This document shows, one piece after another, positions 1-64,000 of a DNA stretch of 64,000 nt. The stretch lies in assembly GCF_036030735.1 (NCBI RefSeq), contig NZ_CP107928.1:5208001-5272000 (forward strand). The letters run 5' to 3'. How positions within the stretch are numbered: position 1 is the stretch's first letter; each line of letters starts with the position of its first letter. Under the pieces are notes generated by a model that saw only the letters and a program-made list of their open reading frames with translations, did no database searches and was not told the DNA's origin. A program made the translations under genes and the position numbers. The DNA comes from Streptomyces sp. NBC_00425 (lineage in GTDB: Bacteria; Actinomycetota; Actinomycetes; Streptomycetales; Streptomycetaceae).

Positions 1-638
1 ATGGCCCGGTTGCCGAGCAGCTGCTTCCAGCTGCCCCGCGCGGACTGCGGGGCGGCTTCCACGCGCGGGGCCCGCGGCAGCCGCACCGTCGACATCACCA
101 CGGCCAGCAACAGGAACATCGCCGCCTCGATGCCGAACAGCAGGGTGAAGGACGAGACCCGTGTCGTGTCGACGAGGTGCCCGCCGATCAGGCCGCCCAC
201 GCCGAGCCCGAGGTTCTGCAGGAAGAACTGCGTCGCGAACGCCCGCGAGCGCGTCTCCGCGGTCGAGCAGTCCACGATCATCGTCGCCAGCGCGGGCTGC
301 ATCACGGCCTGCCCGGCCCCGAGCGCGGCCGCGGCGGCCAGTACGGCGGAGGCGGTGCCGGCCAGCCCCAGGCTCAGCGCGCCCAGCGCGGCGGTGACCA
401 GGGCGGCGAGCAGGACCGGCAGTGGACCGCGCCGCACGATCGCCCGGCCGGCGAACGGCAGCACGATCAGCGCGGCGACGGCGAAGACGGCGAGCACCGT
501 CCCCGCCGTCATGGCTCCCAGCCCCCGCACCTGCGCCACATAGACGTACAGGTAGGGGACGGTGAAACCGAGCCCGAACGCGCTGAGTGCATTGCCCACG
601 TGGATCCGGCGCATCGCTGCGCCCATCGCCCTGGTCAC
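1..638 (-). CDS. MFS transporter, C-terminus cut by window edge
   Basis: Reading the minus strand from a GTG at 638 gives a hydrophobic protein with alternating membrane helices and short basic loops (RGPLPVL, TSRAFATQFFLQNLG), typical of the first six helices of a 12-helix major facilitator drug exporter. A GAGG ribosome binding site lies five bases before the GTG; a second in-frame GTG at 644 is less well placed. About 212 residues are present; the rest lies beyond base 1. It is divergent from the MarR gene at 764, with only 125 bases between, so it is probably the exporter that this MarR protein represses. The substrate cannot be told from sequence. Confidence 0.8.
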   Translation of the reverse strand, partial: MTRAMGAAMRRIHVGNALSAFGLGFTVPYLYVYVAQVRGLGAMTAGTVLAVFAVAALIVLPFAGRAIVRRGPLPVLLAALVTAALGALSLGLAGTASAVLAAAAALGAGQAVMQPALATMIVDCSTAETRSRAFATQFFLQNLGLGVGGLIGGHLVDTTRVSSFTLLFGIEAAMFLLLAVVMSTVRLPRAPRVEAAPQSARGSWKQLLGNRA

Positions 639-687
639 GTTCACCTCAATCAGGTAGGAGTCTTCAGCACTTAGGACCGAAGACTTA

Positions 688-709
688 GAAGCTAAAGTTC
701 GAAGCTAAA
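688..709. promoter_or_regulatory. Candidate MarR operator between divergent genes
   Basis: Two perfect direct copies of GAAGCTAAA (688-696 and 701-709, period 13) sit in an AT-rich patch between the MFS and MarR starts; related CTTAG/TTAG half-sites lie just upstream (670-687). MarR-family proteins commonly bind the shared promoter of a divergent exporter. The repeat is seen directly; its binding role is inference. Confidence 0.45.
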
Positions 710-763
710 CTGTACACATCGAAGGACTTCAACACGAACGCGCCCCGTGCGATACTTGTTCCC

Positions 764-1330
764 ATGGGCGACAACCCCGGCACGGTCGGCACCGGCCTCG
801 GCAGCGAGCCGACCATCGAAGAGCAGATCGCCGCCTACCAGCGCGAGTTCCAGGACCTCGATCCACAGGTAGAGAAGATCGTCTCGGCGCTCTCCCGCCT
901 CAACCGCCGGATGAACGTCGCGTACGGTCGCCAGACCGCCGACCTCGGCATCAGCAACGCCGAGTGGGAGGTCCTCAAGGCCCTCGTCCTCTCCGGCGCT
1001 CCCTATCGCCTGGGGCCCAGCGACCTGGCGAAGCGGCTCGGCCTGACGCCGGCCGCGATGACCCACCGGATCGACCGCATGGTCACCGAGGGCCTGGTGA
1101 CCCGTGAACGGGACGAGACCAACCGGGTCCGGGTGATCGTGGAGCTGACGCCCGAGGGCCGGGAGAAATGGTTGAGGGCCATGCGCATGGCGACGGTCTT
1201 CGAGGAGGATCTCCTCCAGGACCTCTCCGCCGCGGAGCGCACCACTCTGGGCGAGGTCCTGACCAGGCTCCTTCGCCGCGTGGAGCACGCTCAGCCGGAT
1301 GCGGGCGGCCGGCTCAGCGATCTCGACTGA
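764..1330 (+). CDS. MarR-family transcriptional regulator
   Basis: A 188-residue winged-helix regulator. Residues about 45-150 carry the MarR fold: LGISNAEWEVLKAL (dimer/helix 2), a helix-turn-helix around LAKRLGLTPAAMTHRIDRM, and the wing with the conserved D-x-R-type turn RERDETNRVRVIVELTPEG. The N-terminal 35 residues are an acidic extension of the kind seen in many actinobacterial members. Divergent to the MFS exporter at 638, so it most likely represses that gene and itself until a small molecule binds. ATG start at 764; no rival start is better. The effector is unknown. Confidence 0.88.
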   Translation: MGDNPGTVGTGLGSEPTIEEQIAAYQREFQDLDPQVEKIVSALSRLNRRMNVAYGRQTADLGISNAEWEVLKALVLSGAPYRLGPSDLAKRLGLTPAAMTHRIDRMVTEGLVTRERDETNRVRVIVELTPEGREKWLRAMRMATVFEEDLLQDLSAAERTTLGEVLTRLLRRVEHAQPDAGGRLSDLD

Positions 1331-1373
1331 ACGGCCCGCGCCCGTTCGGCCTAAAAGATCTTGACAGGGGCGG

Positions 1374-1402
1374 TTGACAGCCCCATCCCGGATCCGTAGA
1401 GT
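1374..1402 (+). promoter_or_regulatory. rrn promoter P1
   Basis: TTGACA at 1374-1379 and TAGAGT at 1397-1402 with a 17-base spacer: a near-consensus vegetative promoter. A second overlapping TTGACA lies at 1361-1366. Confidence 0.75.
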
Positions 1403-1542
1403 TCTTCGGGTTGCCGCGGAGCCGTAACGGTTCTCCGGTAGCACCTCCGCCGCAGTAGCGGCACACAAACCATCAGCACGATCTCCCCCGGGGTTCAATT
1501 CGGCGTGCCCGAATTCAATTCGATCGGGGGCCGGCAGCTCGA

Positions 1543-1739
1543 TTAGCAACTGCCGAACGGATCCGCTAAGGTTTGAGACGTCGGAACGGCCCAACAGCCG
1601 GGAAGGCAACTCCCGCTGACCGGGAATCAGAACCGAAAGGGTCTGGTAGAGTCGGAACCGCCGGAAAGGGAAACCGCGAGATAAGCGGGAAACCTGGAAA
1701 GCACCGAGGAAATCGGATCGGGAAACGGTCTGATAGAGT
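1543..1739 (+). promoter_or_regulatory. Further rrn promoters (P2-P4)
   Basis: Three more -10-like boxes precede the 16S gene: TAAGGT at 1567-1572 (possible -35 TTAGCA at 1543), and two TAGAGT boxes at 1647-1652 and 1734-1739, each within a repeated context (GGTCTGRTAGAGTCGGAA). Streptomyces rrn operons are known to have about four tandem promoters, which fits. The -35 elements of the last two are poor. Confidence 0.6.
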
Positions 1740-1991
1740 CGGAAACGCAAGACCGAAGGGAAACTGCCCGGAGGAAAGCCCGAGAGGGTGAGTACGAAGG
1801 AAGCGTCCGTTCCTTGAGAACTCAACAGCGTGCCAAAAATCAACGCCAGATATGTTGATACCCCGTCCCCGGCAGTGATAGCCGAGGATGAGGTTCCTTT
1901 GAAACAAACACAGCGAGGACGTTGTGAACGCCGGGCTTATTCCGCTCGACGTTCCGCTCTCGTGTGTGCGATCCCGATCACGGGAAAACAT
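1740..1991 (+). other. rrn leader region
   Basis: No gene. This is the transcribed leader between the last promoter and the mature 16S end. It holds a TTGAGAACTCAACAGCGTG segment (1814-1832) that is typical of streptomycete rrn leaders and is also echoed before 23S (TTTGAGAACTGCACAGTG), consistent with an antitermination/processing element. Confidence 0.6.
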
Positions 1992-6953
<4,962 letters not shown>

Positions 6954-7044
6954 TCAGTTGCTCGCGTCCACTGTGTTGGTTCTGAAACCACGAACAGCCC
7001 CACACCATGGTCACGGTGTGGTGCGGCTGAAACAGTTTCATAGT

Positions 7045-7161
7045 GTTTCGGTGGTCATAGCGTGAGGGAAACGCCCGGTTACATTCCGAACCCGGAAGCT
7101 AAGCCTCACAGCGCCGATGGTACTGCAGGGGGGACCCTGTGGGAGAGTAGGACACCGCCGA
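7045..7161 (+). rRNA. 5S ribosomal RNA
   Basis: The 117-base segment from GTTTCGGTGGTCATAGCG to GACACCGCCGAA has the paired 5'/3' ends (CGGTGGT / ACACCGCCG) and the conserved loop CCGAACCCGGAAGCTAAG. It follows 23S by about 90 bases, as in other actinobacterial rrn operons. Confidence 0.97.
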
Positions 7162-7173
7162 ACAATCATTGCG

Positions 7174-7205
7174 AAAACCCCCGTGCCATTCGGCACGGGG
7201 GTTTT
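7174..7205 (+). terminator. rrn operon terminator
   Basis: Perfect 14-bp stem AAAACCCCCGTGCC / GGCACGGGGGTTTT with loop ATTC, ending in a T run. A strong intrinsic terminator directly after 5S. Confidence 0.92.
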
Positions 7206-7244
7206 CTGCGTTTAAAAGGCATTTCCGAGCCGGTGCCCAGGCGC

Positions 7245-7250
7245 TACTGT
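7245..7250 (+). promoter_or_regulatory. -10 box of a leaderless promoter
   Basis: TACTGT ends seven bases before the ATG at 7258 with no ribosome binding site between, so the transcript probably begins at the start codon itself. It lies only 40 bases after the rrn terminator. Confidence 0.5.
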
Positions 7251-7257
7251 GCTTTGC

Positions 7258-7821
7258 ATGTACACGTATGTGGTTCGGGTGGTGCGGCCGGAGGAGTGGG
7301 CCTCGGTCAAGGCGCTGCGGTTGCTCGCGCTTGAGGATCCGGCGGCGCCGCTCGCCTTTCTGGAGACGTACGAGACGGCTGCGGCTCGGCCGGACTCGTT
7401 CTGGCAGGAGCGGGCCGCCGGCGCGGCCGAGGGATCCACCGGGGCACGGCAGTACATCGCCGAGGCGGAGGACGGGCAGTGGGCGGGGACGGTCACCGTG
7501 CTCGTGGAGGAGGCGGGCAGCGTCGACTGGGCCGGCCACCCCGTCGAGCGGTCGCAGGGGCATGTCGTCGGGGTCTTCGTGCGGAAGGAATGGCGGGGAA
7601 GCGGGATGTTGCAGGCGCTTCTCGACGCCGCCGCGGACTGGGCCTGGGAGCTGGGGCTGGAACGGGTGCGGCTCATCGTGCACGAGCGGAACCTGCGGGC
7701 TCAGGGGGCGTACCGCAAGGCGGGGTTCGTGCCGACCGGGCGGACCGTGCTGCTGGGCGAGGAGTCCCAGGAGAACGAGTACGAGTTCGCCCTCGAGCGT
7801 CCCGGGGCGTCAGACCGGTAG
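7258..7821 (+). CDS. GNAT family N-acetyltransferase
   Basis: A 187-residue GCN5-related acetyltransferase. The acetyl-CoA binding region is clear: HVVGVFVRKEWRGSGMLQAL (motif A, V-x-x-x-x-R-G-x-G-x-x) at about residues 101-120, followed by LGLERVRLIVHERNLRAQGAYRKAGF (motif B, N-x-x-A-x-x-x-Y-x-K-x-G-F). It transfers an acetyl group to an amine; the substrate is not identifiable. The ATG is preferred because a -10 box sits seven bases before it; a GTG at 7249 would add three residues. Its 3' end overlaps the convergent VirD4-like gene by 12 bases. Confidence 0.85.
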   Translation: MYTYVVRVVRPEEWASVKALRLLALEDPAAPLAFLETYETAAARPDSFWQERAAGAAEGSTGARQYIAEAEDGQWAGTVTVLVEEAGSVDWAGHPVERSQGHVVGVFVRKEWRGSGMLQALLDAAADWAWELGLERVRLIVHERNLRAQGAYRKAGFVPTGRTVLLGEESQENEYEFALERPGASDR

Positions 7822-9366
7822 TTCGTGGTGCGGCCAGCGGGCCCTGGCCTGTTCGCGGGAGCGCAGAAGAGCCAGGGTGGGCAGGCCCCGGTCCGTTCCG
7901 GTGGACAGAAGGTCCGGGAGCTGAGGGATCGGGGCCACGGCCGCCACATCGTCGAGGACGAGGGTCAGTGGTGGGTCGAGGCGACCGGAGGATGACCGTT
8001 CGGCCATGCGCCGGCCGCGCTCGACCACGCTGGAGACGAGGGCCGTCAGGAGGGGCATGGCGCCGGGACTGGTCCTGGGGTCCTCGAGAGATTCACCGAG
8101 CACATAAAGAGTGCCCCCTTCGTCGACGAAGGAATCCAAGGCGAGGGCATCAGTTCGGTTGGGAGTGCACGCCTCGCGGATGTTCACCGTGGAGAGGGCG
8201 GAGAGGGCACGGGCCGTCAGTTCCTGGGCGATGTCCCGGCGTTCGGGATGGGCGGTCAGGGCGGCTTCGAGCTCGCCGGCCGCACCCGGTGCGGCCTTGG
8301 GGTTCGTGCGCAGGGCGCGGACCGCTTCCTGGACGCCGGTGCCCTGGGACCAGCGGTGGACGTGGCGGACCGTGCGGCCGTCGATGGCCGCGGCGTGGAG
8401 ATAGCTGCGGAGCAGGGTCTCGGCCGTCTCGGCCACCGCCTGGTCGAGGCGGGCCGTGGGGCGCACGGGCATGAGGAGCGCCGCTGCGCGGGAGGCCGCT
8501 GTCGGTCTGTCCTCGCAGCCGGCAGTGGGGGACCAGTGGAGGCGGGCCGGGGTGTCGCAGCGGTGAGCCGGGTCGTAGAGGTGGACCGGGCCCAGCTTGG
8601 CTCGGCCGTCCTTGGTGTCCTGCCAGAGGGCGGGGTCGGAGGTGAGGACGAGGGCCGGGCCCTCGGCGTCCCGGACGGCCTGGGAGGCGAGCGTGAACCG
8701 GGCGGCGGGGGGCGCGTAGTGGACCGTCCCGCCTTCGGAGCGGGAGGGCATCCAGCCGTGGGCGGGCGTCAGGACGGCGTCGTCGGGCTGCGGCAGCTCG
8801 GCCGTAGAGGGCGGGGGCGGGGACGGGGAGGCCGTCACGGTCTGCCGGTCCGCCGGCGGGACGGCCGAGGCGACGGACTGCGTCCGCGGGGCCGGCTCGG
8901 TCGCCTCCGTGCGGGGGGTGGGCACCTCGTGGTGCTGGGGCTCCGGGGCGTACACGGGGGCCGTCCGGTCTGCCCGTCGGTGTGCGCGTACCGCCCGCCA
9001 GCGGGCCAGCGTGCCCATCACGAACACCGTGAGCACGAGCAGGACCATCAACTGGCCGATGAGCAGGCCCCAGAAGAGGCCGTAGCCGGAGAACTGCGCG
9101 GCGTCCGCGTCGGGCCACGCGCCGGGGACGTCGTGGGGCGCGGCGATGAGGTGGCGCATGGCCAGGGGGGTGCGCGTGAAGGTGACCCCGGACGGCCAGG
9201 AACCGTGGGCGAGGAGGGCCGACAGTCCGGTGGCCGTCCAGACGAGGAGCGTCATGCCGAGCAGGAAGGCCAGTATGCCGACGAGCAGGCCGTCGGGGAT
9301 GCCTTCCTGCCCGGCGCCCCGGCCGGAGCCGTGGCTGTCGTGGCGATGCTCGTCACCCGGTCTCAT
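7810..9366 (-). CDS. VirD4/TraG-like type IV coupling protein, degenerate
   Basis: 518 residues. Two N-terminal membrane helices (about 25-48 and 85-108) are followed by a Pro-rich linker and a soluble domain. The region ALVLTSDPALWQ...RAKLGPVHLYDP matches the strand after Walker A in actinobacterial TraD/VirD4 proteins, and LTLVLDDVAAVAPIPQLPDLL matches the Walker B segment (usually LDEAANIAPLPDLP), followed by DRGLPTLALLRSREQARARW. No G-x-x-x-x-G-K-[ST] loop is present; PSRSEGGTVHY stands where it should be. So it is probably a coupling-protein relative that does not hydrolyse ATP. ATG at 9366, 14 bases after the ATPase gene: last gene of the six-gene cluster. Confidence 0.7.
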   Translation of the reverse strand: MRPGDEHRHDSHGSGRGAGQEGIPDGLLVGILAFLLGMTLLVWTATGLSALLAHGSWPSGVTFTRTPLAMRHLIAAPHDVPGAWPDADAAQFSGYGLFWGLLIGQLMVLLVLTVFVMGTLARWRAVRAHRRADRTAPVYAPEPQHHEVPTPRTEATEPAPRTQSVASAVPPADRQTVTASPSPPPPSTAELPQPDDAVLTPAHGWMPSRSEGGTVHYAPPAARFTLASQAVRDAEGPALVLTSDPALWQDTKDGRAKLGPVHLYDPAHRCDTPARLHWSPTAGCEDRPTAASRAAALLMPVRPTARLDQAVAETAETLLRSYLHAAAIDGRTVRHVHRWSQGTGVQEAVRALRTNPKAAPGAAGELEAALTAHPERRDIAQELTARALSALSTVNIREACTPNRTDALALDSFVDEGGTLYVLGESLEDPRTSPGAMPLLTALVSSVVERGRRMAERSSSGRLDPPLTLVLDDVAAVAPIPQLPDLLSTGTDRGLPTLALLRSREQARARWPHHELPV

Positions 9367-9380
9367 GACCACCCCGCCCT

Positions 9381-10808
9381 CTACGCCACCGTCGACTCGG
9401 ACGAGCCGTCCAGGTCGGTGATGTGCTGTTCCATGAAGGCCGCCGCCCGCCGTTCCTGTTCCAGCTCGGCGGCGAGCAGCGCGTCGTCTTCGGCGATGCG
9501 GTCGGCGGAGGACTCCGTCATCGCGCGGTCGGTGAAGACCAGCGGGCGTTCCGTCTCCGTGACCAGGTGTTTGACGACCTGGACGTTGCCGTTGACGTCC
9601 CACACGGCGATGCCCGGGGTGAGGGTCGGGATGATCTCCACGGCCCAGCGGGGCAGGCCCAGAACTCGGCCGGTCGCTCTCGCCTCGTCCGTCTTCTGGG
9701 CGTAGATCGTCCTGGTGGAGGCCATCTTGAGGATGGCGGAGGCCTCTTTCGCCGCCGCTCCGTCCACCACGTCGGACAGGTGGTGGACGACGGCCACGAA
9801 GGACAGGCCGAGTCGGCGGCCGAACTTCAGCAGCCGCTGGAAGAGCTGGGCCACGAACGGGCTGCTGATGATGTGCCAGGCCTCCTCGACCAGGAAGATG
9901 CGCTTCTTCCGGTCGGGGCGGATCCAGGTGTGTTCCAGCCAGACCCCGACGATCGCCATCAGGATCGGCATGGCGATCGAGTTGCGGTCGATGTGGGACA
10001 GGTCGAACACGATCAGCGGGGCGTCCAGGTCGATGCCGACCGTCGTCGGGCCGTCGAACATGCCGCGCAGGTCGCCGTCGACCAGGCGGTCCAGGACCAG
10101 GGCGACGTCCAGACCCCAGGCCCGCACATCGTCTATGGCGACGTTCATCGCCTCCGCCGACTCCGGTTCGGGGTGGCGCAGTTGTTCGACGATGTCGGTG
10201 AGGACCGGCTGGCGTTCGACGATCGTCTCGTTGACGTAGGCGTGGGCGACCTTGAGCGCGAAGCCGGAGCGCTCGTCGAGGCCGTGGCCCATCGCCACCT
10301 CGATGATCGTGCGCAGCAGCGCGAGCTGGCCCGTCGTGGTGATCGACGGGTCCAGGGGGTTGAGGCGGATCCCCATGTCCAGGGCGGCCATCGGGTCCAG
10401 GCGGATGGGGGTTATTCCCAGCGCCTGCGCGATGAGGTTCCATTCGCCGACGCCGTCCTCGCCCTGGGCGTCCAGGACGACGACCTGACGGTCGCGGAAA
10501 CGGAGCTGGCGCAGGACGTAGGTCTTCTCCAGGGCCGATTTGCCGTTGCCGGACTCGCCGAGGACGAGCCAGTGCGGGGCGGGCAGCTGCTGGCCGTACA
10601 GCTGGAAGGGGTCGTAGATGTAGCCCTTCCCGGAGTAGACCTCGCGGCCGATGATGACGCCGGAGTCGCCGAGGCCGGGGGCGGCCGTGGGGAGGTAGAC
10701 CGCCTGGGCCTGGCCGGTGGAGGTGCGGACCGGAAGGCGGGTCGTCTCCACCTTGCCGAACAGGAAGGACGTGAAGGCGTCGGTGAGGACGGACATCGGG
10801 TCCCGCAT
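9381..10808 (-). CDS. VirB4 C-terminal-type ATPase of type IV secretion-like cluster
   Basis: 475-residue soluble P-loop ATPase. Walker A is GESGNGKSALEKT (about residues 83-95); Walker B is RIFLVEEAWHII (about residue 298), the V-E-E-A-W-H form seen in VirB4/TraE/TcpF ATPases rather than the DEA form of VirD4. FMDG-like and VVHHLSDV segments follow the family order. It lacks the usual 300-residue N-terminal domain of VirB4, which appears instead to be carried by the upstream gene. ATG 10808 has GTAGGGG six bases upstream; a Met four codons in is an alternative. Lies 9 bases after the upstream stop. Expected to power substrate or subunit movement at the membrane. Confidence 0.8.
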   Translation of the reverse strand: MRDPMSVLTDAFTSFLFGKVETTRLPVRTSTGQAQAVYLPTAAPGLGDSGVIIGREVYSGKGYIYDPFQLYGQQLPAPHWLVLGESGNGKSALEKTYVLRQLRFRDRQVVVLDAQGEDGVGEWNLIAQALGITPIRLDPMAALDMGIRLNPLDPSITTTGQLALLRTIIEVAMGHGLDERSGFALKVAHAYVNETIVERQPVLTDIVEQLRHPEPESAEAMNVAIDDVRAWGLDVALVLDRLVDGDLRGMFDGPTTVGIDLDAPLIVFDLSHIDRNSIAMPILMAIVGVWLEHTWIRPDRKKRIFLVEEAWHIISSPFVAQLFQRLLKFGRRLGLSFVAVVHHLSDVVDGAAAKEASAILKMASTRTIYAQKTDEARATGRVLGLPRWAVEIIPTLTPGIAVWDVNGNVQVVKHLVTETERPLVFTDRAMTESSADRIAEDDALLAAELEQERRAAAFMEQHITDLDGSSESTVA

Positions 10809-10817
10809 GTGAAGCCC

Positions 10818-12377
10818 CTACCTTCGGATTCCGGTGGCGAACGGGAGGGTGTTCACGAACGCACGGTGATGCTCCCGGTCGCACCACTCCAGCTTCAGGT
10901 ACGACTTGCCGGCCGACGCCCTGATCGTCCGCTTGTCGCGGGCGAGGGCCTCGGGGTTGCGGGAGGAGACCGTGATGTAGCCGACCAGGTTCACGCCGGC
11001 CGCGCCGGACGCCAGGTCCTCGCCGCGCTGGTCGAGACGGGAGTGGGCGGCGACGTCACGCGGGTCGACGGTGCGGTTCATCTTGGCGGCGCGGCTGGCC
11101 TCCGCCTCGTCGTTCGTCTTCTCCGTCAGCATGCGCTCGATGGCGACCTCGGTGGGTTCGAGGTCCATCGTGACGGCGACCGTGCGGATGACGTCCGGGG
11201 TGTGGACCAGCAGGGGAGCCAGGAAGTTGACGCCGACCGGGGTCATCGGCCACTCCTTCACCCAGGCCGTGGCGTGGCACCAGGGGGCGCGGGTGGACGA
11301 CTCGCGGGTCTTCGCCTGGAGGTACGTCGGCTCCATGGCGTCCAGCTCGGCCGGCCAGGCGTTGCGCCTGGTCATCGCCTGGATGTGGTCGATGGGGTGG
11401 TCCGGGTCGTACATGGAGTGGACGAGGGAGGACAGCCGGCCCTGGCCGAGCGGCTGGCGGACGCGGATGTCCGCCTCCTGCAGGCGTGAGCAGATGTCCG
11501 TCAGTTCCCGGGCCATGACGACGGCGAGGCCGGCGTCGCGGTCCAGCTTGCGGCCCGACCGGGGGTGGGCGGCGCGGGCCATCGCGTGGGCCTCGGCGGC
11601 CAGTTCGCGGGTGTAGTGCATACAGGCGACGAGGTAGGCGCGGTGCTGCTCGCTGCTGGTGGACACCATGGACTGGAGCTGGTCGTAGGAGCGGGCCAGC
11701 CAGTCGGGGGACTTCTCGTCCCCGCGGACGGCGACGTCCTTGGCGTGGGCGTCGGGGTCGGCGGGGAGGGTGCGGGCGAGTATCTGCAGCCGGGTGACGA
11801 AGCCGTCGCCGTTGGCCACGTGCTTGAGCAGGGTGCCGAAGCGGTCGACGAGGGCTTCCTGGTCCTCGCTGTCGCGCAGGCCGACGCCCGGGCCCTCGAT
11901 CTCGATGGCGGCGGTCACCGTGCGCCGGTCCGCGTGCAGGAGGACGGCGATCTCGTCGGGTCCGAAGGGTGCGGCCAGCCAGCTGATGCGGCCGATGCCC
12001 GGCGGGGGCCCGACCTCGATCTCCTGGCCGTCCAGGCGGGTGCCGGCCTCCGAGGCCGTCGAGCGGTATGTGGTGCCGCGGCGGAGGGTGCGCTTGTAGC
12101 TGCGGTTGATCTCGAACCACTTGTAGAACGTGCGGTGCTTGTACGGCACGTACACCGCGGCCAGCGCGACCATGGGGAAGCCGCTCAGCAGGACGATGCG
12201 CAGGGCGAGGACGGGGACGAGGAGGCCGCACATCATGCCGAGGAACGCGCCGATGACGATGAGCGCGATCTCGCCGGACTCGCGGTTGCGGCCGACGATC
12301 GCGTTCGGCCGGGCGCGGCCGATCAGATAAGTACGGCGGGGCGTGACCGCGTGGGACACGTGGGAATCAGTCGTCAA
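10818..12377 (-). CDS. SCO6880-family membrane protein (PrgI plus VirB4 N-domain-like)
   Basis: 519 residues. Two adjacent helices (IALIVIGAFLGMMCGLLVPV and RIVLLSGFPMVALAAVYV, about 37-78) form a PrgI/TcpE-like hairpin, followed by a soluble domain of about 430 residues (RISWLAAPFGPDEIAVLLHA..., MTPVGVNFLAPLLV...) with no nucleotide-binding motif. Actinobacterial annotation calls this the SCO6880 family. Together with the next gene it resembles a VirB4 split in two. The start is TTG, decided by GGAGGTGA six bases upstream; TTG overlaps the previous stop (TTGA), so translation is coupled. Confidence 0.72.
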   Translation of the reverse strand: MTTDSHVSHAVTPRRTYLIGRARPNAIVGRNRESGEIALIVIGAFLGMMCGLLVPVLALRIVLLSGFPMVALAAVYVPYKHRTFYKWFEINRSYKRTLRRGTTYRSTASEAGTRLDGQEIEVGPPPGIGRISWLAAPFGPDEIAVLLHADRRTVTAAIEIEGPGVGLRDSEDQEALVDRFGTLLKHVANGDGFVTRLQILARTLPADPDAHAKDVAVRGDEKSPDWLARSYDQLQSMVSTSSEQHRAYLVACMHYTRELAAEAHAMARAAHPRSGRKLDRDAGLAVVMARELTDICSRLQEADIRVRQPLGQGRLSSLVHSMYDPDHPIDHIQAMTRRNAWPAELDAMEPTYLQAKTRESSTRAPWCHATAWVKEWPMTPVGVNFLAPLLVHTPDVIRTVAVTMDLEPTEVAIERMLTEKTNDEAEASRAAKMNRTVDPRDVAAHSRLDQRGEDLASGAAGVNLVGYITVSSRNPEALARDKRTIRASAGKSYLKLEWCDREHHRAFVNTLPFATGIRR

Positions 12378-13699
12378 CGCCCTTCACCTCCCGTGCGGTT
12401 GTTGCTGCTGTTTCGGGTGTTGCCTGCGTGCGGGGTGTTGACGGGGCTGCTCGCGCGGGGCGCGGGTGCGGCGGAGGGGACAGATCCGCCGCCCCCGTTC
12501 GAGGTGCGCGAGCTGTGTGCGGCGACCCCGCCGGACACCGGGTTGGCCGGGCGGCCCCCGGAGGACCCGGACGAGCCGCCGTTGTCCGCGCGGGTGCTGT
12601 GCGTCTTGATGCCCTGGGCGACCAGGTTCGCCGGGGAACTGATGACGGCGGCGGCCTTGCCCTCGGCTCCCTGCATGATGCGGTTGTTGCGGCCGTTCGC
12701 GATCTCGTCGCCGAAGCCGGGGACGAAGCGGTAGATCATCGCGCTGGCGAAGATGGCGAGCAGGATGATGGAGAGGCCGGAGACGACGGCGGAGAAGGAG
12801 TCCGGTCCGTCGGCGGAGGACAGCGCTCCGGCAAGGCCGAGCACTATCACGATGACCGGTTTGACGAGGATGACGGCGATCATGATGCCGGCCCAGCGGC
12901 GGACGTGGCTCCACAGGTTCTTGTCGACCAGGCCCGCGTAGACGACCGTGCCGAGCAGCGCGCCCACGTAGAGCAGGGCGGCCCGGATGACGAGCTCCAG
13001 CCACAGCACGCCGGCGGCGAGGATCGACACCAGGGACACGACGATCAGCATGATCGGGCCGCCGCCGATGTTCTCGCCCTTGGCGAGGGCCTGCGAGAAG
13101 GTGCCGAAGAACGTGTCGGTCTGGTTGCCGGTCGTCTTGGCGAGGACGTCCGTGATGCCGTCCGTGGCGGAGACGACGGTGTAGAGGACGAGGGGGGTGA
13201 AGGCGGAGGCCAGGACCGTCAGCCAGAGGAACCCGACGGCTTCGCCGATGGCGGTGGTCAGGGGCACTCCGCGTACCGCCCGCTTGGCGACGGCCAGCAG
13301 CCACAGCAGCAGCGTCAGGACCGTCGAGGCGGCGAAGACGACGGCGTACTGCTTGAGGAACCGCTCGTTGGTGAAGTCGACGTTCGCCGTGTCCTTCACG
13401 GCGGCGCTGAGCTTGTCGACGGTCCAGGAGGCGGCGTCGGCGCAGCCCTTGGCGAGGGAGGAGAGGGGGTCGAGCGTGTCGGAGACGCCGGGGTTGGTGG
13501 TGGAGGAGTCCCCGTTGCCCCTCTCGCAGTACTTCTTGGCCTCGCCGGGGATGAGACTGCAGTCGAGGGTGCCGGACGGCGCGGGTGTCGGAGTGGGCGA
13601 CGGGGCCGCGAAGGCGTGGGTGGCCAGCAGCACGGCCGAGGTCTGGACGGCTGTCACGACTCCGGCGAGCCGGAGCAGGCGGCGCGGCTTACCGGGCAT
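12374..13699 (-). CDS. VirB6/TrbL-like polytopic membrane protein
   Basis: 441 residues: an N-terminal signal-like helix (LAGVVTAVQTSAVLLATHAFA), a short extracytoplasmic part with a Cys pair (LDCSLIPGEAKKYC), then about six membrane helices between residues 115 and 345, and a Ser/Gly/Asn-rich hydrophilic tail of about 90 residues. The layout (amphipathic stretch, multiple helices, disordered tail) is that of VirB6/TrbL/TcpH channel components. ATG 13699 is preceded by GGAGGG; it overlaps the upstream stop by 11 bases. Family assignment rests on layout and context, not on a diagnostic motif. Confidence 0.65.
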   Translation of the reverse strand: MPGKPRRLLRLAGVVTAVQTSAVLLATHAFAAPSPTPTPAPSGTLDCSLIPGEAKKYCERGNGDSSTTNPGVSDTLDPLSSLAKGCADAASWTVDKLSAAVKDTANVDFTNERFLKQYAVVFAASTVLTLLLWLLAVAKRAVRGVPLTTAIGEAVGFLWLTVLASAFTPLVLYTVVSATDGITDVLAKTTGNQTDTFFGTFSQALAKGENIGGGPIMLIVVSLVSILAAGVLWLELVIRAALLYVGALLGTVVYAGLVDKNLWSHVRRWAGIMIAVILVKPVIVIVLGLAGALSSADGPDSFSAVVSGLSIILLAIFASAMIYRFVPGFGDEIANGRNNRIMQGAEGKAAAVISSPANLVAQGIKTHSTRADNGGSSGSSGGRPANPVSGGVAAHSSRTSNGGGGSVPSAAPAPRASSPVNTPHAGNTRNSSNNRTGGEGR

Positions 13700-14537
13700 A
13701 CGTGAACCCTCCGTACTCCTCGATGGCCTTGCTGATCTCGTCGGACGTGGCGGCGGCATCGTCGCCGGGGACCGGCGCGGGGCCGTCCTGCTGTGTGTCG
13801 TGCACGATCTTCCAGTCGCCGTCGGTCCACTGGAGGTCGAAGGTCCAGGTCTTCCACGACGAGGTGACCGGGTCGGTGGAGGTCGTCCCGGACATGCCGA
13901 TGAGGCCCAGGTACCAGACGGCGACCTTGGCGCTCGCGGCGGAGTAGGACTGGGCGGTCGTGCCCACCGGCACCACGCGCGAGACGAAGGTGTCGCCCTG
14001 CGGTGCGTTGCCGTCGGCGTCGAGGCCCATCCTCGCGAGGAAGTCGGTCGAGTACGCCTGATCCATCGGGGCCTTCAGAGCGGCCGCTGCGGTGGCGGTG
14101 TAGACCGTGTCGACGAGGTCGTGCCGGCTGTCCTCCTGGAACATGCCGGTCGAGCCCAGGGCCACCGCGAAGTTGGCGGCGGCCGACTCCGCTCCCTGCT
14201 TGGTGTGGGCGAAGCCCGAGGGGATGCCGCCCGTCTTCGACTGCACCGGCTTCGTGCCCGTGGGGGTCGTGCTGGTGGCGTTCGGCTTGTCGCCGCCCGT
14301 CGGAGCGGACGACCCGGAAGAGGAATCGTCTCCTCCACGGTTCGCGAAGGCGATCGCCGCGATCAGCACGACGACGACGCCGACCACCGTCACCATGCTG
14401 CGAGAGGGGCCGCGCGCGCCTCTGCGGGCTCCGCCGTAGGGGTCGTCCTCGGGCAGCCGGAGGCGTGTTCCGCCGTAGCGGTGGCCCTCGTCGGTGCGCG
14501 TGGGTTCGCCGTAGTCGTTCTCGTCGCCGGGAGTCAT
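13689..14537 (-). CDS. Single-pass protein, TcpC/VirB8-like
   Basis: 282 residues: acidic N-terminal 45 residues inside, one membrane helix (SMVTVVGVVVVLIAAIAFA, about 46-64), a Ser/Thr/Gly linker, then an extracytoplasmic domain of about 170 residues with the alternating helix/strand pattern and the W-x-x-W-T-F-D-L-Q-W-x-D-G-D-W-K-I ending typical of NTF2-like folds. That topology matches VirB8 and the Gram-positive TcpC scaffold proteins. Start ATG 14537 follows GAGGGGG. Second gene of the cluster, overlapping the next by 11 bases. Confidence 0.65.
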   Translation of the reverse strand: MTPGDENDYGEPTRTDEGHRYGGTRLRLPEDDPYGGARRGARGPSRSMVTVVGVVVVLIAAIAFANRGGDDSSSGSSAPTGGDKPNATSTTPTGTKPVQSKTGGIPSGFAHTKQGAESAAANFAVALGSTGMFQEDSRHDLVDTVYTATAAAALKAPMDQAYSTDFLARMGLDADGNAPQGDTFVSRVVPVGTTAQSYSAASAKVAVWYLGLIGMSGTTSTDPVTSSWKTWTFDLQWTDGDWKIVHDTQQDGPAPVPGDDAAATSDEISKAIEEYGGFTYAR

Positions 14538-14737
14538 GCCGGGTACGCCCCCTCGTTGCCGTACCGGAACGCGTAGCAGTACGACGGTAGCCGTGCTGGT
14601 TCCCGCGCGGGCGCGGTGTGGTGACTCGACATCAGGGACATCAGGGAAACGCAACCTCAGCCGGTGGGCACGACAGGTGGGTGGGGACGGGGGGCCGGGC
14701 GTGCCCGGACGGGACTGGGGGTGCTGCGGGGCCGCAG

Positions 14738-15046
14738 CTACACCGCCATGCCGTACACGATCGTGAACAGCGTCCCCAGGGAACCGATGATGAAGACGCC
14801 TGTCAGCCCGGCGATGATGAGGCCCTTGCCCTGTTCCGCACTGAAGGTGTCCCGCAGGGCCGTCGCGCCGATGCGCTGTTTGGCCGCGCCCCAGATGGCG
14901 ATGCCGAGGCAGAGGAGGATGGCGACCGCCATCACGACCTCGATCATCACCTTCGCCTCGTTGCCCAGGCTGCCGAAGGGCCCCCAGTCGGGAGCGATCC
15001 CGCCGATGATGGTGTTGATGTCGCCCTTGTCGGCCGCGAACAGCAT
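14738..15046 (-). CDS. Small two-helix membrane protein, first gene of the cluster
   Basis: 102 residues with two long membrane helices (about 32-55, VMIEVVMAVAILLCLGIAIW, and 74-97, GLIIAGLTGVFIIGSLGTLF) joined by a basic loop. Size and topology resemble VirB2/TrbC pilin-type or holin-like subunits that sit at the head of Gram-positive conjugation clusters, but there is no signature residue. ATG at 15046 with GGGGCGG/GGTGA upstream; GTG at 15055 would add three residues. About 200 bases separate it from the next gene, so it may also be expressed on its own, at higher level. Confidence 0.6.
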   Translation of the reverse strand: MLFAADKGDINTIIGGIAPDWGPFGSLGNEAKVMIEVVMAVAILLCLGIAIWGAAKQRIGATALRDTFSAEQGKGLIIAGLTGVFIIGSLGTLFTIVYGMAV

Positions 15047-15332
15047 GTAAGTCACCGCCCCTGGTGGGTAGTTCCGCCGCCCTCTGCCGGTGTGCAGAGG
15101 TCACGTCTCATTCTCGCCGACAAAGTCGCCGTCGTATGTCGACTTGGCGTCATTGACAGGCGGGATTCGTACGAATAGCTCGTATGGTCACTCTGTGTAT
15201 CACGGCAGGTCACGCCGGGCAACGAGGCCGGAGCGGAACCTGTGGTGTGGTTCCGTCGTTAGCCCACTTCACGGCCCTGTGCGGTTTCTGACGGCCGGTC
15301 GGGTGAGCGTACGTTTCGATGTTCTCACGAGG
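15047..15332. promoter_or_regulatory. Upstream region of the secretion-like cluster with a perfect palindrome
   Basis: No convincing gene. It must hold the minus-strand promoter of the six-gene cluster. A perfect 12-base palindrome ATTCGTACGAAT lies at 15165-15176 in a locally AT-rich patch about 120 bases before the first start codon, a plausible operator. A plus-strand TTGACA at 15153 has no gene to serve. Confidence 0.45.
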
Positions 15333-15377
15333 AAGGGCGAACGGGCCGCGGCTGGGTGCCGCGGCCCGTTCGCCCTT
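15333..15377. terminator. Strong hairpin terminator after the S53 peptidase
   Basis: 20-bp perfect stem (15333-15352 with 15358-15377) around the loop TGGGT, flanked by A and T runs. It lies downstream of the minus-strand peptidase gene and shields the secretion-like cluster from read-through. Confidence 0.85.
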
Positions 15378-15434
15378 TCGCCACGGGTGGCCCCCACGGC
15401 CCACTGTGGCTGATCGGTGTGACGGGAGGTCAGG

Positions 15435-16775
15435 TCATCCGGTGAAGGCGTCCGTCCCCTCGGGGGTGCCGAGGCCGGTGGGGCCGTCGTAGCCGGAGCG
15501 GGCGGTGCAGAGGTAGGACGCGCTGGAGGAGCAGGTGCCGTTGCTGCCGCTGGTGACGTCGTTCAGGGCGGAGGTGCCGGCGGCCGCGTAGGGGTACGAG
15601 GCCGGGTAGTCGCTGCTGCCGGGGGTGCCGGCGAGGGCGTAGACGGCGGCGATGATGGGCGAGGAGGCGCTGGTGCCGCCGAAGGTGTACCAGCCGGCGG
15701 TGACGCCGTAGGAGTCGTAGACGGAGACGCCGGTCGCCGGGTCGGCCACGGCCGAGACGTCGGAGACGGTGCGCTTGGCGCAGCCGGTGTCGGTCTGCCA
15801 GGTCGGCTTGGCGTCGTAGGCGGAGCAGCCGGAGCCGGTGCCCTCGGTGGAGCTGGTGTTCCAGACCTTCTCGGTCCAGCCGCGGGAGTTCGAGGACGTG
15901 GACAGGGCGGTGCCGCCGACGGACGTCACGTACCTGGAGGCGGCCGGGTACTCGGCCCCGTAGCCCTCGTCGCCCGCGCTGACGGTGATGGCGACGCCGG
16001 CGTGCTTGAAGTACGAGGTGTCGTACGAGGTGTCCGAGGAGGACTCGGAGCCGCCGTAGCTGTTGGACACGAACTTCGCGCCCAGCGTGACGGCCTCGTT
16101 CACGGCCTTGCCGAGGTTGGTCATGGAGGCGGAGGTCGCCTCGACGAGCAGGATCTTGCAGTTCGGGCAGACCGCGCTGGCCATGTCGAGGTCGAGGGAC
16201 TCCTCCTCGGCCCAGCCGCTGTCGGCGGAGGGCAGCGAGGTCGTCGAGCCGGTCTGGCTCACCTTCTTGAAGCAGCCGCTCGCCACCGTGCAGGCGGGGA
16301 GGCCGTAGTAGGAGCGGTACTTGGCGAGGTCGGCGGCTGCGTTCGGGTCGTCGTACGCGTCGACGATGGCGATGGTCTCGCCGGAGCCGTTGCTGGAGGC
16401 GGCGTCGGCCAGGCCGTAGGCGTCCTGGAGGTCGGACGGCCCGTAGCCGGTGGGGGACGCGGCGGCCGCCTTCGGGGTGACGCCGGCGGTCCGGCCGGTG
16501 TCGGCGGCGCGTTCCTTCTGGAAGGCGGTGGTGCCGCCGGTGACGCGGAAGGAGTTGCAGGTCAGGTCGCCCTTGTGCTTGGGGGTGGCACAGGGGGTGG
16601 CCGCCCAGGTGACCTTCGAGGACGTCGTCTTGGCGGTGGTGGCGGGCGCCGCGCTCGCCTGGGCCGCGGTGCCGAGTCCGGCGAGCACGAGGGCGGCGGC
16701 GCCGAGGACGGAGGCGCCGGCGCGGCGGCGTCGGCCGGATCTGGCGGGGGAGGCGGGGGAAGTCGTCGTACGCAA
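15435..16775 (-). CDS. Secreted S53 family (sedolisin) serine peptidase
   Basis: 446 residues. A twin-arginine-like basic N-terminus and hydrophobic helix (VLGAAALVLAGLGTAAQASA) export it. The S53 catalytic set is visible: Glu/Asp in EEESLDLD (about residue 192), the oxyanion Asp in SAGDEG (about 268) and the nucleophile in GGTSASSP (about 370). The pro-domain seen in classical sedolisins is short here, about 60 residues. Start is TTG at 16775, decided by AGGAG eight bases upstream; no ATG or GTG is well placed. It degrades extracellular protein, usually at low pH in this family. A strong terminator follows. Confidence 0.85.
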   Translation of the reverse strand: MRTTTSPASPARSGRRRRAGASVLGAAALVLAGLGTAAQASAAPATTAKTTSSKVTWAATPCATPKHKGDLTCNSFRVTGGTTAFQKERAADTGRTAGVTPKAAAASPTGYGPSDLQDAYGLADAASSNGSGETIAIVDAYDDPNAAADLAKYRSYYGLPACTVASGCFKKVSQTGSTTSLPSADSGWAEEESLDLDMASAVCPNCKILLVEATSASMTNLGKAVNEAVTLGAKFVSNSYGGSESSSDTSYDTSYFKHAGVAITVSAGDEGYGAEYPAASRYVTSVGGTALSTSSNSRGWTEKVWNTSSTEGTGSGCSAYDAKPTWQTDTGCAKRTVSDVSAVADPATGVSVYDSYGVTAGWYTFGGTSASSPIIAAVYALAGTPGSSDYPASYPYAAAGTSALNDVTSGSNGTCSSSASYLCTARSGYDGPTGLGTPEGTDAFTG

Positions 16776-16883
16776 CGGACAGCTCCTGATGATGGGGTGA
16801 CAGGGGCGGTGCGGGTGGGGGGTGATGCGTGCCACCGGTACGTGGTCTCCGGAGGCGGGCGGCGGCCCACGACGACTGTTCCT

Positions 16884-16904
16884 TTGTTGAGTACGCGACA
16901 ACAA
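16884..16904. promoter_or_regulatory. Inverted repeat upstream of the S53 peptidase
   Basis: TTGTTG and CAACAA flank nine bases about 110 bases before the peptidase start. The rest of the 16776-17337 gap holds no gene: near 16992-17040 CACTTGACC and GGTCAAGTG form a second inverted repeat, and 17100-17200 is a run of G tracts. Any operator role is a guess. Confidence 0.35.
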
Positions 16905-17337
16905 GATGCCTGGCGGAATCCTGACTTCCGCCATACCGGAGGGGGCGGGTGATTGCTGATCAATGGCGGGGGGATGGTGCGGCGATGGCCGTCACTTGAC
17001 CTCCGGTGACCTCAGGTGGCCTCCGGTGCGGTCAAGTGGCTTCGGTGTGGCGGGACTTCGACTTGCATGGTGTCGCCGGCCGCGCGCGGATGCGGGCGGG
17101 TCGGGGGCGGCGGGCGGGCCGGCTGGCCGGGGGGCCGGGGTTGGGCGGGCCGGGGGCCGGCGGGTGACGTCGAGCCGGGGGTGACGCCGGGCGGGGTGAG
17201 GAGTGCGTCCCGGGCAGGTCTGTGCTGCCGTCCAGGGGGCATCCGTACGGGAGAGCGAAGGAGGAACGATTGTGCGAGCCGAGTGCGGGTAGCGTCGGAA
17301 GTGCTATCTGTCGCTTCTCTCACCTTCGTGGGACACA

Positions 17338-18102
17338 GTGGATCCGATGAACCGAAAAGCGCTGCTCGGTGCGGTCGTGCTGCTGGCCGTCACCTCCGCC
17401 TCCGAGGCGGCCGCCGACGGGGGCCCCGGGCCCCTGGGGGTGACGGCCGTGGCCGCGTCGACGCCGCAGTCCGCGAAGGTCGGCGCGCTGTTCGCGGCGG
17501 ACGACGCGGACGCCGGCAGGCTGGCCGGCCGGCACGTCTGCACGGCGTCCGTGGTGCACAGCCCGCACCGCGATCTCATCGTCACGGCGGCGCACTGTCT
17601 GCTCGACGCAGGCGACGTGGCGTTCGTCCCCGGCTACCGGGACGGCGAGGCCCCCTACGGCGTCTGGAAGGTCGCGAAGGTCTTCCTGCCCGACGGGTGG
17701 ACGCGAGGGCAGGACGAGGACAGCGACGTGGCGTTCGCCACGCTCGAGGAGCAGGACGGCGAGGGCGTCGAGGACGTGGTCGGCGGCAACCGGTTCGCCC
17801 CGGGCACCGCCACGGGAGCCACGGCCGTGACCGTCACGGGATACCCCAATGCCGCTGAGGCGCCGATCCGGTGCGTGAACAAGCCCACCGCCCACACCGG
17901 CACCCAGCAGCGCATAGCCTGCCCCGGCTTCTCCGGCGGCACCAGCGGCAGCCCGTGGGTGAACGGCTACGGCGAGGTCGTCGGCATACTGGGCGGTCAC
18001 GAGCAGGGCGGATCCACGGACGACGTCTCGTACAGCGTGGTCCTGGGACCGGAGGCCGCGCAGCTGTACCGGGAGGCGGCCTCCGATTCCCAGGAGCCCT
18101 AG
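17338..18102 (+). CDS. Secreted trypsin-like (S1) serine protease
   Basis: 254 residues with a Sec signal (KALLGAVVLLAVTSASEAAA). The catalytic triad is clear: His in VTAAHCL (about 85), Asp in DEDSDVAFATL (about 131), Ser in GGTSGSPWV (about 205). Cys pairs near His (HVC...AAHC) and before Ser (RIACPG) suit a chymotrypsin fold. It resembles the small extracellular streptomycete S1 peptidases. GTG 17338 is used; ATG 17347 is possible and would drop three residues. Its stop overlaps the convergent carbonic anhydrase stop in the palindrome CTAG. Confidence 0.85.
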   Translation: MDPMNRKALLGAVVLLAVTSASEAAADGGPGPLGVTAVAASTPQSAKVGALFAADDADAGRLAGRHVCTASVVHSPHRDLIVTAAHCLLDAGDVAFVPGYRDGEAPYGVWKVAKVFLPDGWTRGQDEDSDVAFATLEEQDGEGVEDVVGGNRFAPGTATGATAVTVTGYPNAAEAPIRCVNKPTAHTGTQQRIACPGFSGGTSGSPWVNGYGEVVGILGGHEQGGSTDDVSYSVVLGPEAAQLYREAASDSQEP

Positions 18103-18872
18103 GCGATGGGGTGCACGAGCTGGGTGGTGAGCTCGTAGCGGGCGCCGACGACGGCCAGCTCGCCGGCCGAGATCTTCGCGGCGAGGTCGGGCTCGGCGGC
18201 GAGATGTGAGCGGACGGCTCGTATGTTGGCGTCGACGGTCGAGTCGACGCGGGCGTCGCCGGTCTTCGTGCGGTCGATGGACGGGGATATCCGGTCCGCC
18301 AGATACTGGATGTGAGCGGGCAGCCGCTCACCGGTCAGATCCGCCTGCACCGCGGCCTTCACCGCGCCGCACGACTGGTGCCCGAGCACCATGACCAGCG
18401 GTATCCCCAGTTCCAGCACTCCGTAGGCCACGCTGCCGAGAACGGCCTCGTCGAGCACCTCGCCCGCGCTGCGAACGGTCATCAGGTCACCGAGACCCTG
18501 GTCGAACACCAGCTCGGGCGGCACGCGCGAGTCGATGCAGCCGAGGACCACGGCGAAGGGCTGCTGCCCTGCCGTCAGGCTTGTCCGGACCGCGGGCGTC
18601 TCGTCCGGATGGCGCTCGCAGTAGGTGCGCCAGCGCCGGTTGCCCGCGGCGAGTTCCCGCAGCGCACCGTCGGCGGTGGTGGGCCGGGGCGCGGCGGCGC
18701 GCGGGGTGCCGCCGCGCGAAGCGGTCGCGCGAGGAGCGGCGGAGGCGGGGGCCGCGGCGAGGGCGAGGCCGCCCAGGGTCGCCGTGCCTGCGAGGCCGCG
18801 CAGCAGCGCGCGACGGGCGGTGGCGGCCGGAGGGTGCTGGACGGATCTGTGGGGGATGCCTTCAGGATTCAC
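18099..18872 (-). CDS. Exported beta-class carbonic anhydrase
   Basis: 257 residues. The zinc set of beta carbonic anhydrases is complete: C-x-D-S-R in LGCIDSRVPPE, and H-x-x-C in LGHQSCGAV, with the dyad Asp/Arg in CIDSR. It interconverts CO2 and bicarbonate. The N-terminus (TARRALLRGLAGTATLGGLALAAAPASA) is a twin-arginine type signal, so it works outside the membrane, unlike most family members. The GTG at 18872 is likely; it has no ribosome binding site but a TACGTT box lies seven bases before it, so it may be leaderless. ATG starts further upstream cannot be excluded. Confidence 0.85.
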   Translation of the reverse strand: MNPEGIPHRSVQHPPAATARRALLRGLAGTATLGGLALAAAPASAAPRATASRGGTPRAAAPRPTTADGALRELAAGNRRWRTYCERHPDETPAVRTSLTAGQQPFAVVLGCIDSRVPPELVFDQGLGDLMTVRSAGEVLDEAVLGSVAYGVLELGIPLVMVLGHQSCGAVKAAVQADLTGERLPAHIQYLADRISPSIDRTKTGDARVDSTVDANIRAVRSHLAAEPDLAAKISAGELAVVGARYELTTQLVHPIA

Positions 18873-19062
18873 GGGGTGGAACGTATGCCCGAGCCCTTGG
18901 GCGGTCGCACGTGTTGCCGAATCATGGCCCCGCATGACGATCACGGGATCGAACGTTGGGCGATGCCTGGCGTCGGCCCGGTCCGCCCTTTACCCGCCGG
19001 GCGCGCGCACGACGCCCGGATCGCCTCCCTGGCCAACTGATCTATGTGGCAAGGTCGGTTCG

Positions 19063-20811
19063 GTGGACGTACTGAAGGCTCAGGACCCCGCGCGGATAGG
19101 CGCGCACACGCTTCTCGCACGGCTCGGCGCAGGTGGCATGGGGCAGGTCTACCTCGGGCGCTCGCCCGGTGGACGGCTCGTGGCGATCAAGGTCATCCGG
19201 GACGAGATCGTCGACCATCCGGAAGCGCTGACCCGGTTCCGGCGCGAGGTGGAGACGGTGCGGGCGGTCCGCAGCGCGTACACGGCCAACCTCATCGACG
19301 CCTCGCTGGACACGGCGCCCTATTGGCTGGCCACGGAGTACGTGCCGGGGCCGACGCTGGGCGGCGCGATACGGGAGCGGGGGCCGTTGCCCTCGGACAG
19401 CGCGCGGTCGCTGTTCGCCGCTCTGGCCGAAGCGTTGGCAACCGTCCACGGGTACGGAGTGACACACCGGGACCTCAAACCGCAGAACGTGATCCTCTCG
19501 CCGCAGGGGCCGCTGCTCATCGACTTCGGCATCGCCCGCGGGGCGGCGGACACGGCCCTGACGCAGACCGGATTCGCCCCGGGAACGCCCGGATACACGG
19601 CACCCGAGGTGCTGATCAGCAATCAGGTGGGCTCGGCCACGGACATGTTCGCCCTCGGGGCGATGCTGGCGTACGTCGTGACGGGACGTCCGCCGTTCGG
19701 GTCGGGCCCCACGCACGCGGTGTCGTACCGGGTGGTGCACGAGGACATCGACGTCGGCGGGGTCGAGCCGGATCTGGCCGAGCTCATACAGGACTGCGTG
19801 GCCAAGGACCCCGCCCGGCGCCCCGGGCCGGCCGAGGTGATCACCCGCTGCGCGGTGACGTCCGTGCTCGCCGAGGATCCGTTCTACGTTCGCCTCACCA
19901 GCGACATCGAGGCCGTGCCGCAGGATCTCCCGGCCGCCAGGGCGGCGGGACTGGTTCCACCGGGACATGGAGCGCCGACACCGCCGGAGGACGCGCCGAC
20001 CGTCGGGCCCGGCTACGTGCCGACGGCGCTCCCGGGGTATGTGCCCACCTTCGTGCCCCCGGCGCCGACGGCCGTTCCGGGACGGCGACGGTCGCGCCGC
20101 ACGCCGTGGGTCGTCGCCCTCGCGGTCGCCGTGGTGGTGGGGACGGGAACAGCCGTGACGCTGAAGATGCTGGAAGACAACGGGACAGGGGGGACGGGCG
20201 GGGGCTCGTCGTCCTCGGAGTCCCCCACCGCGAGCGCTGTGCCGCACAAGGTGCCGGAGTACATCCTGAACGACCGGGTCTCCCTGGACCGCTGGACTTT
20301 GTCGACCGAGCCGGCAGAGGCAGTGCACGGCATCGGCAAGTGCGCCCAGGTCGGCGCCGTCAGCGCACCGAAGGAACTCCAGTACGCGGTGGACGACCTC
20401 GACGATCCGGACTCCGCCACCGTCGTCAGACGCGCGAGAATCACCTTCCGCTTCAAGTACGCGGAGATCGAGGACAAGAAGCCGGCCCCGTACTACGTCT
20501 CGGTGGGCGTGAAACCGCCGCACGAGATAGACGCCGACACGGGCAAGCCGTACGAGGTGATGATGGAGAGCAAGAACGTCGGCTACACGAGCAAGCCCGT
20601 GGACATCTACGAGCACTGGAAGGAAGGCGGGTTCGTCGAGTTGACCTACCCCGACGACTTCCAGGGACACTTCTCCGCGAGCAAAGGCGAGGCGGCGATC
20701 CCCGTGGTCAACGACCCGGGTGACTGGACCGCCGTCATCTATCACGTCAAGAGCAGCCCGACCGACTACGAGAGCATCGGTTGCACCGGATTCCGGGTGG
20801 GAAGCTCATAG
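19063..20811 (+). CDS. Transmembrane serine/threonine protein kinase (PknB-like)
   Basis: 582 residues. The kinase domain spans about 13-265: glycine loop LGAGGMGQVYLG, VAIK lysine (43), catalytic loop HRDLKPQN, DFGIA, and GYTAPEV in the activation segment. A Pro-rich stretch follows, then one membrane helix (WVVALAVAVVVGTGTAV, about 347-365) and a 200-residue external domain with two Cys (GKCAQVG, IGCTGF) and no PASTA repeat. It would phosphorylate cytoplasmic targets in response to an unknown outside signal. The GTG at 19063 gives a family-typical N-terminus directly before the glycine loop. Confidence 0.88.
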   Translation: MDVLKAQDPARIGAHTLLARLGAGGMGQVYLGRSPGGRLVAIKVIRDEIVDHPEALTRFRREVETVRAVRSAYTANLIDASLDTAPYWLATEYVPGPTLGGAIRERGPLPSDSARSLFAALAEALATVHGYGVTHRDLKPQNVILSPQGPLLIDFGIARGAADTALTQTGFAPGTPGYTAPEVLISNQVGSATDMFALGAMLAYVVTGRPPFGSGPTHAVSYRVVHEDIDVGGVEPDLAELIQDCVAKDPARRPGPAEVITRCAVTSVLAEDPFYVRLTSDIEAVPQDLPAARAAGLVPPGHGAPTPPEDAPTVGPGYVPTALPGYVPTFVPPAPTAVPGRRRSRRTPWVVALAVAVVVGTGTAVTLKMLEDNGTGGTGGGSSSSESPTASAVPHKVPEYILNDRVSLDRWTLSTEPAEAVHGIGKCAQVGAVSAPKELQYAVDDLDDPDSATVVRRARITFRFKYAEIEDKKPAPYYVSVGVKPPHEIDADTGKPYEVMMESKNVGYTSKPVDIYEHWKEGGFVELTYPDDFQGHFSASKGEAAIPVVNDPGDWTAVIYHVKSSPTDYESIGCTGFRVGSS

Positions 20812-20854
20812 ACTGACGGGGGCAGAATCCCGCGCGGACGAGGGGCGGTTGACG

Positions 20855-21856
20855 GTGCGTAAGGCGTGGCTCCTGACGGCTGCCCTTGCCGGGGCGGGGC
20901 TCAGCTTCGTGATGCTTCTCGTCGTCGGCGTGTACGTCGTCGCAGGGAACATCGTCAACGGCGTGGGCGGCAAGAGCGTAGGTCTGGCCAAGGGGGCCGT
21001 GCCGGCTGCGTACCAGGCGCTCGTGCAGAAGTGGGGAAACCACTGCCCCGCGATCAATCCCGCGCTGCTCGCCGCGCAGCTGTACCAGGAGAGCGGATTC
21101 AACCCCAACGCCAAGAGTCCGGCGAAGGCGGAGGGAATAGCTCAGTTCATCCCCGGAACGTGGGCCACGCACGGCGTCGACGGCGACGGCGACGGCGACC
21201 GTGACGTCTGGGATCCGAATGACGCGATTCCATCGGCGGCCGCGTACGACTGCCAGCTCGCCTCGTACGTCAAGACCGTCCCGGGAAACATCACGCACAA
21301 CATGCTCGCCGCCTACAACGCGGGACCGGACGCGGTCATCAAATACGGGGGTGTGCCCCCGTACAGCGAGACCCGAACGTACGTGAAGACGATCACGACG
21401 CTCGAGAAGTCCTTTGCTGCTCCTGTTTCTCGGGTGGATCCGTCCAAGCAGGCCGCGGGGGCCATCTACTTTGCGCAGAAGAAGCTCGGCACGCCTTATC
21501 TGTGGGGTGGGAACGGCACCGCTGATCAGGGAGGACGGTTCGACTGCTCCGGGCTGACCAAGGCCGCCTACGAGAGCGTCGGGATCACCCTGCCCCGGGT
21601 CGCCAACGATCAGTACAACGCCGGGCCGCATCCGAAGCGGAGCGAGCTGCTGCCGGGGGACCTGGTGTTCTTCTCCACCGATCTCAACAACTCGCGGGCC
21701 ATCCACCACGTCGGGATGTACGTGGGCGGCGGGTACATGATCGACGCGCCCTACACGGGGGCCGTCATCCGGTTCGACCCCATCGACACCGCTGAGTACT
21801 TCGGAGCCACCCGGGTCACCGAAGATGGCGCGAAAGCGCTCCCGACGAGGGTGTGA
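20855..21856 (+). CDS. Membrane-anchored lytic transglycosylase plus NlpC/P60 endopeptidase
   Basis: 333 residues. One N-terminal membrane helix (LTAALAGAGLSFVMLLVVGVYVV), then an SLT lysozyme-like domain with catalytic Glu in LYQESGFNP (about 79), GIAQFIPGTW and MLAAYNAGP, then an NlpC/P60 domain with Cys in GRFDCSGLTK (about 230), His in AIHHVGMYVGGG (about 284). It cuts both glycan strands and peptide stems of peptidoglycan. This pairing on one polypeptide is the usual wall hydrolase of Gram-positive type IV secretion systems. GTG start chosen for GAGGGGCGG upstream; a TTG six bases earlier is possible. It follows the kinase by 43 bases, perhaps cotranscribed. Confidence 0.85.
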   Translation: MRKAWLLTAALAGAGLSFVMLLVVGVYVVAGNIVNGVGGKSVGLAKGAVPAAYQALVQKWGNHCPAINPALLAAQLYQESGFNPNAKSPAKAEGIAQFIPGTWATHGVDGDGDGDRDVWDPNDAIPSAAAYDCQLASYVKTVPGNITHNMLAAYNAGPDAVIKYGGVPPYSETRTYVKTITTLEKSFAAPVSRVDPSKQAAGAIYFAQKKLGTPYLWGGNGTADQGGRFDCSGLTKAAYESVGITLPRVANDQYNAGPHPKRSELLPGDLVFFSTDLNNSRAIHHVGMYVGGGYMIDAPYTGAVIRFDPIDTAEYFGATRVTEDGAKALPTRV

Positions 21857-22024
21857 GGCGGGCCGGAACCCAGGCTCTGAGCTGCGCGGATCTGTCTCTC
21901 TTCGATAACGTCTGAGTGATCATTCAGTGGAGAGTGGAACGTATCAACCGGGGCCGTGCGTTCCTGTTGAAGCGGGCGCATGCGAGGCGCGCCGAGCAGA
22001 ACACGATGAAGGGGCCGCAGCACC

Positions 22025-22735
22025 ATGGCTGGACTCGCCGAATCCGGGTCGAACCCCGACGTCGACCTGCTCTACGACATCAACGGGCTGGCCGAGGACG
22101 CCCCGCACTGGCTCAACCGCATCGTCGAATTCGTCGGTGAATACGGGCTGTTGCTCGCCATGGTCCTGCTGATCGTGTGGTGCTGGTGGGGAGTGCGCCG
22201 CCGGCCGGGCGGGGCCGAGGAGGCCGCCTCCTCCGTGGCCGCCCTGGTGTGGGCGCCGCTCGCCGCCGCCGTCGCCGTGCTGGTGAACGTGCCGATAAGA
22301 GGGTTCGTCGAGCGGCCGCGGCCCTTCCGCGATCACCAGGGCCTCGAGGTGCTCGTCTCCGGCAAGACCGACTACTCGTTCGTGAGCGACCACGCGACGC
22401 TGACCATGGCCATGGCCGTGGGGCTGTTCGTCGCCCACCGGAGGTTCGGGCTCGTCGGGATAGGGATGGCCCTGCTCGAGGGGTTCTGCCGGGTCTACAT
22501 GGGCGTGCACTATCCGACCGACGTGATCGGCGGGTTCGCGCTCGGCACCGCCGTGGCGCTGCTGCTGTCGCCGGTCGCCTCCATGCTGCTCACCCCGGTG
22601 CTGAGGGCCGTCGACCGGTCGCCCCGGATGGGCCGGCTGGTGCGCAGCCGGTCGGCTCGGGCCGACGACCTGGAGGGGTTCGCCCGCGGCGCCCGGCCCG
22701 AGGTCGCCGCGGAGGAGCGGGACCTCGCCGCCTGA
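22025..22735 (+). CDS. PAP2 superfamily membrane phosphatase
   Basis: 236 residues with about five membrane helices. All three PAP2 signature motifs are present: K/R-x6-R-P in RGFVERPRP, S-x-x-S-D-H in YSFVSDHATL, and S/R-x5-H-x3-D in RVYMGVHYPTD. Such enzymes remove phosphate from lipid carriers such as undecaprenyl pyrophosphate or phosphatidic acid; the bacterial BcrC/YbjG group is the nearest likely role. A charged cytoplasmic tail of about 50 residues follows the last helix. ATG at 22025 with an AAGGGG site about ten bases upstream. Confidence 0.82.
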   Translation: MAGLAESGSNPDVDLLYDINGLAEDAPHWLNRIVEFVGEYGLLLAMVLLIVWCWWGVRRRPGGAEEAASSVAALVWAPLAAAVAVLVNVPIRGFVERPRPFRDHQGLEVLVSGKTDYSFVSDHATLTMAMAVGLFVAHRRFGLVGIGMALLEGFCRVYMGVHYPTDVIGGFALGTAVALLLSPVASMLLTPVLRAVDRSPRMGRLVRSRSARADDLEGFARGARPEVAAEERDLAA

Positions 22736-22757
22736 CGCCGTCTTCGGGCCTCGGGCT

Positions 22758-24332
22758 TCAGAGGGCCTGGGGGTAGGTGAAGAAGCCGTTGGGGTCGTAG
22801 TGCTGCTTCAGCCGGGTCAGGCGGGGGAGCGCGTCGCCGTAGTAGGCCTTGCGCCAGTTCGTCAGGGTCGGGTCCGCGTAGTTCTGGTAGGCCGCGCCCG
22901 AGGCGTACGGGGCCATCGCCCGGTGGGCGGTGTTCAGCCAGGACTGCGCCGCCGTCCCCGCCGTGCCGGCCCGCCAGGACGCGATGTACTGGGCCAGCAT
23001 GCGTGAGCGGCGGTGGACGAACGCGGTTGCCAGCGGCGAGACCCGGTTCACCGCGCCGCCCAGCGCCGTCAGCGCGATGCTGCCCGTGCCGCCCTGCACC
23101 GACGTGATCTGCTTCAGCAGGGTCTGGATGCCCGCCGCCGAGAGCGAGACGTCGAAGAAGTCCGAGCGGGCCGCGTACGTCTCCCGGCCCAGCGCGCCCT
23201 GCGGGGAGCGGCCCGGCGTGGAGCCCGGCAGGTGGCACTGGGCGTCCGAGGTGAAGGACGAGCAGCCGGCGTAGATCTCCATCGCCGCCTCGTACGTGCG
23301 CCGACGCAGGGACACGTTCGTCGCGGGGGCGCCGACCCGGTCCGCGAGGCGGTCGACGGCGTTCTCGAGCTGACCGTACGTGCCGATGCAGAACGCGGCG
23401 ACGGAGATGGTGGGGGTGCCGCCGGGGGCGTTCGCCACGTGGAGGGAGGACCAGATCTCGTCGGGCTGGGCCGGACCCCACTCCTGCCACGCCTTGACCA
23501 CCGCGGCCGCCTTCGACCAGGGCCAGGTGAGGTAGCCCGTCACCGCCTGGGGCGCGGGGTGGGTCTTGAACTCCAGCTCGGTGACGACGCCGAAGTTGCC
23601 GTTGCCCGCTCCGCGCAGGGCCCAGAAGAGGGCCGTGTTCCTCGTCGCGTCGGCGGTGAGCTGCTTGCCGTCCGCGGTGACGACGGTGGCGCGGGTGAGG
23701 CTGTCGCAGGTCAGGCCGTAGGCGCGGGAGACCACACCGTGGCCGCCGCCCAGCACGAGGCCGGAGACGCCGACCGTCGGGCAGGAGCCCGCGGGGATCG
23801 TCACGCCCTTCGCCGCGAGCGCCCGGTAGACGTCGATCAGCTTGGAGCCCGCGCCGACCACGGCCGAGCCGCCGCTCGCCCGGACCCGGTTCAGCCTGGA
23901 GACGTCGATGATCAGTCGGCCGTCGCCGGAGGACCAGCCGCCGTAGGAGTGGCCGCCGTTGCGGATCGCGGCCTTGATCCGGTGGGCGCGGGCGTAGGCC
24001 ATGACCGTACGGATGTCGTCGGCGTGGGCGACGTAGGCCACCGCCGCGGGCTTCAGGCCGTCGAAGCGGGTGTTGTACAGCTGACGGGCCGCCGCCCAGG
24101 AGGCCTCGCCGGGGCGGACCAGCGTGCCGTCCAGGCCGCGGGCCAGGGCGGCCCAGTCGGCGGGGGCGGAGACGCTGGTCGTCGTGAGGAGGGTCGTCCC
24201 GTCGGACCTGTCGCCGTCGGCGGTTCCGGTGCCGGAGGCGGCGCCGCTCGCGCTGCCGCCGTTCGCCTTGCACGCGGTCGCTGCCGCCGCGACCGCGGCC
24301 GCGCCGCCTGCGATGAACGTACGCCGTTCCAT
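22758..24332 (-). CDS. Tat-exported FAD-linked oxidase, berberine bridge enzyme family
   Basis: 524 residues. The N-terminus MERRTFIAGGAAAVAAAATAC is a twin-arginine signal ending in a possible lipobox cysteine. The FAD domain (about 80-265) carries the 8-alpha-histidyl site in RNGGHSYGG and a Cys in GSCPTVGVSGLVLGGG, the pair that gives bicovalent flavin in glucooligosaccharide-oxidase-like enzymes. The C-terminal BBE segment (QNYADPTLTNWRKAYYG...LKQHYDPNGFFTYPQ) is intact. It oxidises an alcohol or sugar outside the cell with O2; substrate unknown. ATG 24332 with GGAAGG nine bases upstream. Nearly abuts the convergent PAP2 gene. Confidence 0.85.
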   Translation of the reverse strand: MERRTFIAGGAAAVAAAATACKANGGSASGAASGTGTADGDRSDGTTLLTTTSVSAPADWAALARGLDGTLVRPGEASWAAARQLYNTRFDGLKPAAVAYVAHADDIRTVMAYARAHRIKAAIRNGGHSYGGWSSGDGRLIIDVSRLNRVRASGGSAVVGAGSKLIDVYRALAAKGVTIPAGSCPTVGVSGLVLGGGHGVVSRAYGLTCDSLTRATVVTADGKQLTADATRNTALFWALRGAGNGNFGVVTELEFKTHPAPQAVTGYLTWPWSKAAAVVKAWQEWGPAQPDEIWSSLHVANAPGGTPTISVAAFCIGTYGQLENAVDRLADRVGAPATNVSLRRRTYEAAMEIYAGCSSFTSDAQCHLPGSTPGRSPQGALGRETYAARSDFFDVSLSAAGIQTLLKQITSVQGGTGSIALTALGGAVNRVSPLATAFVHRRSRMLAQYIASWRAGTAGTAAQSWLNTAHRAMAPYASGAAYQNYADPTLTNWRKAYYGDALPRLTRLKQHYDPNGFFTYPQAL

Positions 24333-24503
24333 GTTCGTGCGCCTTCCCTCGGCCGCTGTCGGCTTCACAGAGCGAGACGGGGCCACGAGACCACAGGTTC
24401 CGCCGGCCGCCGGCGGTGACGGAACGGTGACGTCCGCCGGACGGGCCTGCCGTCGGGCGGGCCTGCCGTCGGGCGGGCCGGGACGCGAGCCGGCGGCGGC
24501 CGG

Positions 24504-24674
24504 TCAGCCGTGGGCGTGGGTCTCCGCGTCCGATCTGGCCATGCTTCTTGCTCTGCGGGCCGGGCCGCGCCACCCGCAGGTGCAGCGGGCGAGACAGAAA
24601 CGGCCTTGTTCGACGGTCGTGGTGCGGTGTTCCCCGTCGGTGCGGGGGGAGGGCGAGCCGTCCTGCTGCGTCAC
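24504..24674 (-). CDS. Small Cys-x-Cys protein, function unknown
   Basis: 56 residues, too short to place in a known family. The C-terminal half has FCLARCTCGWRGPARRARS...ARSDAETHAHG: three Cys plus late His residues, possibly a metal-binding knuckle. I recall similar short proteins in Streptomyces, unverified. The GTG at 24674 lacks a ribosome binding site, but TAACGT ends seven bases upstream, suggesting a leaderless mRNA. A longer reading in the same frame (to 25043) runs antisense through the lipoprotein gene and is not believed. Confidence 0.5.
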   Translation of the reverse strand: MTQQDGSPSPRTDGEHRTTTVEQGRFCLARCTCGWRGPARRARSMARSDAETHAHG

Positions 24675-24768
24675 ATGGACAACGTTACCCAGCCTCGGCG
24701 GTCCGCCGTCGGTCCGGGCCGCGTGACGGGGGCACCCGGCCGTCGTTAATCGGAGCGACGGGGGGTCC

Positions 24769-25647
24769 GTGACGGACGTACCGGCTGGGGGTTGGCAGGC
24801 CATGGCGGAGCGGGGTCGGAGGAAGGCGGGCGGAGCGGTCCTGTCCGGGATCGTGTCCGGGATCGTGGCCGGGATCTGCCTGTGCGCCGCGGGGTGTTCG
24901 GCCGGTCCGGCCGCCGTCGAGGACGGGCGGGCGACCGACCCCGTGCGGACGCTGCACCGGGCCGCGGACGCCCTCGTCGCGGCGGGCACGTCGAAGGCCC
25001 GTACGTCGATGGAGATGGCCACCGGCGGGACCCTGGTGACCATCCGCGGGCAGGGCGTCTACGACTACCGCAGGCAGCTCGGGCAGCTGAAGGTGCTGCT
25101 GCCGCAGGACCCCGCCGGCACCAGTGAGCACCGCCCGATCACCGAACTCCTCGCTCCTGGAGCCCTGTTCATGAAGAACCGGGGAGCCGGGGTGCCGGAC
25201 GACAAGTGGGTGCGGGTGGCGACGGCGACCCTGTCCGACGGGAACCTGGTGACCGGTGGGGCCACCGATCCGTTCGCCGCCGCCGAGGTGCTGCGCGGGA
25301 CGCGCACGGCGACGTACGTGGGGCGGACCGAGGTGGCCGGGACCGCGGTGCGGCACTACCGGGGCACCGCCGATCTGACGGAGGCCGCCGAGGACGCGTC
25401 GGCGGGCGGACGGGACGCGCTGCGGGCGGCGGCGAAGGGGTTCGCCACGGCTCGGGTGCCGTTCGACGTCTACCTCGACGACGAGGGGCGGATCCGCAAG
25501 ATCCGGCACCGGTTCAGCTTCGTGAACGGGCAGCGGAAGGAACCCGTCGCCGTCGCCTCGACGACTTTGCTGTACGACTTCGGCGCTCCCGTCCAGGTGC
25601 GGCTGCCGGCCGCGGCCGACATCTACGCCGGGCGGATCGCGGAGTAG
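24769..25647 (+). CDS. Lipoprotein, LppX/LolA-like fold possible
   Basis: 292 residues. The N-terminus runs to a lipobox LCAAGC at about residue 39-43, so the mature protein is tethered to the outer membrane face. The mature part, rich in short strands (VTIRGQGVYDYRRQLGQLKVLL, VPFDVYLDDEGRIRKIRHRFSF), resembles the LolA/LppX class of lipid-binding lipoproteins; the phrase PFDVYLDDEGRIRK is typical of streptomycete members. GTG 24769 follows GGGGGG; ATG 24802 would shorten the signal to a more usual length. Function unknown beyond surface lipoprotein. Confidence 0.72.
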   Translation: MTDVPAGGWQAMAERGRRKAGGAVLSGIVSGIVAGICLCAAGCSAGPAAVEDGRATDPVRTLHRAADALVAAGTSKARTSMEMATGGTLVTIRGQGVYDYRRQLGQLKVLLPQDPAGTSEHRPITELLAPGALFMKNRGAGVPDDKWVRVATATLSDGNLVTGGATDPFAAAEVLRGTRTATYVGRTEVAGTAVRHYRGTADLTEAAEDASAGGRDALRAAAKGFATARVPFDVYLDDEGRIRKIRHRFSFVNGQRKEPVAVASTTLLYDFGAPVQVRLPAAADIYAGRIAE

Positions 25648-25777
25648 CGGGCTCCGACCGGACCGAGTGTTTTCGGCCACAGGGCGGTCGTAAGGACTAG
25701 CCCGTCCGTGCCATGCGCGCCGTGTGGGCCGCTCCCTACTCTAGGAAGCCGGTGACGGCAGAGACGAGGTGATGCGC

Positions 25778-25972
25778 GTGGCTCCGGGCGGCGGCGGCAC
25801 GGCAGTTCAGGACCACGTGGCCCTCGCCGAGATCGAACTGTGCGGGGAGCTGATCATCGCGGCCTCGGCGGCCGGGGAGGAACGGCTCAGTATGGAGAGC
25901 ATCGACCAGGTGCTGCGGGTGGGAGAGGAGCGGGCCGGGAGGGAAGGGGCCGCCGGCTCAGGTGCGCAGTAG
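25778..25972 (+). CDS. Small conserved-type protein, unknown function
   Basis: 64 residues with a helical core (HVALAEIELCGELIIAASAAGEERLSMESIDQVLRV). GTG 25778 is chosen because GAGGTG lies six bases before it; GTG 25769 and ATG 25772 in the same frame are alternatives. A TACTCT box at about 25736 could be its -10. The 3' end overlaps the convergent csoR gene by 15 bases. No function can be assigned. Confidence 0.55.
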   Translation: MAPGGGGTAVQDHVALAEIELCGELIIAASAAGEERLSMESIDQVLRVGEERAGREGAAGSGAQ

Positions 25973-26332
25973 GCGGGCGATCGCCCTCGTCGCCTCTTCC
26001 ACCTTCTCGTCGATCTCGTCGCCGCCCTTGAGGGCCGCGTCGGCGACGCAGTGCCGCAGGTGTTCCTCCAGGAGCCGCAGGGCGAAGGACTGCAGGGCCT
26101 TGGTGGAGGCGGACACCTGGGTGAGTATGTCGATGCAGTAGGTGTCCTCGTCGACCATGCGCTGCAGGCCTCGGATCTGGCCCTCGATGCGGCGCAGGCG
26201 CTTGAGGTGTTCGGCCTTCTGCTCGTGGTAGCCGTGGACCGCTCCGGCCGGATGCTCCGGGTGCTCCGGGGCGGTGGGGGTGTGCGGGTCGGGGGCCGAG
26301 AGGGCTTCCGCGTCGGCCTCGGTGGTCGTCAT
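25958..26332 (-). CDS. csoR: CsoR-family copper-sensing repressor
   Basis: 124 residues, all-helical DUF156 fold. The Cu(I) ligand set is present: Cys in DEDTYCIDIL and H-x3-C in EEHLRHC. The four-helix start KRLRRIEGQIRGLQRMV is diagnostic. Copper binding releases it from DNA and derepresses copper efflux genes. The start at 26332 is preferred (GGAGGG five bases upstream); an ATG at 26362 lies inside the operator and has no ribosome site. No copper pump gene is near, so it probably acts on distant genes and on itself. Confidence 0.88.
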   Translation of the reverse strand: MTTTEADAEALSAPDPHTPTAPEHPEHPAGAVHGYHEQKAEHLKRLRRIEGQIRGLQRMVDEDTYCIDILTQVSASTKALQSFALRLLEEHLRHCVADAALKGGDEIDEKVEEATRAIARLLRT

Positions 26333-26360
26333 CGTGCCCTCCAGCGCTCCGGCTCCAGAC

Positions 26361-26381
26361 ATATACCCCTACTGGGTATAT
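26361..26381. promoter_or_regulatory. CsoR operator
   Basis: ATATACCCctacTGGGTATAT-type dyad (ATATACCC / GGGTATAT) about 30 bases before the csoR start. It matches known CsoR sites, which have TATACC/GGTATA arms around a G/C core. Its position implies autoregulation. Confidence 0.8.
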
Positions 26382-26549
26382 CGTACCGAACTTCGGCGGG
26401 AGCCCGGCCCCCGGCCCGACAGGTCCGGTCGCCCCCCTGCCGACCGCTCCGGCCGATGGGCGACACTGGGGGGCGGCCCCATTAGCCGTGGCCGGATGAT
26501 GCGCCTAGCATCAGCCTGACCGAAACCGATGCATCTTGAGGACCCCAAC

Positions 26550-27170
26550 GTGCGCTTTCGTCTGACCCCCAGGGAGACGAGCTTCTACGACATGTTCGCC
26601 GCATCCGCGGACAACATCGTCACGGGCTCGAAACTCCTGATGGAACTGCTCGGGGCGGACCCCGCCGGCCGGGCCGAGATCGCAGAGCGCATGCGGGCCG
26701 CGGAACACGCAGGCGACGACGCGACGCACGCGATCTTCCACCAGCTGAACTCCTCGTTCATCACGCCGTTCGACCGCGAGGACATCTACAACCTCGCGTC
26801 CTCCCTCGACGACATCATGGACTTCATGGAGGAGGCCGTCGACCTGGTCGTCCTCTACAACGTCGAGGAACTGCCCAAGGGCGTCGAGCAGCAGATCGAG
26901 GTGCTGGCGCGGGCGGCCGAACTGACGGCCGAGGCCATGCCGAACCTGCGGACCATGGAGAACCTCACCGAGTACTGGATCGAGGTCAACCGGCTCGAGA
27001 ACCAGGCCGACCAGATCCACCGGAAGCTGCTCGCGCATCTCTTCAACGGCAAGTACGAGGCCATCGAGGTGCTCAAGCTGAAGCAGATCGTGGATGTGCT
27101 GGAGGAGGCCGCCGACGCCTTCGAGCACGTGGCCAACACGGTGGAGACCATCGCGGTCAAGGAGTCCTGA
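26550..27170 (+). CDS. DUF47/PhoU-like partner of the Pit phosphate transporter
   Basis: 206-residue all-helical protein of the DUF47 family (YkaA/PhoU-like): FYDMFAASADNIVTGSKLLMELL, then EHAGDDATHAIFHQLNSSFITPFDREDIYNLASSLDDIMDFMEEA, the characteristic E-x-x-x-D metal-binding helices. These proteins bind metal clusters and control the adjacent low-affinity phosphate transporter. GTG 26550 follows GAGGA by eight bases; the upstream ATG at 26529 has no such site. It ends 7 bases before pit, so the two are one operon. Confidence 0.87.
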   Translation: MRFRLTPRETSFYDMFAASADNIVTGSKLLMELLGADPAGRAEIAERMRAAEHAGDDATHAIFHQLNSSFITPFDREDIYNLASSLDDIMDFMEEAVDLVVLYNVEELPKGVEQQIEVLARAAELTAEAMPNLRTMENLTEYWIEVNRLENQADQIHRKLLAHLFNGKYEAIEVLKLKQIVDVLEEAADAFEHVANTVETIAVKES

Positions 27171-27177
27171 GCCCTTC

Positions 27178-28176
27178 ATGGACACCTTTGCTCTGATCGT
27201 GACCATCGGCGTCGCGCTCGGATTCACCTACACCAACGGTTTTCACGACTCCGCGAACGCGATCGCCACGTCGGTCTCCACCCGGGCGCTGACGCCGCGC
27301 GCGGCGCTGGCCATGGCGGCGGTGATGAACCTCGCGGGCGCGTTCCTCGGCAGTGGCGTCGCGCACACCGTCAGCAAGGGGCTGATCGAGACCCCCTCCG
27401 GTTCCACGGGCATGGCGATCCTGTTCTCCGCGCTCGTCGGGGCGATCGTGTGGAACCTCGTCACCTGGTACTTCGGGCTGCCGTCGTCCTCGTCCCACGC
27501 CCTGTTCGGCGGGATGGTGGGCGCCGCGCTGGCGGGCGGGACGGAGGTCATCTGGTCCGGGGTGCTCGAGAAGGTCGTCATTCCGATGTTCCTCTCGCCG
27601 GTGGTGGGACTCGTCGCCGGTTATCTGGTGATGACCGCCATCCTGTGGATGTTCCGGCGGGCCAATCCGCACAAGGCCAAGCGGGGTTTCCGCATAGCCC
27701 AGACGGTGTCGGCCGCGGCCATGGCGCTCGGGCACGGTCTGCAGGACGCGCAGAAGACGATGGGCATCGTGGTGATGGCGCTCGTCATCGGCGACGTCCA
27801 GGGGCCGGACGCCCCGATCCCGGTCTGGGTGAAGATCGCCTGTGCCGTGATGCTGTCGCTCGGCACGTACGCGGGCGGCTGGCGCATCATGCGGACGCTC
27901 GGACGGAAGATCATCGAACTGGACCCGCCGCAGGGCTTCGCCGCGGAGACGACCGGCGCGTCGATCATGTTCACCACGGCGTTCCTGTTCAAGGCGCCGA
28001 TCTCCACCACGCATGTGATCACCTCGGCGATCATGGGTGTCGGGGCGACGAAGCGGATCAACGCCGTGCGCTGGGGTGTCGCCAAGAACATCGTGCTGGG
28101 CTGGTTCATCACGATGCCGGCGGCCGCGATCGTCGCCGCGTGCTCCTTCTGGATCGTGGATCTGGCCTTCCTGTAG
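27178..28176 (+). CDS. pit: Pit family low-affinity inorganic phosphate transporter
   Basis: 332 residues, about nine to ten membrane helices. The two PHO-4 repeats are visible: TNGFHDSANAIATSVSTRAL near the N-terminus and GHGLQDAQKTMGIVVMAL in the second half, with GLPSSSSHAL and KAPISTTHVI signatures. It imports metal-phosphate with protons and runs constitutively when phosphate is ample, complementing the high-affinity Pst system encoded convergently. Followed by a strong bidirectional terminator. Confidence 0.92.
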   Translation: MDTFALIVTIGVALGFTYTNGFHDSANAIATSVSTRALTPRAALAMAAVMNLAGAFLGSGVAHTVSKGLIETPSGSTGMAILFSALVGAIVWNLVTWYFGLPSSSSHALFGGMVGAALAGGTEVIWSGVLEKVVIPMFLSPVVGLVAGYLVMTAILWMFRRANPHKAKRGFRIAQTVSAAAMALGHGLQDAQKTMGIVVMALVIGDVQGPDAPIPVWVKIACAVMLSLGTYAGGWRIMRTLGRKIIELDPPQGFAAETTGASIMFTTAFLFKAPISTTHVITSAIMGVGATKRINAVRWGVAKNIVLGWFITMPAAAIVAACSFWIVDLAFL

Positions 28177-28196
28177 ATCCCCGCCCCCACGGCAAG

Positions 28197-28234
28197 GAAA
28201 GGGCCCGCCCCCGGGAGCAGGGGCGGGCCCTTTC
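28197..28234. terminator. Bidirectional terminator between pit and pstB
   Basis: 15-bp stem GAAAGGGCCCGCCCC / GGGGCGGGCCCTTTC with an eight-base loop, A-run on one side and T-run on the other, between two convergent operons. Confidence 0.88.
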
Positions 28235-28280
28235 GTGTGCCTCGCGGTGGCACCGCCATGCAGCACCGCGAGGGGTCCGG

Positions 28281-29057
28281 TCAGCCGAAGCGGCCTGAGA
28301 TGTAGTCCTCGGTGGCCTGCACCGACGGGTTGGAGAAGATGCGCGCGGTGTCGTCCAGCTCGATCAGCTTGCCGGGCTGGCCGACCGCGGCCAGGTTGAA
28401 GAAGGCCGTGCGGTCCGAGACGCGCGCCGCCTGTTGCATGTTGTGCGTCACGATGACGATCGTGAAGCGTTCCTTCAGCTCGCCGATCAGGTCCTCGATG
28501 GCGAGCGTCGAGATGGGGTCGAGGGCCGAGCAGGGCTCGTCCATCAGCAGGACCTTCGGCTCCACCGCGATGGCGCGGGCGATGCACAGACGCTGCTGCT
28601 GGCCGCCCGAGAGGCCCGAGCCCGGCTTGTTGAGACGGTCCTTGACCTCGTTCCAGAGGTTCGCGCCCTGGAGGGACTTCTCGACGACGTCGGCCAGTTC
28701 GCTCTTCTTGTACGAGCCGTTCAGCCGCAGGCCGGCCGCCACGTTGTCGAAGATCGACATGGTGGGGAACGGGTTCGGGCGCTGGAAGACCATGCCGACC
28801 TCGCGGCGGACCGACACCGGGTCCACGCCCGCGCCGTACAGGTCCTCGTCGTCCAGCAGCACCTTGCCCTCGACCCGGCCGCCCGACGTCACCTCGTGCA
28901 TACGGTTCAGCGTGCGCAGGAACGTGGACTTGCCGCAGCCGGAGGGGCCGATGAAGGCCGTCACCGAGCGCGGCTCCACGGTCATCGAGATGTCGTCGAT
29001 CGCCTTGTGGGATCCGTAGTACGCGGTCAGTCCGCTGACGTCGATTCGCTTGGCCAT
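28281..29057 (-). CDS. pstB: Phosphate ABC transporter ATP-binding protein PstB
   Basis: 258 residues. Walker [11 protein letters not shown]-loop [10 protein letters not shown], signature LSGGQQQRL, Walker [14 protein letters not shown] and switch VTHNM are intact and in the spacing of PstB. It drives high-affinity phosphate import through PstCA. ATG 29057 is used; a GTG nine bases upstream would add three residues. Last gene of pstSCAB. Confidence 0.95.
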
Positions 29058-29107
29058 GTCTTCCACTTCACTTCCCGGTCATATGGATCAGTCGCTGCAT
29101 GGCCGCT

Positions 29108-30172
29108 TCAGCGACCGGTCTGCGGGGCCTTCCAGCGGGCGATGCCGCGGGCCACCAGGTTCAGGATCATCACGAAGGCGATCAGCGTGAGCGACGCCGC
29201 CCAGGCGCGGTCGTAGGCCGCCGACGAACCCGCGCTCTGCGCGTACTGCTGGTAGATGTACAGCGGCAGCGACGCCTGCGCTCCCTCGAAGGGGTTGGCG
29301 TTGATGAACGGGTTGCCGAAGACCAGGAGCAGGACCGGAGCCGTCTCGCCCGCGATGCGGGCGACCGCCAGCATCACGCCCGTGATGATGCCTCCGATGG
29401 ACGTCGGGACGACCACCTTGAGGATCGTGCGCCACTTGGGGACGCCCAGGGCGAGCGAGGCCTCGCGCAGCTCGTTCGGGACGAGCTTCAGCATCTCCTC
29501 CGTCGAGCGCACGACCACCGGCATCATCAGGATCGCCAGGGCGAGGGAGCCCGCGAAACCGAACGGCTGCAGGTCGAGCATCAGCATCAGGCTGAGGATG
29601 AACAGACCCGCCACGATGGAGGGGATGCCGGTCATGACGTCGACGAAGAACGTGACCGCCTTCGCGAGGCCGCCCCGGCCGTACTCGACCAGGTAGATCG
29701 CCGTCAGGATGCCGACGGGCGCGCCGATCGCGGTGGCGAGTCCCACCTGCTCCAGGCTGCCGAGGATCGCGTGGTAGATGCCGCCGCCGGGCTCGCTGTC
29801 CGCCACCACGCCCATGGAGTGGGTGAGGAAGTAGACGTCCAGGACCTTCACGCCCCGCATGATCGTCGTCCACAGGAGCGAGACCAGCGGGACCACGGCC
29901 AGCAGGAACGCCACCCAGACCAGGCTCGTCGCGATCCGGTCCTTGGCCTGGCGCCGGCCCTCCACCTTCGCGGCGATGCCGTAGGTGCCGAGGACGAACA
30001 GGATGCCGGCGATCAGGCCCCACTGGACCTTGCTGTCGAGGCCGCCGGCGAGGCCGATGACGGCCGCGAGGGCGAGGGAGCCGGCCGCGATGGCCCACGG
30101 GGACCACGTCGGCAGGCTCGCGCCGCGGAGCGTGCTGGGGCTCTTGTCGGCTACTGCGCTTGCGTGGCTCAT
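29108..30172 (-). CDS. pstA: Phosphate ABC transporter permease PstA
   Basis: 354 residues, about eight membrane helices: a Streptomyces-type extension with two or three extra helices precedes the six-helix permease core. The EAA loop ELREASLALGVPKWRTILKVVVP that docks on PstB is conserved. ATG 30172 overlaps the pstC stop (ATGA), indicating coupled translation. Confidence 0.93.
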   Translation of the reverse strand: MSHASAVADKSPSTLRGASLPTWSPWAIAAGSLALAAVIGLAGGLDSKVQWGLIAGILFVLGTYGIAAKVEGRRQAKDRIATSLVWVAFLLAVVPLVSLLWTTIMRGVKVLDVYFLTHSMGVVADSEPGGGIYHAILGSLEQVGLATAIGAPVGILTAIYLVEYGRGGLAKAVTFFVDVMTGIPSIVAGLFILSLMLMLDLQPFGFAGSLALAILMMPVVVRSTEEMLKLVPNELREASLALGVPKWRTILKVVVPTSIGGIITGVMLAVARIAGETAPVLLLVFGNPFINANPFEGAQASLPLYIYQQYAQSAGSSAAYDRAWAASLTLIAFVMILNLVARGIARWKAPQTGR

Positions 30173-31218
30173 GCGTTGGCCCCCGAGTACTCCTTGCGGC
30201 GGGCGATGATCATGCGTGCCGCGCCGTTGACCAGCAGGGTGATGACGAACAGGACCAGGCCGGAGGCGATGAGCGCGTCACGGCCGAACTCCGTCGCCTC
30301 GTTGAACTTGCTGGCGATGTTCTGGGCGAAGGTGCCGCCGCCGGGGTTCAGCAGGCTGGCGTGGATGTCGAAGTCGGGCGAGAGGACCGTGGCCACGGCC
30401 ATCGTCTCGCCGAGTGCGCGGCCGAGGCCGAGCATCGAGGCCGAGATGACGCCGGAGCGGCCGAAGGGGATCACCGCCATGCGGATGACCTCCCAGCGGG
30501 TTGCGCCCAGCGCCAGGGCCGCCTCCTCGTGCATCTGCGGGACCTGGCGGAAGACCTCGCGGCTGACGTTGGTGATGACCGGAAGGATCATCACGGCCAG
30601 CAGGATGCCCACCGTGAGCATCGAGCGCGGGGCGCCCTGGTCCCAGGAGAAGACACCGGTCCAGCCCAGGTAGTCGTCCAGCCAGCCGAACAGGCCGTCC
30701 ATGTGCGGCACGAGGACCAGGGCGCCCCAGAGGCCGTACACGATGGACGGGACGGCGGCCAGCAGGTCGATCACGTACGCGACGGGGCCGCTCATGCGGC
30801 GCGGGGCGTAGTGGGTGATGAAGAGGGCGATCGCGACGGCGATCGGGACCGCGATGACCATCGCGATGACCGACGAGACCACCGTGCCGAAGGCGAGGAC
30901 CGCGATGCCGAACTGCGGCGGCACGAGGCTGGTGTTCCACTCGAAGGCCGTCAGGAAGTTGGCGTCGTCCTTGCTGATGGCGAGGCTCGCGCGGTAGGCG
31001 AGGAAGACCGCGATCGCGGCCATGATCACCAGCAGGAAGATGCCCGAACCACGCGAGAGGGCCAGGAAGATCCGGTCACCGGGCCGGGTGGCGCCGCGTG
31101 CCGCGCGCTTCTCGTCGGCCGTCAGGAGGAGCGGGGCCGTCGAGAGGTCTGACGTGTCCAGCGGGGTCGTCGGGCGTGGGGTGTCGTCGGTGTCTGACTT
31201 GTGCGTCTCTATGTCCAT
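30169..31218 (-). CDS. pstC: Phosphate ABC transporter permease PstC
   Basis: 349 residues with six membrane helices and the EAA loop HEEAALALGATRWEVIRMAVIPF; YVIDLLAAVPSIVYGLWG is a typical PstC motif. The 50-residue hydrophilic N-terminus is usual in actinobacteria. ATG 31218 with GGAGA five bases upstream. Forms the membrane channel with PstA. Confidence 0.93.
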   Translation of the reverse strand: MDIETHKSDTDDTPRPTTPLDTSDLSTAPLLLTADEKRAARGATRPGDRIFLALSRGSGIFLLVIMAAIAVFLAYRASLAISKDDANFLTAFEWNTSLVPPQFGIAVLAFGTVVSSVIAMVIAVPIAVAIALFITHYAPRRMSGPVAYVIDLLAAVPSIVYGLWGALVLVPHMDGLFGWLDDYLGWTGVFSWDQGAPRSMLTVGILLAVMILPVITNVSREVFRQVPQMHEEAALALGATRWEVIRMAVIPFGRSGVISASMLGLGRALGETMAVATVLSPDFDIHASLLNPGGGTFAQNIASKFNEATEFGRDALIASGLVLFVITLLVNGAARMIIARRKEYSGANA

Positions 31219-31361
31219 GGGGGTCTCCGGTCTGCGGAGCCGCCTGTGGGTGTGGGCGGCTCGGGTGGGGCCGGATCGCGGGCGGCGGCCCCTGGCGGCG
31301 GTGCACCGGACGGGTGCGGTCCGGACCGGGTCGTCCCCGGAGCCGGACCGCACCGCTCAGA

Positions 31362-32489
31362 TCAGCTCAGGCCCTCGATGGTGGTGCGGACCTTGGCGAT
31401 GATGGCGTCGGGGATCGGCGCGTAGTCGATGCCCGAGAGGATGCCCTGGCCGTCCTCGCTGGCGATGTAGCGCAGGAACGCCTTGGTGGCGGGCAGGGTG
31501 TCGGCCTTGTTGCCCTTGTCGCAGGCGATCTCGTACGTGACCAGGGTAAGCGGGTAGGCGCCGTCGGCCTTGGTGTTGTAGTCCAGCTTCAGCGACAGGT
31601 CGCTGCCGGTGCCGACGACCTGCGCGGCGGCGACGGCCTTCGTGGCGCCGTCCGAGGAGGGCTTGACCGGGGCCGCGGCACCGGTGTTGACGGCGACCGT
31701 GCCGAGACCGTCCTTGGCGTACGACAGCTCCATGTAGCCGATCGCGCCGTTGGTCTGCTTGACGCCCTGCGCGACGCCGGAGGAGCCGGCCGCGGCCTGG
31801 CCGCCCTTGGCCTGCCAGGCCTTGCCGCCGGAGTACTTCCAGTCGTTCGGGGCGGCGGCGATCAGGTACTTGGTGAAGTTGTCCGTGGTGCCGGACTCGT
31901 CCGAGCGGTGGTACGGCTGGATCTTCAGGTCGGGCAGCTTCGCGCCGGGGTTCAGCTTGGCGATCGCGGCGTCGTTCCAGTTGGTGATCTTGCCGTCGAA
32001 GATCTTGGCGATCGTCGAGGCGTCGAGGACGAGGTTGTCCACGCCGGAGACGTTGTAGGCGACGGCGATCGGGCCGGCCACCATCGGCAGGTCGATGCCC
32101 TGGCCGCCCTTGCAGACGGACTTGGAGGCGGCGACGGCGTCGGGCTTCAGTGCCGAGTCCGAACCGGCGAAGGCGACCTGACCCTGCGTGAAGGCGGTGA
32201 CGCCCGCGCCGGAGCCGGAGCCCTTGTAGTTGACCTGGACACCCGAGCAGGCCTGCGTGAAGTTCTTCACCCAGGCGTCGATCGCGTTCTTCTGCGCGGA
32301 GGAGCCGTCGGCGAGCAGCTGGCCCTTGGCGTCGTCGCACTTGATGGACCCGGCGGCCGCGGTGGCGGAGGAGCTGCTGCCACTCTTGGTGCCGGTGTCG
32401 TCCGAGCCGCACGCCGTGAGGGCCAGGGCGCCGGAGACCGCGAGAGCACCGAGGGAGAGAGCCCGCCGGTTCATGCGCTGAAGCTTCAC
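31362..32489 (-). CDS. pstS: Phosphate-binding lipoprotein PstS
   Basis: 375 residues. A lipoprotein signal (SLGALAVSGALALTAC) anchors the solute-binding protein. Phosphate-ligand segments are visible: GSGSGAGVTAF, FAGSDSAL, and HRSDESGTTDNF. GTG 32489 is used; ATG 32474 (MNRRALS) is an alternative. Preceded by a PHO box, so expressed when phosphate is scarce through PhoR-PhoP; 143 bases separate it from pstC. Confidence 0.95.
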   Translation of the reverse strand: MKLQRMNRRALSLGALAVSGALALTACGSDDTGTKSGSSSSATAAAGSIKCDDAKGQLLADGSSAQKNAIDAWVKNFTQACSGVQVNYKGSGSGAGVTAFTQGQVAFAGSDSALKPDAVAASKSVCKGGQGIDLPMVAGPIAVAYNVSGVDNLVLDASTIAKIFDGKITNWNDAAIAKLNPGAKLPDLKIQPYHRSDESGTTDNFTKYLIAAAPNDWKYSGGKAWQAKGGQAAAGSSGVAQGVKQTNGAIGYMELSYAKDGLGTVAVNTGAAAPVKPSSDGATKAVAAAQVVGTGSDLSLKLDYNTKADGAYPLTLVTYEIACDKGNKADTLPATKAFLRYIASEDGQGILSGIDYAPIPDAIIAKVRTTIEGLS

Positions 32490-32637
32490 TTGAGGAAGGT
32501 CCTTCCAGGAGCCGCCGTCCTGAAATCCGGCGGCGTGCGGTGGGTGCGAAGTCTGTTTGGTGTGGACGCGTCCCCTTGGTCGCGTGCCGCACCGGGTAAG
32601 GCTGAAATTAGGCAGATCAGGTGAAGGCGCTCACGGA

Positions 32638-32659
32638 CGGGAGTGAACGGGGGGTGAAC
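32638..32659 (-). promoter_or_regulatory. PHO box (PhoP site) upstream of pstS
   Basis: On the minus strand GTTCACCCCCC and GTTCACTCCCG stand head to tail as two 11-base units, exactly the Streptomyces PHO-box form. Two weaker units (TCCGTGAGCGC, CTTCACCTGAT) continue in phase towards the gene. It sits about 150 bases before the pstS start. Confidence 0.85.
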
Positions 32660-32786
32660 CCCTGGGGACGGTGCGGTGAGGTCACGGAAAGCTCACGCCG
32701 AGGACACGGAGCGGTACCGGCGCGGGGGTGGGGCGTGGGCTGCCGAAACCTCTGGAATCAGCCGTCGGCCGTGAGCCTCCACACCC

Positions 32787-33239
32787 TTATGCCAGGTGCA
32801 GGACCTGCAGCAGTGCGTCCACGAGGGTGCGGTCCCTCGGCTGGGTGAGCCGGTCGCGGGCCGCGGGCGGCGGCAGCCAGAGGAGGCGGTCGACCTCGTC
32901 GTTCGGGGTGAAGACCCCGGAGACCGCCTCCGCCGCCCAGTAGCGGACGTGCTTGGGGCGGCCGTTCGCCTCGTAGTCGACGGACGGCAGCGGCACGCCG
33001 GGGACGGCCAGGTGACCGGTCTCCTCCTCGACCTCGCGCAGGGCTCCCGTGAGCGCATCCTCGTCGCGTTTCAGCTTGCCCTTCGGGTGCGACCAGTCGT
33101 CGTACTTGGGTCGGTGCACGAGACACACCTCCAGTCCGCCGTCCGCCGGGGCGCGACGCCACAGCACACAGCCCGCCGCCCGGACGGTCGTGGTGTCGGG
33201 GCCGTCGGAGGCGTCGTCCGGGTTCTTCGCCGTGCTCAC
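32787..33239 (-). CDS. NUDIX hydrolase, MutT-like
   Basis: 150 residues. A full Nudix box G-x5-E-x7-R-E-V-x-E-E-x-G is present in GKLKRDEDALTGALREVEEE followed by TGH. It resembles the N-terminal half of actinobacterial MutT1 proteins, which hydrolyse 8-oxo-dGTP or diadenosine polyphosphates, but the usual C-terminal histidine phosphatase domain is absent. Downstream of the CHAD and ppk genes on the same strand, so perhaps part of nucleotide/polyphosphate housekeeping. GTG start at 33239; ribosome site weak. Confidence 0.85.
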   Translation of the reverse strand: MSTAKNPDDASDGPDTTTVRAAGCVLWRRAPADGGLEVCLVHRPKYDDWSHPKGKLKRDEDALTGALREVEEETGHLAVPGVPLPSVDYEANGRPKHVRYWAAEAVSGVFTPNDEVDRLLWLPPPAARDRLTQPRDRTLVDALLQVLHLA

Positions 33240-33283
33240 CGGTGGTCACCGCCTGTCGGATAGGGGGTGTGCGGTCGGGTCGG

Positions 33284-34705
33284 TCAGGTGGTCGTGACGG
33301 GATGTCTCTGCCAGGAGCGCTGGAACGCGTACCGTGCCGCCTCCACCTCGTGCCGCTGGTCCGCGTGCAGCACGCCGAGCGCGTACGCAGTCGCGGGCGC
33401 GATCCGGGGCGTGCGGGCCGCCTGCGCCGCCGCGGCGGCAGCCTCCGAGGCGTCCCGGTGCCGGTCGAGGGCGGCGCCGGCGGCCGGCAGGCGGACGTCG
33501 TGCGGCGCAGCGTCCGGTCCGCCGAGGACCTCGCACGCGTACCGGTGCAGACGCAACAGGAGACGGACGTGGTGCCAGGGCGCGTCCTGCGGGTGCGGGG
33601 CCGCATCCGCGGAGAGGCCGTGGATCAGGGCCTCCGCGTTGTACGGGCTGCCCGCAGTGATCAGCGGCAGCGCGGCGACGGCGTCGGCGAGGCGTTCCTC
33701 GGCCGCGGCGGCGAAGGGGCGCAGATCGGTGGCGGAGGCGGCCGGCGTGAGGGGGACCTCGCTGGCGAGGACGGCGGCCCTGTCCGCGACGGCGTGGAAG
33801 CGGGAGGAGCCGAGGGCCTGGAGCGCGGTGGAGTGGGCCCGCGTGCGGGCGAGGGTGAGCTGACGGTCCAGAAGGGCGCCGGCCTTCGCCGCACCGACGG
33901 TGAGGTTGCCGCGGTCGGCGGGCGCGGAGGCGGTCGACGAGGACGACGGGGTCGCGGGCCGCGCGGCGGCGGGACGGGCGCCCGCGGCGCGCGGGGCCGT
34001 GTCGGCGCGGGAGGCGGTGTCGGCGGGCGAGGCGGTCGTGGTGCGGGCGTCGGTGCCGGTCGGTGCGGCGGTGAGGGTCCCGCCCTGCGGGCCGCCCGCG
34101 CCCCGCGCGGTGCGTGCGTCGGCCGCGGCGGGCGCGGTGGGTGCGTGCGCCGCGCTGATCGGGTGAGGAGGGAGGTCGGGCAGGACGGGAGCGCCGGGCG
34201 CCGACGGTGTGGCGGGGACGCCCGGTGTGCCCGGTGTGCCCGGTGTGCTGGGGGCGGCCGGGGCGGCCGCGGGCGGCGGTACCAGTGCCGCCGTCGGCTG
34301 CGGGGCGGCGCCGGACAGGCGGTTCAGTGCGAGCAGCAGGCGTTCCAGCCGGGCGCCGTAGGCGTGCTCCAGCGCCAACGTGGCGGACAGCCAGGACAGT
34401 TCCGACCGGAGTGCCTGCGACCACTCGGCGTCGAGCAGGGGGCGGAAGGTGTGCAGACTGCCGCTGATGCGGCGGGCCGAGCGGCGCAGGGCGCGCGCCG
34501 CGTCGTTCCGTTCCTCCGCGCCGCTCACCGGGGAGTGCGACGTGCCGTGCGACGCCGACGCCGCGCTCCCCGCCTCCCGGTGCTGGCGCAGCGCACGGAG
34601 GAACTCCGTGGCCTGGGCCCGCAGGTAGCCCTCGAGGGCGTCCCCCGTGTTGACGGGCCCGGCCGCGGAGGCCGAGGCCGTCAGGTCATGGTGTCGCTGT
34701 GCCAC
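33284..34705 (-). CDS. CHAD-domain protein with a long low-complexity insert
   Basis: 473 residues. Helical CHAD-like halves (about 24-130 and 270-460: [53 protein letters not shown]) flank about 140 residues of Pro/Ala/Thr-rich linker. CHAD domains bind polyphosphate and often neighbour polyphosphate genes, as here: the GTG start (GGAGG seven bases upstream) overlaps the ppk stop by 20 bases. The usual His of the first CHAD helix (V-H-x-x-R-V) is replaced by Ala. Probably binds or organises polyphosphate; the insert looks disordered. Confidence 0.78.
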
Positions 34706-36917
34706 GCCGGCGCCTCCGGGCGTCTATGAGCATCTCCTGGACGTTGCGCAGGGGGCCGCCTTCCGCGTCGGTCGCGTGCCGGGTCCACTCGCCGTCGGGG
34801 CCGAGGTGCCAGGAGGCGGTGGCGTCGGACATGCCCGTCTCCAGGAACCGGTTCAGCGTCGCCCGGTGTGCCGGGTCGGTGACCCTGACCAGGGCTTCGA
34901 TACGGCGGTCGAGGTTGCGGTGCATCATGTCGGCGCTGCCGATCCACACCTCCGGCTCCCCGCCGTTGCCGAAGCCGAACACGCGGGAGTGCTCGAGGAA
35001 GCGGCCGAGGATGGAGCGGACCCGGATGTTCTCCGACAGGCCCGGCACACCCGGGCGCACCGCGCAGATGCCGCGCACCCAGACGTCGACCGGCACGCCC
35101 GCCTGCGACGCCCGGTAGAGGGAGTCGATGAGCGCCTCGTCCACGATGGAGTTGACCTTGATGCGGACGTGTGCGGGCCGTCCGGCGCGGTGGTGCTGGA
35201 TCTCCTTGTCGACCCGTGAGATCAGACCGTCGCGCAACGACTTGGGGGCGACGAGCAGGCGTCGGTAGGTCTCACGGCGGGAGTAGCCGGAGAGCCGGTT
35301 GAAGAGGTCGGAGAGGTCCGCGCCGACCTGCGGGTCGGCGGTGAGCAGACCGAGGTCCTCGTAGAGCCGGGCCGTCTTCGGGTGGTAGTTGCCGGTGCCG
35401 ACGTGGCAGTAGCGCCGCAGCGTGTCGCCTTCCTGGCGGACCACCAGCGACAGCTTGCAGTGGGTCTTCAGACCGACGAGGCCGTAGACGACGTGGCAGC
35501 CGGCCTCCTCCAGCTTGCGCGCCCACTTGATGTTGGCGTGCTCGTCGAAGCGGGCCTTGATCTCGACCAGGACGAGGACCTGCTTGCCCGACTCGGCGGC
35601 CTCGATGAGCGCGTCCACTATCGGGGAGTCGCCCGAGGTGCGGTACAGGGTCTGCTTGATGGCGAGGACGTCCGGGTCCAGCGCCGCCTGCTCCAGGAAC
35701 GCCTGCACGGACGTCGAGAAGGAGTCGTACGGGTGGTGCAGCAGGACGTCCCGGCTGCGCAGGGCGGCGAAGATGTCCGGCGGCGACGCCGACTCGACCT
35801 CCGCGAGGTCGCGGTGGGTGCCGGCGATGAACTTCTTGTACTTCAGCTCGGACCGGTCGAGGCCGCTGATGCGGAAGAGGCCGGTGAGGTCGAGCGGGCC
35901 CGGCAACGGGTAGACCTCGGCCTCGCTGATCTTCAGCTCGCGCACCAGCAGGTCGAGCACCTCGCGGTCGATGGACTCCTCGACCTCCAGGCGCACCGGC
36001 GGCCCGAAGCGGCGTCGCATGAGCTCCTTCTCCAGGGCCTGGAGCAGGTTCTCGGCGTCGTCCTCCTCGACCTCGAGGTCCTCGTTGCGGGTGAGGCGGA
36101 AGGCGTGGTGCTCCAGCACCTCCATGCCCGGGAACAGCTCCTCCAGGTGGGCGCCGATGACGTCCTCGATGGGGACGTACCGGCCGGGGGAGCTCTCCAG
36201 GAAGCGGGACAGCAGCGGCGGCACCTTGACGCGCGCGAAGTGCTTGTGGCCGCTGACCGGGTTGCGCACGACGACCGCGAGGTTGAGCGAGAGACCCGAG
36301 ATGTACGGGAAGGGGTGCGCGGGGTCGACGGCGAGGGGCGTGAGGACCGGGAAGATCTGGTGCCGGAACAGGGTGAAGAGGCGGGCCTGCTCCTTCTCCG
36401 TCAGCTCGTTCCAGCGGACGAGGTGGATGCCCTCCTCCGCGAGCGCGGGGGCGATGTCCTCGTGGTAGGTCGCGGCGTGCCGGGCCATGAGCTCGCGCGA
36501 GCGGGCCCAGATCATCTCCAGCACCTCGCGCGGCTGGAGACCGGAGGCGGAGCGGGTGGCGACGCCGGTGGCGATGCGGCGCTTCAGTCCGGCCACCCGG
36601 ACCATGAAGAACTCGTCCAGGTTGCTGGCGAAGATGGCCAGGAAGTTCGCCCGCTCGAGCAGGGGCGTGTCGGGGTCCTCGGCGAGTTCCAGGACCCGCT
36701 CGTTGAACGCGAGCCAGCTGCGCTCCCGGTCGAGGAAACGACCCTGCGGCAGCTCCGGACCGTCGTAGGGGGCCTCCTCGTACGTGTCGAGGTCGGCGTC
36801 GATGTCGGGCTCCAGATCGGAGACGACGGCAGCCACGGTGTGCGGGCGGTGCGCGGCTATGGAGCCCACGGAGGGCTGCGCGTGCTGGACCTCGGCCTGG
36901 GTGTCTGACTGGCTCAT
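34686..36917 (-). CDS. ppk: Polyphosphate kinase PPK1
   Basis: 743 residues from ATG 36917. The four PPK1 domains are complete: N-terminal [19 protein letters not shown], head domain, and two phospholipase-D-like C domains. The autophosphorylated His lies in [13 protein letters not shown] and the second in [12 protein letters not shown]. It polymerises ATP gamma-phosphate into polyphosphate, reversibly. An ATG at 37043 (MKPAVPEP) would add 42 residues and I recall a similar longer annotation in S. coelicolor; neither start has a good ribosome site. Head of the ppk-CHAD-NUDIX run; repeats resembling PHO boxes lie upstream. Confidence 0.93.
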
Positions 36918-37067
36918 GGACCCATTGTTCCGCGCGAACAGCGGGACAGGCGCGTCGGAACGTGCTGGCGGGATCGAGACGGAGCCTCCGCGGGGCTGAT
37001 GTCCCTCGGGAGGCGGCGAAGGCTCGGGCACGGCGGGCTTCATCGACCGAGCGTCGCAAGGTCGTCT

Positions 37068-37162
37068 TAACCGACGGTTACGGCGACATGGCGTGCGGGA
37101 TATCGGGGGGCGGCCCGCGAGGGTCGGAAGGGTTCGAACGGGTGAACGGTGAACTTGTGAAC
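37068..37162. promoter_or_regulatory. ppk / ECF sigma divergent promoter region with PHO-like repeats
   Basis: On the minus strand three GTTCAC hexamers (37162-37157, 37154-37149, 37147-37142) and a fourth GTTC (37139-37136) lie in a row, spaced 8, 7 and 8 bases. This resembles a PhoP site, though canonical spacing is 11. A perfect palindrome TAACCGACGGTTA sits at 37068-37080. The region separates ppk from the sigma gene at 37238. Confidence 0.55.
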
Positions 37163-37237
37163 GGGTCGGGGCGGGGTGCGCGGAAAATCGTGCGACGGAT
37201 CGTGAACCGATCGGCGGGGTCGATCCGATGAGGTGAT

Positions 37238-37789
37238 GTGAGCGAGACGAGAAGCGACGGGGAGCTGCTGCGGGCCATCGCGGCGGACCGGGACCGTCCT
37301 GCCTTCGAGGAGCTGTACCGGCGGTACGCGCCCTGGCTGACCGCGCGCATGCGCGGCCGCTGCGCCGACGCGGGGATAGTCGACGACGTCGTCCAGGAGA
37401 CGTTCCTCGCGGTGTGGCGCGGCACCGCCCGCCATCGCGAGGAGGGCTTCTCCGACGACGCCGCCGGCTGGCTGTGGCGCATCGCCGCACGCCGGCTGGT
37501 CGACGCCCTGCGCGGTGACGGGGCGCGCGGCAGGCTGCGCCAGGCGCTGTCCCGTCTGCGCCACCGGGACGAGGCCTCGGCGGAGGAACGCGTGCTCGCG
37601 GGGGTGGAGCACGGGGACCTCGCCGGGGCCCTCACCCGCCTCTCGCCGGAGCTGCGGGCCGTCCTGCAGGCGACCGTCATCGACGGTCTCACCACCCGGG
37701 AGGCGGCCGTACTGCTCGGCATCCCGCCCGGCACCGTCAAGACGCGGGCCCTGCGTGCCCGCAAGCACCTGCGGGAGGCGCTGGCATGA
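37238..37789 (+). CDS. ECF-type RNA polymerase sigma factor
   Basis: 183 residues. Region 2 (about 22-90: [20 protein letters not shown]...[15 protein letters not shown]) and region 4 (about 130-180: [36 protein letters not shown]) are both complete. GTG 37238 is preceded by GAGGTGAT. It is followed after 67 bases by a zinc-finger membrane protein, the likely anti-sigma factor, and by an ABC exporter, so the group is probably a self-contained envelope stress unit. No promoter match was sought beyond the region. Confidence 0.9.
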
Positions 37790-37856
37790 GGCGGTACGTC
37801 CGCGGAAGAGACCTGCGCGGCCGCGCGGGCGACGAACGGCCGAGGGAGACACGGGC

Positions 37857-38699
37857 ATGACGTGGCACGTGGCAGAAGAGGATCTGCGCGCCTACGCGCA
37901 GGGCGCGCTGGCGCCGCCGCTGCTGTGGTCGGCCGACACCCATCTGACCGGATGCGCGCGGTGCCGGGCCCGCCTGGCGGAAGCCGCCGACCCGGTCGCG
38001 CTGGACGCCGCATGGGAGCGGCTGGACGCCGAGCTGGACGCGCCGCGGCCCAGCCTGCTCGAGCGGCTGCTGGTGCGGCTCGGAGTGGCCGACCACACCG
38101 CGAGGCTGCTCGCGGCGACCCCGGTGCTCCGCCGGTCCTGGCTGCTGTCGGTGCTGTTCCTCCTGGCCATGACGGTGCTGGCGGTGCGCCTCGCGGACCA
38201 GCCGGCACTGTTCCTGGCGCTGGCCCCGCTGCTCCCGCTCGCCGGGGTCGCGCTGTCGTACGGCCCCTCCCTCGACCCGACCTACGAGATGGCCGTCGTC
38301 GCCCCGACACACGGCTTCCGGCTGCTCATGATCCGTACGGTCGCGGTGCTCACGGCGGGTCTGGCGTTCAACGGCCTGGCCACGCTGGCCCTGCCGGGAT
38401 ACGGGCTGCTGGCACTGGCGTGGCTGCTGCCCGCGCTCGCCATCACCGCGACCGGCCTCGCGCTGACCGCCCGGCTGGGACCGGTCGTGGGGCCCTCCCT
38501 GGTCGGCATCGCCTGGGTCGCGGTGCTGGCGGTGGCCAGGGCCCAGACGCACCCGCACGACACGCTCGCCCCGTTCACGACGGCAGGCCAGTGCGCCGCG
38601 GCCACGGTGGCCGTCCTCGCCGGCCTGCTGCTCCACCGGACCCGCGACCGCTTCGACACCCGCCCCCTGGGCGGCTTCCCGGCCGACGGCGTCGGATGA
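37857..38699 (+). CDS. Zinc-finger membrane protein, probable anti-sigma factor
   Basis: 280 residues. The N-terminus has the zf-HC2 motif H-x3-C-x2-C (HLTGCARC, about residues 29-36), as in ZAS anti-sigma factors that hold an ECF sigma until released. Six membrane helices follow between about 85 and 265, more than the single helix of classic anti-sigma factors. ATG at 37857 with GAGGGAGAC upstream. Cotranscribed with the sigma gene and the ABC genes behind it. Confidence 0.82.
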   Translation: MTWHVAEEDLRAYAQGALAPPLLWSADTHLTGCARCRARLAEAADPVALDAAWERLDAELDAPRPSLLERLLVRLGVADHTARLLAATPVLRRSWLLSVLFLLAMTVLAVRLADQPALFLALAPLLPLAGVALSYGPSLDPTYEMAVVAPTHGFRLLMIRTVAVLTAGLAFNGLATLALPGYGLLALAWLLPALAITATGLALTARLGPVVGPSLVGIAWVAVLAVARAQTHPHDTLAPFTTAGQCAAATVAVLAGLLLHRTRDRFDTRPLGGFPADGVG

Positions 38700-38761
38700 C
38701 CCGGCCCCCGTTCCGTCGAGCCCCGTCCCCGACCTCCCTCCGGATCTCCAGGAGACCTCGC

Positions 38762-39703
38762 ATGACCACCACGCCCACCCCGGGCCCCGCCTCCGACCCC
38801 ACCCCGGGATCTTTCTCCGGGCCCGCGCCGGGATCCGTTTCCGGGCCCGCCACCGTGACGGCCGTCGATCTGTCCCTGCGCTTCGGGGGGACCCGTGCCC
38901 TGGACGGCGTCTCACTGCGGCTGGGCCGTGGCGTCACCGGCCTCCTCGGGCCGAACGGGGCCGGGAAGACGACGCTGTTGCGGGTGCTGGCCACGGCCGT
39001 GCCGCCGGACGGCGGGCGCTTCACCGCCCTCGGCCACGACCCCGGCACCGCGTCCGGCCGTCTCGCCCTGCGCCGCACGCTCGGCTATCTGCCCCAGACC
39101 CCCGGCTTCCACCCGGACTTCACCGCCTTCGACTTCGTCGACTACGTGGCGATCCTGAAGGAGCTCACCGACCGCGCCGCCCGGCACCGCGAGGTGCGGC
39201 GCGTGCTGGACGCCGTCGATCTCTCCGACGTGCGCGGCAACCGTCTCAAGCGGCTCTCCGGAGGCATGCGGCAGCGCGTCGCCCTGGCCGCCGCGCTCGT
39301 CGGCGAACCCGGCTTCCTCGTGCTGGACGAACCGACCGTCGGTCTCGACCCCGAACAGCGCATGCGGTTTCGCGAGCTGATCGCCCAGGCCGGCGAGGGC
39401 CGCACCGTTCTGCTGTCCACCCACCAGACCGAGGACGTGGCGATGCTCTGCCACCGGGTGATCGTCCTGGCCGGCGGCCGGGTCCGTTTCGAGGGCACCC
39501 CGGCCGAGCTGACCGCCCGTGCCGCCGGCCGGGTCTGGAGCGCCACGCACCGTGACCCGAGCGCCCTGGCCGGCTGGCGCACCGGCGCCGGCACGTTCCG
39601 CAACGTCGGCGAACCGCCCGAGGGCGCCGACCTCGTCGAACCGACCCTCGAGGACGGCTACCTGCTCGTCCTCGACGGCGAGAGCGCGGAGGCGGCGGCA
39701 TGA
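38762..39703 (+). CDS. ABC transporter ATP-binding protein
   Basis: 313 residues. Walker A GPNGAGKTT, Q-loop GYLPQTPGF, signature LSGGMRQR, Walker B FLVLDEPTVGLDP and switch His LSTHQTED are all intact; it belongs to the drug/antibiotic exporter type (CcmA-like). The first 45 residues are a Pro/Ser-rich tail. ATG 38762 has AGGAGA upstream; an ATG at 38696 overlapping the previous stop would be a coupled start with 22 more residues. Partner of the permease that follows. Confidence 0.88.
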   Translation: MTTTPTPGPASDPTPGSFSGPAPGSVSGPATVTAVDLSLRFGGTRALDGVSLRLGRGVTGLLGPNGAGKTTLLRVLATAVPPDGGRFTALGHDPGTASGRLALRRTLGYLPQTPGFHPDFTAFDFVDYVAILKELTDRAARHREVRRVLDAVDLSDVRGNRLKRLSGGMRQRVALAAALVGEPGFLVLDEPTVGLDPEQRMRFRELIAQAGEGRTVLLSTHQTEDVAMLCHRVIVLAGGRVRFEGTPAELTARAAGRVWSATHRDPSALAGWRTGAGTFRNVGEPPEGADLVEPTLEDGYLLVLDGESAEAAA

Positions 39704-41259
39704 GCGCCACGACCGCGACGCTCGACGAGCCCGCCCGCACGCTCGCGGAACCGCCGCGCGAGGCCCGCCGCACCCGAGCGGTCCTCGACCTCGCCCGCTT
39801 CGAGGCCCGCGAACTGCTGTATCAGATCCCGGTGCTGGTCTTCTTCGTCCTGTACGCCGGCCTCGTCGTCCTGCGGCTGATGAGCAAGGACGGCATGGAC
39901 GCCTACCCGGTCCTCAACACGGTCGACCGGCGCGGCCAGGGATCCCCGCTGCTGTTCGCCGTCGCCGTGCTCATCTGCGTCAACGCGGCCGCGCTGCGCT
40001 CGCGCAAGCACGACACGGTGCAGCAGCTGGGCGTCCTGGCCATGGAGCCGTGGCGGCGCGTCCTCGCGCATCTGCTGTCCGTGCTGCCGTACGTGGCACT
40101 CACCGCGGTCGTCGTCGCGGTCGAGTTCGGATGGGAGGCGCACAAGCCCGGCGCCATCGGGCACGGTTCGTTCGGAGAACTCGCCGTCGGCCCGCTGACC
40201 GTGCTCTTCGCCGGCGTCGTCGGGGTGCTGCTGGCCCGGCTGCTGCCGTCCACGTTCGTCCCGCTGCTGTTCGTCATCGCCTTCTTCGTCGTCGCGCTCT
40301 TGGCCTCGTCGCTCAACCCGGAGGGCACGTCGACGGGCTGGCTCTCGCCGGTGGACTTCTCGGCCGACACGAGCGGCGATCCGGTGCCCTCCGATCTGCT
40401 GGGCCGCCCCGCCGGCTGGCACGCGCTGTACGTGACGGCGCTGTGCGTCGTGCTGGCCTGCGCGGCGCTGCTGCAGGCCGGCGGCCGCACCCGAGCCGTC
40501 AAGGCGGCGACGGCCCTCGCGCTGGCGGCTGTCGTGACCGGCGCGATCGGCCAGTCCTCGCAGGACACGGCGGGCCTGGCCGCGGCTCGCACGACGGCCT
40601 CCGACTCCCCGCAGAAGGTCCAGTCGTGTACGACCCACGACGGTTCGCGGTACTGCGCCTTCCCCGAGTGGAACGGGGTGCGGTCCGAGTGGGCCGGGGT
40701 CGTCGAGCGGGTCCGCTCGCTCGCGGGCGGCGAAGCGGCGAAAGCCTCGCTGACGGTCCGCCAGCACATCGACGCCCGGGACGGAGTGGAGGCCGACGCC
40801 ACCCTCACGCCCTCCGCCGTTCCCGGCCAGGTCACGGTCGGCACCCGCTGGGGCGGCAACCGCGTCCCGGAGTTCGCCGTCGGCGTCGCGACCGTCCTGG
40901 TGGCCGGCACCGAGGCGGCGACCGAGCAGGAGATGTGCCGCGACGCCCGACCGGTCACGATCATGTGGCTGGTCCTGGGCGCCGACCCGACGCCGTCGGA
41001 CACCTTCCGGCGCGTGCGTCTGAGCGACAGCACGGAGGGCTCGGGCTCGGTCCTCGCGCCGACGAACGGACTGAGCATGACGGCGGCGCAGACGACGGTG
41101 GTCCGCGAACTCCTGGCCCGTCCGCGCGCCGAGGTGACCGCCCGGGTCAAGGCCCACTGGGCGGAACTGACGTCCACGGCGACGTCCCCGGCCGAGGCGG
41201 CGAAGCTGCTGGGCGTCGAGGCGCCGCAGGAGACGGAGGCGCAGTCGTGCGAGGAGTGA
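39700..41259 (+). CDS. ABC transporter permease with large hydrophilic domain
   Basis: 519 residues: about six membrane helices in the first 290 residues (VLVFFVLYAGLVVLRLM ... VVTGAIGQ), then a hydrophilic domain of about 230 residues after the last helix, containing four Cys (VQSCTTHDGSRYCAF, EMCRDA, AQSCEE) and probably lying outside. ATG 39700 overlaps the ATPase stop (ATGA). Works with that ATPase; the substrate is unknown. Confidence 0.8.
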   Translation: MSATTATLDEPARTLAEPPREARRTRAVLDLARFEARELLYQIPVLVFFVLYAGLVVLRLMSKDGMDAYPVLNTVDRRGQGSPLLFAVAVLICVNAAALRSRKHDTVQQLGVLAMEPWRRVLAHLLSVLPYVALTAVVVAVEFGWEAHKPGAIGHGSFGELAVGPLTVLFAGVVGVLLARLLPSTFVPLLFVIAFFVVALLASSLNPEGTSTGWLSPVDFSADTSGDPVPSDLLGRPAGWHALYVTALCVVLACAALLQAGGRTRAVKAATALALAAVVTGAIGQSSQDTAGLAAARTTASDSPQKVQSCTTHDGSRYCAFPEWNGVRSEWAGVVERVRSLAGGEAAKASLTVRQHIDARDGVEADATLTPSAVPGQVTVGTRWGGNRVPEFAVGVATVLVAGTEAATEQEMCRDARPVTIMWLVLGADPTPSDTFRRVRLSDSTEGSGSVLAPTNGLSMTAAQTTVVRELLARPRAEVTARVKAHWAELTSTATSPAEAAKLLGVEAPQETEAQSCEE

Positions 41260-41912
41260 CGCTGCGCGCCCTGGCGGTCCCGGTGTGGCGCAGCCTCCCC
41301 TGGCGGGCGCTGATCGCGGCCGGCGGGCTGGGCCTGCTCATGGCGAGCACCGTTCGCCTCCCCGACCGGGCGCCCGATCCCGAACTTGGCCGGCTGGTGC
41401 TGCGCCTCACGGCGCTCACCGGTGCCCTCGGCCTTGCCTTCCTGCTGGACGACCCGGCCCGCCGCACGACCGCGGCGACGCCGGTGGGCCGGGCCTTCCG
41501 GGCCGCCCTGCGCCTGGCTCTCGCCGCGCCCGTCGCGGCTCTGTGGTGGACGGCGGCCGTGCTTCTCGTGCCGGCCCCGAGCCGCCCGGCCCTGACCCCG
41601 GCCACCGTCGAAGCCGCGGCCACGGCCTGCGCGGCCCTCGCCCTGGCCACCCTCGCCGTCCGCTTCACGGAGGCGGCCGAAGTGGGCAAGGGCGCGGCCG
41701 TCCGGCTGGGAGTGGCGGCGGGGGTGACGCTCCTGGTCCCCGACCGCTGGGGTCTGCTGGGCACACCGGCCGACCCCGGGTGGCAGGCGACCCAGCTCCG
41801 ATGGGCGGCCGTGCTGGCGCTCACGCTGACGGTGTGCGTGACAGCGACCCGGGAACCGGTCCGACGCCGGCCGCGAATACCCGTCAGACGGCCCGCACCG
41901 ACCGGCGACTGA
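41247..41912 (+). CDS. Small polytopic membrane protein, last gene of the sigma/ABC operon
   Basis: 221 residues with six predicted membrane helices (LIAAGGLGLLMAS, LTALTGALGLAFLL, LALAAPVAALWWTAAVLLV, ACAALALATLAV, GVAAGVTLLV, AVLALTLTVCV) and a basic tail. GTG 41247 with GGAGG six bases upstream is favoured; it overlaps the permease end by 13 bases. GTG 41256 is an alternative. Probably a third membrane subunit of the exporter. No family recognised. Confidence 0.7.
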   Translation: MRGVTLRALAVPVWRSLPWRALIAAGGLGLLMASTVRLPDRAPDPELGRLVLRLTALTGALGLAFLLDDPARRTTAATPVGRAFRAALRLALAAPVAALWWTAAVLLVPAPSRPALTPATVEAAATACAALALATLAVRFTEAAEVGKGAAVRLGVAAGVTLLVPDRWGLLGTPADPGWQATQLRWAAVLALTLTVCVTATREPVRRRPRIPVRRPAPTGD

Positions 41913-41947
41913 GTCCGACGCCCCCGAACCATGACCGCGTGCGGGGA

Positions 41948-41969
41948 CCCCGGGTGACGACACCCGGGG
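41948..41969. terminator. Terminator between the ABC operon and mshD
   Basis: Perfect CCCCGGGTG / CACCCGGGG stem with loop ACGA between two convergent genes; T-poor flanks. Confidence 0.65.
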
Positions 41970-42029
41970 CCCGTTTGTGGTCCGGCTGTTCGGGGGGGCG
42001 TGGGCTCGGGGGGCGGTCGTCGTCGGGGG

Positions 42030-42956
42030 TCACGTCTCGGTGCGGTACATCAGGTCCGTCTCATGGGTCAGGAAGCCCAGACGCTCGTAGACCGACACCG
42101 CCGCCTTGTTGTCGGCGTCGACGTACAGCATCGCGGTCGGCAGACCCTGTGCCGCGAGGTGCCGCAGGCCGATCGTGGTGAGGGCCTTGCCGAGCCCGCC
42201 GCCCTGCGCGCCGGGTGCGACGCCGAGGACGTACACCTCGCCGAGCTGCTCCTGTGCGTGGACCTTCGTCCAGTGGAACCCGACGAGCGTGTCGCCGCGG
42301 AAGGCGAGGAAGAAGCCGGCCGGGTCGAACCAGGGCTCGGACCGACGGTCGTCGAGGTCGCGCTGGGTGAGGGAGCCCTGCTCGGGATGGTGGGCGAAGG
42401 AGGCGGCGTTGACGGCGAGCCAGGCGGAGTCGTCCCGTCCGGGCACGAAGGCACGGACCGTCACGCCCGCGGGCAGCACCGGGTCGGGCAGCTCCAGGTC
42501 GGTCAACGACCTCCGCATCTGCCGCAGTTCGCGGAACAGCGTGAGGCCGAGGACCTGGGCGAGGTGGCGGGCCGCGGAGTGGCCGCCGTGGGCCCACACC
42601 CGAAGCCGCTTGCCGGAGGCGGCGAGCAGGGCGGAGCCGAGCGCGCGCCCGTGGCCGTGGCCGCGGTGCGAGGGGTGCACGACCAGTTCGGCGGCGGGGG
42701 CCTCGACGGGGTCGGTGTCCTCGAGCTGGGCGTAGCCGACGAGTTCGTCCCCGACGGTCAGGACGAGGTGGGAGACGCCCTCGCGGGACCCGCCGCGCAG
42801 TTGCAGTCGTCCCTGTTCGGACACCGCCTGCTGGCCGTCCGACCGGGCGGCCTCGGCGAGCAGGGCGAGGACTGCCTCGGTCTGTCCGGGGGAGAGCGCG
42901 GAGTGGGTCTCGATGGATCGGGAGCCGGGGAGCCGTGCGGTGTCGTCGCTGGTCAT
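42030..42956 (-). CDS. mshD: Mycothiol synthase (tandem GNAT)
   Basis: 308 residues made of two GNAT domains, about 10-140 and 155-308. The C-terminal one has the acetyl-CoA loop VLGVAPGAQGGGLGKALT and the ending MLYVDADNKAAVSVYERLGF. It acetylates cysteinyl-glucosamine-inositol with acetyl-CoA, the last step of mycothiol formation, the thiol buffer of actinobacteria. The ATG at 42956 lacks a ribosome site but TACCCT lies six bases upstream, so it is probably leaderless. Confidence 0.92.
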   Translation of the reverse strand: MTSDDTARLPGSRSIETHSALSPGQTEAVLALLAEAARSDGQQAVSEQGRLQLRGGSREGVSHLVLTVGDELVGYAQLEDTDPVEAPAAELVVHPSHRGHGHGRALGSALLAASGKRLRVWAHGGHSAARHLAQVLGLTLFRELRQMRRSLTDLELPDPVLPAGVTVRAFVPGRDDSAWLAVNAASFAHHPEQGSLTQRDLDDRRSEPWFDPAGFFLAFRGDTLVGFHWTKVHAQEQLGEVYVLGVAPGAQGGGLGKALTTIGLRHLAAQGLPTAMLYVDADNKAAVSVYERLGFLTHETDLMYRTET

Positions 42957-43114
42957 GCGTCGAGGGTAAAGGGCGGTTGCCGCAAAACGGGGGCAAAGGA
43001 CAGGGCAAGGGGAAACCAGGTTGTAACCACGAACCCCCTGTCGCGCTACGCGCGTTGACCTTAGGCTGCGCCGGACGGGAGCCACTGAATTCCAGCCGAT
43101 CCACAGGGGGGCGC

Positions 43115-44926
43115 ATGCCAGCCACTTCCCAGCCGCAGCCGAGCGACAGACGCGGCCGCCGCCGCACGTACCGTCTCGTCGCGGCCTCCGCCGTTCTCGC
43201 CACCGCAGGGGCCCTCGCCGCCGCGCTTCCGGCGGACGCTCACGAGGGCACGCACTCCAAGCCGCGGCCCAGCCGCTACCAGGACGTGCAGCTGCTGTCC
43301 TTCAACGACCTGCACGGCAACCTCGAGCCCCCGTCCGGTTCCTCCGGCCGTGTCACCGAGCTGCAGGCGGACGGCACGACGAAGACGATCGACGCCGGCG
43401 GCGTGGAGTACCTGGCCACGCATCTGCGCGAGGCCCGCAAGGGCAACGCGTACTCGGTCACCGCGGCCGGCGGCGACATGGTCGGCGCCTCGCCGCTGAT
43501 CTCGGGCCTCTTCCACGACGAGCCCACCATCGAGGCGCTGAACAAGCTCGACCTGGACGTCACGTCCGTGGGCAACCACGAGTTCGACGAGGGCGCCCGG
43601 GAACTGGGCCGGCTGCAGAACGGCGGTTGTCACCCGACGGACGGCTGCTACAACGGCAAGAAGTTCCGGGGCGCCGACTTCCCGTACCTCGCGGCGAACG
43701 TCCTGAACGAGAAGTCCGGCAAGCCGATCCTGAAGCCGTACTGGGTGTGGAAGAAGAAGGACGTCAAGATCGGCTTCATCGGCGTGACGCTGGAGGACAC
43801 TCCGGGCGTGGTGTCCGCCGAGGGCGTCAAGGGCCTCAAGTTCAAGGACGAGGTCGAGACGATCAACAAGTACGCCAAGGTGCTGCAGAAGCAGGGCGTG
43901 AAGTCGATCGTGGCGCTGATCCACGAGGGCGGTCTGCCGGCCTCGGGCGCCTACAACTACAACTGTGACTCGCCGGGCGCGGGCGCCGGCATCTCCGGTC
44001 CGATCGTCGACATCGCGAAGAACGTCACACCGGCGGTGGACGCCCTGGTGACGGGCCACACGCACGCGGCCTACGCCTGCACGATCCCGGACCCGTCGGG
44101 CAAGCCGCGCACGGTCACCTCGGCCGCGTCGTTCGGCCGTCTGTACACGGACACCACGCTGACGTACGACCGCTACACCGGCGACATCGCCCGCACGGCG
44201 GTCAAGTCGGCGAACCACGTGGTCACCCGGACCGTCGCCAAGGCGCCCGACATGACCGAGCTGATCAGCAGGTGGAACACGCTGGCGGCGCCGATCGGCA
44301 ACCGCGCGATCGGCTACATCTCGGCGGACGTCCCGAACACGGGCACCGAGTCCCCGATGGGCGACCTGATCGCGGACGCCCAGCTCTGGTACGGCAAGAA
44401 GCTCGACGCGGACACCGACCTCGCGCTGATGAACCCGGGCGGCGTGCGGGCCGGCCTCACCTACGCGGCCAAGGGCGCGGAGGGCGACGGCGTGGTCACC
44501 TACGCCGAGGGCTTCACCGTGCAGCCGTTCTCCAACACCGTGAACCTGCAGAGCTTCACCGGCGCCCAGCTGATCCAGGTCCTCAAGGAGCAGGTGAGCG
44601 GCACGAACGCGAGCGCGCCGAAGATCCTGCAGCCGTCCTCCGACCTGACGTACACGCTGGACCTGACGAAGGCCGGCGCGGACCGTGTCGTCGCGGACTC
44701 CGTGAAGGTCGACGGGGTGGCGGTCGACCCGGCCGCGACCTACCGCGTCGCGACGAACAGCTTCCTCGCGGGCGGCGGCGACGGCTTCCCGACGCTGGGC
44801 CAGGGCACGAACGACCTCGTCGGCGCCGACGACCTGTCGGCCCTCGAGCAGTACCTGCTCGCCAACTCCTCGGCGGCGGGCCCGATCGCGCCGCCGGCGA
44901 CGAACCGGATCACGATCGTGCAGTAG
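43115..44926 (+). CDS. Secreted 5'-nucleotidase / bifunctional metallophosphoesterase
   Basis: 603 residues with a Sec/Tat-type signal (RRRTYRLVAASAVLATAGALAAALPADAHE begins the protein). The metallophosphatase domain shows D-x-H in SFNDLHGNLEP, GGDMVG, GNHEFDEG, and GHTH in VTGHTHAAY; the C-terminal 5'-nucleotidase domain has MNPGGVRAGL and FTVQPFSNTV. It strips phosphate from extracellular nucleotides, fitting the nearby phosphate genes, though no PHO box is seen before it. ATG 43115 with GGGGGG upstream. Confidence 0.9.
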   Translation: MPATSQPQPSDRRGRRRTYRLVAASAVLATAGALAAALPADAHEGTHSKPRPSRYQDVQLLSFNDLHGNLEPPSGSSGRVTELQADGTTKTIDAGGVEYLATHLREARKGNAYSVTAAGGDMVGASPLISGLFHDEPTIEALNKLDLDVTSVGNHEFDEGARELGRLQNGGCHPTDGCYNGKKFRGADFPYLAANVLNEKSGKPILKPYWVWKKKDVKIGFIGVTLEDTPGVVSAEGVKGLKFKDEVETINKYAKVLQKQGVKSIVALIHEGGLPASGAYNYNCDSPGAGAGISGPIVDIAKNVTPAVDALVTGHTHAAYACTIPDPSGKPRTVTSAASFGRLYTDTTLTYDRYTGDIARTAVKSANHVVTRTVAKAPDMTELISRWNTLAAPIGNRAIGYISADVPNTGTESPMGDLIADAQLWYGKKLDADTDLALMNPGGVRAGLTYAAKGAEGDGVVTYAEGFTVQPFSNTVNLQSFTGAQLIQVLKEQVSGTNASAPKILQPSSDLTYTLDLTKAGADRVVADSVKVDGVAVDPAATYRVATNSFLAGGGDGFPTLGQGTNDLVGADDLSALEQYLLANSSAAGPIAPPATNRITIVQ

Positions 44927-44993
44927 CACCCGGCTCTCGGTGGCACCCGGCTCTCGGTGGCACCCGGTTCTTCGTGACACCCAGCTCTTCGTA
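44926..44993 (+). repeat. Four tandem 17-base repeats at the 3' end of the nucleotidase gene
   Basis: GCACCCGGCTCTCGGTG is repeated perfectly at 44926-44942 and 44943-44959, with two diverged copies at 44960-44976 and 44977-44993. The first base of copy one is the last base of the stop codon. No reading frame uses it. Confidence 0.85.
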
Positions 44994-45012
44994 CCACCGG
45001 TTCTGCCGTGAC

Positions 45013-45047
45013 AAGAGGCGGCCGCGTCACCGACGCGGCCGCCTCTT
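45013..45047. terminator. Bidirectional terminator
   Basis: 16-bp stem AAGAGGCGGCCGCGTC / GACGCGGCCGCCTCTT with loop ACC between the convergent nucleotidase and pectin genes. Confidence 0.85.
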
Positions 45048-45085
45048 CGGCGTACGGGCCGGTTCGCCGGCCCCGCCGCGACGGT

Positions 45086-47179
45086 TCAGGACGCGCTGGG
45101 GGTCCAGCCGCCGAGCCAGTCCACGACCTCCTGGCCGGCGGCCTGGGCGTCGGAGAGCTGGGGGCGGTCGGCGCCGGCCGCGCCGGCGCCCGCGCCCTTG
45201 TTCCGGTACTCGGCGAACCGGTCGTCCTTCCACGAGAAGCCGCTCATGTCGGTCCAGGGCGCGGTCCTGATCGCGGCGCTCAGCGTGCTGTTGCGGACGG
45301 TGGTCTGCGGGTCGAGGCTCGCGTCTCCGCCGGCGTGCCAGGGGCGGCCGAGGTAGAAGCTGCGGTCGGAGACGTCCCCGCCGATCGTGGTGTCGGCGAT
45401 GAGGATGCCCTTGCGCCCGGCGGCGGTGCTGGGAGCGGTGACGTAGCCGGCCGAGGTGCCGTTGAAGCGCTTCTTCAGCGTGATGACGGACTTGTCGATC
45501 ACGGCGGTGGCGCGGCCGAAGATGAAGTCGACGTTGCCGATCACGTAGGAGTTCGTCATGTAGACGCGGCCGAGCCTGTCCTTGGACGCGGTGTCCACCA
45601 GCAGGGTGTCCTGGTCGCCGCTGACGATGATGCCGTCCAGGAACACCTTGTCGGCGGAGGTGCGCAGGGCGACCGCCTGGCCGGCGATGTCCTGGTGGGC
45701 GCCCTCGTCGAAGTCGTTGGAGACGGTCAGGTTGCGGGCCTGGAAGTCGTCCGCGTCGACGGCGACGGTCGCGCTGCCGCCGGTGCCGTACGTGCCTCCG
45801 CCGGGCTTGGGGGTGCCCGAGGCGTTGTTGTAGACGATCGTGGTGTCCTTGCGGCTGCCCCCGGTGCCCTGGATGGTGACGTGCGGCTTGTTGCTCGGCA
45901 CCTTCACCAGCTCGCGGTACGTGCCCGGCTTGACGGCGATCACCACGCGCGAGGGGTTGTTCGCCGGTACGGCGTTCACGGCGGCCTGCACGGTCGTGTA
46001 CTGCCCGCTGCCGTCCTTGGCGACGGTGAGCGTGGTGGCCGCGGCCGCCTTCGTGGTGGCGTCGGACGTGGCCGCCGACGTCGTCGTCCCGATGGAACTG
46101 CGCGGTCCCGTGCCCGACTTGAGGAGCGTGGGGACGTCCGCCGTCTTGTCCAGCGTGTACGGGTAGTACGTCTTGGGGTTCCAGGCCGCGCCCGACCCGC
46201 CGCTCTCGTTCTTGCCGCTCGTGCCGGAGAACAGGTTGCCGCGCTGGACGAGGGTCGCCGTCGTGTCCCGGACCACGGGATTGGTCATGCCCTGGAAGTA
46301 GGAGTTCTCCAGCAGCATGTTCGTCCCGCCGCGGGAGTAGTTGCCGTACGACGACTTGATGTCCGTCCCCGCCACGTCCTCCAGGAAGTTGTTGTACAGG
46401 TGCGCGTGGGCGACGTTGTCCGTGGACGGGTTGCGCTGCTCGGTCTCGCGGACCCAGTTGTGGTGGATCGTGATGTCGGCGGTGACGTTGGCGGTCCAGC
46501 CGATGCCGAACGCCTTGTTGTCCTGGCTCAGCTTGTTCCAGGAGACGGTCAGGTAGGTGGTGTCCTTGCGGCTGTCGATGAGCCCGTCGGCCATGTGCCG
46601 GATGTCGTTGTGATCGATCCAGACGTGATGGGCCCCGTCCATCTGGATGCCGTCGAAGTCGTGTTCCTTGTCGTTCCAGACGCCCTGGTAGGCGTCCCGG
46701 ATCGTCAGGTTCCGGATGATCACGTTGTGGACGCCCTGGCCGAGGAAGAACCCGCCGCCGACGATCTGCCCGGAGGTCCCGGACCCGACGATCGTCTTGT
46801 CCGACTGGACCTTGATCTCCTTGCCGACCGGATTCATGGTGATCGTGGCCGCCACGACGATGACGTACGGCTCACTGGCCGTCGCGTACTTCTCCAGGTC
46901 GGCGAGGGTCTTCACGGTGACGGTCTTGCCGTTCCGGCCGCCGTAGGTGCCGTTCTGCCCCAGGGCGTCGACCGACGCGAAGCCGTCGGCGGAGGCGGTC
47001 GCCCAGGCGGGTGCCGCGGTCGCGGCCGAGGCGGTGTGCTGCACGGCGCTGCCGAACGCGCCCAGATCCGTGCCGTAGGCGAGAGCGCCGGCCGCGGTCA
47101 GGGTGAGGGGGACGCCCAGCGCGAGGGCCTTGCTGCGCTTGCGGTGCCGACGCCTGGGCGAGCCGCTGATATCGCTCAT
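45086..47179 (-). CDS. Secreted pectate lyase (PL1) - pectinesterase (CE8) fusion
   Basis: 697 residues. After a basic signal (KRSKALALGVPLTLTAAGALA) comes a pectate lyase 1 domain (about 55-345: GTYGGRNGKTVTV, IIRNLTIRD, DGIQMDGAHHVWIDHND, DGLIDSRKDTTYLTVSWN, and the ETEQRNPS basic cleft). A Ser/Thr/Ala linker leads to a pectin methylesterase domain (about 380-690) with GTYREL, GQAVALRTSADK, GDQDTL, VDFIFGRAT (catalytic Asp) and YLGRPW. One protein would de-esterify pectin and then cleave it. ATG 47179; weak ribosome site. Confidence 0.9.
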   Translation of the reverse strand: MSDISGSPRRRHRKRSKALALGVPLTLTAAGALAYGTDLGAFGSAVQHTASAATAAPAWATASADGFASVDALGQNGTYGGRNGKTVTVKTLADLEKYATASEPYVIVVAATITMNPVGKEIKVQSDKTIVGSGTSGQIVGGGFFLGQGVHNVIIRNLTIRDAYQGVWNDKEHDFDGIQMDGAHHVWIDHNDIRHMADGLIDSRKDTTYLTVSWNKLSQDNKAFGIGWTANVTADITIHHNWVRETEQRNPSTDNVAHAHLYNNFLEDVAGTDIKSSYGNYSRGGTNMLLENSYFQGMTNPVVRDTTATLVQRGNLFSGTSGKNESGGSGAAWNPKTYYPYTLDKTADVPTLLKSGTGPRSSIGTTTSAATSDATTKAAAATTLTVAKDGSGQYTTVQAAVNAVPANNPSRVVIAVKPGTYRELVKVPSNKPHVTIQGTGGSRKDTTIVYNNASGTPKPGGGTYGTGGSATVAVDADDFQARNLTVSNDFDEGAHQDIAGQAVALRTSADKVFLDGIIVSGDQDTLLVDTASKDRLGRVYMTNSYVIGNVDFIFGRATAVIDKSVITLKKRFNGTSAGYVTAPSTAAGRKGILIADTTIGGDVSDRSFYLGRPWHAGGDASLDPQTTVRNSTLSAAIRTAPWTDMSGFSWKDDRFAEYRNKGAGAGAAGADRPQLSDAQAAGQEVVDWLGGWTPSAS

Positions 47180-47271
47180 GTGAGGGATTCCGTTCCGTGG
47201 AGGGGACCACCCGTGGGGGGTTCGGGTCGTGGCATGGTCGCCGCACGGAAGGAAAAGGTTGCCGAGGACCC

Positions 47272-48750
47272 TCAGGACGTCGCCGGCACGTCTCCCGCTC
47301 CCGGCGTATCCGGCGGAGGGGTCGGCGCCCCCGGCAGCCGGACCGTCGCCACCGTGCCACCGCCGTCCGCCCGCTCCAACGTGACCTGGCCGCCCGCCTC
47401 TTCCACGGTGCGGGCGACGATCGACAGACCGAGACCGGAGCCGGGGAGGGCCCGCGCGTCGGGGGAGCGCCAGAAGCGGTCGAAGACGTGCGGGAGTTCG
47501 TCGGCCGGGATGCCGGGGCCGTGATCGCGGACGGTCAGCGTCCCGTCGACGAGACGGACCTCGATCGTGCCGCCCTCGGGGCTGAACTTCACCGCGTTGT
47601 CCAGGATGTTGACCACCGCCCGCTCCAGCGCGGCCGGCTCCGCCCGGGTGTACCAGGACTCCAGCGACGCGCTGATGGTCAGCTCAGGACCGCGCAACCG
47701 GGCCCGGCGCAGCGCCGACTCCACGGTGTCCTCGAAGGACACCACCTGCACGCGCTCGCCGCGCTGCCCTTCCGAACGGGACAGTTCCTGGAGGTCGCCG
47801 ATGAGTGACGCCAGCTCGGTCATCTGCGCCTTCACGGAGGCGAGGAGCGCCTTCCGGTCCGCTTCGGGGATCGGGCGGCCCGTCTCCTCACTGCGGGTCA
47901 GGAGCTCGATGTTGGTGCGCAGCGAGGTCAGCGGGGTGCGCAGCTCGTGCCCGGCGTCCGCGATCAACTGCTGCTGCAGTTCCCGGGAGTCGGCGAGGGA
48001 GGCGGTCATCGAGTTGAAGGAACGGGAGAGCCGGGCGATCTCGTCGTCGGTCTCGTCCTCGACGGGGATCCGGATGCTCAGGTCCTCCGTCCTGGCCACG
48101 TGTTCGACGGCCTCGGTGAGCTTGTCGACGGGCCGCAGCCCCGCCCGGGCCACCGCCAGCCCGGCGGCGCCGGCTCCGACGACCCCGATACCGGAGACGA
48201 GGAGGAGCAGGAGGGCGAGGTCGTTGAGGGTGGACTGGGTTTCCTTGAGGGATACGCCGACCATGAGTGCAGCGCCCGCATAGACGTCGGGGTTGGGCCC
48301 AAATCCCACCATGATGGGTACGGTGCGTACCCGCACTTCGTTGCCATCGGTGTCGGTGCTGTCGTGGTACGAGCGCACTCCCAGCGTGGGGTCTGCCGCC
48401 ACCTGCCTGTCGTGGGTGGTCGTCTTCAGGACACCTGCGGAGTCGGAGAAGACGCAGACTGTGCCGTCCGCCTTCACCACCTGGATGTAGTAGTCCCTGG
48501 GCCGCATACTGCTGGACGGCTCGGTCACGCTCTTCGGGCAGGCGGCCAACAGGGCCGTGACCTGGTCTTCGTTCAGTCTGAAGTTGGCTGAGTCCAACTG
48601 CGTGTCGACCTGGTCGTACAGTTTCCCCTGGACGATGAACCAGCACGTCACCGAGACCGCCGCCACCGCGAACGCCACAGCGGCAGCGACCAGCATCGAC
48701 AGCCGGGCCCGGATGGGCAGGGTCCGCAGCCGCCGGACGACCCTGTTCAC
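47272..48750 (-). CDS. MprB-like sensor histidine kinase
   Basis: 492 residues: two membrane helices (about 18-40 and 165-188) around a 125-residue external sensor, a HAMP segment, the phospho-acceptor box [19 protein letters not shown] (His about 268) and an ATPase domain with [16 protein letters not shown] and [11 protein letters not shown] 48750 overlaps the regulator stop (GTGA). By domain order and the nearby HtrA protease it resembles the mycobacterial MprB envelope stress sensor. Probably responds to cell envelope damage. Confidence 0.88.
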
Positions 48751-49484
48751 TCGGCCCCGCCCTGTCGCAGCACATAGCCGACCCCTCGCACGGTGTGCAC
48801 GAGGCGCGGTTCGCCGCCCGCCTCCGTCTTGCGGCGCAGGTACATCACGTACACGTCCAGCGAGTTGGAGGACGGCTCGAAGTCGAAGCCCCAGACCGCC
48901 TTCAGGATCTGCTCGCGGGTGAGGACCTGGCGCGGGTGCGCCATGAACATCTCCAGGAGGGTGAACTCCGTGCGGGTCAGCTCGACCGGCCGCCCGCCCC
49001 GCGTCACCTCCCGCGTCGCGAGGTCCATCCGCAGGTCGGCGAAGGTGAGCGCGTCGTCCTCCTGCACCGCGCCCGCGCCGGACGTCGCCGCGTAGGAGCT
49101 GCGCCGCAGCAGGGCCCGGACCCGGGCGAAGAGCTCGTCGAGTTCGAAGGGCTTGACCAGGTAGTCGTCGGCGCCGGCGTCGAGCCCGGTGACGCGGTCG
49201 CCGACCGTGTCACGGGCCGTCAGCATCAGGATGGGGGTGGTGTCGCCCGCGCCCCGGATGCGGCGGGCCGCCGTCAGACCGTCCATGCGCGGCATCTGGA
49301 TGTCCAGGACCACCAGGTCGGGCCGGTAGGCCGTCGCCTTCTCGAGCGCGTCCGCACCGTCCACGGCGACCTGGGTGTCGTAGCCCTCGAAAGCCAGGCT
49401 GCGCTGCAGGGCCTCGCGTACCGCCGGCTCGTCGTCGACGATCAGGATGCGCTGGGTGTCACGGTCGCCTTCGGCGGGGCTCAT
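48747..49484 (-). CDS. MprA-like OmpR-family response regulator
   Basis: 245 residues. Receiver with acidic DDE near the N-terminus, phosphorylatable Asp in [12 protein letters not shown], Thr in LMLTARD and Lys in YLVKPF; then an OmpR winged helix ([24 protein letters not shown] ends with [12 protein letters not shown] and VRGVGYVLR). ATG 49484 with GAGGA upstream. Partner of the kinase whose gene overlaps by four bases. Confidence 0.9.
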
Positions 49485-49609
49485 GGGCGTGGATTCCTCG
49501 GGTGCGGTGGGACGACGGGAGGCAGGTCGTGCTGAAGGTGGTGAGCGTCCTCAGCCTCGCACGGTTCCCGGCGGGCGCGTATGGAGCGGTCGGAGCGGGC
49601 GGGGTGTGA

Positions 49610-49816
49610 TCAGCCGCGCATCGCCGCGAGCCGGTTCAGCGGAACCTTGCGCACGTGCGGCCGGCCGGCCGGGGCGCGCAGGCCGGTGAGCTGCGGAGCC
49701 ACCTCCGGCGCGCGGGTCGACGGGGCCGGGGCGTGCAGCTCGTACGCCACGTCGAGGGCCAGGCCGAGGTCGGCCGCACCGAATCCGGTCACCGTGTGCG
49801 AAACCTGCTTGATCAT
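49610..49816 (-). CDS. Small protein between HtrA-like protease and two-component genes
   Basis: 68 residues (MIKQVSHTVTGFGAADLGLALDV-like start, then a Pro/Arg-rich tail). GGGAGCAC precedes the ATG by about six bases, a strong ribosome site, and the gene lies 30 bases after the protease stop on the same strand, so it looks real and cotranscribed. No membrane helix or known motif; function unknown. Confidence 0.6.
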   Translation of the reverse strand: MIKQVSHTVTGFGAADLGLALDVAYELHAPAPSTRAPEVAPQLTGLRAPAGRPHVRKVPLNRLAAMRG

Positions 49817-49846
49817 GACGTGCTCCCTGGCTCGGTCGGTGGGTGG

Positions 49847-51118
49847 TCAGCTGTCGGAGCCGCCGGCCCGCAGCGTGGCGAGGTCGGACTTGACGGTGTT
49901 GATCGGGATGGCGAACCCGAGGCCGACGCTGCCGGCGTCGGAGGAGGACGAGTCGGCCGCGGCGGAGTACATCGCGGAGTTGATGCCGATGATGTCGCCC
50001 GCGGCGTCGATGAGCGCGCCGCCGGAGTTGCCGGGGTTGAGGGAGGCGTCCGTCTGGAGCGCCTTGTACGTCGTGGTGGACTCGCCGGTGTCGCCGTTGA
50101 ACTGCCGGCCGCCGAACTGGAACGGCCAGTTGCCGTCCCCGCCGCTCTGCTGCTGCTGGCCCTGGCTCTCGTCGGTGGAGACGGTCACGTCGCGGTCCAG
50201 GGCGGAGACGATGCCGCTGGTGACGGTGCCGGTCAGGCCCTCGGGGGAGCCGATCGCCACGACCGTGTCACCGACCTTGACCCCGGCGGAGTCGCCGAGG
50301 GTCGCCGCCTTCAGGCCGGAGGCGTTCTCCAGCTTGATGAGCGCGAGGTCCTTCTTGCTGTCCGTGCCGACGACCTTGGCGGTGTACGACTTGCCGTCGC
50401 TGGTCGTCACCTTGATCGAGTTCGCGCCGGATATGACGTGGTTGTTGGTGACGACCTCGCCGCCGCTGGTGATGATCACGCCGGACCCGGTGGACGTCCC
50501 GTTGCTGAGCGTGGCGCTGACCTCGACGACGCTCGGGCTGACCGCTGCCGCGATGGTGGCCACGTCGCCCGTCTTGCTGGAGGGCACCACGCTGGTGGTG
50601 GTGGAGGTGGCGACCACCTCGTCCTTGCCGGTCAGCTCCTGGATGCCGTAGGCGGTGCCGCCCCCGATGGCGGCCGCGACGATCGCCACCGCGGCGAGCA
50701 GCGCGAGCGGACCGCGGGTGCGCTTCTTCCTGGCGTGCGGAGCGGGCTCGGCGGCCGGGGGAGCGAGAAGAGCGGTTCCACCGCCGTGGCCACCGTAGCC
50801 GCCGTGACCATGGTGTCCGCCGTGTCCGTCGCCGCCCGGGGCCGCCGGGGCCTGCCATCCGGCGGCGGGGTCGAGTGCGGGCTGCTGCGCGGTCTGCTGC
50901 TGCGGGACCGGCTGCCGCGCGGTCTGCTGCGGGTCGTGCGCGGCGACGGGCCGGTGAGCGGGCGGGGGAGGCCACTCCGGGTTCACCGGGGAGGCGGCCG
51001 ACGGGGAGGGGGTCGCCGGCGACGGGGCCGCCGGGGAGGAGGCGTGCTGCTGGGCGCCCTCGTACGGGGCCTGGTACGGGTTCTCGTACTCGCCGCTGCG
51101 GCGGATGCTCTCGGTCAT
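49847..51118 (-). CDS. Membrane-anchored HtrA-type (S1C) serine protease without PDZ
   Basis: 423 residues: a 130-residue Pro/Gln/Gly/His-rich cytoplasmic part, one membrane helix (LALLAAVAIVAAAIGGGTAYGI, about 137-158), then a trypsin-like S1C domain with His in VTNNHVI (about 226), Asp in KKDLALIKL (about 258) and Ser in NPGNSGGAL (about 362). It ends at the protease domain, so the PDZ domain of DegP/PepD proteins is missing. Likely degrades or cleaves misfolded envelope proteins. ATG 51118; weak ribosome site. Next to the MprAB-like pair, as PepD is in mycobacteria. Confidence 0.88.
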   Translation of the reverse strand: MTESIRRSGEYENPYQAPYEGAQQHASSPAAPSPATPSPSAASPVNPEWPPPPAHRPVAAHDPQQTARQPVPQQQTAQQPALDPAAGWQAPAAPGGDGHGGHHGHGGYGGHGGGTALLAPPAAEPAPHARKKRTRGPLALLAAVAIVAAAIGGGTAYGIQELTGKDEVVATSTTTSVVPSSKTGDVATIAAAVSPSVVEVSATLSNGTSTGSGVIITSGGEVVTNNHVISGANSIKVTTSDGKSYTAKVVGTDSKKDLALIKLENASGLKAATLGDSAGVKVGDTVVAIGSPEGLTGTVTSGIVSALDRDVTVSTDESQGQQQQSGGDGNWPFQFGGRQFNGDTGESTTTYKALQTDASLNPGNSGGALIDAAGDIIGINSAMYSAAADSSSSDAGSVGLGFAIPINTVKSDLATLRAGGSDS

Positions 51119-51147
51119 GGAAGGAAGCTTGTCGCTCGACCATGAGA

Positions 51148-51169
51148 GCTCCCTGAGTGCTCCCTGAGA
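51148..51169 (-). promoter_or_regulatory. 11-base direct repeat upstream of the HtrA-like gene
   Basis: On the minus strand CTCAGGGAGCA and CTCAGGGAGCT stand in tandem (51169-51159, 51158-51148), about 30 bases before the start codon. Eleven-base direct repeats are the usual binding form of OmpR-family regulators, so this is a candidate site for the neighbouring response regulator. Confidence 0.6.
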
Positions 51170-51275
51170 AGCCCGGCAGAACCTCGTATGCCCGATATAA
51201 AGCCGGACGCGACGGCGGCGCGAGGTCTCTCAGACAGGTCTCATGAAGGCTGCCCGGGCACGGCCCAGGCGCTGT

Positions 51276-52307
51276 TCACGCAGGCTGCTCGCAGCCGCAG
51301 GACCGCCGTGCCACCAGACGGGAGGGGAACACCTTCAGGCGCTCGCGCCGGGAACCCGCGACCCGCAGACCGTCGTCCAGGACGAGGTCGACGGCGGCCC
51401 GGGCCATCGCCGAGCGGTCCGACGCGATCGTTGTCATGGGCGGGTCGGCGAGGGCCGCTTCCTTGATGTCGTCGAAGCCGATGACCGCCAGCTCGCCGGG
51501 GACGTCGATGCGCAGCTCGCGCGCCGCACGCAGCAGGCCGATCGCCTGGTCGTCGGTGGAGCAGAAGACGGCCGGCGGCCGGTCCGGGCCCGCCAGCAGC
51601 TCGAGGGAGACGCGGTAGGCGTCGTAGCGGTTGTAGGGGGCCTCGAAGAGCCGGCCCTCCGTGCTGATCCCGGCCTCGTCCATCGCGCGCCGCCAGCCCT
51701 CGACGTGGTCGGAGACCGGGTCGCCGACGGAGGGGGTCTCGGCGGTTCCGCCGACGCAGGCGACGTACGGGTGGCCGTGCTCCAGGAGGTGACGTACGGC
51801 GAGCTGGGCGCCGCCGAGGTCGTCGGTGACGACGGCGACGTCGTCGATGGCCTCGGGACGTTCGTGCAGCAGCACCACGCGCGCGTCCCAGGCGTCGATC
51901 TCGGCGGCCGCCTGGTCGTTCAGTGCGTGGCTGACGAGGATGAGGCCGGAGACCCGCATCCCGAGGAAAGCCCGCAGATAGTGGACCTCGCGCTCGGCGA
52001 CGTAGTCGGTGTTGCCGACCAGCACCATTTTCCCGCGCTCGGAGGCGGCCTGCTCGACCGCGTGCGCCATCTCGCCGAAGAACGGCTGACGGGCGTCCGG
52101 GATGATCAGGCCTATGAGGTCGGTGCGTCGGGACGCCATCGCCTGGGCGACCCGGTCGGGCCGGTACCCCAGCTCCTTGATGGCGGCGAGGACACGCTCG
52201 CGCGTGGCCGGGGCGACCGGCCGGGGTCCGTTGTTGATGACGTAACTGACGACGGCGGTCGAAGTCCCCGCCAGTCGCGCCACGTCATCCCGAGTCACCT
52301 TTGCCAC
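51276..52307 (-). CDS. LacI-family transcriptional regulator
   Basis: 343 residues. N-terminal helix-turn-helix [40 protein letters not shown], then a periplasmic-binding-like sugar domain with [21 protein letters not shown] and [20 protein letters not shown]. The start is GTG 52307, with TAGACT six bases upstream and no ribosome site: a leaderless message. No sugar genes are adjacent, so the target and effector are open. The C-terminus ends [10 protein letters not shown], an unusual Cys pair. Confidence 0.88.
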
Positions 52308-52340
52308 GCGCGGAGTCTACGCGGATGGACCGGCTCTGGG

Positions 52341-52381
52341 CAGGGCGTGAAGAACCTTCTGCTTGCGGAAGCAACGCCCTG
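52341..52381 (-). terminator. Hairpin after glnR
   Basis: CAGGGCGT / ACGCCCTG outer stem with an inner TGCTT-GCGG-AAGCA hairpin, between glnR and the LacI gene, both minus strand. T run weak. Confidence 0.5.
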
Positions 52382-52413
52382 TCCGAGCAGGTGTGAGGCC
52401 TACTGGCGGGTAC

Positions 52414-53202
52414 CTACGCCTCCGCCGAGACCTCGGTGGCGTCCAGGGCGGACACGTTGTCTGCCTCGTCCGTCTTTGCCCGCTCCGGCCGGTCCGTCTT
52501 CGCCGTGGTCTCGTCCGTGGAGCGCTCCCCCTTCTCAGGGGTAACGAATCGATAACCGACGTTGCGGACGGTTCCGATCAGCGACTCGTGCTCCGGGCCC
52601 AGTTTGGCCCGCAGCCGCCGTACGTGGACGTCGACCGTGCGGGTGCCGCCGAAGTAGTCGTAGCCCCAGACCTCCTGGAGCAGCTGTGCGCGCGTGAACA
52701 CCCGGCCCGGGTGCTGGGCGAGGTACTTCAGGAGCTCGAACTCCTTGAAGGTGAGGTCCAGGACCCGCCCCTTCAGCTTCGCGCTGTAGGTCGCCTCGTC
52801 GACCGACAGGTCGCCGTTGCGGATCTCCATCGGGGAGTCGTCGTTGACGATCTGCTGGCGGCCCATGGCCAGCCGCAGCCGGGCCTCGACCTCGGCCGGT
52901 CCGGCGGTGTCCAGGAGCACGTCGTCGATGCCCCAGTCGGCGGTGACGGCGGCGAGGCCGCCCTCGGTCACGACGAGGACGAGCGGACAGCCCGGCCCGG
53001 TGGAGCGCAGCAGCTGGCACAGGCTGCGCACCTGGGGCAGGTCGCGACGCCCGTCCACGAGGATGACGTCGGCGCCCGGGGTGTCGACGAGAGCGGGGCC
53101 TTCCGCCGGGGCCACGCGCACGTTGTGCAGCAGCAGGCCGAGGGCCGGCAGTACTTCCGTCGAGGGCTGGAGAGCGTTGGTCAGGAGCAGCAGAGAACTC
53201 AT
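52414..53202 (-). CDS. glnR: Nitrogen-response regulator GlnR
   Basis: 262 residues. The N-terminal receiver-like domain ([21 protein letters not shown]) lacks the acidic cluster and the Lys of true receivers, as is known for GlnR, which acts as an unphosphorylated dimer. The C-terminal winged helix is typical OmpR type ([51 protein letters not shown]). An acidic tail of about 40 residues follows. It controls ammonium uptake and assimilation genes. ATG 53202 with GAGGAGGA upstream. Confidence 0.9.
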
Positions 53203-53434
53203 ATGTCTGGTTCCTCCTCGGTCCCTGCGTGGGGTCCCTCCCACGCTTGGGGGCGGTGGGGGAGTTCTTGCGGCACTGCGGCTGTCACGGCACTGCTCTG
53301 CGTTCCCGGGGCCCGTACACCCACGTTCACCTGGCGTTTCCCGCTCGGTGTCCGCTCGTATACAACGCGTCCGAAAGCACGAAAGGACCCGGGGGCTGCG
53401 CTGCCCGAGTCCTCTGTCCAGCAGAATAGCCCAC

Positions 53435-54274
53435 ATGAGCAGCGGTCCGGCAGGTCATGTGGTGCGTTCCACCGTTCGTCCGAATTGCGAGACGGGCACC
53501 TCCGCACCATTGCGGACGTTTCTGCCCACCGCCGACGGGGTTTCCATCGATTTCGTATACGAACCGGGTGCGGTCGTATACGACGCCGACGGGTCATCCG
53601 CCCGACATCCGGTGTTCGTCGTCGCACACGGGTTCACCGGCGACGTGGACCGGCCGCACGTACGGCGGGTGGCGTCCGTCCTCGCCCGGTACGGCGCCGT
53701 CGTCACCTTCTCCTTCCGCGGGCACGGCCGCTCCGGCGGGCACTCGACGGTGGGCGACCGCGAGGTCCTCGACCTGGCCGCCGCCGTCGACCGGGCGCAT
53801 GCGCTCGGGCACGCGCGCGTGGTGACCGTCGGCTTCTCCATGGGCGGCTCGGTGGTCCTGCGCCACGCGGCGCTGCACCCCGGGACGGTCGACGCCGTGG
53901 TCTCGGTGAGCGCCCCCGCCCGCTGGTACTACCGCGGCACGGCCCCCATGCGCCGGCTGCACTGGATGGTCACCCGCCCCGAGGGCCGCCTCGTCGGCCG
54001 CTACGGCTTCCGCACCCGCATCCACCGCCGTGACTGGGACCCGGTTCCGCTGTCCCCGGTGCAGGCGGTCCCGAGGATCGCCCCCACGCCGCTGCTGATC
54101 GTGCACGGCGACCGGGACGGCTACTTCCCGCTCGACCACCCCCGGATGCTGGCGGAGGCCGCCGCCGGACACGGCGAACTCTGGGTGGAGCACGGCATGG
54201 GCCACGCCGAGCACGCGGCCGGCGACGGCCTGCTGGCCCGCATCGGGGACTGGGCGGTCGCCCGGGCGGGCTAG
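53435..54274 (+). CDS. Alpha/beta hydrolase
   Basis: 279 residues. HG oxyanion loop [10 protein letters not shown], nucleophile elbow VGFSMGGSV, acid in [12 protein letters not shown], and the catalytic His near the end in GMGHAEHA. A serine hydrolase acting on an ester or amide; substrate unknown. ATG 53435 has no ribosome site and CAGAAT lies seven bases upstream, so it may be leaderless. Followed by a MoaD-like gene after 36 bases; conserved neighbours but no clear pathway link. Two copies of TCGTATACGA fall inside codons 40-50. Confidence 0.85.
53553..53583. repeat. Paired palindrome TCGTATACGA
   Basis: The perfect 10-base palindrome occurs at 53553-53562 and 53574-53583, 21 bases apart (two helical turns), with a near-copy TCGTATACAA at 53356-53365 in the glnR-hydrolase gap. 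Possible operator; see findings. Confidence 0.5.
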
Positions 54275-54310
54275 CCTGACCGTGTACACAGCCGATCGAT
54301 TGAGGAACCC

Positions 54311-54565
54311 ATGCCCCAGGTCACGGTGCGCTACTGGGCCGCCGCGAAGGCCGCGGCCGGCATCGCCGAGGAGTCGCAGGAAGCGGCGACGCTCGCCGAG
54401 GCGCTCGACGCCGTACGCGAGCGACACCCCGGCGAACTCGTGCGTGTCCTGCGGCGATGCTCGTTCCTCGTCGACGGTGACCCCGTGGGCACCCGCGAAC
54501 ATGAGACGGTACGGCTGGCCGACGGCGGCACGGTCGAGGTGCTCCCGCCGTTCGCAGGAGGGTGA
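54311..54565 (+). CDS. MoaD/ThiS-family sulfur carrier
   Basis: 84 residues with the ubiquitin-like fold and the C-terminal Gly-Gly (LPPFAGG) that is adenylated and thiocarboxylated by MoeB/ThiF enzymes. MoaD proteins pass sulfur to molybdopterin synthase; others of this size serve sulfur transfer in other pathways, and no moa genes are here. ATG 54311 follows TTGAGGAA. Its end carries the ribosome site of the next gene. Confidence 0.85.
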   Translation: MPQVTVRYWAAAKAAAGIAEESQEAATLAEALDAVRERHPGELVRVLRRCSFLVDGDPVGTREHETVRLADGGTVEVLPPFAGG

Positions 54566-54566
54566 G

Positions 54567-55943
54567 ATGACCGACCAGCCGTACGACCATCAGGGTTACC
54601 CGGGCCACCAGGGCTATCAGGGCCAAGAGGGCTATCACGGCCACGAGGGCTATCAGAGCCACGACGGCCACCAGAGCCACGACGGCCACCAGAGCCACGA
54701 CGGCCACGAGGGCCACCAGGGGTACCAGGGCCGGCCGGACCACGATCCGTACGCCCAGCAGCCGCAGCCGCAGCAGGTGCAGCAGCCCCAGCAGGCGCAC
54801 CAGCAGGCGTGGCCGGGGCAGCAGCAGGGGTACGACGACCCGCAGGCGCACCTCCAGTACACGCAGCAGTGGCAGGGGCAGACCTGGGAGACGAGCGTCC
54901 AGCCGCCGGTCACCGCCGCGGACCCGGCCACGGCCGCCGAACCGGCCCGAACCGCCTACCTGCCGCCGCAGACGGGCGGGGCTCCCGCGTACGGGAACCC
55001 GCAGGCCGCCTACGGAGACCCGGCGGACGGGACGGACGGCCGACACGCTGCCGCCGCCCGGCCGGCGTCTCACGCCTCTCACACCTCTCACGCGTCCGCC
55101 GGGCCGGCGCCCGCCGTCGCGGTCTCCCAGCCCGCGGGCGGCACCGGCTCGGGCTACGGCCCCGCCACGATGGGCGGCAACGCCCGGGTCACCGACGCCC
55201 AGCGGGCCCGGCTGGAGGGCCGCTCGCCGATCATCGAGCCGGGCATGCAGCCGGCCGCGCTCACCGCGCTGCTCGGCCTGCTGCTCTCCGGCACGGCGGC
55301 GATCGGTTCGTACGCCCTGCTCGTCCCGCTCGTCGTCCTCCAGGCGGTGACGGCCGCGGGCTGGTTCCGGCTGAACGGCATGTGGCCCGCCCGGCAGGGC
55401 ATCGCCCTCGCCTTCCTGGGCGCGCTGGTCTCGGACGCGGTGCTCCTCGCCGCCGGACGGGAGCACGCGCCCGCCGCCATCCTCGGCACCCTGGGCGTCT
55501 GGGTCCTGCTCTGCCTCGTCCTGCAGCTGCGCTCGCACGCCGACCCCGACGAGCGCATGTACGGCCTGATGGCGACCGTCACCTCCAGTGCGCTGGCCGT
55601 CCTCGCCACCGGCCACCTCGGCGCCGATCCGGACGCGGTGTCGGTCGGCGCGGCCGCGGTGGCCGTGGCCGTCCTCGCCCGGGCGCTGCCGCTGCCCACC
55701 CCGGCCTCCGTCGTGGTGTCCCTGCTCGCCGCGGCGGGCGCGGGCATCGCGGTCGGCGGGATGACCGGTCTGGGCGCCGCGGGCGCTCTGCTCGGCGCGG
55801 GCGCGGCGGGCTGCGCGCTCATCGGCCACCGCGTCGCGAGCTACGACTACCCCTCCCGTTTCGTGCACTTCACGGCGGGCGTGGCCCTGCCGCTGGCCGC
55901 GGCGGCGCCCGCGGTGTACGTGCTGGGGCGGGCGCTGGCGTAG
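54567..55943 (+). CDS. Polytopic membrane protein with Gly/His/Gln repeats
   Basis: 458 residues. The first 215 are low-complexity: Gly-Tyr-Gln and Ser-His-Asp-Gly-His repeats (residues about 10-55), then Gln/Pro-rich. The last 230 form about eight membrane helices in pairs (ALTALLGLLLSGTAAIGSYALLVPLVVLQA ... ALPLAAAAPAVYVLGRALA). ATG 54567 follows GGAGGGTGAG, overlapping the MoaD end, so the two are coupled. The His-rich tail could bind metal; no family or function recognised. Confidence 0.75.
   Translation: MTDQPYDHQGYPGHQGYQGQEGYHGHEGYQSHDGHQSHDGHQSHDGHEGHQGYQGRPDHDPYAQQPQPQQVQQPQQAHQQAWPGQQQGYDDPQAHLQYTQQWQGQTWETSVQPPVTAADPATAAEPARTAYLPPQTGGAPAYGNPQAAYGDPADGTDGRHAAAARPASHASHTSHASAGPAPAVAVSQPAGGTGSGYGPATMGGNARVTDAQRARLEGRSPIIEPGMQPAALTALLGLLLSGTAAIGSYALLVPLVVLQAVTAAGWFRLNGMWPARQGIALAFLGALVSDAVLLAAGREHAPAAILGTLGVWVLLCLVLQLRSHADPDERMYGLMATVTSSALAVLATGHLGADPDAVSVGAAAVAVAVLARALPLPTPASVVVSLLAAAGAGIAVGGMTGLGAAGALLGAGAAGCALIGHRVASYDYPSRFVHFTAGVALPLAAAAPAVYVLGRALA
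54657..54710 (+). repeat. Three 18-base coding repeats
   Basis: AGCCACGACGGCCACCAG at 54657-54674 and 54675-54692, third copy 54693-54710 with one change; encode Ser-His-Asp-Gly-His-Gln/Glu. Confidence 0.9.
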
Positions 55944-56080
55944 GAAGCCGGCGTAAGGAGGTAAGAGCGGTAAGGGTCTGTCACAGGTGATCGACAATCC
56001 GGCGGCGGGCCTTTCCCCAAGGGTTACCTTGAACCGTTGTCAGTGAACTGTTCAGGTCGTCCGGTGGGGGAATATCCGTC

Positions 56081-56818
56081 ATGCGTGCACTCCGCATACT
56101 TGTGGTCGTCGTCGTGATCCTGGGCGGCCTGTTCGTGCTGGCGGACCGTCTCGCCGTGAACTTCGCGGAGGGCGAGGTGGCCGACAAGCTCAAGGCCAAC
56201 GAGGGCCTCGCCGCCACCCCGGACGTGTCCATCAAGGGCTTCCCGTTCCTCACCCAGGTCGTCGGCGGCTCACTGGACGACGTCGAGGTGGGCATCAAGG
56301 ACTACCAGGCGGCGACCGGCACCAGCGGTCGGACGATCCGCATCGGCGACCTCCAGGCGAACATGAAGGGCGTCGAGTTCTCCGGCGACTACAGCTCCGC
56401 GACCGCCACCAGCGCCACCGGCACTGCCTCGATCACCTACGCCGAGCTGCTGAAGACGGCCAAGGCCGAGCCGACCGAGGTGGTGCGGGGCGTCACCGCG
56501 AACGTCGTCGGTCTCTCGGACGGGGGCAACGGCAAGATCAAGGTCGCCGTCCAGGCCACCGTGCTCGGCACCAAGCTGCCGCAGCCCGTGTACGTCCTGA
56601 GCACGGTCACCGTGCAGGGCGACACCGTCCGCGTGCACGCCGACTCGCTGCCGAGCTTCGGCGGGGTGCGGGCCGCCGAGAACGAGGCGCGCTTGATCAC
56701 CGACTTCCAGCAGAAGATCGACGACCTGCCCGGCGGCATCAAGCTCGACAAGGTCCAGGCGGGCAAGGACGGCGTCGAGATCTCGGTGAAGGGTTCGAAC
56801 GTCAGGCTGGCCGGGTAA
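56081..56818 (+). CDS. LmeA-family (DUF2993) lipid-binding protein
   Basis: 245 residues: one N-terminal membrane helix (ILVVVVVILGGLFVLADRLAV) and a DUF2993 domain built of strands and helices (VSIKGFPFLTQVVGGSLDDVEVGI is the family hallmark, with the K-G-F-P-F-L-T motif). LmeA of mycobacteria binds phospholipid and supports lipomannan growth; the Streptomyces proteins are assumed to act at the membrane's outer face. ATG 56081; the ribosome site is distant. A palindrome TGAACTGTTCA lies at 56044-56054. Confidence 0.8.
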   Translation: MRALRILVVVVVILGGLFVLADRLAVNFAEGEVADKLKANEGLAATPDVSIKGFPFLTQVVGGSLDDVEVGIKDYQAATGTSGRTIRIGDLQANMKGVEFSGDYSSATATSATGTASITYAELLKTAKAEPTEVVRGVTANVVGLSDGGNGKIKVAVQATVLGTKLPQPVYVLSTVTVQGDTVRVHADSLPSFGGVRAAENEARLITDFQQKIDDLPGGIKLDKVQAGKDGVEISVKGSNVRLAG

Positions 56819-56833
56819 GGCTGGACACTGACG

Positions 56834-56878
56834 GACGAACCGCCGGTCGACGAACCGCCGGTCGACGAACCGCCGGTC
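56834..56878. repeat. Three perfect 15-base tandem repeats
   Basis: GACGAACCGCCGGTC is repeated three times head to tail just after the DUF2993 stop, with a partial fourth. Non-coding on either strand as far as I can judge. Confidence 0.85.
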
Positions 56879-56969
56879 GACGGGCCGTCGACGGATGAAC
56901 CGCAGATGGACGCCGGCCGTCCGACAGGCGAGACGCGACCGTCCGCGCGGCAGAGCTGACGACGGATAC

Positions 56970-57007
56970 AAGCGCCCGGAACCCGTGTCCCCACGGTCCG
57001 GGCGCTT
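56970..57007. terminator. Terminator downstream of the DUF2993 gene
   Basis: AAGCGCCCGGA / TCCGGGCGCTT 11-bp stem, with a second CCGTG/CACGG pairing in the loop. Confidence 0.75.
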
Positions 57008-57079
57008 CCGCGTTCCCAGCATGCGGACGATCGCGTCTCACTATGCGGAGCGTTGATGACATGGCCGCCTGTCCGTCCC

Positions 57080-57085
57080 TACGAT
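57080..57085 (+). promoter_or_regulatory. -10 box of the sulfur module
   Basis: TACGAT ends seven bases before the leader-peptide ATG at 57093; TGACAT at 57057-57062 gives a 17-base spacer. Transcription likely starts at the start codon. Confidence 0.6.
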
Positions 57086-57092
57086 CGACGGC

Positions 57093-57176
57093 ATGATGCA
57101 GCGACAGGCGGATCTCACGAAGCGGCGGGCAGTAGACCTGTGCCGCGTCGCCGCCATGCTCTGTCGCCCCTTCTGA
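57093..57176 (+). CDS. Cysteine-containing leader peptide of the sulfur module
   Basis: 27 residues beginning Met-Met-Gln-Arg and ending L-T-K-R-R-A-V-D-L-C-R-V-A-A-M-L-C-R-P-F. Streptomyces genomes carry such LTKRRAVDLCRV-type leader peptides before sulfur genes. Two Cys codons stand eight and two-to-three codons before the stop region. It has no ribosome site and an in-place -10 box, so it is leaderless. Ribosome stalling at the Cys codons when cysteine is short would change the downstream RNA fold, as shown for Cys-rich leaderless ORFs in mycobacteria. Confidence 0.8.
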   Translation: MMQRQADLTKRRAVDLCRVAAMLCRPF

Positions 57177-57273
57177 GCGGAAGCGCCGCCGGCCTTCCGC
57201 GTCTCCCCCGCCCTCTTCCGAGGGCATCCGTGCGCCGGCTGCCGGCGAGTCCCGGTCGCGCACCCCTCTTTTC
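57177..57273 (+). promoter_or_regulatory. Possible attenuator after the leader peptide
   Basis: GCGGAAG (57177-57183) pairs with CTTCCGC (57194-57200) directly after the leader stop. Further on GTGCGC (57230-57235) pairs with GCGCAC (57258-57263), followed by CCCTCTTTTCTT, a terminator-like end about 40 bases before the sulfurtransferase ribosome site. Confidence 0.5.
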
Positions 57274-57313
57274 TTGCACACCCCCGCCGTAACTGCCCCG
57301 GAGGAGAACGAGC

Positions 57314-58153
57314 ATGAGCCGCAGCGACGTACTGGTCGACGCCGACTGGGTCGAGGCCAACCTCGACAATGCCGACATCGCCATTGTCGAGGTCGACGAG
57401 GACACGTCCGCGTACGAGAAGAACCACATCAGGAACGCGATCCGGATCGACTGGACCCAGGACCTGCAGGACCCGGTCCGCCGTGACTTCGTCGACCAGG
57501 AGGGCTTCGAGAAGCTCCTGTCCGCGAAGGGCATCGCCAACGACACGCTGGTGATCCTCTACGGCGGCAACAACAACTGGTTCGCCTCGTACGCCTACTG
57601 GTACTTCAAGCTGTACGGCCACGAGAACGTCAAGCTCCTCGACGGCGGCCGCAAGAAGTGGGAGCTGGACGCCCGCGAGCTGGTCGAAGAGGTGCCCGAG
57701 CGCGCGACGACCGACTACAAGGCCAAGCCGCAGAACACGGCCATCCGCGCCTACCGCGACGACGTCGTGGCGGCCATCGGCGTCCAGAACCTGGTCGACG
57801 TCCGCTCGCCCGACGAGTTCAGCGGCAAGCTGCTCGCTCCCGCCCACCTGCCGCAGGAGCAGTCGCAGCGTCCGGGCCACGTCCCGTCCGCCCGCAACAT
57901 CCCGTGGTCGAAGAACGCCAACGACGACGGCACGTTCAAGTCGGACGACGAGCTCAAGGAGCTCTACGCCGACGAGCAGGTCGACCTGGCCAAGGACACC
58001 ATCGCGTACTGCCGCATCGGCGAGCGCTCGGCCCTGACCTGGTTCGTGCTGCACGAGCTGCTGGGCGTGGAGAACGTCAAGAACTACGACGGCTCCTGGA
58101 CCGAGTACGGCTCCCTGGTCGGCGTCCCGATCGAGCTCGGCGCCAACAAGTAA
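57314..58153 (+). CDS. Thiosulfate sulfurtransferase (two-domain rhodanese)
   Basis: 279 residues with an inactive N-terminal and an active C-terminal rhodanese domain; the catalytic Cys is in IAYCRIGERSA, the C-R-x-G-E-R loop of the CysA/SseA thiosulfate:cyanide type. It moves sulfane sulfur from thiosulfate to acceptors. ATG 57314 with GAGGAGAA upstream. DUF1416 follows after 44 bases; the pair under a Cys leader peptide forms a sulfur module. Confidence 0.92.
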   Translation: MSRSDVLVDADWVEANLDNADIAIVEVDEDTSAYEKNHIRNAIRIDWTQDLQDPVRRDFVDQEGFEKLLSAKGIANDTLVILYGGNNNWFASYAYWYFKLYGHENVKLLDGGRKKWELDARELVEEVPERATTDYKAKPQNTAIRAYRDDVVAAIGVQNLVDVRSPDEFSGKLLAPAHLPQEQSQRPGHVPSARNIPWSKNANDDGTFKSDDELKELYADEQVDLAKDTIAYCRIGERSALTWFVLHELLGVENVKNYDGSWTEYGSLVGVPIELGANK

Positions 58154-58197
58154 TCCCACCCGACCGACCTTCTGGTCAGACCCCTCTGGAGAAACAC

Positions 58198-58485
58198 ATG
58201 TGTGGAGCGAAGGCCGGCGGCCCGGACGCCTCGACGATCAAGCCCGGTGAGACCACGATCCAGGGTCAGGTGACCCGGGACGGCGAGCCGGTGACGGGCT
58301 ACGTCCGTCTGCTGGACTCGACCGGCGAGTTCACCGCGGAGGTCCCGACCTCCGCCACCGGACAGTTCCGCTTCTACGCGGCCGAAGGCACCTGGACCGT
58401 CCGCGCCCTCGTGCCCGGCGGCACCGCCGACCGCACCGTGGTCGCCCAGCAGGGCGGTCTCGCCGAGGTCGCGATCGCGGTCTGA
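58198..58485 (+). CDS. DUF1416 protein, rhodanese partner
   Basis: 95 residues, a carboxypeptidase-regulatory-like beta fold (TTIQGQVTRDGEPVTGYVRLLD, GQFRFYAAEGTWTVRALVPGG). Starts Met-Cys-Gly-Ala-Lys; the Cys at position 2 is typical of these actinobacterial proteins. Always found next to the CysA-type sulfurtransferase in my recollection, so it likely assists it; no reaction is known. GGAGAA precedes the ATG. Confidence 0.88.
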   Translation: MCGAKAGGPDASTIKPGETTIQGQVTRDGEPVTGYVRLLDSTGEFTAEVPTSATGQFRFYAAEGTWTVRALVPGGTADRTVVAQQGGLAEVAIAV

Positions 58486-58505
58486 GCACGACGTACACGA
58501 CGTAG

Positions 58506-58544
58506 GGGCCGTGTCCCACGGGTCGGACGCCCGGGACACGGCCC
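58506..58544 (+). terminator. Terminator of the sulfur module
   Basis: GGGCCGTGTCCC / GGGACACGGCCC 12-bp perfect stem, 20 bases after the DUF1416 stop, followed by TTC. Confidence 0.8.
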
Positions 58545-58573
58545 TTCGCCGTGTCCCGGCCTACCCTGGACGT

Positions 58574-58834
58574 ATGTTGGCCCGCCGACGGCACGTCTAT
58601 TTCGCGATGATGGGCGCCTGCATCACGCTGTTCGTCCTGGCCTGGGCGGTCGTGCGCATCTGGTCGACGCCCGCGGCCGTCGCGATGTGCCTGGTGGCGA
58701 TGGTCATCCCGCCGGTCGCGGCGATGGTCGCCAACCGCCGCGGCCCCGAGGACCGCTGGTGGGACGACCCCTCGGGCGACCCCGAGTCCGACGAGTGGTG
58801 GGACGAACTCGACGGCAAGAGACGCCGCCCGTAG
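58574..58834 (+). CDS. DUF3099 small membrane protein
   Basis: 86 residues with two membrane helices (YFAMMGACITLFVLAWAVV and AAVAMCLVAMVIPPVAAMVA) and an acidic, Trp-rich tail (DRWWDDPSGDPESDEWWDEL). This is the actinobacterial DUF3099 layout; function unknown. TACCCT ends six bases before the ATG with no ribosome site, so it is probably leaderless. Convergent with the DsrE-like gene, 18 bases apart. Confidence 0.82.
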   Translation: MLARRRHVYFAMMGACITLFVLAWAVVRIWSTPAAVAMCLVAMVIPPVAAMVANRRGPEDRWWDDPSGDPESDEWWDELDGKRRRP

Positions 58835-58852
58835 AACGCCCCGGGCGGTGGT

Positions 58853-59215
58853 TCAGTACACGAGCGCCTGCGTGTCCTCGCCCAGCGCCTCCTGGACGAA
58901 CACCTGCGCCCCCGCGATCCGGACGCCGTCGATGACGTCCTTCTCCGTGATGTCCCGGCGGGCCGCGCACTGGGTGCACAGGGTGAGACGGCCGCCGGCC
59001 AGGACGGATTCGAGGAGAGCGGGCAGCGGCGCCGCGTGCGGGAGCTCGAACTCCGCGGCCCGGCCCGGCAGCGCGAACCAGGCGGACTCCCCGGTCAGCC
59101 ACAGGGAGACCTCGACGCCGCTGGCCACGGCGACCGCGGCGACCGTGAACGCCTGAGAGCACCGTTCGGGCGCATCGGCCCCCGCCGTCACCTTGATCAC
59201 GAGCTTCTTCGCCAT
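58853..59215 (-). CDS. DsrE/DsrF-like sulfur-relay family protein
   Basis: 120 residues. MAKKLVIKVTAGADAPERCSQAFTVA and the L-C-T-Q-C-A-A-R motif late in the protein mark the DsrE family, whose cysteines carry persulfide sulfur in some members. It lies beside the rhodanese module but is on the other strand. TACGAT ends six bases before the ATG at 59215: leaderless. An upstream in-frame ATG at 59260 lies before that promoter and is not used. Confidence 0.82.
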   Translation of the reverse strand: MAKKLVIKVTAGADAPERCSQAFTVAAVAVASGVEVSLWLTGESAWFALPGRAAEFELPHAAPLPALLESVLAGGRLTLCTQCAARRDITEKDVIDGVRIAGAQVFVQEALGEDTQALVY

Positions 59216-59269
59216 ACCCGAATCGTAATCAGGTTCCTTACAACCGCCGATGTTGATCATGGGTCTCCT

Positions 59270-59297
59270 GTGAAGCGTGTTACCGAAAGCGCTTCAC
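59270..59297. promoter_or_regulatory. 8-base inverted repeat before the three-gene operon
   Basis: GTGAAGCG (59270-59277) and CGCTTCAC (59290-59297) around 12 bases, just before the ribosome site (GAGGGGG) of the first gene. Candidate operator. Confidence 0.5.
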
Positions 59298-59314
59298 ATA
59301 TGAGGGGGAACATT

Positions 59315-60079
59315 GTGGAAGATCCGGAAAGGCCGGATGAGGCCGACTCGTCCAGCCGGCGCCCCGGGACCCGGCGCCGGGGGCGTACGACACTGATGAT
59401 CGCCGGAGCCGCCCTGCTCGGGGTGGTCTCCGGGGCCTGCACCGGGTACGTGATCCAGGCCGGCCGTGCGCCCACCGCGCTGCCGCCGCTCTCCCAGCCC
59501 GTCGTGGCACAGGCCGGGGGCGAGGTCGAACCGCTGTCGGCGGCGCAGGACCGCCGGGTCAGGACCGACGGCGACCTGCGCAAGCTGCTGATCACGCGGC
59601 CCAGGGGGGCGAAGGACAAAGGGACCCAGACGGAGAGGGACGGCTGGGCGGACCTGGTCACCTACGCGAGCGGCTACACGAAGCCGTCTGTCGTGTTCGA
59701 CAACCTCCTCGACGACGAGTTCCGCCGTGCGGCCGCGGTCTCGTGGCGGGTGGGCGAGACGTACAGCGCCGAGATCAACCTCGTGCAGTTCCGCCAGACG
59801 GACGCGCTGGAGGCGTCCGAGTGGGCCGAGAACGGCCGTTACTGGGCCGAGAAGGTGCACGACACCCGTGACTGGCCCATCCCCGGCACCGGGGACGGCA
59901 ACGGCGTGGCCTATGTGCACGACACACCCGAACGCAAGCCCGGCTACCTCCCGCTGTACTCGGCCGAGGCGTACGCCTGGCGGGGAGACGTCTGCATGGA
60001 GATCCGCGTCTACGACAGCAAGCCGATATCCAAGGGAACGATCATGGACCTGGCCGAGCGGCAGGTGGGGAAGCTGTGA
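59315..60079 (+). CDS. Single-pass membrane protein A of a three-gene operon
   Basis: 254 residues: charged N-terminus, one membrane helix (TTLMIAGAALLGVVSGACTGYVIQA, about 28-52), then an external domain of about 200 residues (LVTYASGYTKPSVVFDNLLDDEFRRAAAVSWRVG..., ending MDLAERQVGKL). GTG 59315 with GAGGGGG eight bases upstream; an ATG at 59300 is an alternative. The last bases overlap the next gene (GTGA). No family recognised; the outside domain may bind a ligand. Confidence 0.75.
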   Translation: MEDPERPDEADSSSRRPGTRRRGRTTLMIAGAALLGVVSGACTGYVIQAGRAPTALPPLSQPVVAQAGGEVEPLSAAQDRRVRTDGDLRKLLITRPRGAKDKGTQTERDGWADLVTYASGYTKPSVVFDNLLDDEFRRAAAVSWRVGETYSAEINLVQFRQTDALEASEWAENGRYWAEKVHDTRDWPIPGTGDGNGVAYVHDTPERKPGYLPLYSAEAYAWRGDVCMEIRVYDSKPISKGTIMDLAERQVGKL

Positions 60080-60924
60080 GCGAGACCACCGCGGCCGAAA
60101 GCGGCGAGACCACCGCGGCCGAAGCGGAAGCGGAAGCCGTTTCCGTGACCGACAAGCCCGCCGCGGGGAAGCCCGGCGCCCGCCGCGCCGGCCGGGTCGC
60201 CGCCGTAGCCGGGTCCGTGCTGCTGGCCTGCGCGGTCGTCGGCGGTATCGGCTGGACCGTCGTGAAGGTCCAGGACGCCGACCGCGACCCCGGAAGCCCC
60301 GCCTGGAAGTTCCCCGCCCTGTCCGCCGAGAGAGACGGCGGGAAGAAGGGCGGCGCGGCCGGGTCGGGACTGAGAGCCCTGATGCTGCCGTTCGACGACG
60401 GCTTCCAACCCGGCCCCGATCTGGACGAGTTCGGACAGGACACCGAGTTCAGCGGCGCGCAGGCCACCGCCCTGCGCAAGGAGTCGTTCAGGGAGCTGCC
60501 CAGCGCCTCACGCCGAAAGCTGGAGAAGATGGTCGACAAGGAGCGCATCAAGGGCATGGCGAGGCGCAGTTACGTCGCCCCCGGACCGGACTACAACTCC
60601 AAGGCGGTCACCTTCGAGGTCACCCTGTCGAGGCAGGAGAACCCGACCGCCGTGCGCCGGTCGGCGGCGGCCTTCAACGGCTTCGTCGCCGCCATGGACG
60701 TCTTCCGCAAGGGTCCGAAGATCGACGGCCACCCTGACGCGCGATGCTTCCTGAGCCCCAAGGGCAAGACCAAGGACCTGGGCGTGGCGCTGTGCACCGC
60801 CGCCGTGGGAGACGTGCTGGTCAGCGTCACATCGGCCGCACCCGAACCGATCGACGGCACGTTCGTCGCCAAGTTCTTCGCCAAGCAACTCGACCGTATC
60901 GACGACCCGGGACAGGCCGTATGA
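60076..60924 (+). CDS. Single-pass membrane protein B of a three-gene operon
   Basis: 282 residues with the same layout as its neighbours: acidic Ala/Glu-rich N-terminus, one helix (AAVAGSVLLACAVVGGIGWTVV, about 40-61), external domain with two Cys (DARCFLSPKG, GVALCTAAVG) that could form a disulfide. GTG overlaps the previous stop and the end overlaps the next ATG, so the three are translated together. Function unknown. Confidence 0.78.
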   Translation: MSETTAAESGETTAAEAEAEAVSVTDKPAAGKPGARRAGRVAAVAGSVLLACAVVGGIGWTVVKVQDADRDPGSPAWKFPALSAERDGGKKGGAAGSGLRALMLPFDDGFQPGPDLDEFGQDTEFSGAQATALRKESFRELPSASRRKLEKMVDKERIKGMARRSYVAPGPDYNSKAVTFEVTLSRQENPTAVRRSAAAFNGFVAAMDVFRKGPKIDGHPDARCFLSPKGKTKDLGVALCTAAVGDVLVSVTSAAPEPIDGTFVAKFFAKQLDRIDDPGQAV

Positions 60925-61904
60925 CCACCGAGCACCCCCGCCTGCAGCCGCCACCGGCCCCGGAGCCGCAGCCGGAACCGCTTACGGAACCGACGCCTGC
61001 CCCGGAGCCGCTGCCGGAGTCACAGCCGGAGCCGACAGACGCCTCCGGGGCATCCTCCGAAACCGTTTCCGACGCAGCTCCCGACCCCCTCCCGGACGCA
61101 GCTTCCGACCCCCTCCCTGGCCCGCAGGACCCGCCCGCCCCCAAGGACCGCCGTGTCCTGCGGGCCGTCCTGCGCTGGACCGCCGTCGTGACGGTCTTCG
61201 CCGCGCTCGGGGCGGGAACCGCGTACGGGATCACGCGCATGGAGCGCACGGACCTGCCCGGGCTCGCCACCACGTCGGACGGCCGCTGGGCCTACCCGGA
61301 CATCGCCAGGCCGCCGCTGCCCTCCGGCAGCCCGAGCCCGTTCGACACCAGGAACGGGGGCTCCGCCCACTACGCGGACCTGCGGGCGCTGCTTCTTCCC
61401 GCGCCCGAGGGCTCGACGCAGGACAAGGCGCTGCGCGGCGCCGACGGCTGGCTGGCCACCAAGGACTTCCTGCCGGTGTTCGAGGCGAAGGAGGACCGCG
61501 CCGTCGTGGGGCAGCTGCTCACCGACAACGGCCTGCGGCACATCGCGGCCCGGGGCTGGACCACCCCGGACGGCACCCGCACCGGCGTCTACCTGCTGCA
61601 GTTCGACACGGGAGTGGTCGCCGACGGCGTGTACACCGCGCTCACCACGTTCACCGGCCCGGTGCACGAGGCCCGCGGCGCGGCCGAGACGGAGTTCGAC
61701 GACGGGTACCCCATCGTCGCCGACGTGCCGAACGTCAAACGTCACGCCTACGACGAGGTGAAGCCGTACGGCGCGGAGCAGCTGCGGCAGGCCTACCTGC
61801 ACGCCGGCGACGTCATCGCCCTCGTGCTGCAGTCCCGCAAGGGCGCCGCGGCGGCCGTTCCGTTCCAGCAGACCGTGACCCTGCAGAGTCAGCTGCTGAG
61901 CTGA
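60921..61904 (+). CDS. Single-pass membrane protein C of a three-gene operon
   Basis: 327 residues: a Pro/Glu-rich N-terminal tail of about 75 residues, one helix (WTAVVTVFAALGAGTAYGI, about 85-103), and an external domain of about 220 residues (TDNGLRHIAARGWTTPDGTRTGVYLLQF...). ATG 60921 overlaps the previous stop (ATGA). The external part is reminiscent in pattern of proteins A and B, though clear homology would need an alignment. Function unknown. Confidence 0.78.
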   Translation: MTTEHPRLQPPPAPEPQPEPLTEPTPAPEPLPESQPEPTDASGASSETVSDAAPDPLPDAASDPLPGPQDPPAPKDRRVLRAVLRWTAVVTVFAALGAGTAYGITRMERTDLPGLATTSDGRWAYPDIARPPLPSGSPSPFDTRNGGSAHYADLRALLLPAPEGSTQDKALRGADGWLATKDFLPVFEAKEDRAVVGQLLTDNGLRHIAARGWTTPDGTRTGVYLLQFDTGVVADGVYTALTTFTGPVHEARGAAETEFDDGYPIVADVPNVKRHAYDEVKPYGAEQLRQAYLHAGDVIALVLQSRKGAAAAVPFQQTVTLQSQLLS

Positions 61905-62025
61905 CGCCCGTGGAGGGCGTACCTCACAAGGAGGGCGGGGTTCCGGCCGCGTAAGCTGGGGCCCGGCCCTGTCGTACGTGTCGCGAGGCGTCCGTACCCG
62001 AAGCACGCTCATCCGAGGAGCACCC

Positions 62026-62124
62026 GTGGAGATCTTCTTCGAAGCCCTGCTGGTCCTGGTCTGCGTAGGCGTTCTCGCCTTCGCCGGTCTGACCGTGAAG
62101 AAGCTGTACCAGGGCCAGCGCTGA
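62026..62124 (+). CDS. 32-residue membrane micro-protein
   Basis: V-E-I-F-F-E-A-L-L-V-L-V-C-V-G-V-L-A-F-A then GLTVKKLYQGQR: one membrane helix with a basic cytoplasmic end. GTG start with GAGGAG five bases upstream, a clear ribosome site, and 28 bases before the next gene. The good site and hydrophobic design make it credible. Possibly a subunit or regulator of another membrane protein; function unknown. Confidence 0.65.
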   Translation: MEIFFEALLVLVCVGVLAFAGLTVKKLYQGQR

Positions 62125-62152
62125 GACCGACCACCTCCAGGAACTGCCACTC

Positions 62153-62728
62153 ATGATCGAGATTCCGTCCGACCTCCACAAGGACCTCGTCCCCCTCGCC
62201 TTCCTGCTCGGCAGCTGGGCGGGCGCCGGCGTGCACGACTTCCCTGGATCGCAGAAGTGCAACTTCGGGCAGGAGGTCACCTTCGCGCACGACGGCCGTG
62301 ACTTCCTGGAGTACCACTCCCACACGTGGGTGCTGGACAACGACGGCAACAAGGTCCGTCCCCTGGAGTCCGAGTCCGGCTTCTGGCGCATCGACGCCGA
62401 CCGCAAGGTCGAGGTGACGATGGTCCGCGACGACGGCGTGGTCGAGATCTGGTACGGCGAGCTCGCCGACAAGAAGCCGCAGATCGACCTCGTCACCGAC
62501 GCGGTGGCCCGCACGGCCGCCTCCGGCCCCTACACCGGCGGCAAGCGCCTGTACGGGTACGTCAAGAGCGACCTCATGTGGGTCGGCGAGAAGCAGACCC
62601 CCGAGGTCGAACTGCGCCCCTACATGTCGGCCCATCTGAAGAAGGTCGTCACCCCGGAGGACGTCGAACGCTGGGCGAAGGCCCTCCCCGACGACATGCC
62701 GGACGACGGAATCGCCTTCTTCAAGTAG
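62153..62728 (+). CDS. Nitrobindin / FABP-like beta-barrel protein (DUF1794)
   Basis: 191 residues. The N-terminal signature G-S-W-A-G-A-G (LAFLLGSWAGAGVHDFP) and a ten-strand pattern identify the nitrobindin family, all-beta proteins that bind ferric heme or small ligands; the C-terminal His in YMSAHLKKV is in the place of the heme ligand. It may handle nitric oxide or peroxynitrite. ATG 62153 with AGGAAC upstream. Just before nur. Confidence 0.85.
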   Translation: MIEIPSDLHKDLVPLAFLLGSWAGAGVHDFPGSQKCNFGQEVTFAHDGRDFLEYHSHTWVLDNDGNKVRPLESESGFWRIDADRKVEVTMVRDDGVVEIWYGELADKKPQIDLVTDAVARTAASGPYTGGKRLYGYVKSDLMWVGEKQTPEVELRPYMSAHLKKVVTPEDVERWAKALPDDMPDDGIAFFK

Positions 62729-62754
62729 TCCCGGACGGACCTAGACTCTTCTGT

Positions 62755-63216
62755 GTGGTGAGCACTGAAAGCACTGACTGGAAGAGCGACCTGCGGCAGC
62801 GCGGATACCGCCTGACGCCGCAGCGCCAGCTTGTCCTGGAGGCCGTGGACACCCTGGAGCACGCGACCCCCGACGCGATCCTCGTGGAAGTGAGGAAGAC
62901 GGCGTCGGGGGTCAACATTTCCACGGTGTACCGGACCCTGGAGCTCCTGGAGGAGCTGGGGCTGGTCAGCCACGCGCACCTGGGACACGGGGCGCCGACG
63001 TACCACCTCGCCGAGCGGCACCACCACATCCACCTGGTGTGCCGGGACTGCGACAACGTCATCGAGGCGGATGTGCAGGTAGCCGCCGAGTTCACGGCCA
63101 AGCTGCGGCAGAGCTTCGGCTTCGAGACCGACATGAAGCACTTCGCGATCTTCGGCCGCTGCCAGGACTGCACGCTCAAGGGTTCGACCGTCAAGGGTTC
63201 GCCTACCGGGTCGTAG
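62755..63216 (+). CDS. nur: Nickel-responsive Fur-family regulator Nur
   Basis: 153 residues. Fur fold: DNA-binding half LRQRGYRLTPQRQLVLEAV and INISTVYRTLELLEELGLVS-like segment (here VNISTVYRTL), metal-site half HHHIHLVCRDCDNVIEAD with GRCQDC as the structural zinc-type cysteines. The sequence closely matches my memory of S. coelicolor Nur, which represses nickel uptake and the iron superoxide dismutase when nickel is present. Starts GTG-GTG; TAGACT lies seven bases before the first, so leaderless. Confidence 0.88.
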   Translation: MVSTESTDWKSDLRQRGYRLTPQRQLVLEAVDTLEHATPDAILVEVRKTASGVNISTVYRTLELLEELGLVSHAHLGHGAPTYHLAERHHHIHLVCRDCDNVIEADVQVAAEFTAKLRQSFGFETDMKHFAIFGRCQDCTLKGSTVKGSPTGS

Positions 63217-63219
63217 GCT
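63214..63219 (+). promoter_or_regulatory. -10 box overlapping the nur stop codon
   Basis: TAGGCT: its first three bases are the nur TAG stop and it ends seven bases before the ygfZ ATG, giving a leaderless message. Confidence 0.5.
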
Positions 63220-63226
63220 TGGCCGC

Positions 63227-64000
63227 ATGAAGAGCCCTCTGCTGTCCCTGCCCGGCGCCGTCCCCGCCGAGGGCGTGGACGAAGACGTCGCCGGTCACTA
63301 CGGCGACCTGTTCCGCGAGCAGCGCGCCCTCGCCGACGGCGCCGGTTTCGTCGACCTCTCGCACCGCGGAGTCGTCGCCGTCACCGGCGAGGACCGGCTG
63401 AGCTGGCTGCACCTCCTGCTCACCCAGCACCTCACCGACCTTCCCGTCGGCCAGGCCGCCGAGGCGCTGATCCTCTCCGCGCACGGTCACATCGAGCACG
63501 CGCTGTACCTGGTCGACGACGGCACGACGGTCTGGGCGCACGTGGAGCCCGGCACCCAGGACGCGCTGATCGCGTACCTGGAGTCGATGAAGTTCTTCTA
63601 CCGGGTCGAGGTCGCCGACCGGACCGCGGACACCGCCGTCGTCCATCTGCCCGCCGGGTCGATCGCGTCCGTCCCGCCGGGCGTCGTGGTCCGCGAGACC
63701 GCGCACGGCCGCGACCTCTTCCTGCCGCGCGCCGACCTGGAGTCGTACGCCGGACAGGCCGGTCCGCCTGCCGGGATCCTGGCCCACGAGGCGCTCCGCG
63801 TCGAGCAGCACCGTCCGCGCCTCGGCTTCGAGACCGATCACCGCACCATTCCGCACGAGCTCGGCTGGATCGGCACCGCCGTGCATCTGCAGAAGGGCTG
63901 CTACCGGGGCCAGGAGACGGTCGCCCGGGTCCAGAACCTCGGCAAGCCGCCCCGCCGCCTGGTCTTCCTCCACCTCGACGGCAGCGAGGTCCACCTGCCC
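63227..64000 (+). CDS. ygfZ: Folate-binding YgfZ/GcvT-like protein, 3' end cut
   Basis: 258 residues are in the window. MKSPLLSLPGAVPAEGVDEDVAGHYGDLFREQRAL begins a GcvT-like fold (GFVDLSHRGVVAVTGEDRLSWLHLLLTQ), and the signature K-G-C-Y-x-G-Q-E-T is present near 63895. YgfZ proteins use folate to help iron-sulfur cluster proteins. It starts 11 bases after nur and ends beyond base 64000. Confidence 0.9.
   Translation, partial: MKSPLLSLPGAVPAEGVDEDVAGHYGDLFREQRALADGAGFVDLSHRGVVAVTGEDRLSWLHLLLTQHLTDLPVGQAAEALILSAHGHIEHALYLVDDGTTVWAHVEPGTQDALIAYLESMKFFYRVEVADRTADTAVVHLPAGSIASVPPGVVVRETAHGRDLFLPRADLESYAGQAGPPAGILAHEALRVEQHRPRLGFETDHRTIPHELGWIGTAVHLQKGCYRGQETVARVQNLGKPPRRLVFLHLDGSEVHLP

Follow-up and report, generated by a model that had tools for sequence, protein, structure and literature searches.

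In the window, i.e., the whole analysed stretch of 64,000 nucleotides from Streptomyces sp. NBC_00425, six open reading frames are located on the minus strand at 7810-15046 (Table 1), all of which had been listed in a preliminary description of this DNA. Four of the five gene junctions overlap or span at most 15 bases, and the cmdF-cmdE pair is 200 bases apart. The cluster is the Streptomyces cmdABCDEF operon (SCO4126-4131). Its genes occur in the order A to F with the VirB4-like CmdB in second place, and both published cmdB mutagenesis primers (PMC2782261) map in cmdB of the window with 3 mismatches, compared to 8 at the next best site. Judged by gene order and primers, no difference was found to the six-gene operon of S. 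coelicolor as described in the accessible part of PMC2782261. A complete rRNA operon is situated on one side of the cluster. Upstream of cmdF, the sequence GTGATACACA is invariant in 10 out of 10 aligned loci, and the conserved block at this place is probably the cmdF promoter. A BldD-like site considered upstream of cmdF was dropped due to the fact that it breaks in other genera.

Table 1. Coordinates (window positions) and characteristics of the cmd genes, the associated hydrolase gene and the conserved upstream block.
Feature	Position	Strand	Characteristics
cmdF-like gene	14738..15046	-	102 aa; two hydrophobic segments, predicted as membrane helices
cmdE-like gene	13689..14537	-	282 aa; single membrane helix, outside stalk, VirB8-fold domain
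cmdD-like gene	12374..13699	-	441 aa; polytopic, VirB6/TrbL-like, seven hydrophobic segments
cmdC-like gene	10818..12377	-	519 aa; SCO6880 family, two membrane helices and large cytoplasmic part
cmdB-like gene	9381..10808	-	475 aa; VirB4-type ATPase, intact Walker A and B
cmdA-like gene	7810..9366	-	518 aa; VirD4-like, C-terminally short, Walker motifs degraded
tgdA-like gene	20855..21856, ORF from 20720	+	SLT transglycosylase and NlpC/P60 peptidase
Conserved block TTGCCC ... CGTGATACACAG upstream of cmdF	15192..15222	-	Probable cmdF promoter

Since the cluster is the published cmd operon with its deletion phenotype, locus and phenotype are already known. Deletion of cmdABCDEF leads to disturbed chromosome segregation as well as defects in aerial growth and sporulation, and cmdB to cmdF are required for normal sporulation according to work on other Streptomyces (PMC2782261). 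The role in hyphal growth or sporulation that had been suggested for the machine in the window is thus published for the orthologues of S. coelicolor, S. lividans, and S. avermitilis (PMC2782261). While the locus name and the knockout date back to 2009, the VirB8 fold of CmdE, the intact VirB4 ATPase motifs of CmdB, the decay of CmdA, the results of the genome-wide searches for mobility genes, the link to TgdA, and the kinship with plasmid clusters are added here. In the accessible part of PMC2782261, no mention of the CmdA motif loss or of tgdA as a partner was found.

CmdB is related to VirB4 in profile searches (AAA_10, 3.8e-13; VirB4 structure 4ag5, 3.7e-6), and both its Walker A motif GESGNGKS and its Walker B motif LVEEAW are intact, which confirms the VirB4-type ATPase of the preliminary description. 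Changes of conserved lysines have been published to abolish CmdB function. With a single AAA_10 match, the whole genome encodes one VirB4-type protein. The conservation of CmdB is far above chance: it was found in all 121 Streptomycetaceae genomes of 17 genera, with 82-100% identity in 119 of them. In G121 and G168 it is split in two fragments, and the N-terminal fragment of G168 is 56% identical. Furthermore, cmdB is under strong purifying selection. In the class survey, some CmdB match was obtained in 175 out of 394 genomes, but among the matches listed an identity above 50% was restricted to the Streptomycetaceae and a single genome outside this family, G221 (78%); therefore cmd does not represent a sporulation machine common to actinobacteria in general.

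For CmdE, the VirB8-like assignment proposed earlier is supported by the fold, since a VirB8-fold (NTF2-like) domain comprises residues about 100-252; a search of the PDB with the CmdE sequence profile gave no match, whereas the fold comparison did. CmdD matches SCO6881_fam (9e-7, under the cut-off of this family), and TrbL_4 was matched by its plasmid homologue (1.9e-4, under the curated cut-off) and not by CmdD of the window. Its proposed VirB6-like nature accordingly refers to weak profile matches of plasmid relatives and to topology. CmdC belongs to SCO6880_fam (5.1e-53). Members of its family also match EccE, and 12 out of 35 weakly match PrgI (best 0.066), a match that CmdC of the window does not give, so that the earlier designation as PrgI/VirB4-N-like is tentatively kept on weak matches. 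The top three PDB rows of CmdC are chains of the R388 inner-membrane complex, but with an E-value of 0.42 they were not taken as proof, and the CmdC structure model (pLDDT 42.8) was too poor to be used for assignment. CmdF is the most conserved of the six proteins, with dN/dS values between about 0 and 0.016 for the three pairs compared. Its gene is present in 18 out of 18 Streptomycetaceae loci whose stretch extends to it; this count, like that of the TgdA-like gene below, excludes L087, whose contig ends inside cmdE, and L086, whose stretch has no cmdF but a 5S rRNA at a distance of approximately 20 bases to cmdE. A VirB2/PrgF-like role of CmdF is suggested by topology only. A possible assignment to DUF6112 was weakly indicated (hhalign probability 17%).

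In case of CmdA, the kinship to VirD4 claimed before holds: the single sequence matches TraG-D_C (1.3e-4, slightly above the cut-off), and a profile of 17 relatives matches TrwB (1e9r) at 3e-14. A working coupling ATPase, on the other hand, did not stand. The GK pair of Walker A and the glutamate of Walker B are missing in all 17 CmdA copies having the C-terminal domain, whereas both are retained in 10 out of 10 mobile relatives (alignment without the four later plasmid loci L136, L137, L139, and L140). A lysine at the Walker A place is kept in 5 of the 17 loci (L078, L080, L081, L083, and L086), without the preceding glycine. Moreover, 20 out of 27 genomes of one genus gave no CmdA match. Due to the lost motifs and the occasional lack of the whole protein, we presume that no working coupling ATPase is encoded and that CmdA is a decayed VirD4, inactive as judged by sequence. 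An attempt to date this decay by sister taxa failed because G221 is the sole genome of its order in the sample and a draft (approximately 970 contigs, 6% contamination) whose contig ends at cmdB.

At a distance of 5.8 kb from the cluster, a divergently oriented gene encodes a wall hydrolase of the VirB1 type that matches NLPC_P60 (1.1e-24) and SLT (3.9e-16) and is apparently TgdA (SCO4132). The gene lies outside the region covered by the preliminary description and was not listed there. A TgdA-like gene adjoins cmdF in all 14 testable relatives and is absent from the examined stretch of Streptomyces L088-L090. The phenotypes of tgdA mutants have been reported as matching those of cmd mutants. 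We propose that TgdA is the VirB1 of the cmd machine.

Profile searches of the whole genome revealed neither a TrwC nor a PF03432 relaxase. The nearest Phage_integrase match is approximately 316 kb off, with none within 300 kb, and the nearest Recombinase match 1.3 Mb. Between 7164 and 18500 no att-like repeat was found, all repeats being at most 35 nt long and 70-89% alike. A fixed chromosomal machine without element borders or a relaxase of the two families searched, as suspected beforehand, is in good agreement with these results. The same order of small, VirB8-, VirB6-, SCO6880-, VirB4-, and VirD4-like genes occurs in Streptomycetaceae linear plasmid clusters (L033, L034) and MOBF plasmids (L136, L137). 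Unlike cmd, the clusters of L033 and L034 retain a VirD4 with Walker motifs, and no relaxase is annotated in their stretches; L136 contains a mobF relaxase gene and L137 is typed MOBF, again unlike the chromosomal cmd. In the tree, cmd forms its own clade (98/98) beside the Streptomycetaceae plasmid clusters.

Compared to the minimal Gram-positive type IV secretion system (T4SS; VirB1, B3, B4, B6, B8, and D4), cmd has the hydrolase, VirB4, a VirB8-fold protein, and candidates for VirB6 and VirB3, whereas its VirD4 is absent or predicted to be inactive, no relaxase of the two families searched is present, and its role is in development and not in transfer. The best explanation, with a probability of roughly 0.65, is that cmdABCDEF represents a conjugative T4SS fixed as a chromosomal part of the Streptomycetaceae, which works without relaxase or coupling ATPase. 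TgdA (VirB1-like), CmdE (VirB8-fold), CmdD (VirB6-like channel), CmdC, CmdB (VirB4 ATPase), and CmdF would have been retained, while the relaxase would have been lost and CmdA would have lost its ATPase motifs and, in part of the genera, would be largely or completely gone. Hydrolysis by CmdB may build or drive a complex that spans the envelope of aerial hyphae or is located at their septa, and TgdA would open the wall locally. A one-step, VirD4-driven export would not occur; the complex might either serve the assembly of a structure, for which CmdF is a possible subunit, or transport material arriving by another route.

Alternatively, Cmd could be a septal accessory that helps an FtsK/TraB-type pump for double-stranded DNA at sporulation septa, the pump replacing VirD4. 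The 2009 authors, who already raised a VirB4-like channel, proposed translocation of chromosomes or plasmids, and their mutants showed 6-8% anucleate spores and unevenly distributed chromosomes (PMC2782261); in the related plasmid cluster L138 an FtsK/SpoIIIE gene is situated beside the hydrolase gene, without a VirD4 match in the 25 kb examined. However, aerial growth and branching are already defective in the mutants, so that the segregation errors may be secondary, and transfer of SLP2-type plasmids was unaltered after loss of the cluster (PMC2782261). We consider this unlikely. Similarly improbable is a two-step protein export, in which Sec or Tat would bring cargo across the membrane and the Cmd complex would subsequently let it through or release it. 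T4SSs lacking VirD4 (two-step export, pilus, and DNA-uptake systems) are known in Gram-negatives (PMC12857230) and work without a coupling ATPase, as would cmd with its channel-type parts, hydrolase, and seemingly inactive CmdA. These systems span two membranes, whereas cmd occurs in a single-membrane host and, in most genera, retains an apparently dead VirD4 remnant; an outer membrane that would have to be crossed does not exist in Streptomyces, and no cargo is known. A decaying mobile element (defective ICE) without host function is possible for cmdA and very improbable for the cluster as a whole, since, despite plasmid or ICE relatives of every part, the decay of cmdA, and an ICE survey that scored one such element near mid-chromosome in all its strains, which may be the cmd locus (PMC9513070), it is rejected for cmdB to cmdF by the ubiquity of CmdB, the selection on cmdB, the distant integrase, and the published deletion phenotypes (PMC2782261).

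A VirB4 cluster with homologues of cmdE, cmdD, cmdC, and cmdB is widespread in the Frankiaceae (L092-L101, L112-L135). Its small protein is DUF6112, its VirB4 has a Walker A motif of the type GxxxxRKS, and a hydrolase related to TgdA was found in 14 of the 24 named loci. None of the 34 loci, in which at least 4 contigs are represented twice, gave a VirD4 match; for 7 out of 12 Frankiaceae, a VirD4-profile match is located elsewhere in the genome, and thus a coupling protein acting in trans may exist there. A joint clade of cmd and the Frankiaceae cluster, i.e., a single shared domestication, was rejected with p-AU of 3e-22 and 2e-37 for the CmdB and CmdC families, values obtained with long branches and for a hypothesis tested after inspection of the first tree. 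It is tempting to speculate, although we would rather bet against it, that these two families of filamentous actinobacteria independently recruited a machine for conjugation as an organ of the cell, keeping the hydrolase and the VirB8-, VirB6-, CmdC-, and VirB4-type parts, with the coupling ATPase silenced or missing from the locus. This would define a class of coupling-protein-free T4SSs in single-membrane bacteria, in which VirB4 as the only driving ATPase builds a structure in the envelope of reproductive hyphae, for which the two-helix protein CmdF, being almost invariant, might supply the subunits.

With cmd, an easily manipulated Gram-positive genus offers a T4SS that is apparently unable to conjugate and has a clear published loss phenotype, so that the capabilities of VirB4 and its channel in the absence of VirD4 become directly testable. 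The cmd and tgdA loci, so far described independently of each other for their roles in development, are joined as one candidate machine, and the Frankiaceae cluster provides an independently derived counterpart for comparison. The cmd operon is thereby a test case for functions of DNA-transfer machines other than moving DNA.

All six minus-strand genes claimed in the preliminary description were found (see table), and in gene number, gene order and ATPase the cluster agrees with SCO4126-4131 of S. coelicolor. It is the known locus cmdABCDEF, named in 2009 (PMC2782261). According to the results reported there, the cmd genes are co-transcribed, CmdB is located in the membrane, and CmdB lysine mutants did not complement. 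In strains deleted for cmdB or for the whole operon, aerial growth and sporulation were delayed, hyphae branched aberrantly, chromosomes were uneven and anucleate spores made up 8% and 6%, respectively; the cmdA deletion was without apparent defect, SLP2-type plasmid transfer was unchanged, and defects occurred likewise in S. lividans and S. avermitilis (PMC2782261). The role in hyphal growth or sporulation considered initially is hence a published one for relatives, and the VirB4 similarity was already noted in the same study, with a type IV-like channel suggested. Both of its mutagenesis primers map within the window cmdB with 3 mismatches (next best site, 8). In the window CmdB, the K404A primer corresponds to residue 90, the Walker A lysine, and the K90A primer to residue 413; therefore the K90/K404 labels in the Methods look swapped. 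Whichever label holds, the Walker lysine is among the two residues mutated.

Features of the window, in window coordinates
Feature	Position	Strand	Basis
rRNA operon, complete	1991-7163		
cmdA-like	7810-9366	minus	
cmdB-like	9381-10808	minus	
cmdC-like	10818-12377	minus	
cmdD-like	12374-13699	minus	
cmdE-like	13689-14537	minus	
cmdF-like	14738-15046	minus	
SLT + NlpC/P60 wall hydrolase	20855-21856	plus	domain matches

Upstream of cmdF, the block TTGCCC...CGTGATACACAG (15192-15222), whose part GTGATACACA is the same in 10/10 aligned Streptomycetaceae loci, is probably its promoter. In a bldA mutant, SCO4131 is recorded as down (PMC2000904). Between the cmdF-like gene and the hydrolase are situated a serine-protease-like gene, a trypsin-like protease, a carbonic anhydrase and a protein kinase. 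The first of these is our own reading, as a secreted serine-protease-like protein with zero Pfam matches. In case of L086, a Streptomycetaceae cmd locus, a 5S rRNA match occurs approximately 20 bases upstream of cmdE and a second at the contig start, and no cmdF was found in the stretch, which we read as a rearrangement or an assembly error.

The genome (9.8 Mb, one contig, of which the window takes up positions 5,208,001-5,272,000) contains a single AAA_10 match and neither TrwC nor PF03432, the two relaxase families searched, in line with the claimed lack of a relaxase. The closest Phage_integrase match is about 316 kb off, the only Recombinase match 1.3 Mb off, and no att-like repeats occur in 7164-18500, so that the reported absence of integrase and att-like repeats nearby holds as well. 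Judged by gene content, mobility functions are gone from the cmd locus. The missing parts are illustrated by plasmid relatives: L136, L139 and L140 combine hydrolase, cluster, VirD4-like gene and mobF relaxase, in L032 VirD4 adjoins mobF, and L137 is typed MOBF. In the nearest plasmid clusters, L033 and L034, an annotated relaxase is absent from the stretches examined, and an M23 peptidase takes the place of the SLT protein.

In the CmdB-family tree (44 rows picked from fetched loci: 15 cmd, 12 Frankiaceae, 17 mobile), cmd forms a single clade (98/98) neighbouring L033, L034 and the Streptomyces contig L111 (joining branch 88/89), and the Frankiaceae form a separate clade (100/100) amid other elements. 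Both clades are recovered in the CmdC-family tree (97/97 and 100/99, respectively); a joint clade is rejected for both families (p-AU 3e-22 and 2e-37). The type VII secretion protein EccE (PF11203) was matched by 17/35 CmdC-family members (alignment A2 and L095:7315-8817; best 1.2e-5), just over the cut-off for the L095 protein and not at all by the window's own CmdC. Possibly, parts of type IV and type VII systems are linked here.

The Frankiaceae cluster comprises 24 loci in Frankia, Parafrankia, Pseudofrankia and Protofrankia and 10 further loci, at least four of these on the same contigs as others. Most contain cmdE-D-C-B homologues, the cluster has a DUF6112 protein, and a related hydrolase occurs in 14 of the 24. 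VirD4 was sought in all 34 loci without a match; a VirD4-profile search of 12 genomes gave none anywhere in five and a match elsewhere in seven. The VirB4 Walker A reads GxxxxRKS in 34/34 loci, among which at least four contigs are represented twice, with Walker B intact. A single VirB4-like gene kept in three Frankia strains, closest to a Streptomyces protein, was described in 2008 (PMC2266912). In L095, the cluster lies beside egtABCD-like (ergothioneine) genes, neighbours recurring in other loci; the surroundings in L095 and L098 include, besides these, an opposite-strand gene encoding a nuclease-related-domain (NERD) protein.

The kinship of the VirD4-like gene stands, as a profile from CmdA and mobile VirD4 relatives matches TrwB (3e-14); a working coupling ATPase is not indicated by the sequence. 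In 17/17 aligned Streptomycetaceae CmdA having the C-terminal domain, the window included, the Walker A GK is absent (a lysine persists at its place in five) and the Walker B glutamate is replaced by D, N or Q, both features being retained in 10/10 mobile VirD4 relatives. Among the best 120 of 3834 CmdA database matches, all close relatives, GxxxxGK[STG] occurs in none and D takes the glutamate place in 120/120. Furthermore, the window CmdA stops approximately 100 residues short of plasmid VirD4 proteins, L072 and L075 keep only the N-terminal part, and none was found in the stretches of L084 and L085. Thus CmdA looks inactive as a coupling ATPase. In the family survey, CmdB is present in 121/121 genomes and a CmdA match in 101/121, some weak or paralogues located elsewhere; all 20 genomes without one belong to one genus (27 sampled), whose remaining seven give weak matches only (E 6.6e-38 or worse). 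A match occurs in 101/101 Streptomyces genomes. Median dN/dS is 0.062 for cmdB versus 0.359 for cmdA (406 pairs, 29 Streptomyces loci). Due to motif loss, absences and this higher dN/dS, cmdA is under loose retention and can be lost, in agreement with its published deletion.

The window hydrolase is homologous (47-51% identity) to those of plasmids L136-L138, annotated 'bifunctional lytic transglycosylase/C40 family peptidase', and both domains were confirmed by Pfam in 8/8 scanned neighbours; two further scanned proteins, from L089 and L091, are other genes outside this count. In 14/14 non-Streptomyces Streptomycetaceae loci whose stretch includes cmdF, a homologue lies divergent from cmdF at 229-575 bases. 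In L110 the two genes are 192 bases apart, while Streptomyces L091 has 2.7 kb between them and the window about 5.8 kb; the stretches fetched for Streptomyces L088-L090 lack the hydrolase. In a transposon screen, cmdBCDEF, without cmdA, are among the peaks raising actinorhodin, tgdA (SCO4132) mutants reach the same level, and TgdA and CmdBCDEF are said to act in aerial hyphae formation (PMC6585502). By the SCO4132 locus number adjoining cmdF and the shared mutant phenotypes, the window hydrolase is apparently TgdA. Due to plasmid homology, adjacency to cmdF and these phenotypes, we propose that TgdA is the VirB1 of the cmd machine; no such statement was found in the open-licence literature searched, where the tgdA search gave only the 2019 screen (PMC6585502).

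Two main rivals accompany the reading of cmd as a domesticated conjugative system, namely a role at septa linked to FtsK and export in two steps. One-step export driven by VirD4 is unlikely, since the coupling protein either looks inactive from its sequence or is absent, and TrwC/PF03432 relaxases are lacking in the genome. In the related cluster on the L138 plasmid of Streptomyces sp. NBC_00005, an FtsK/SpoIIIE gene adjoins the hydrolase and VirD4 was not found within the 25 kb fetched; possibly, a type IV channel is coupled there to a double-stranded DNA pump. In the cmd system, a VirB4 ATPase with its motifs intact is conserved together with a protein of VirB8 fold and a wall hydrolase. TgdA would open the wall for the Cmd complex, and CmdB would power assembly or movement of this envelope-spanning complex in aerial hyphae. 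The sporulation role is published for relatives and would be a predicted one in NBC_00425.
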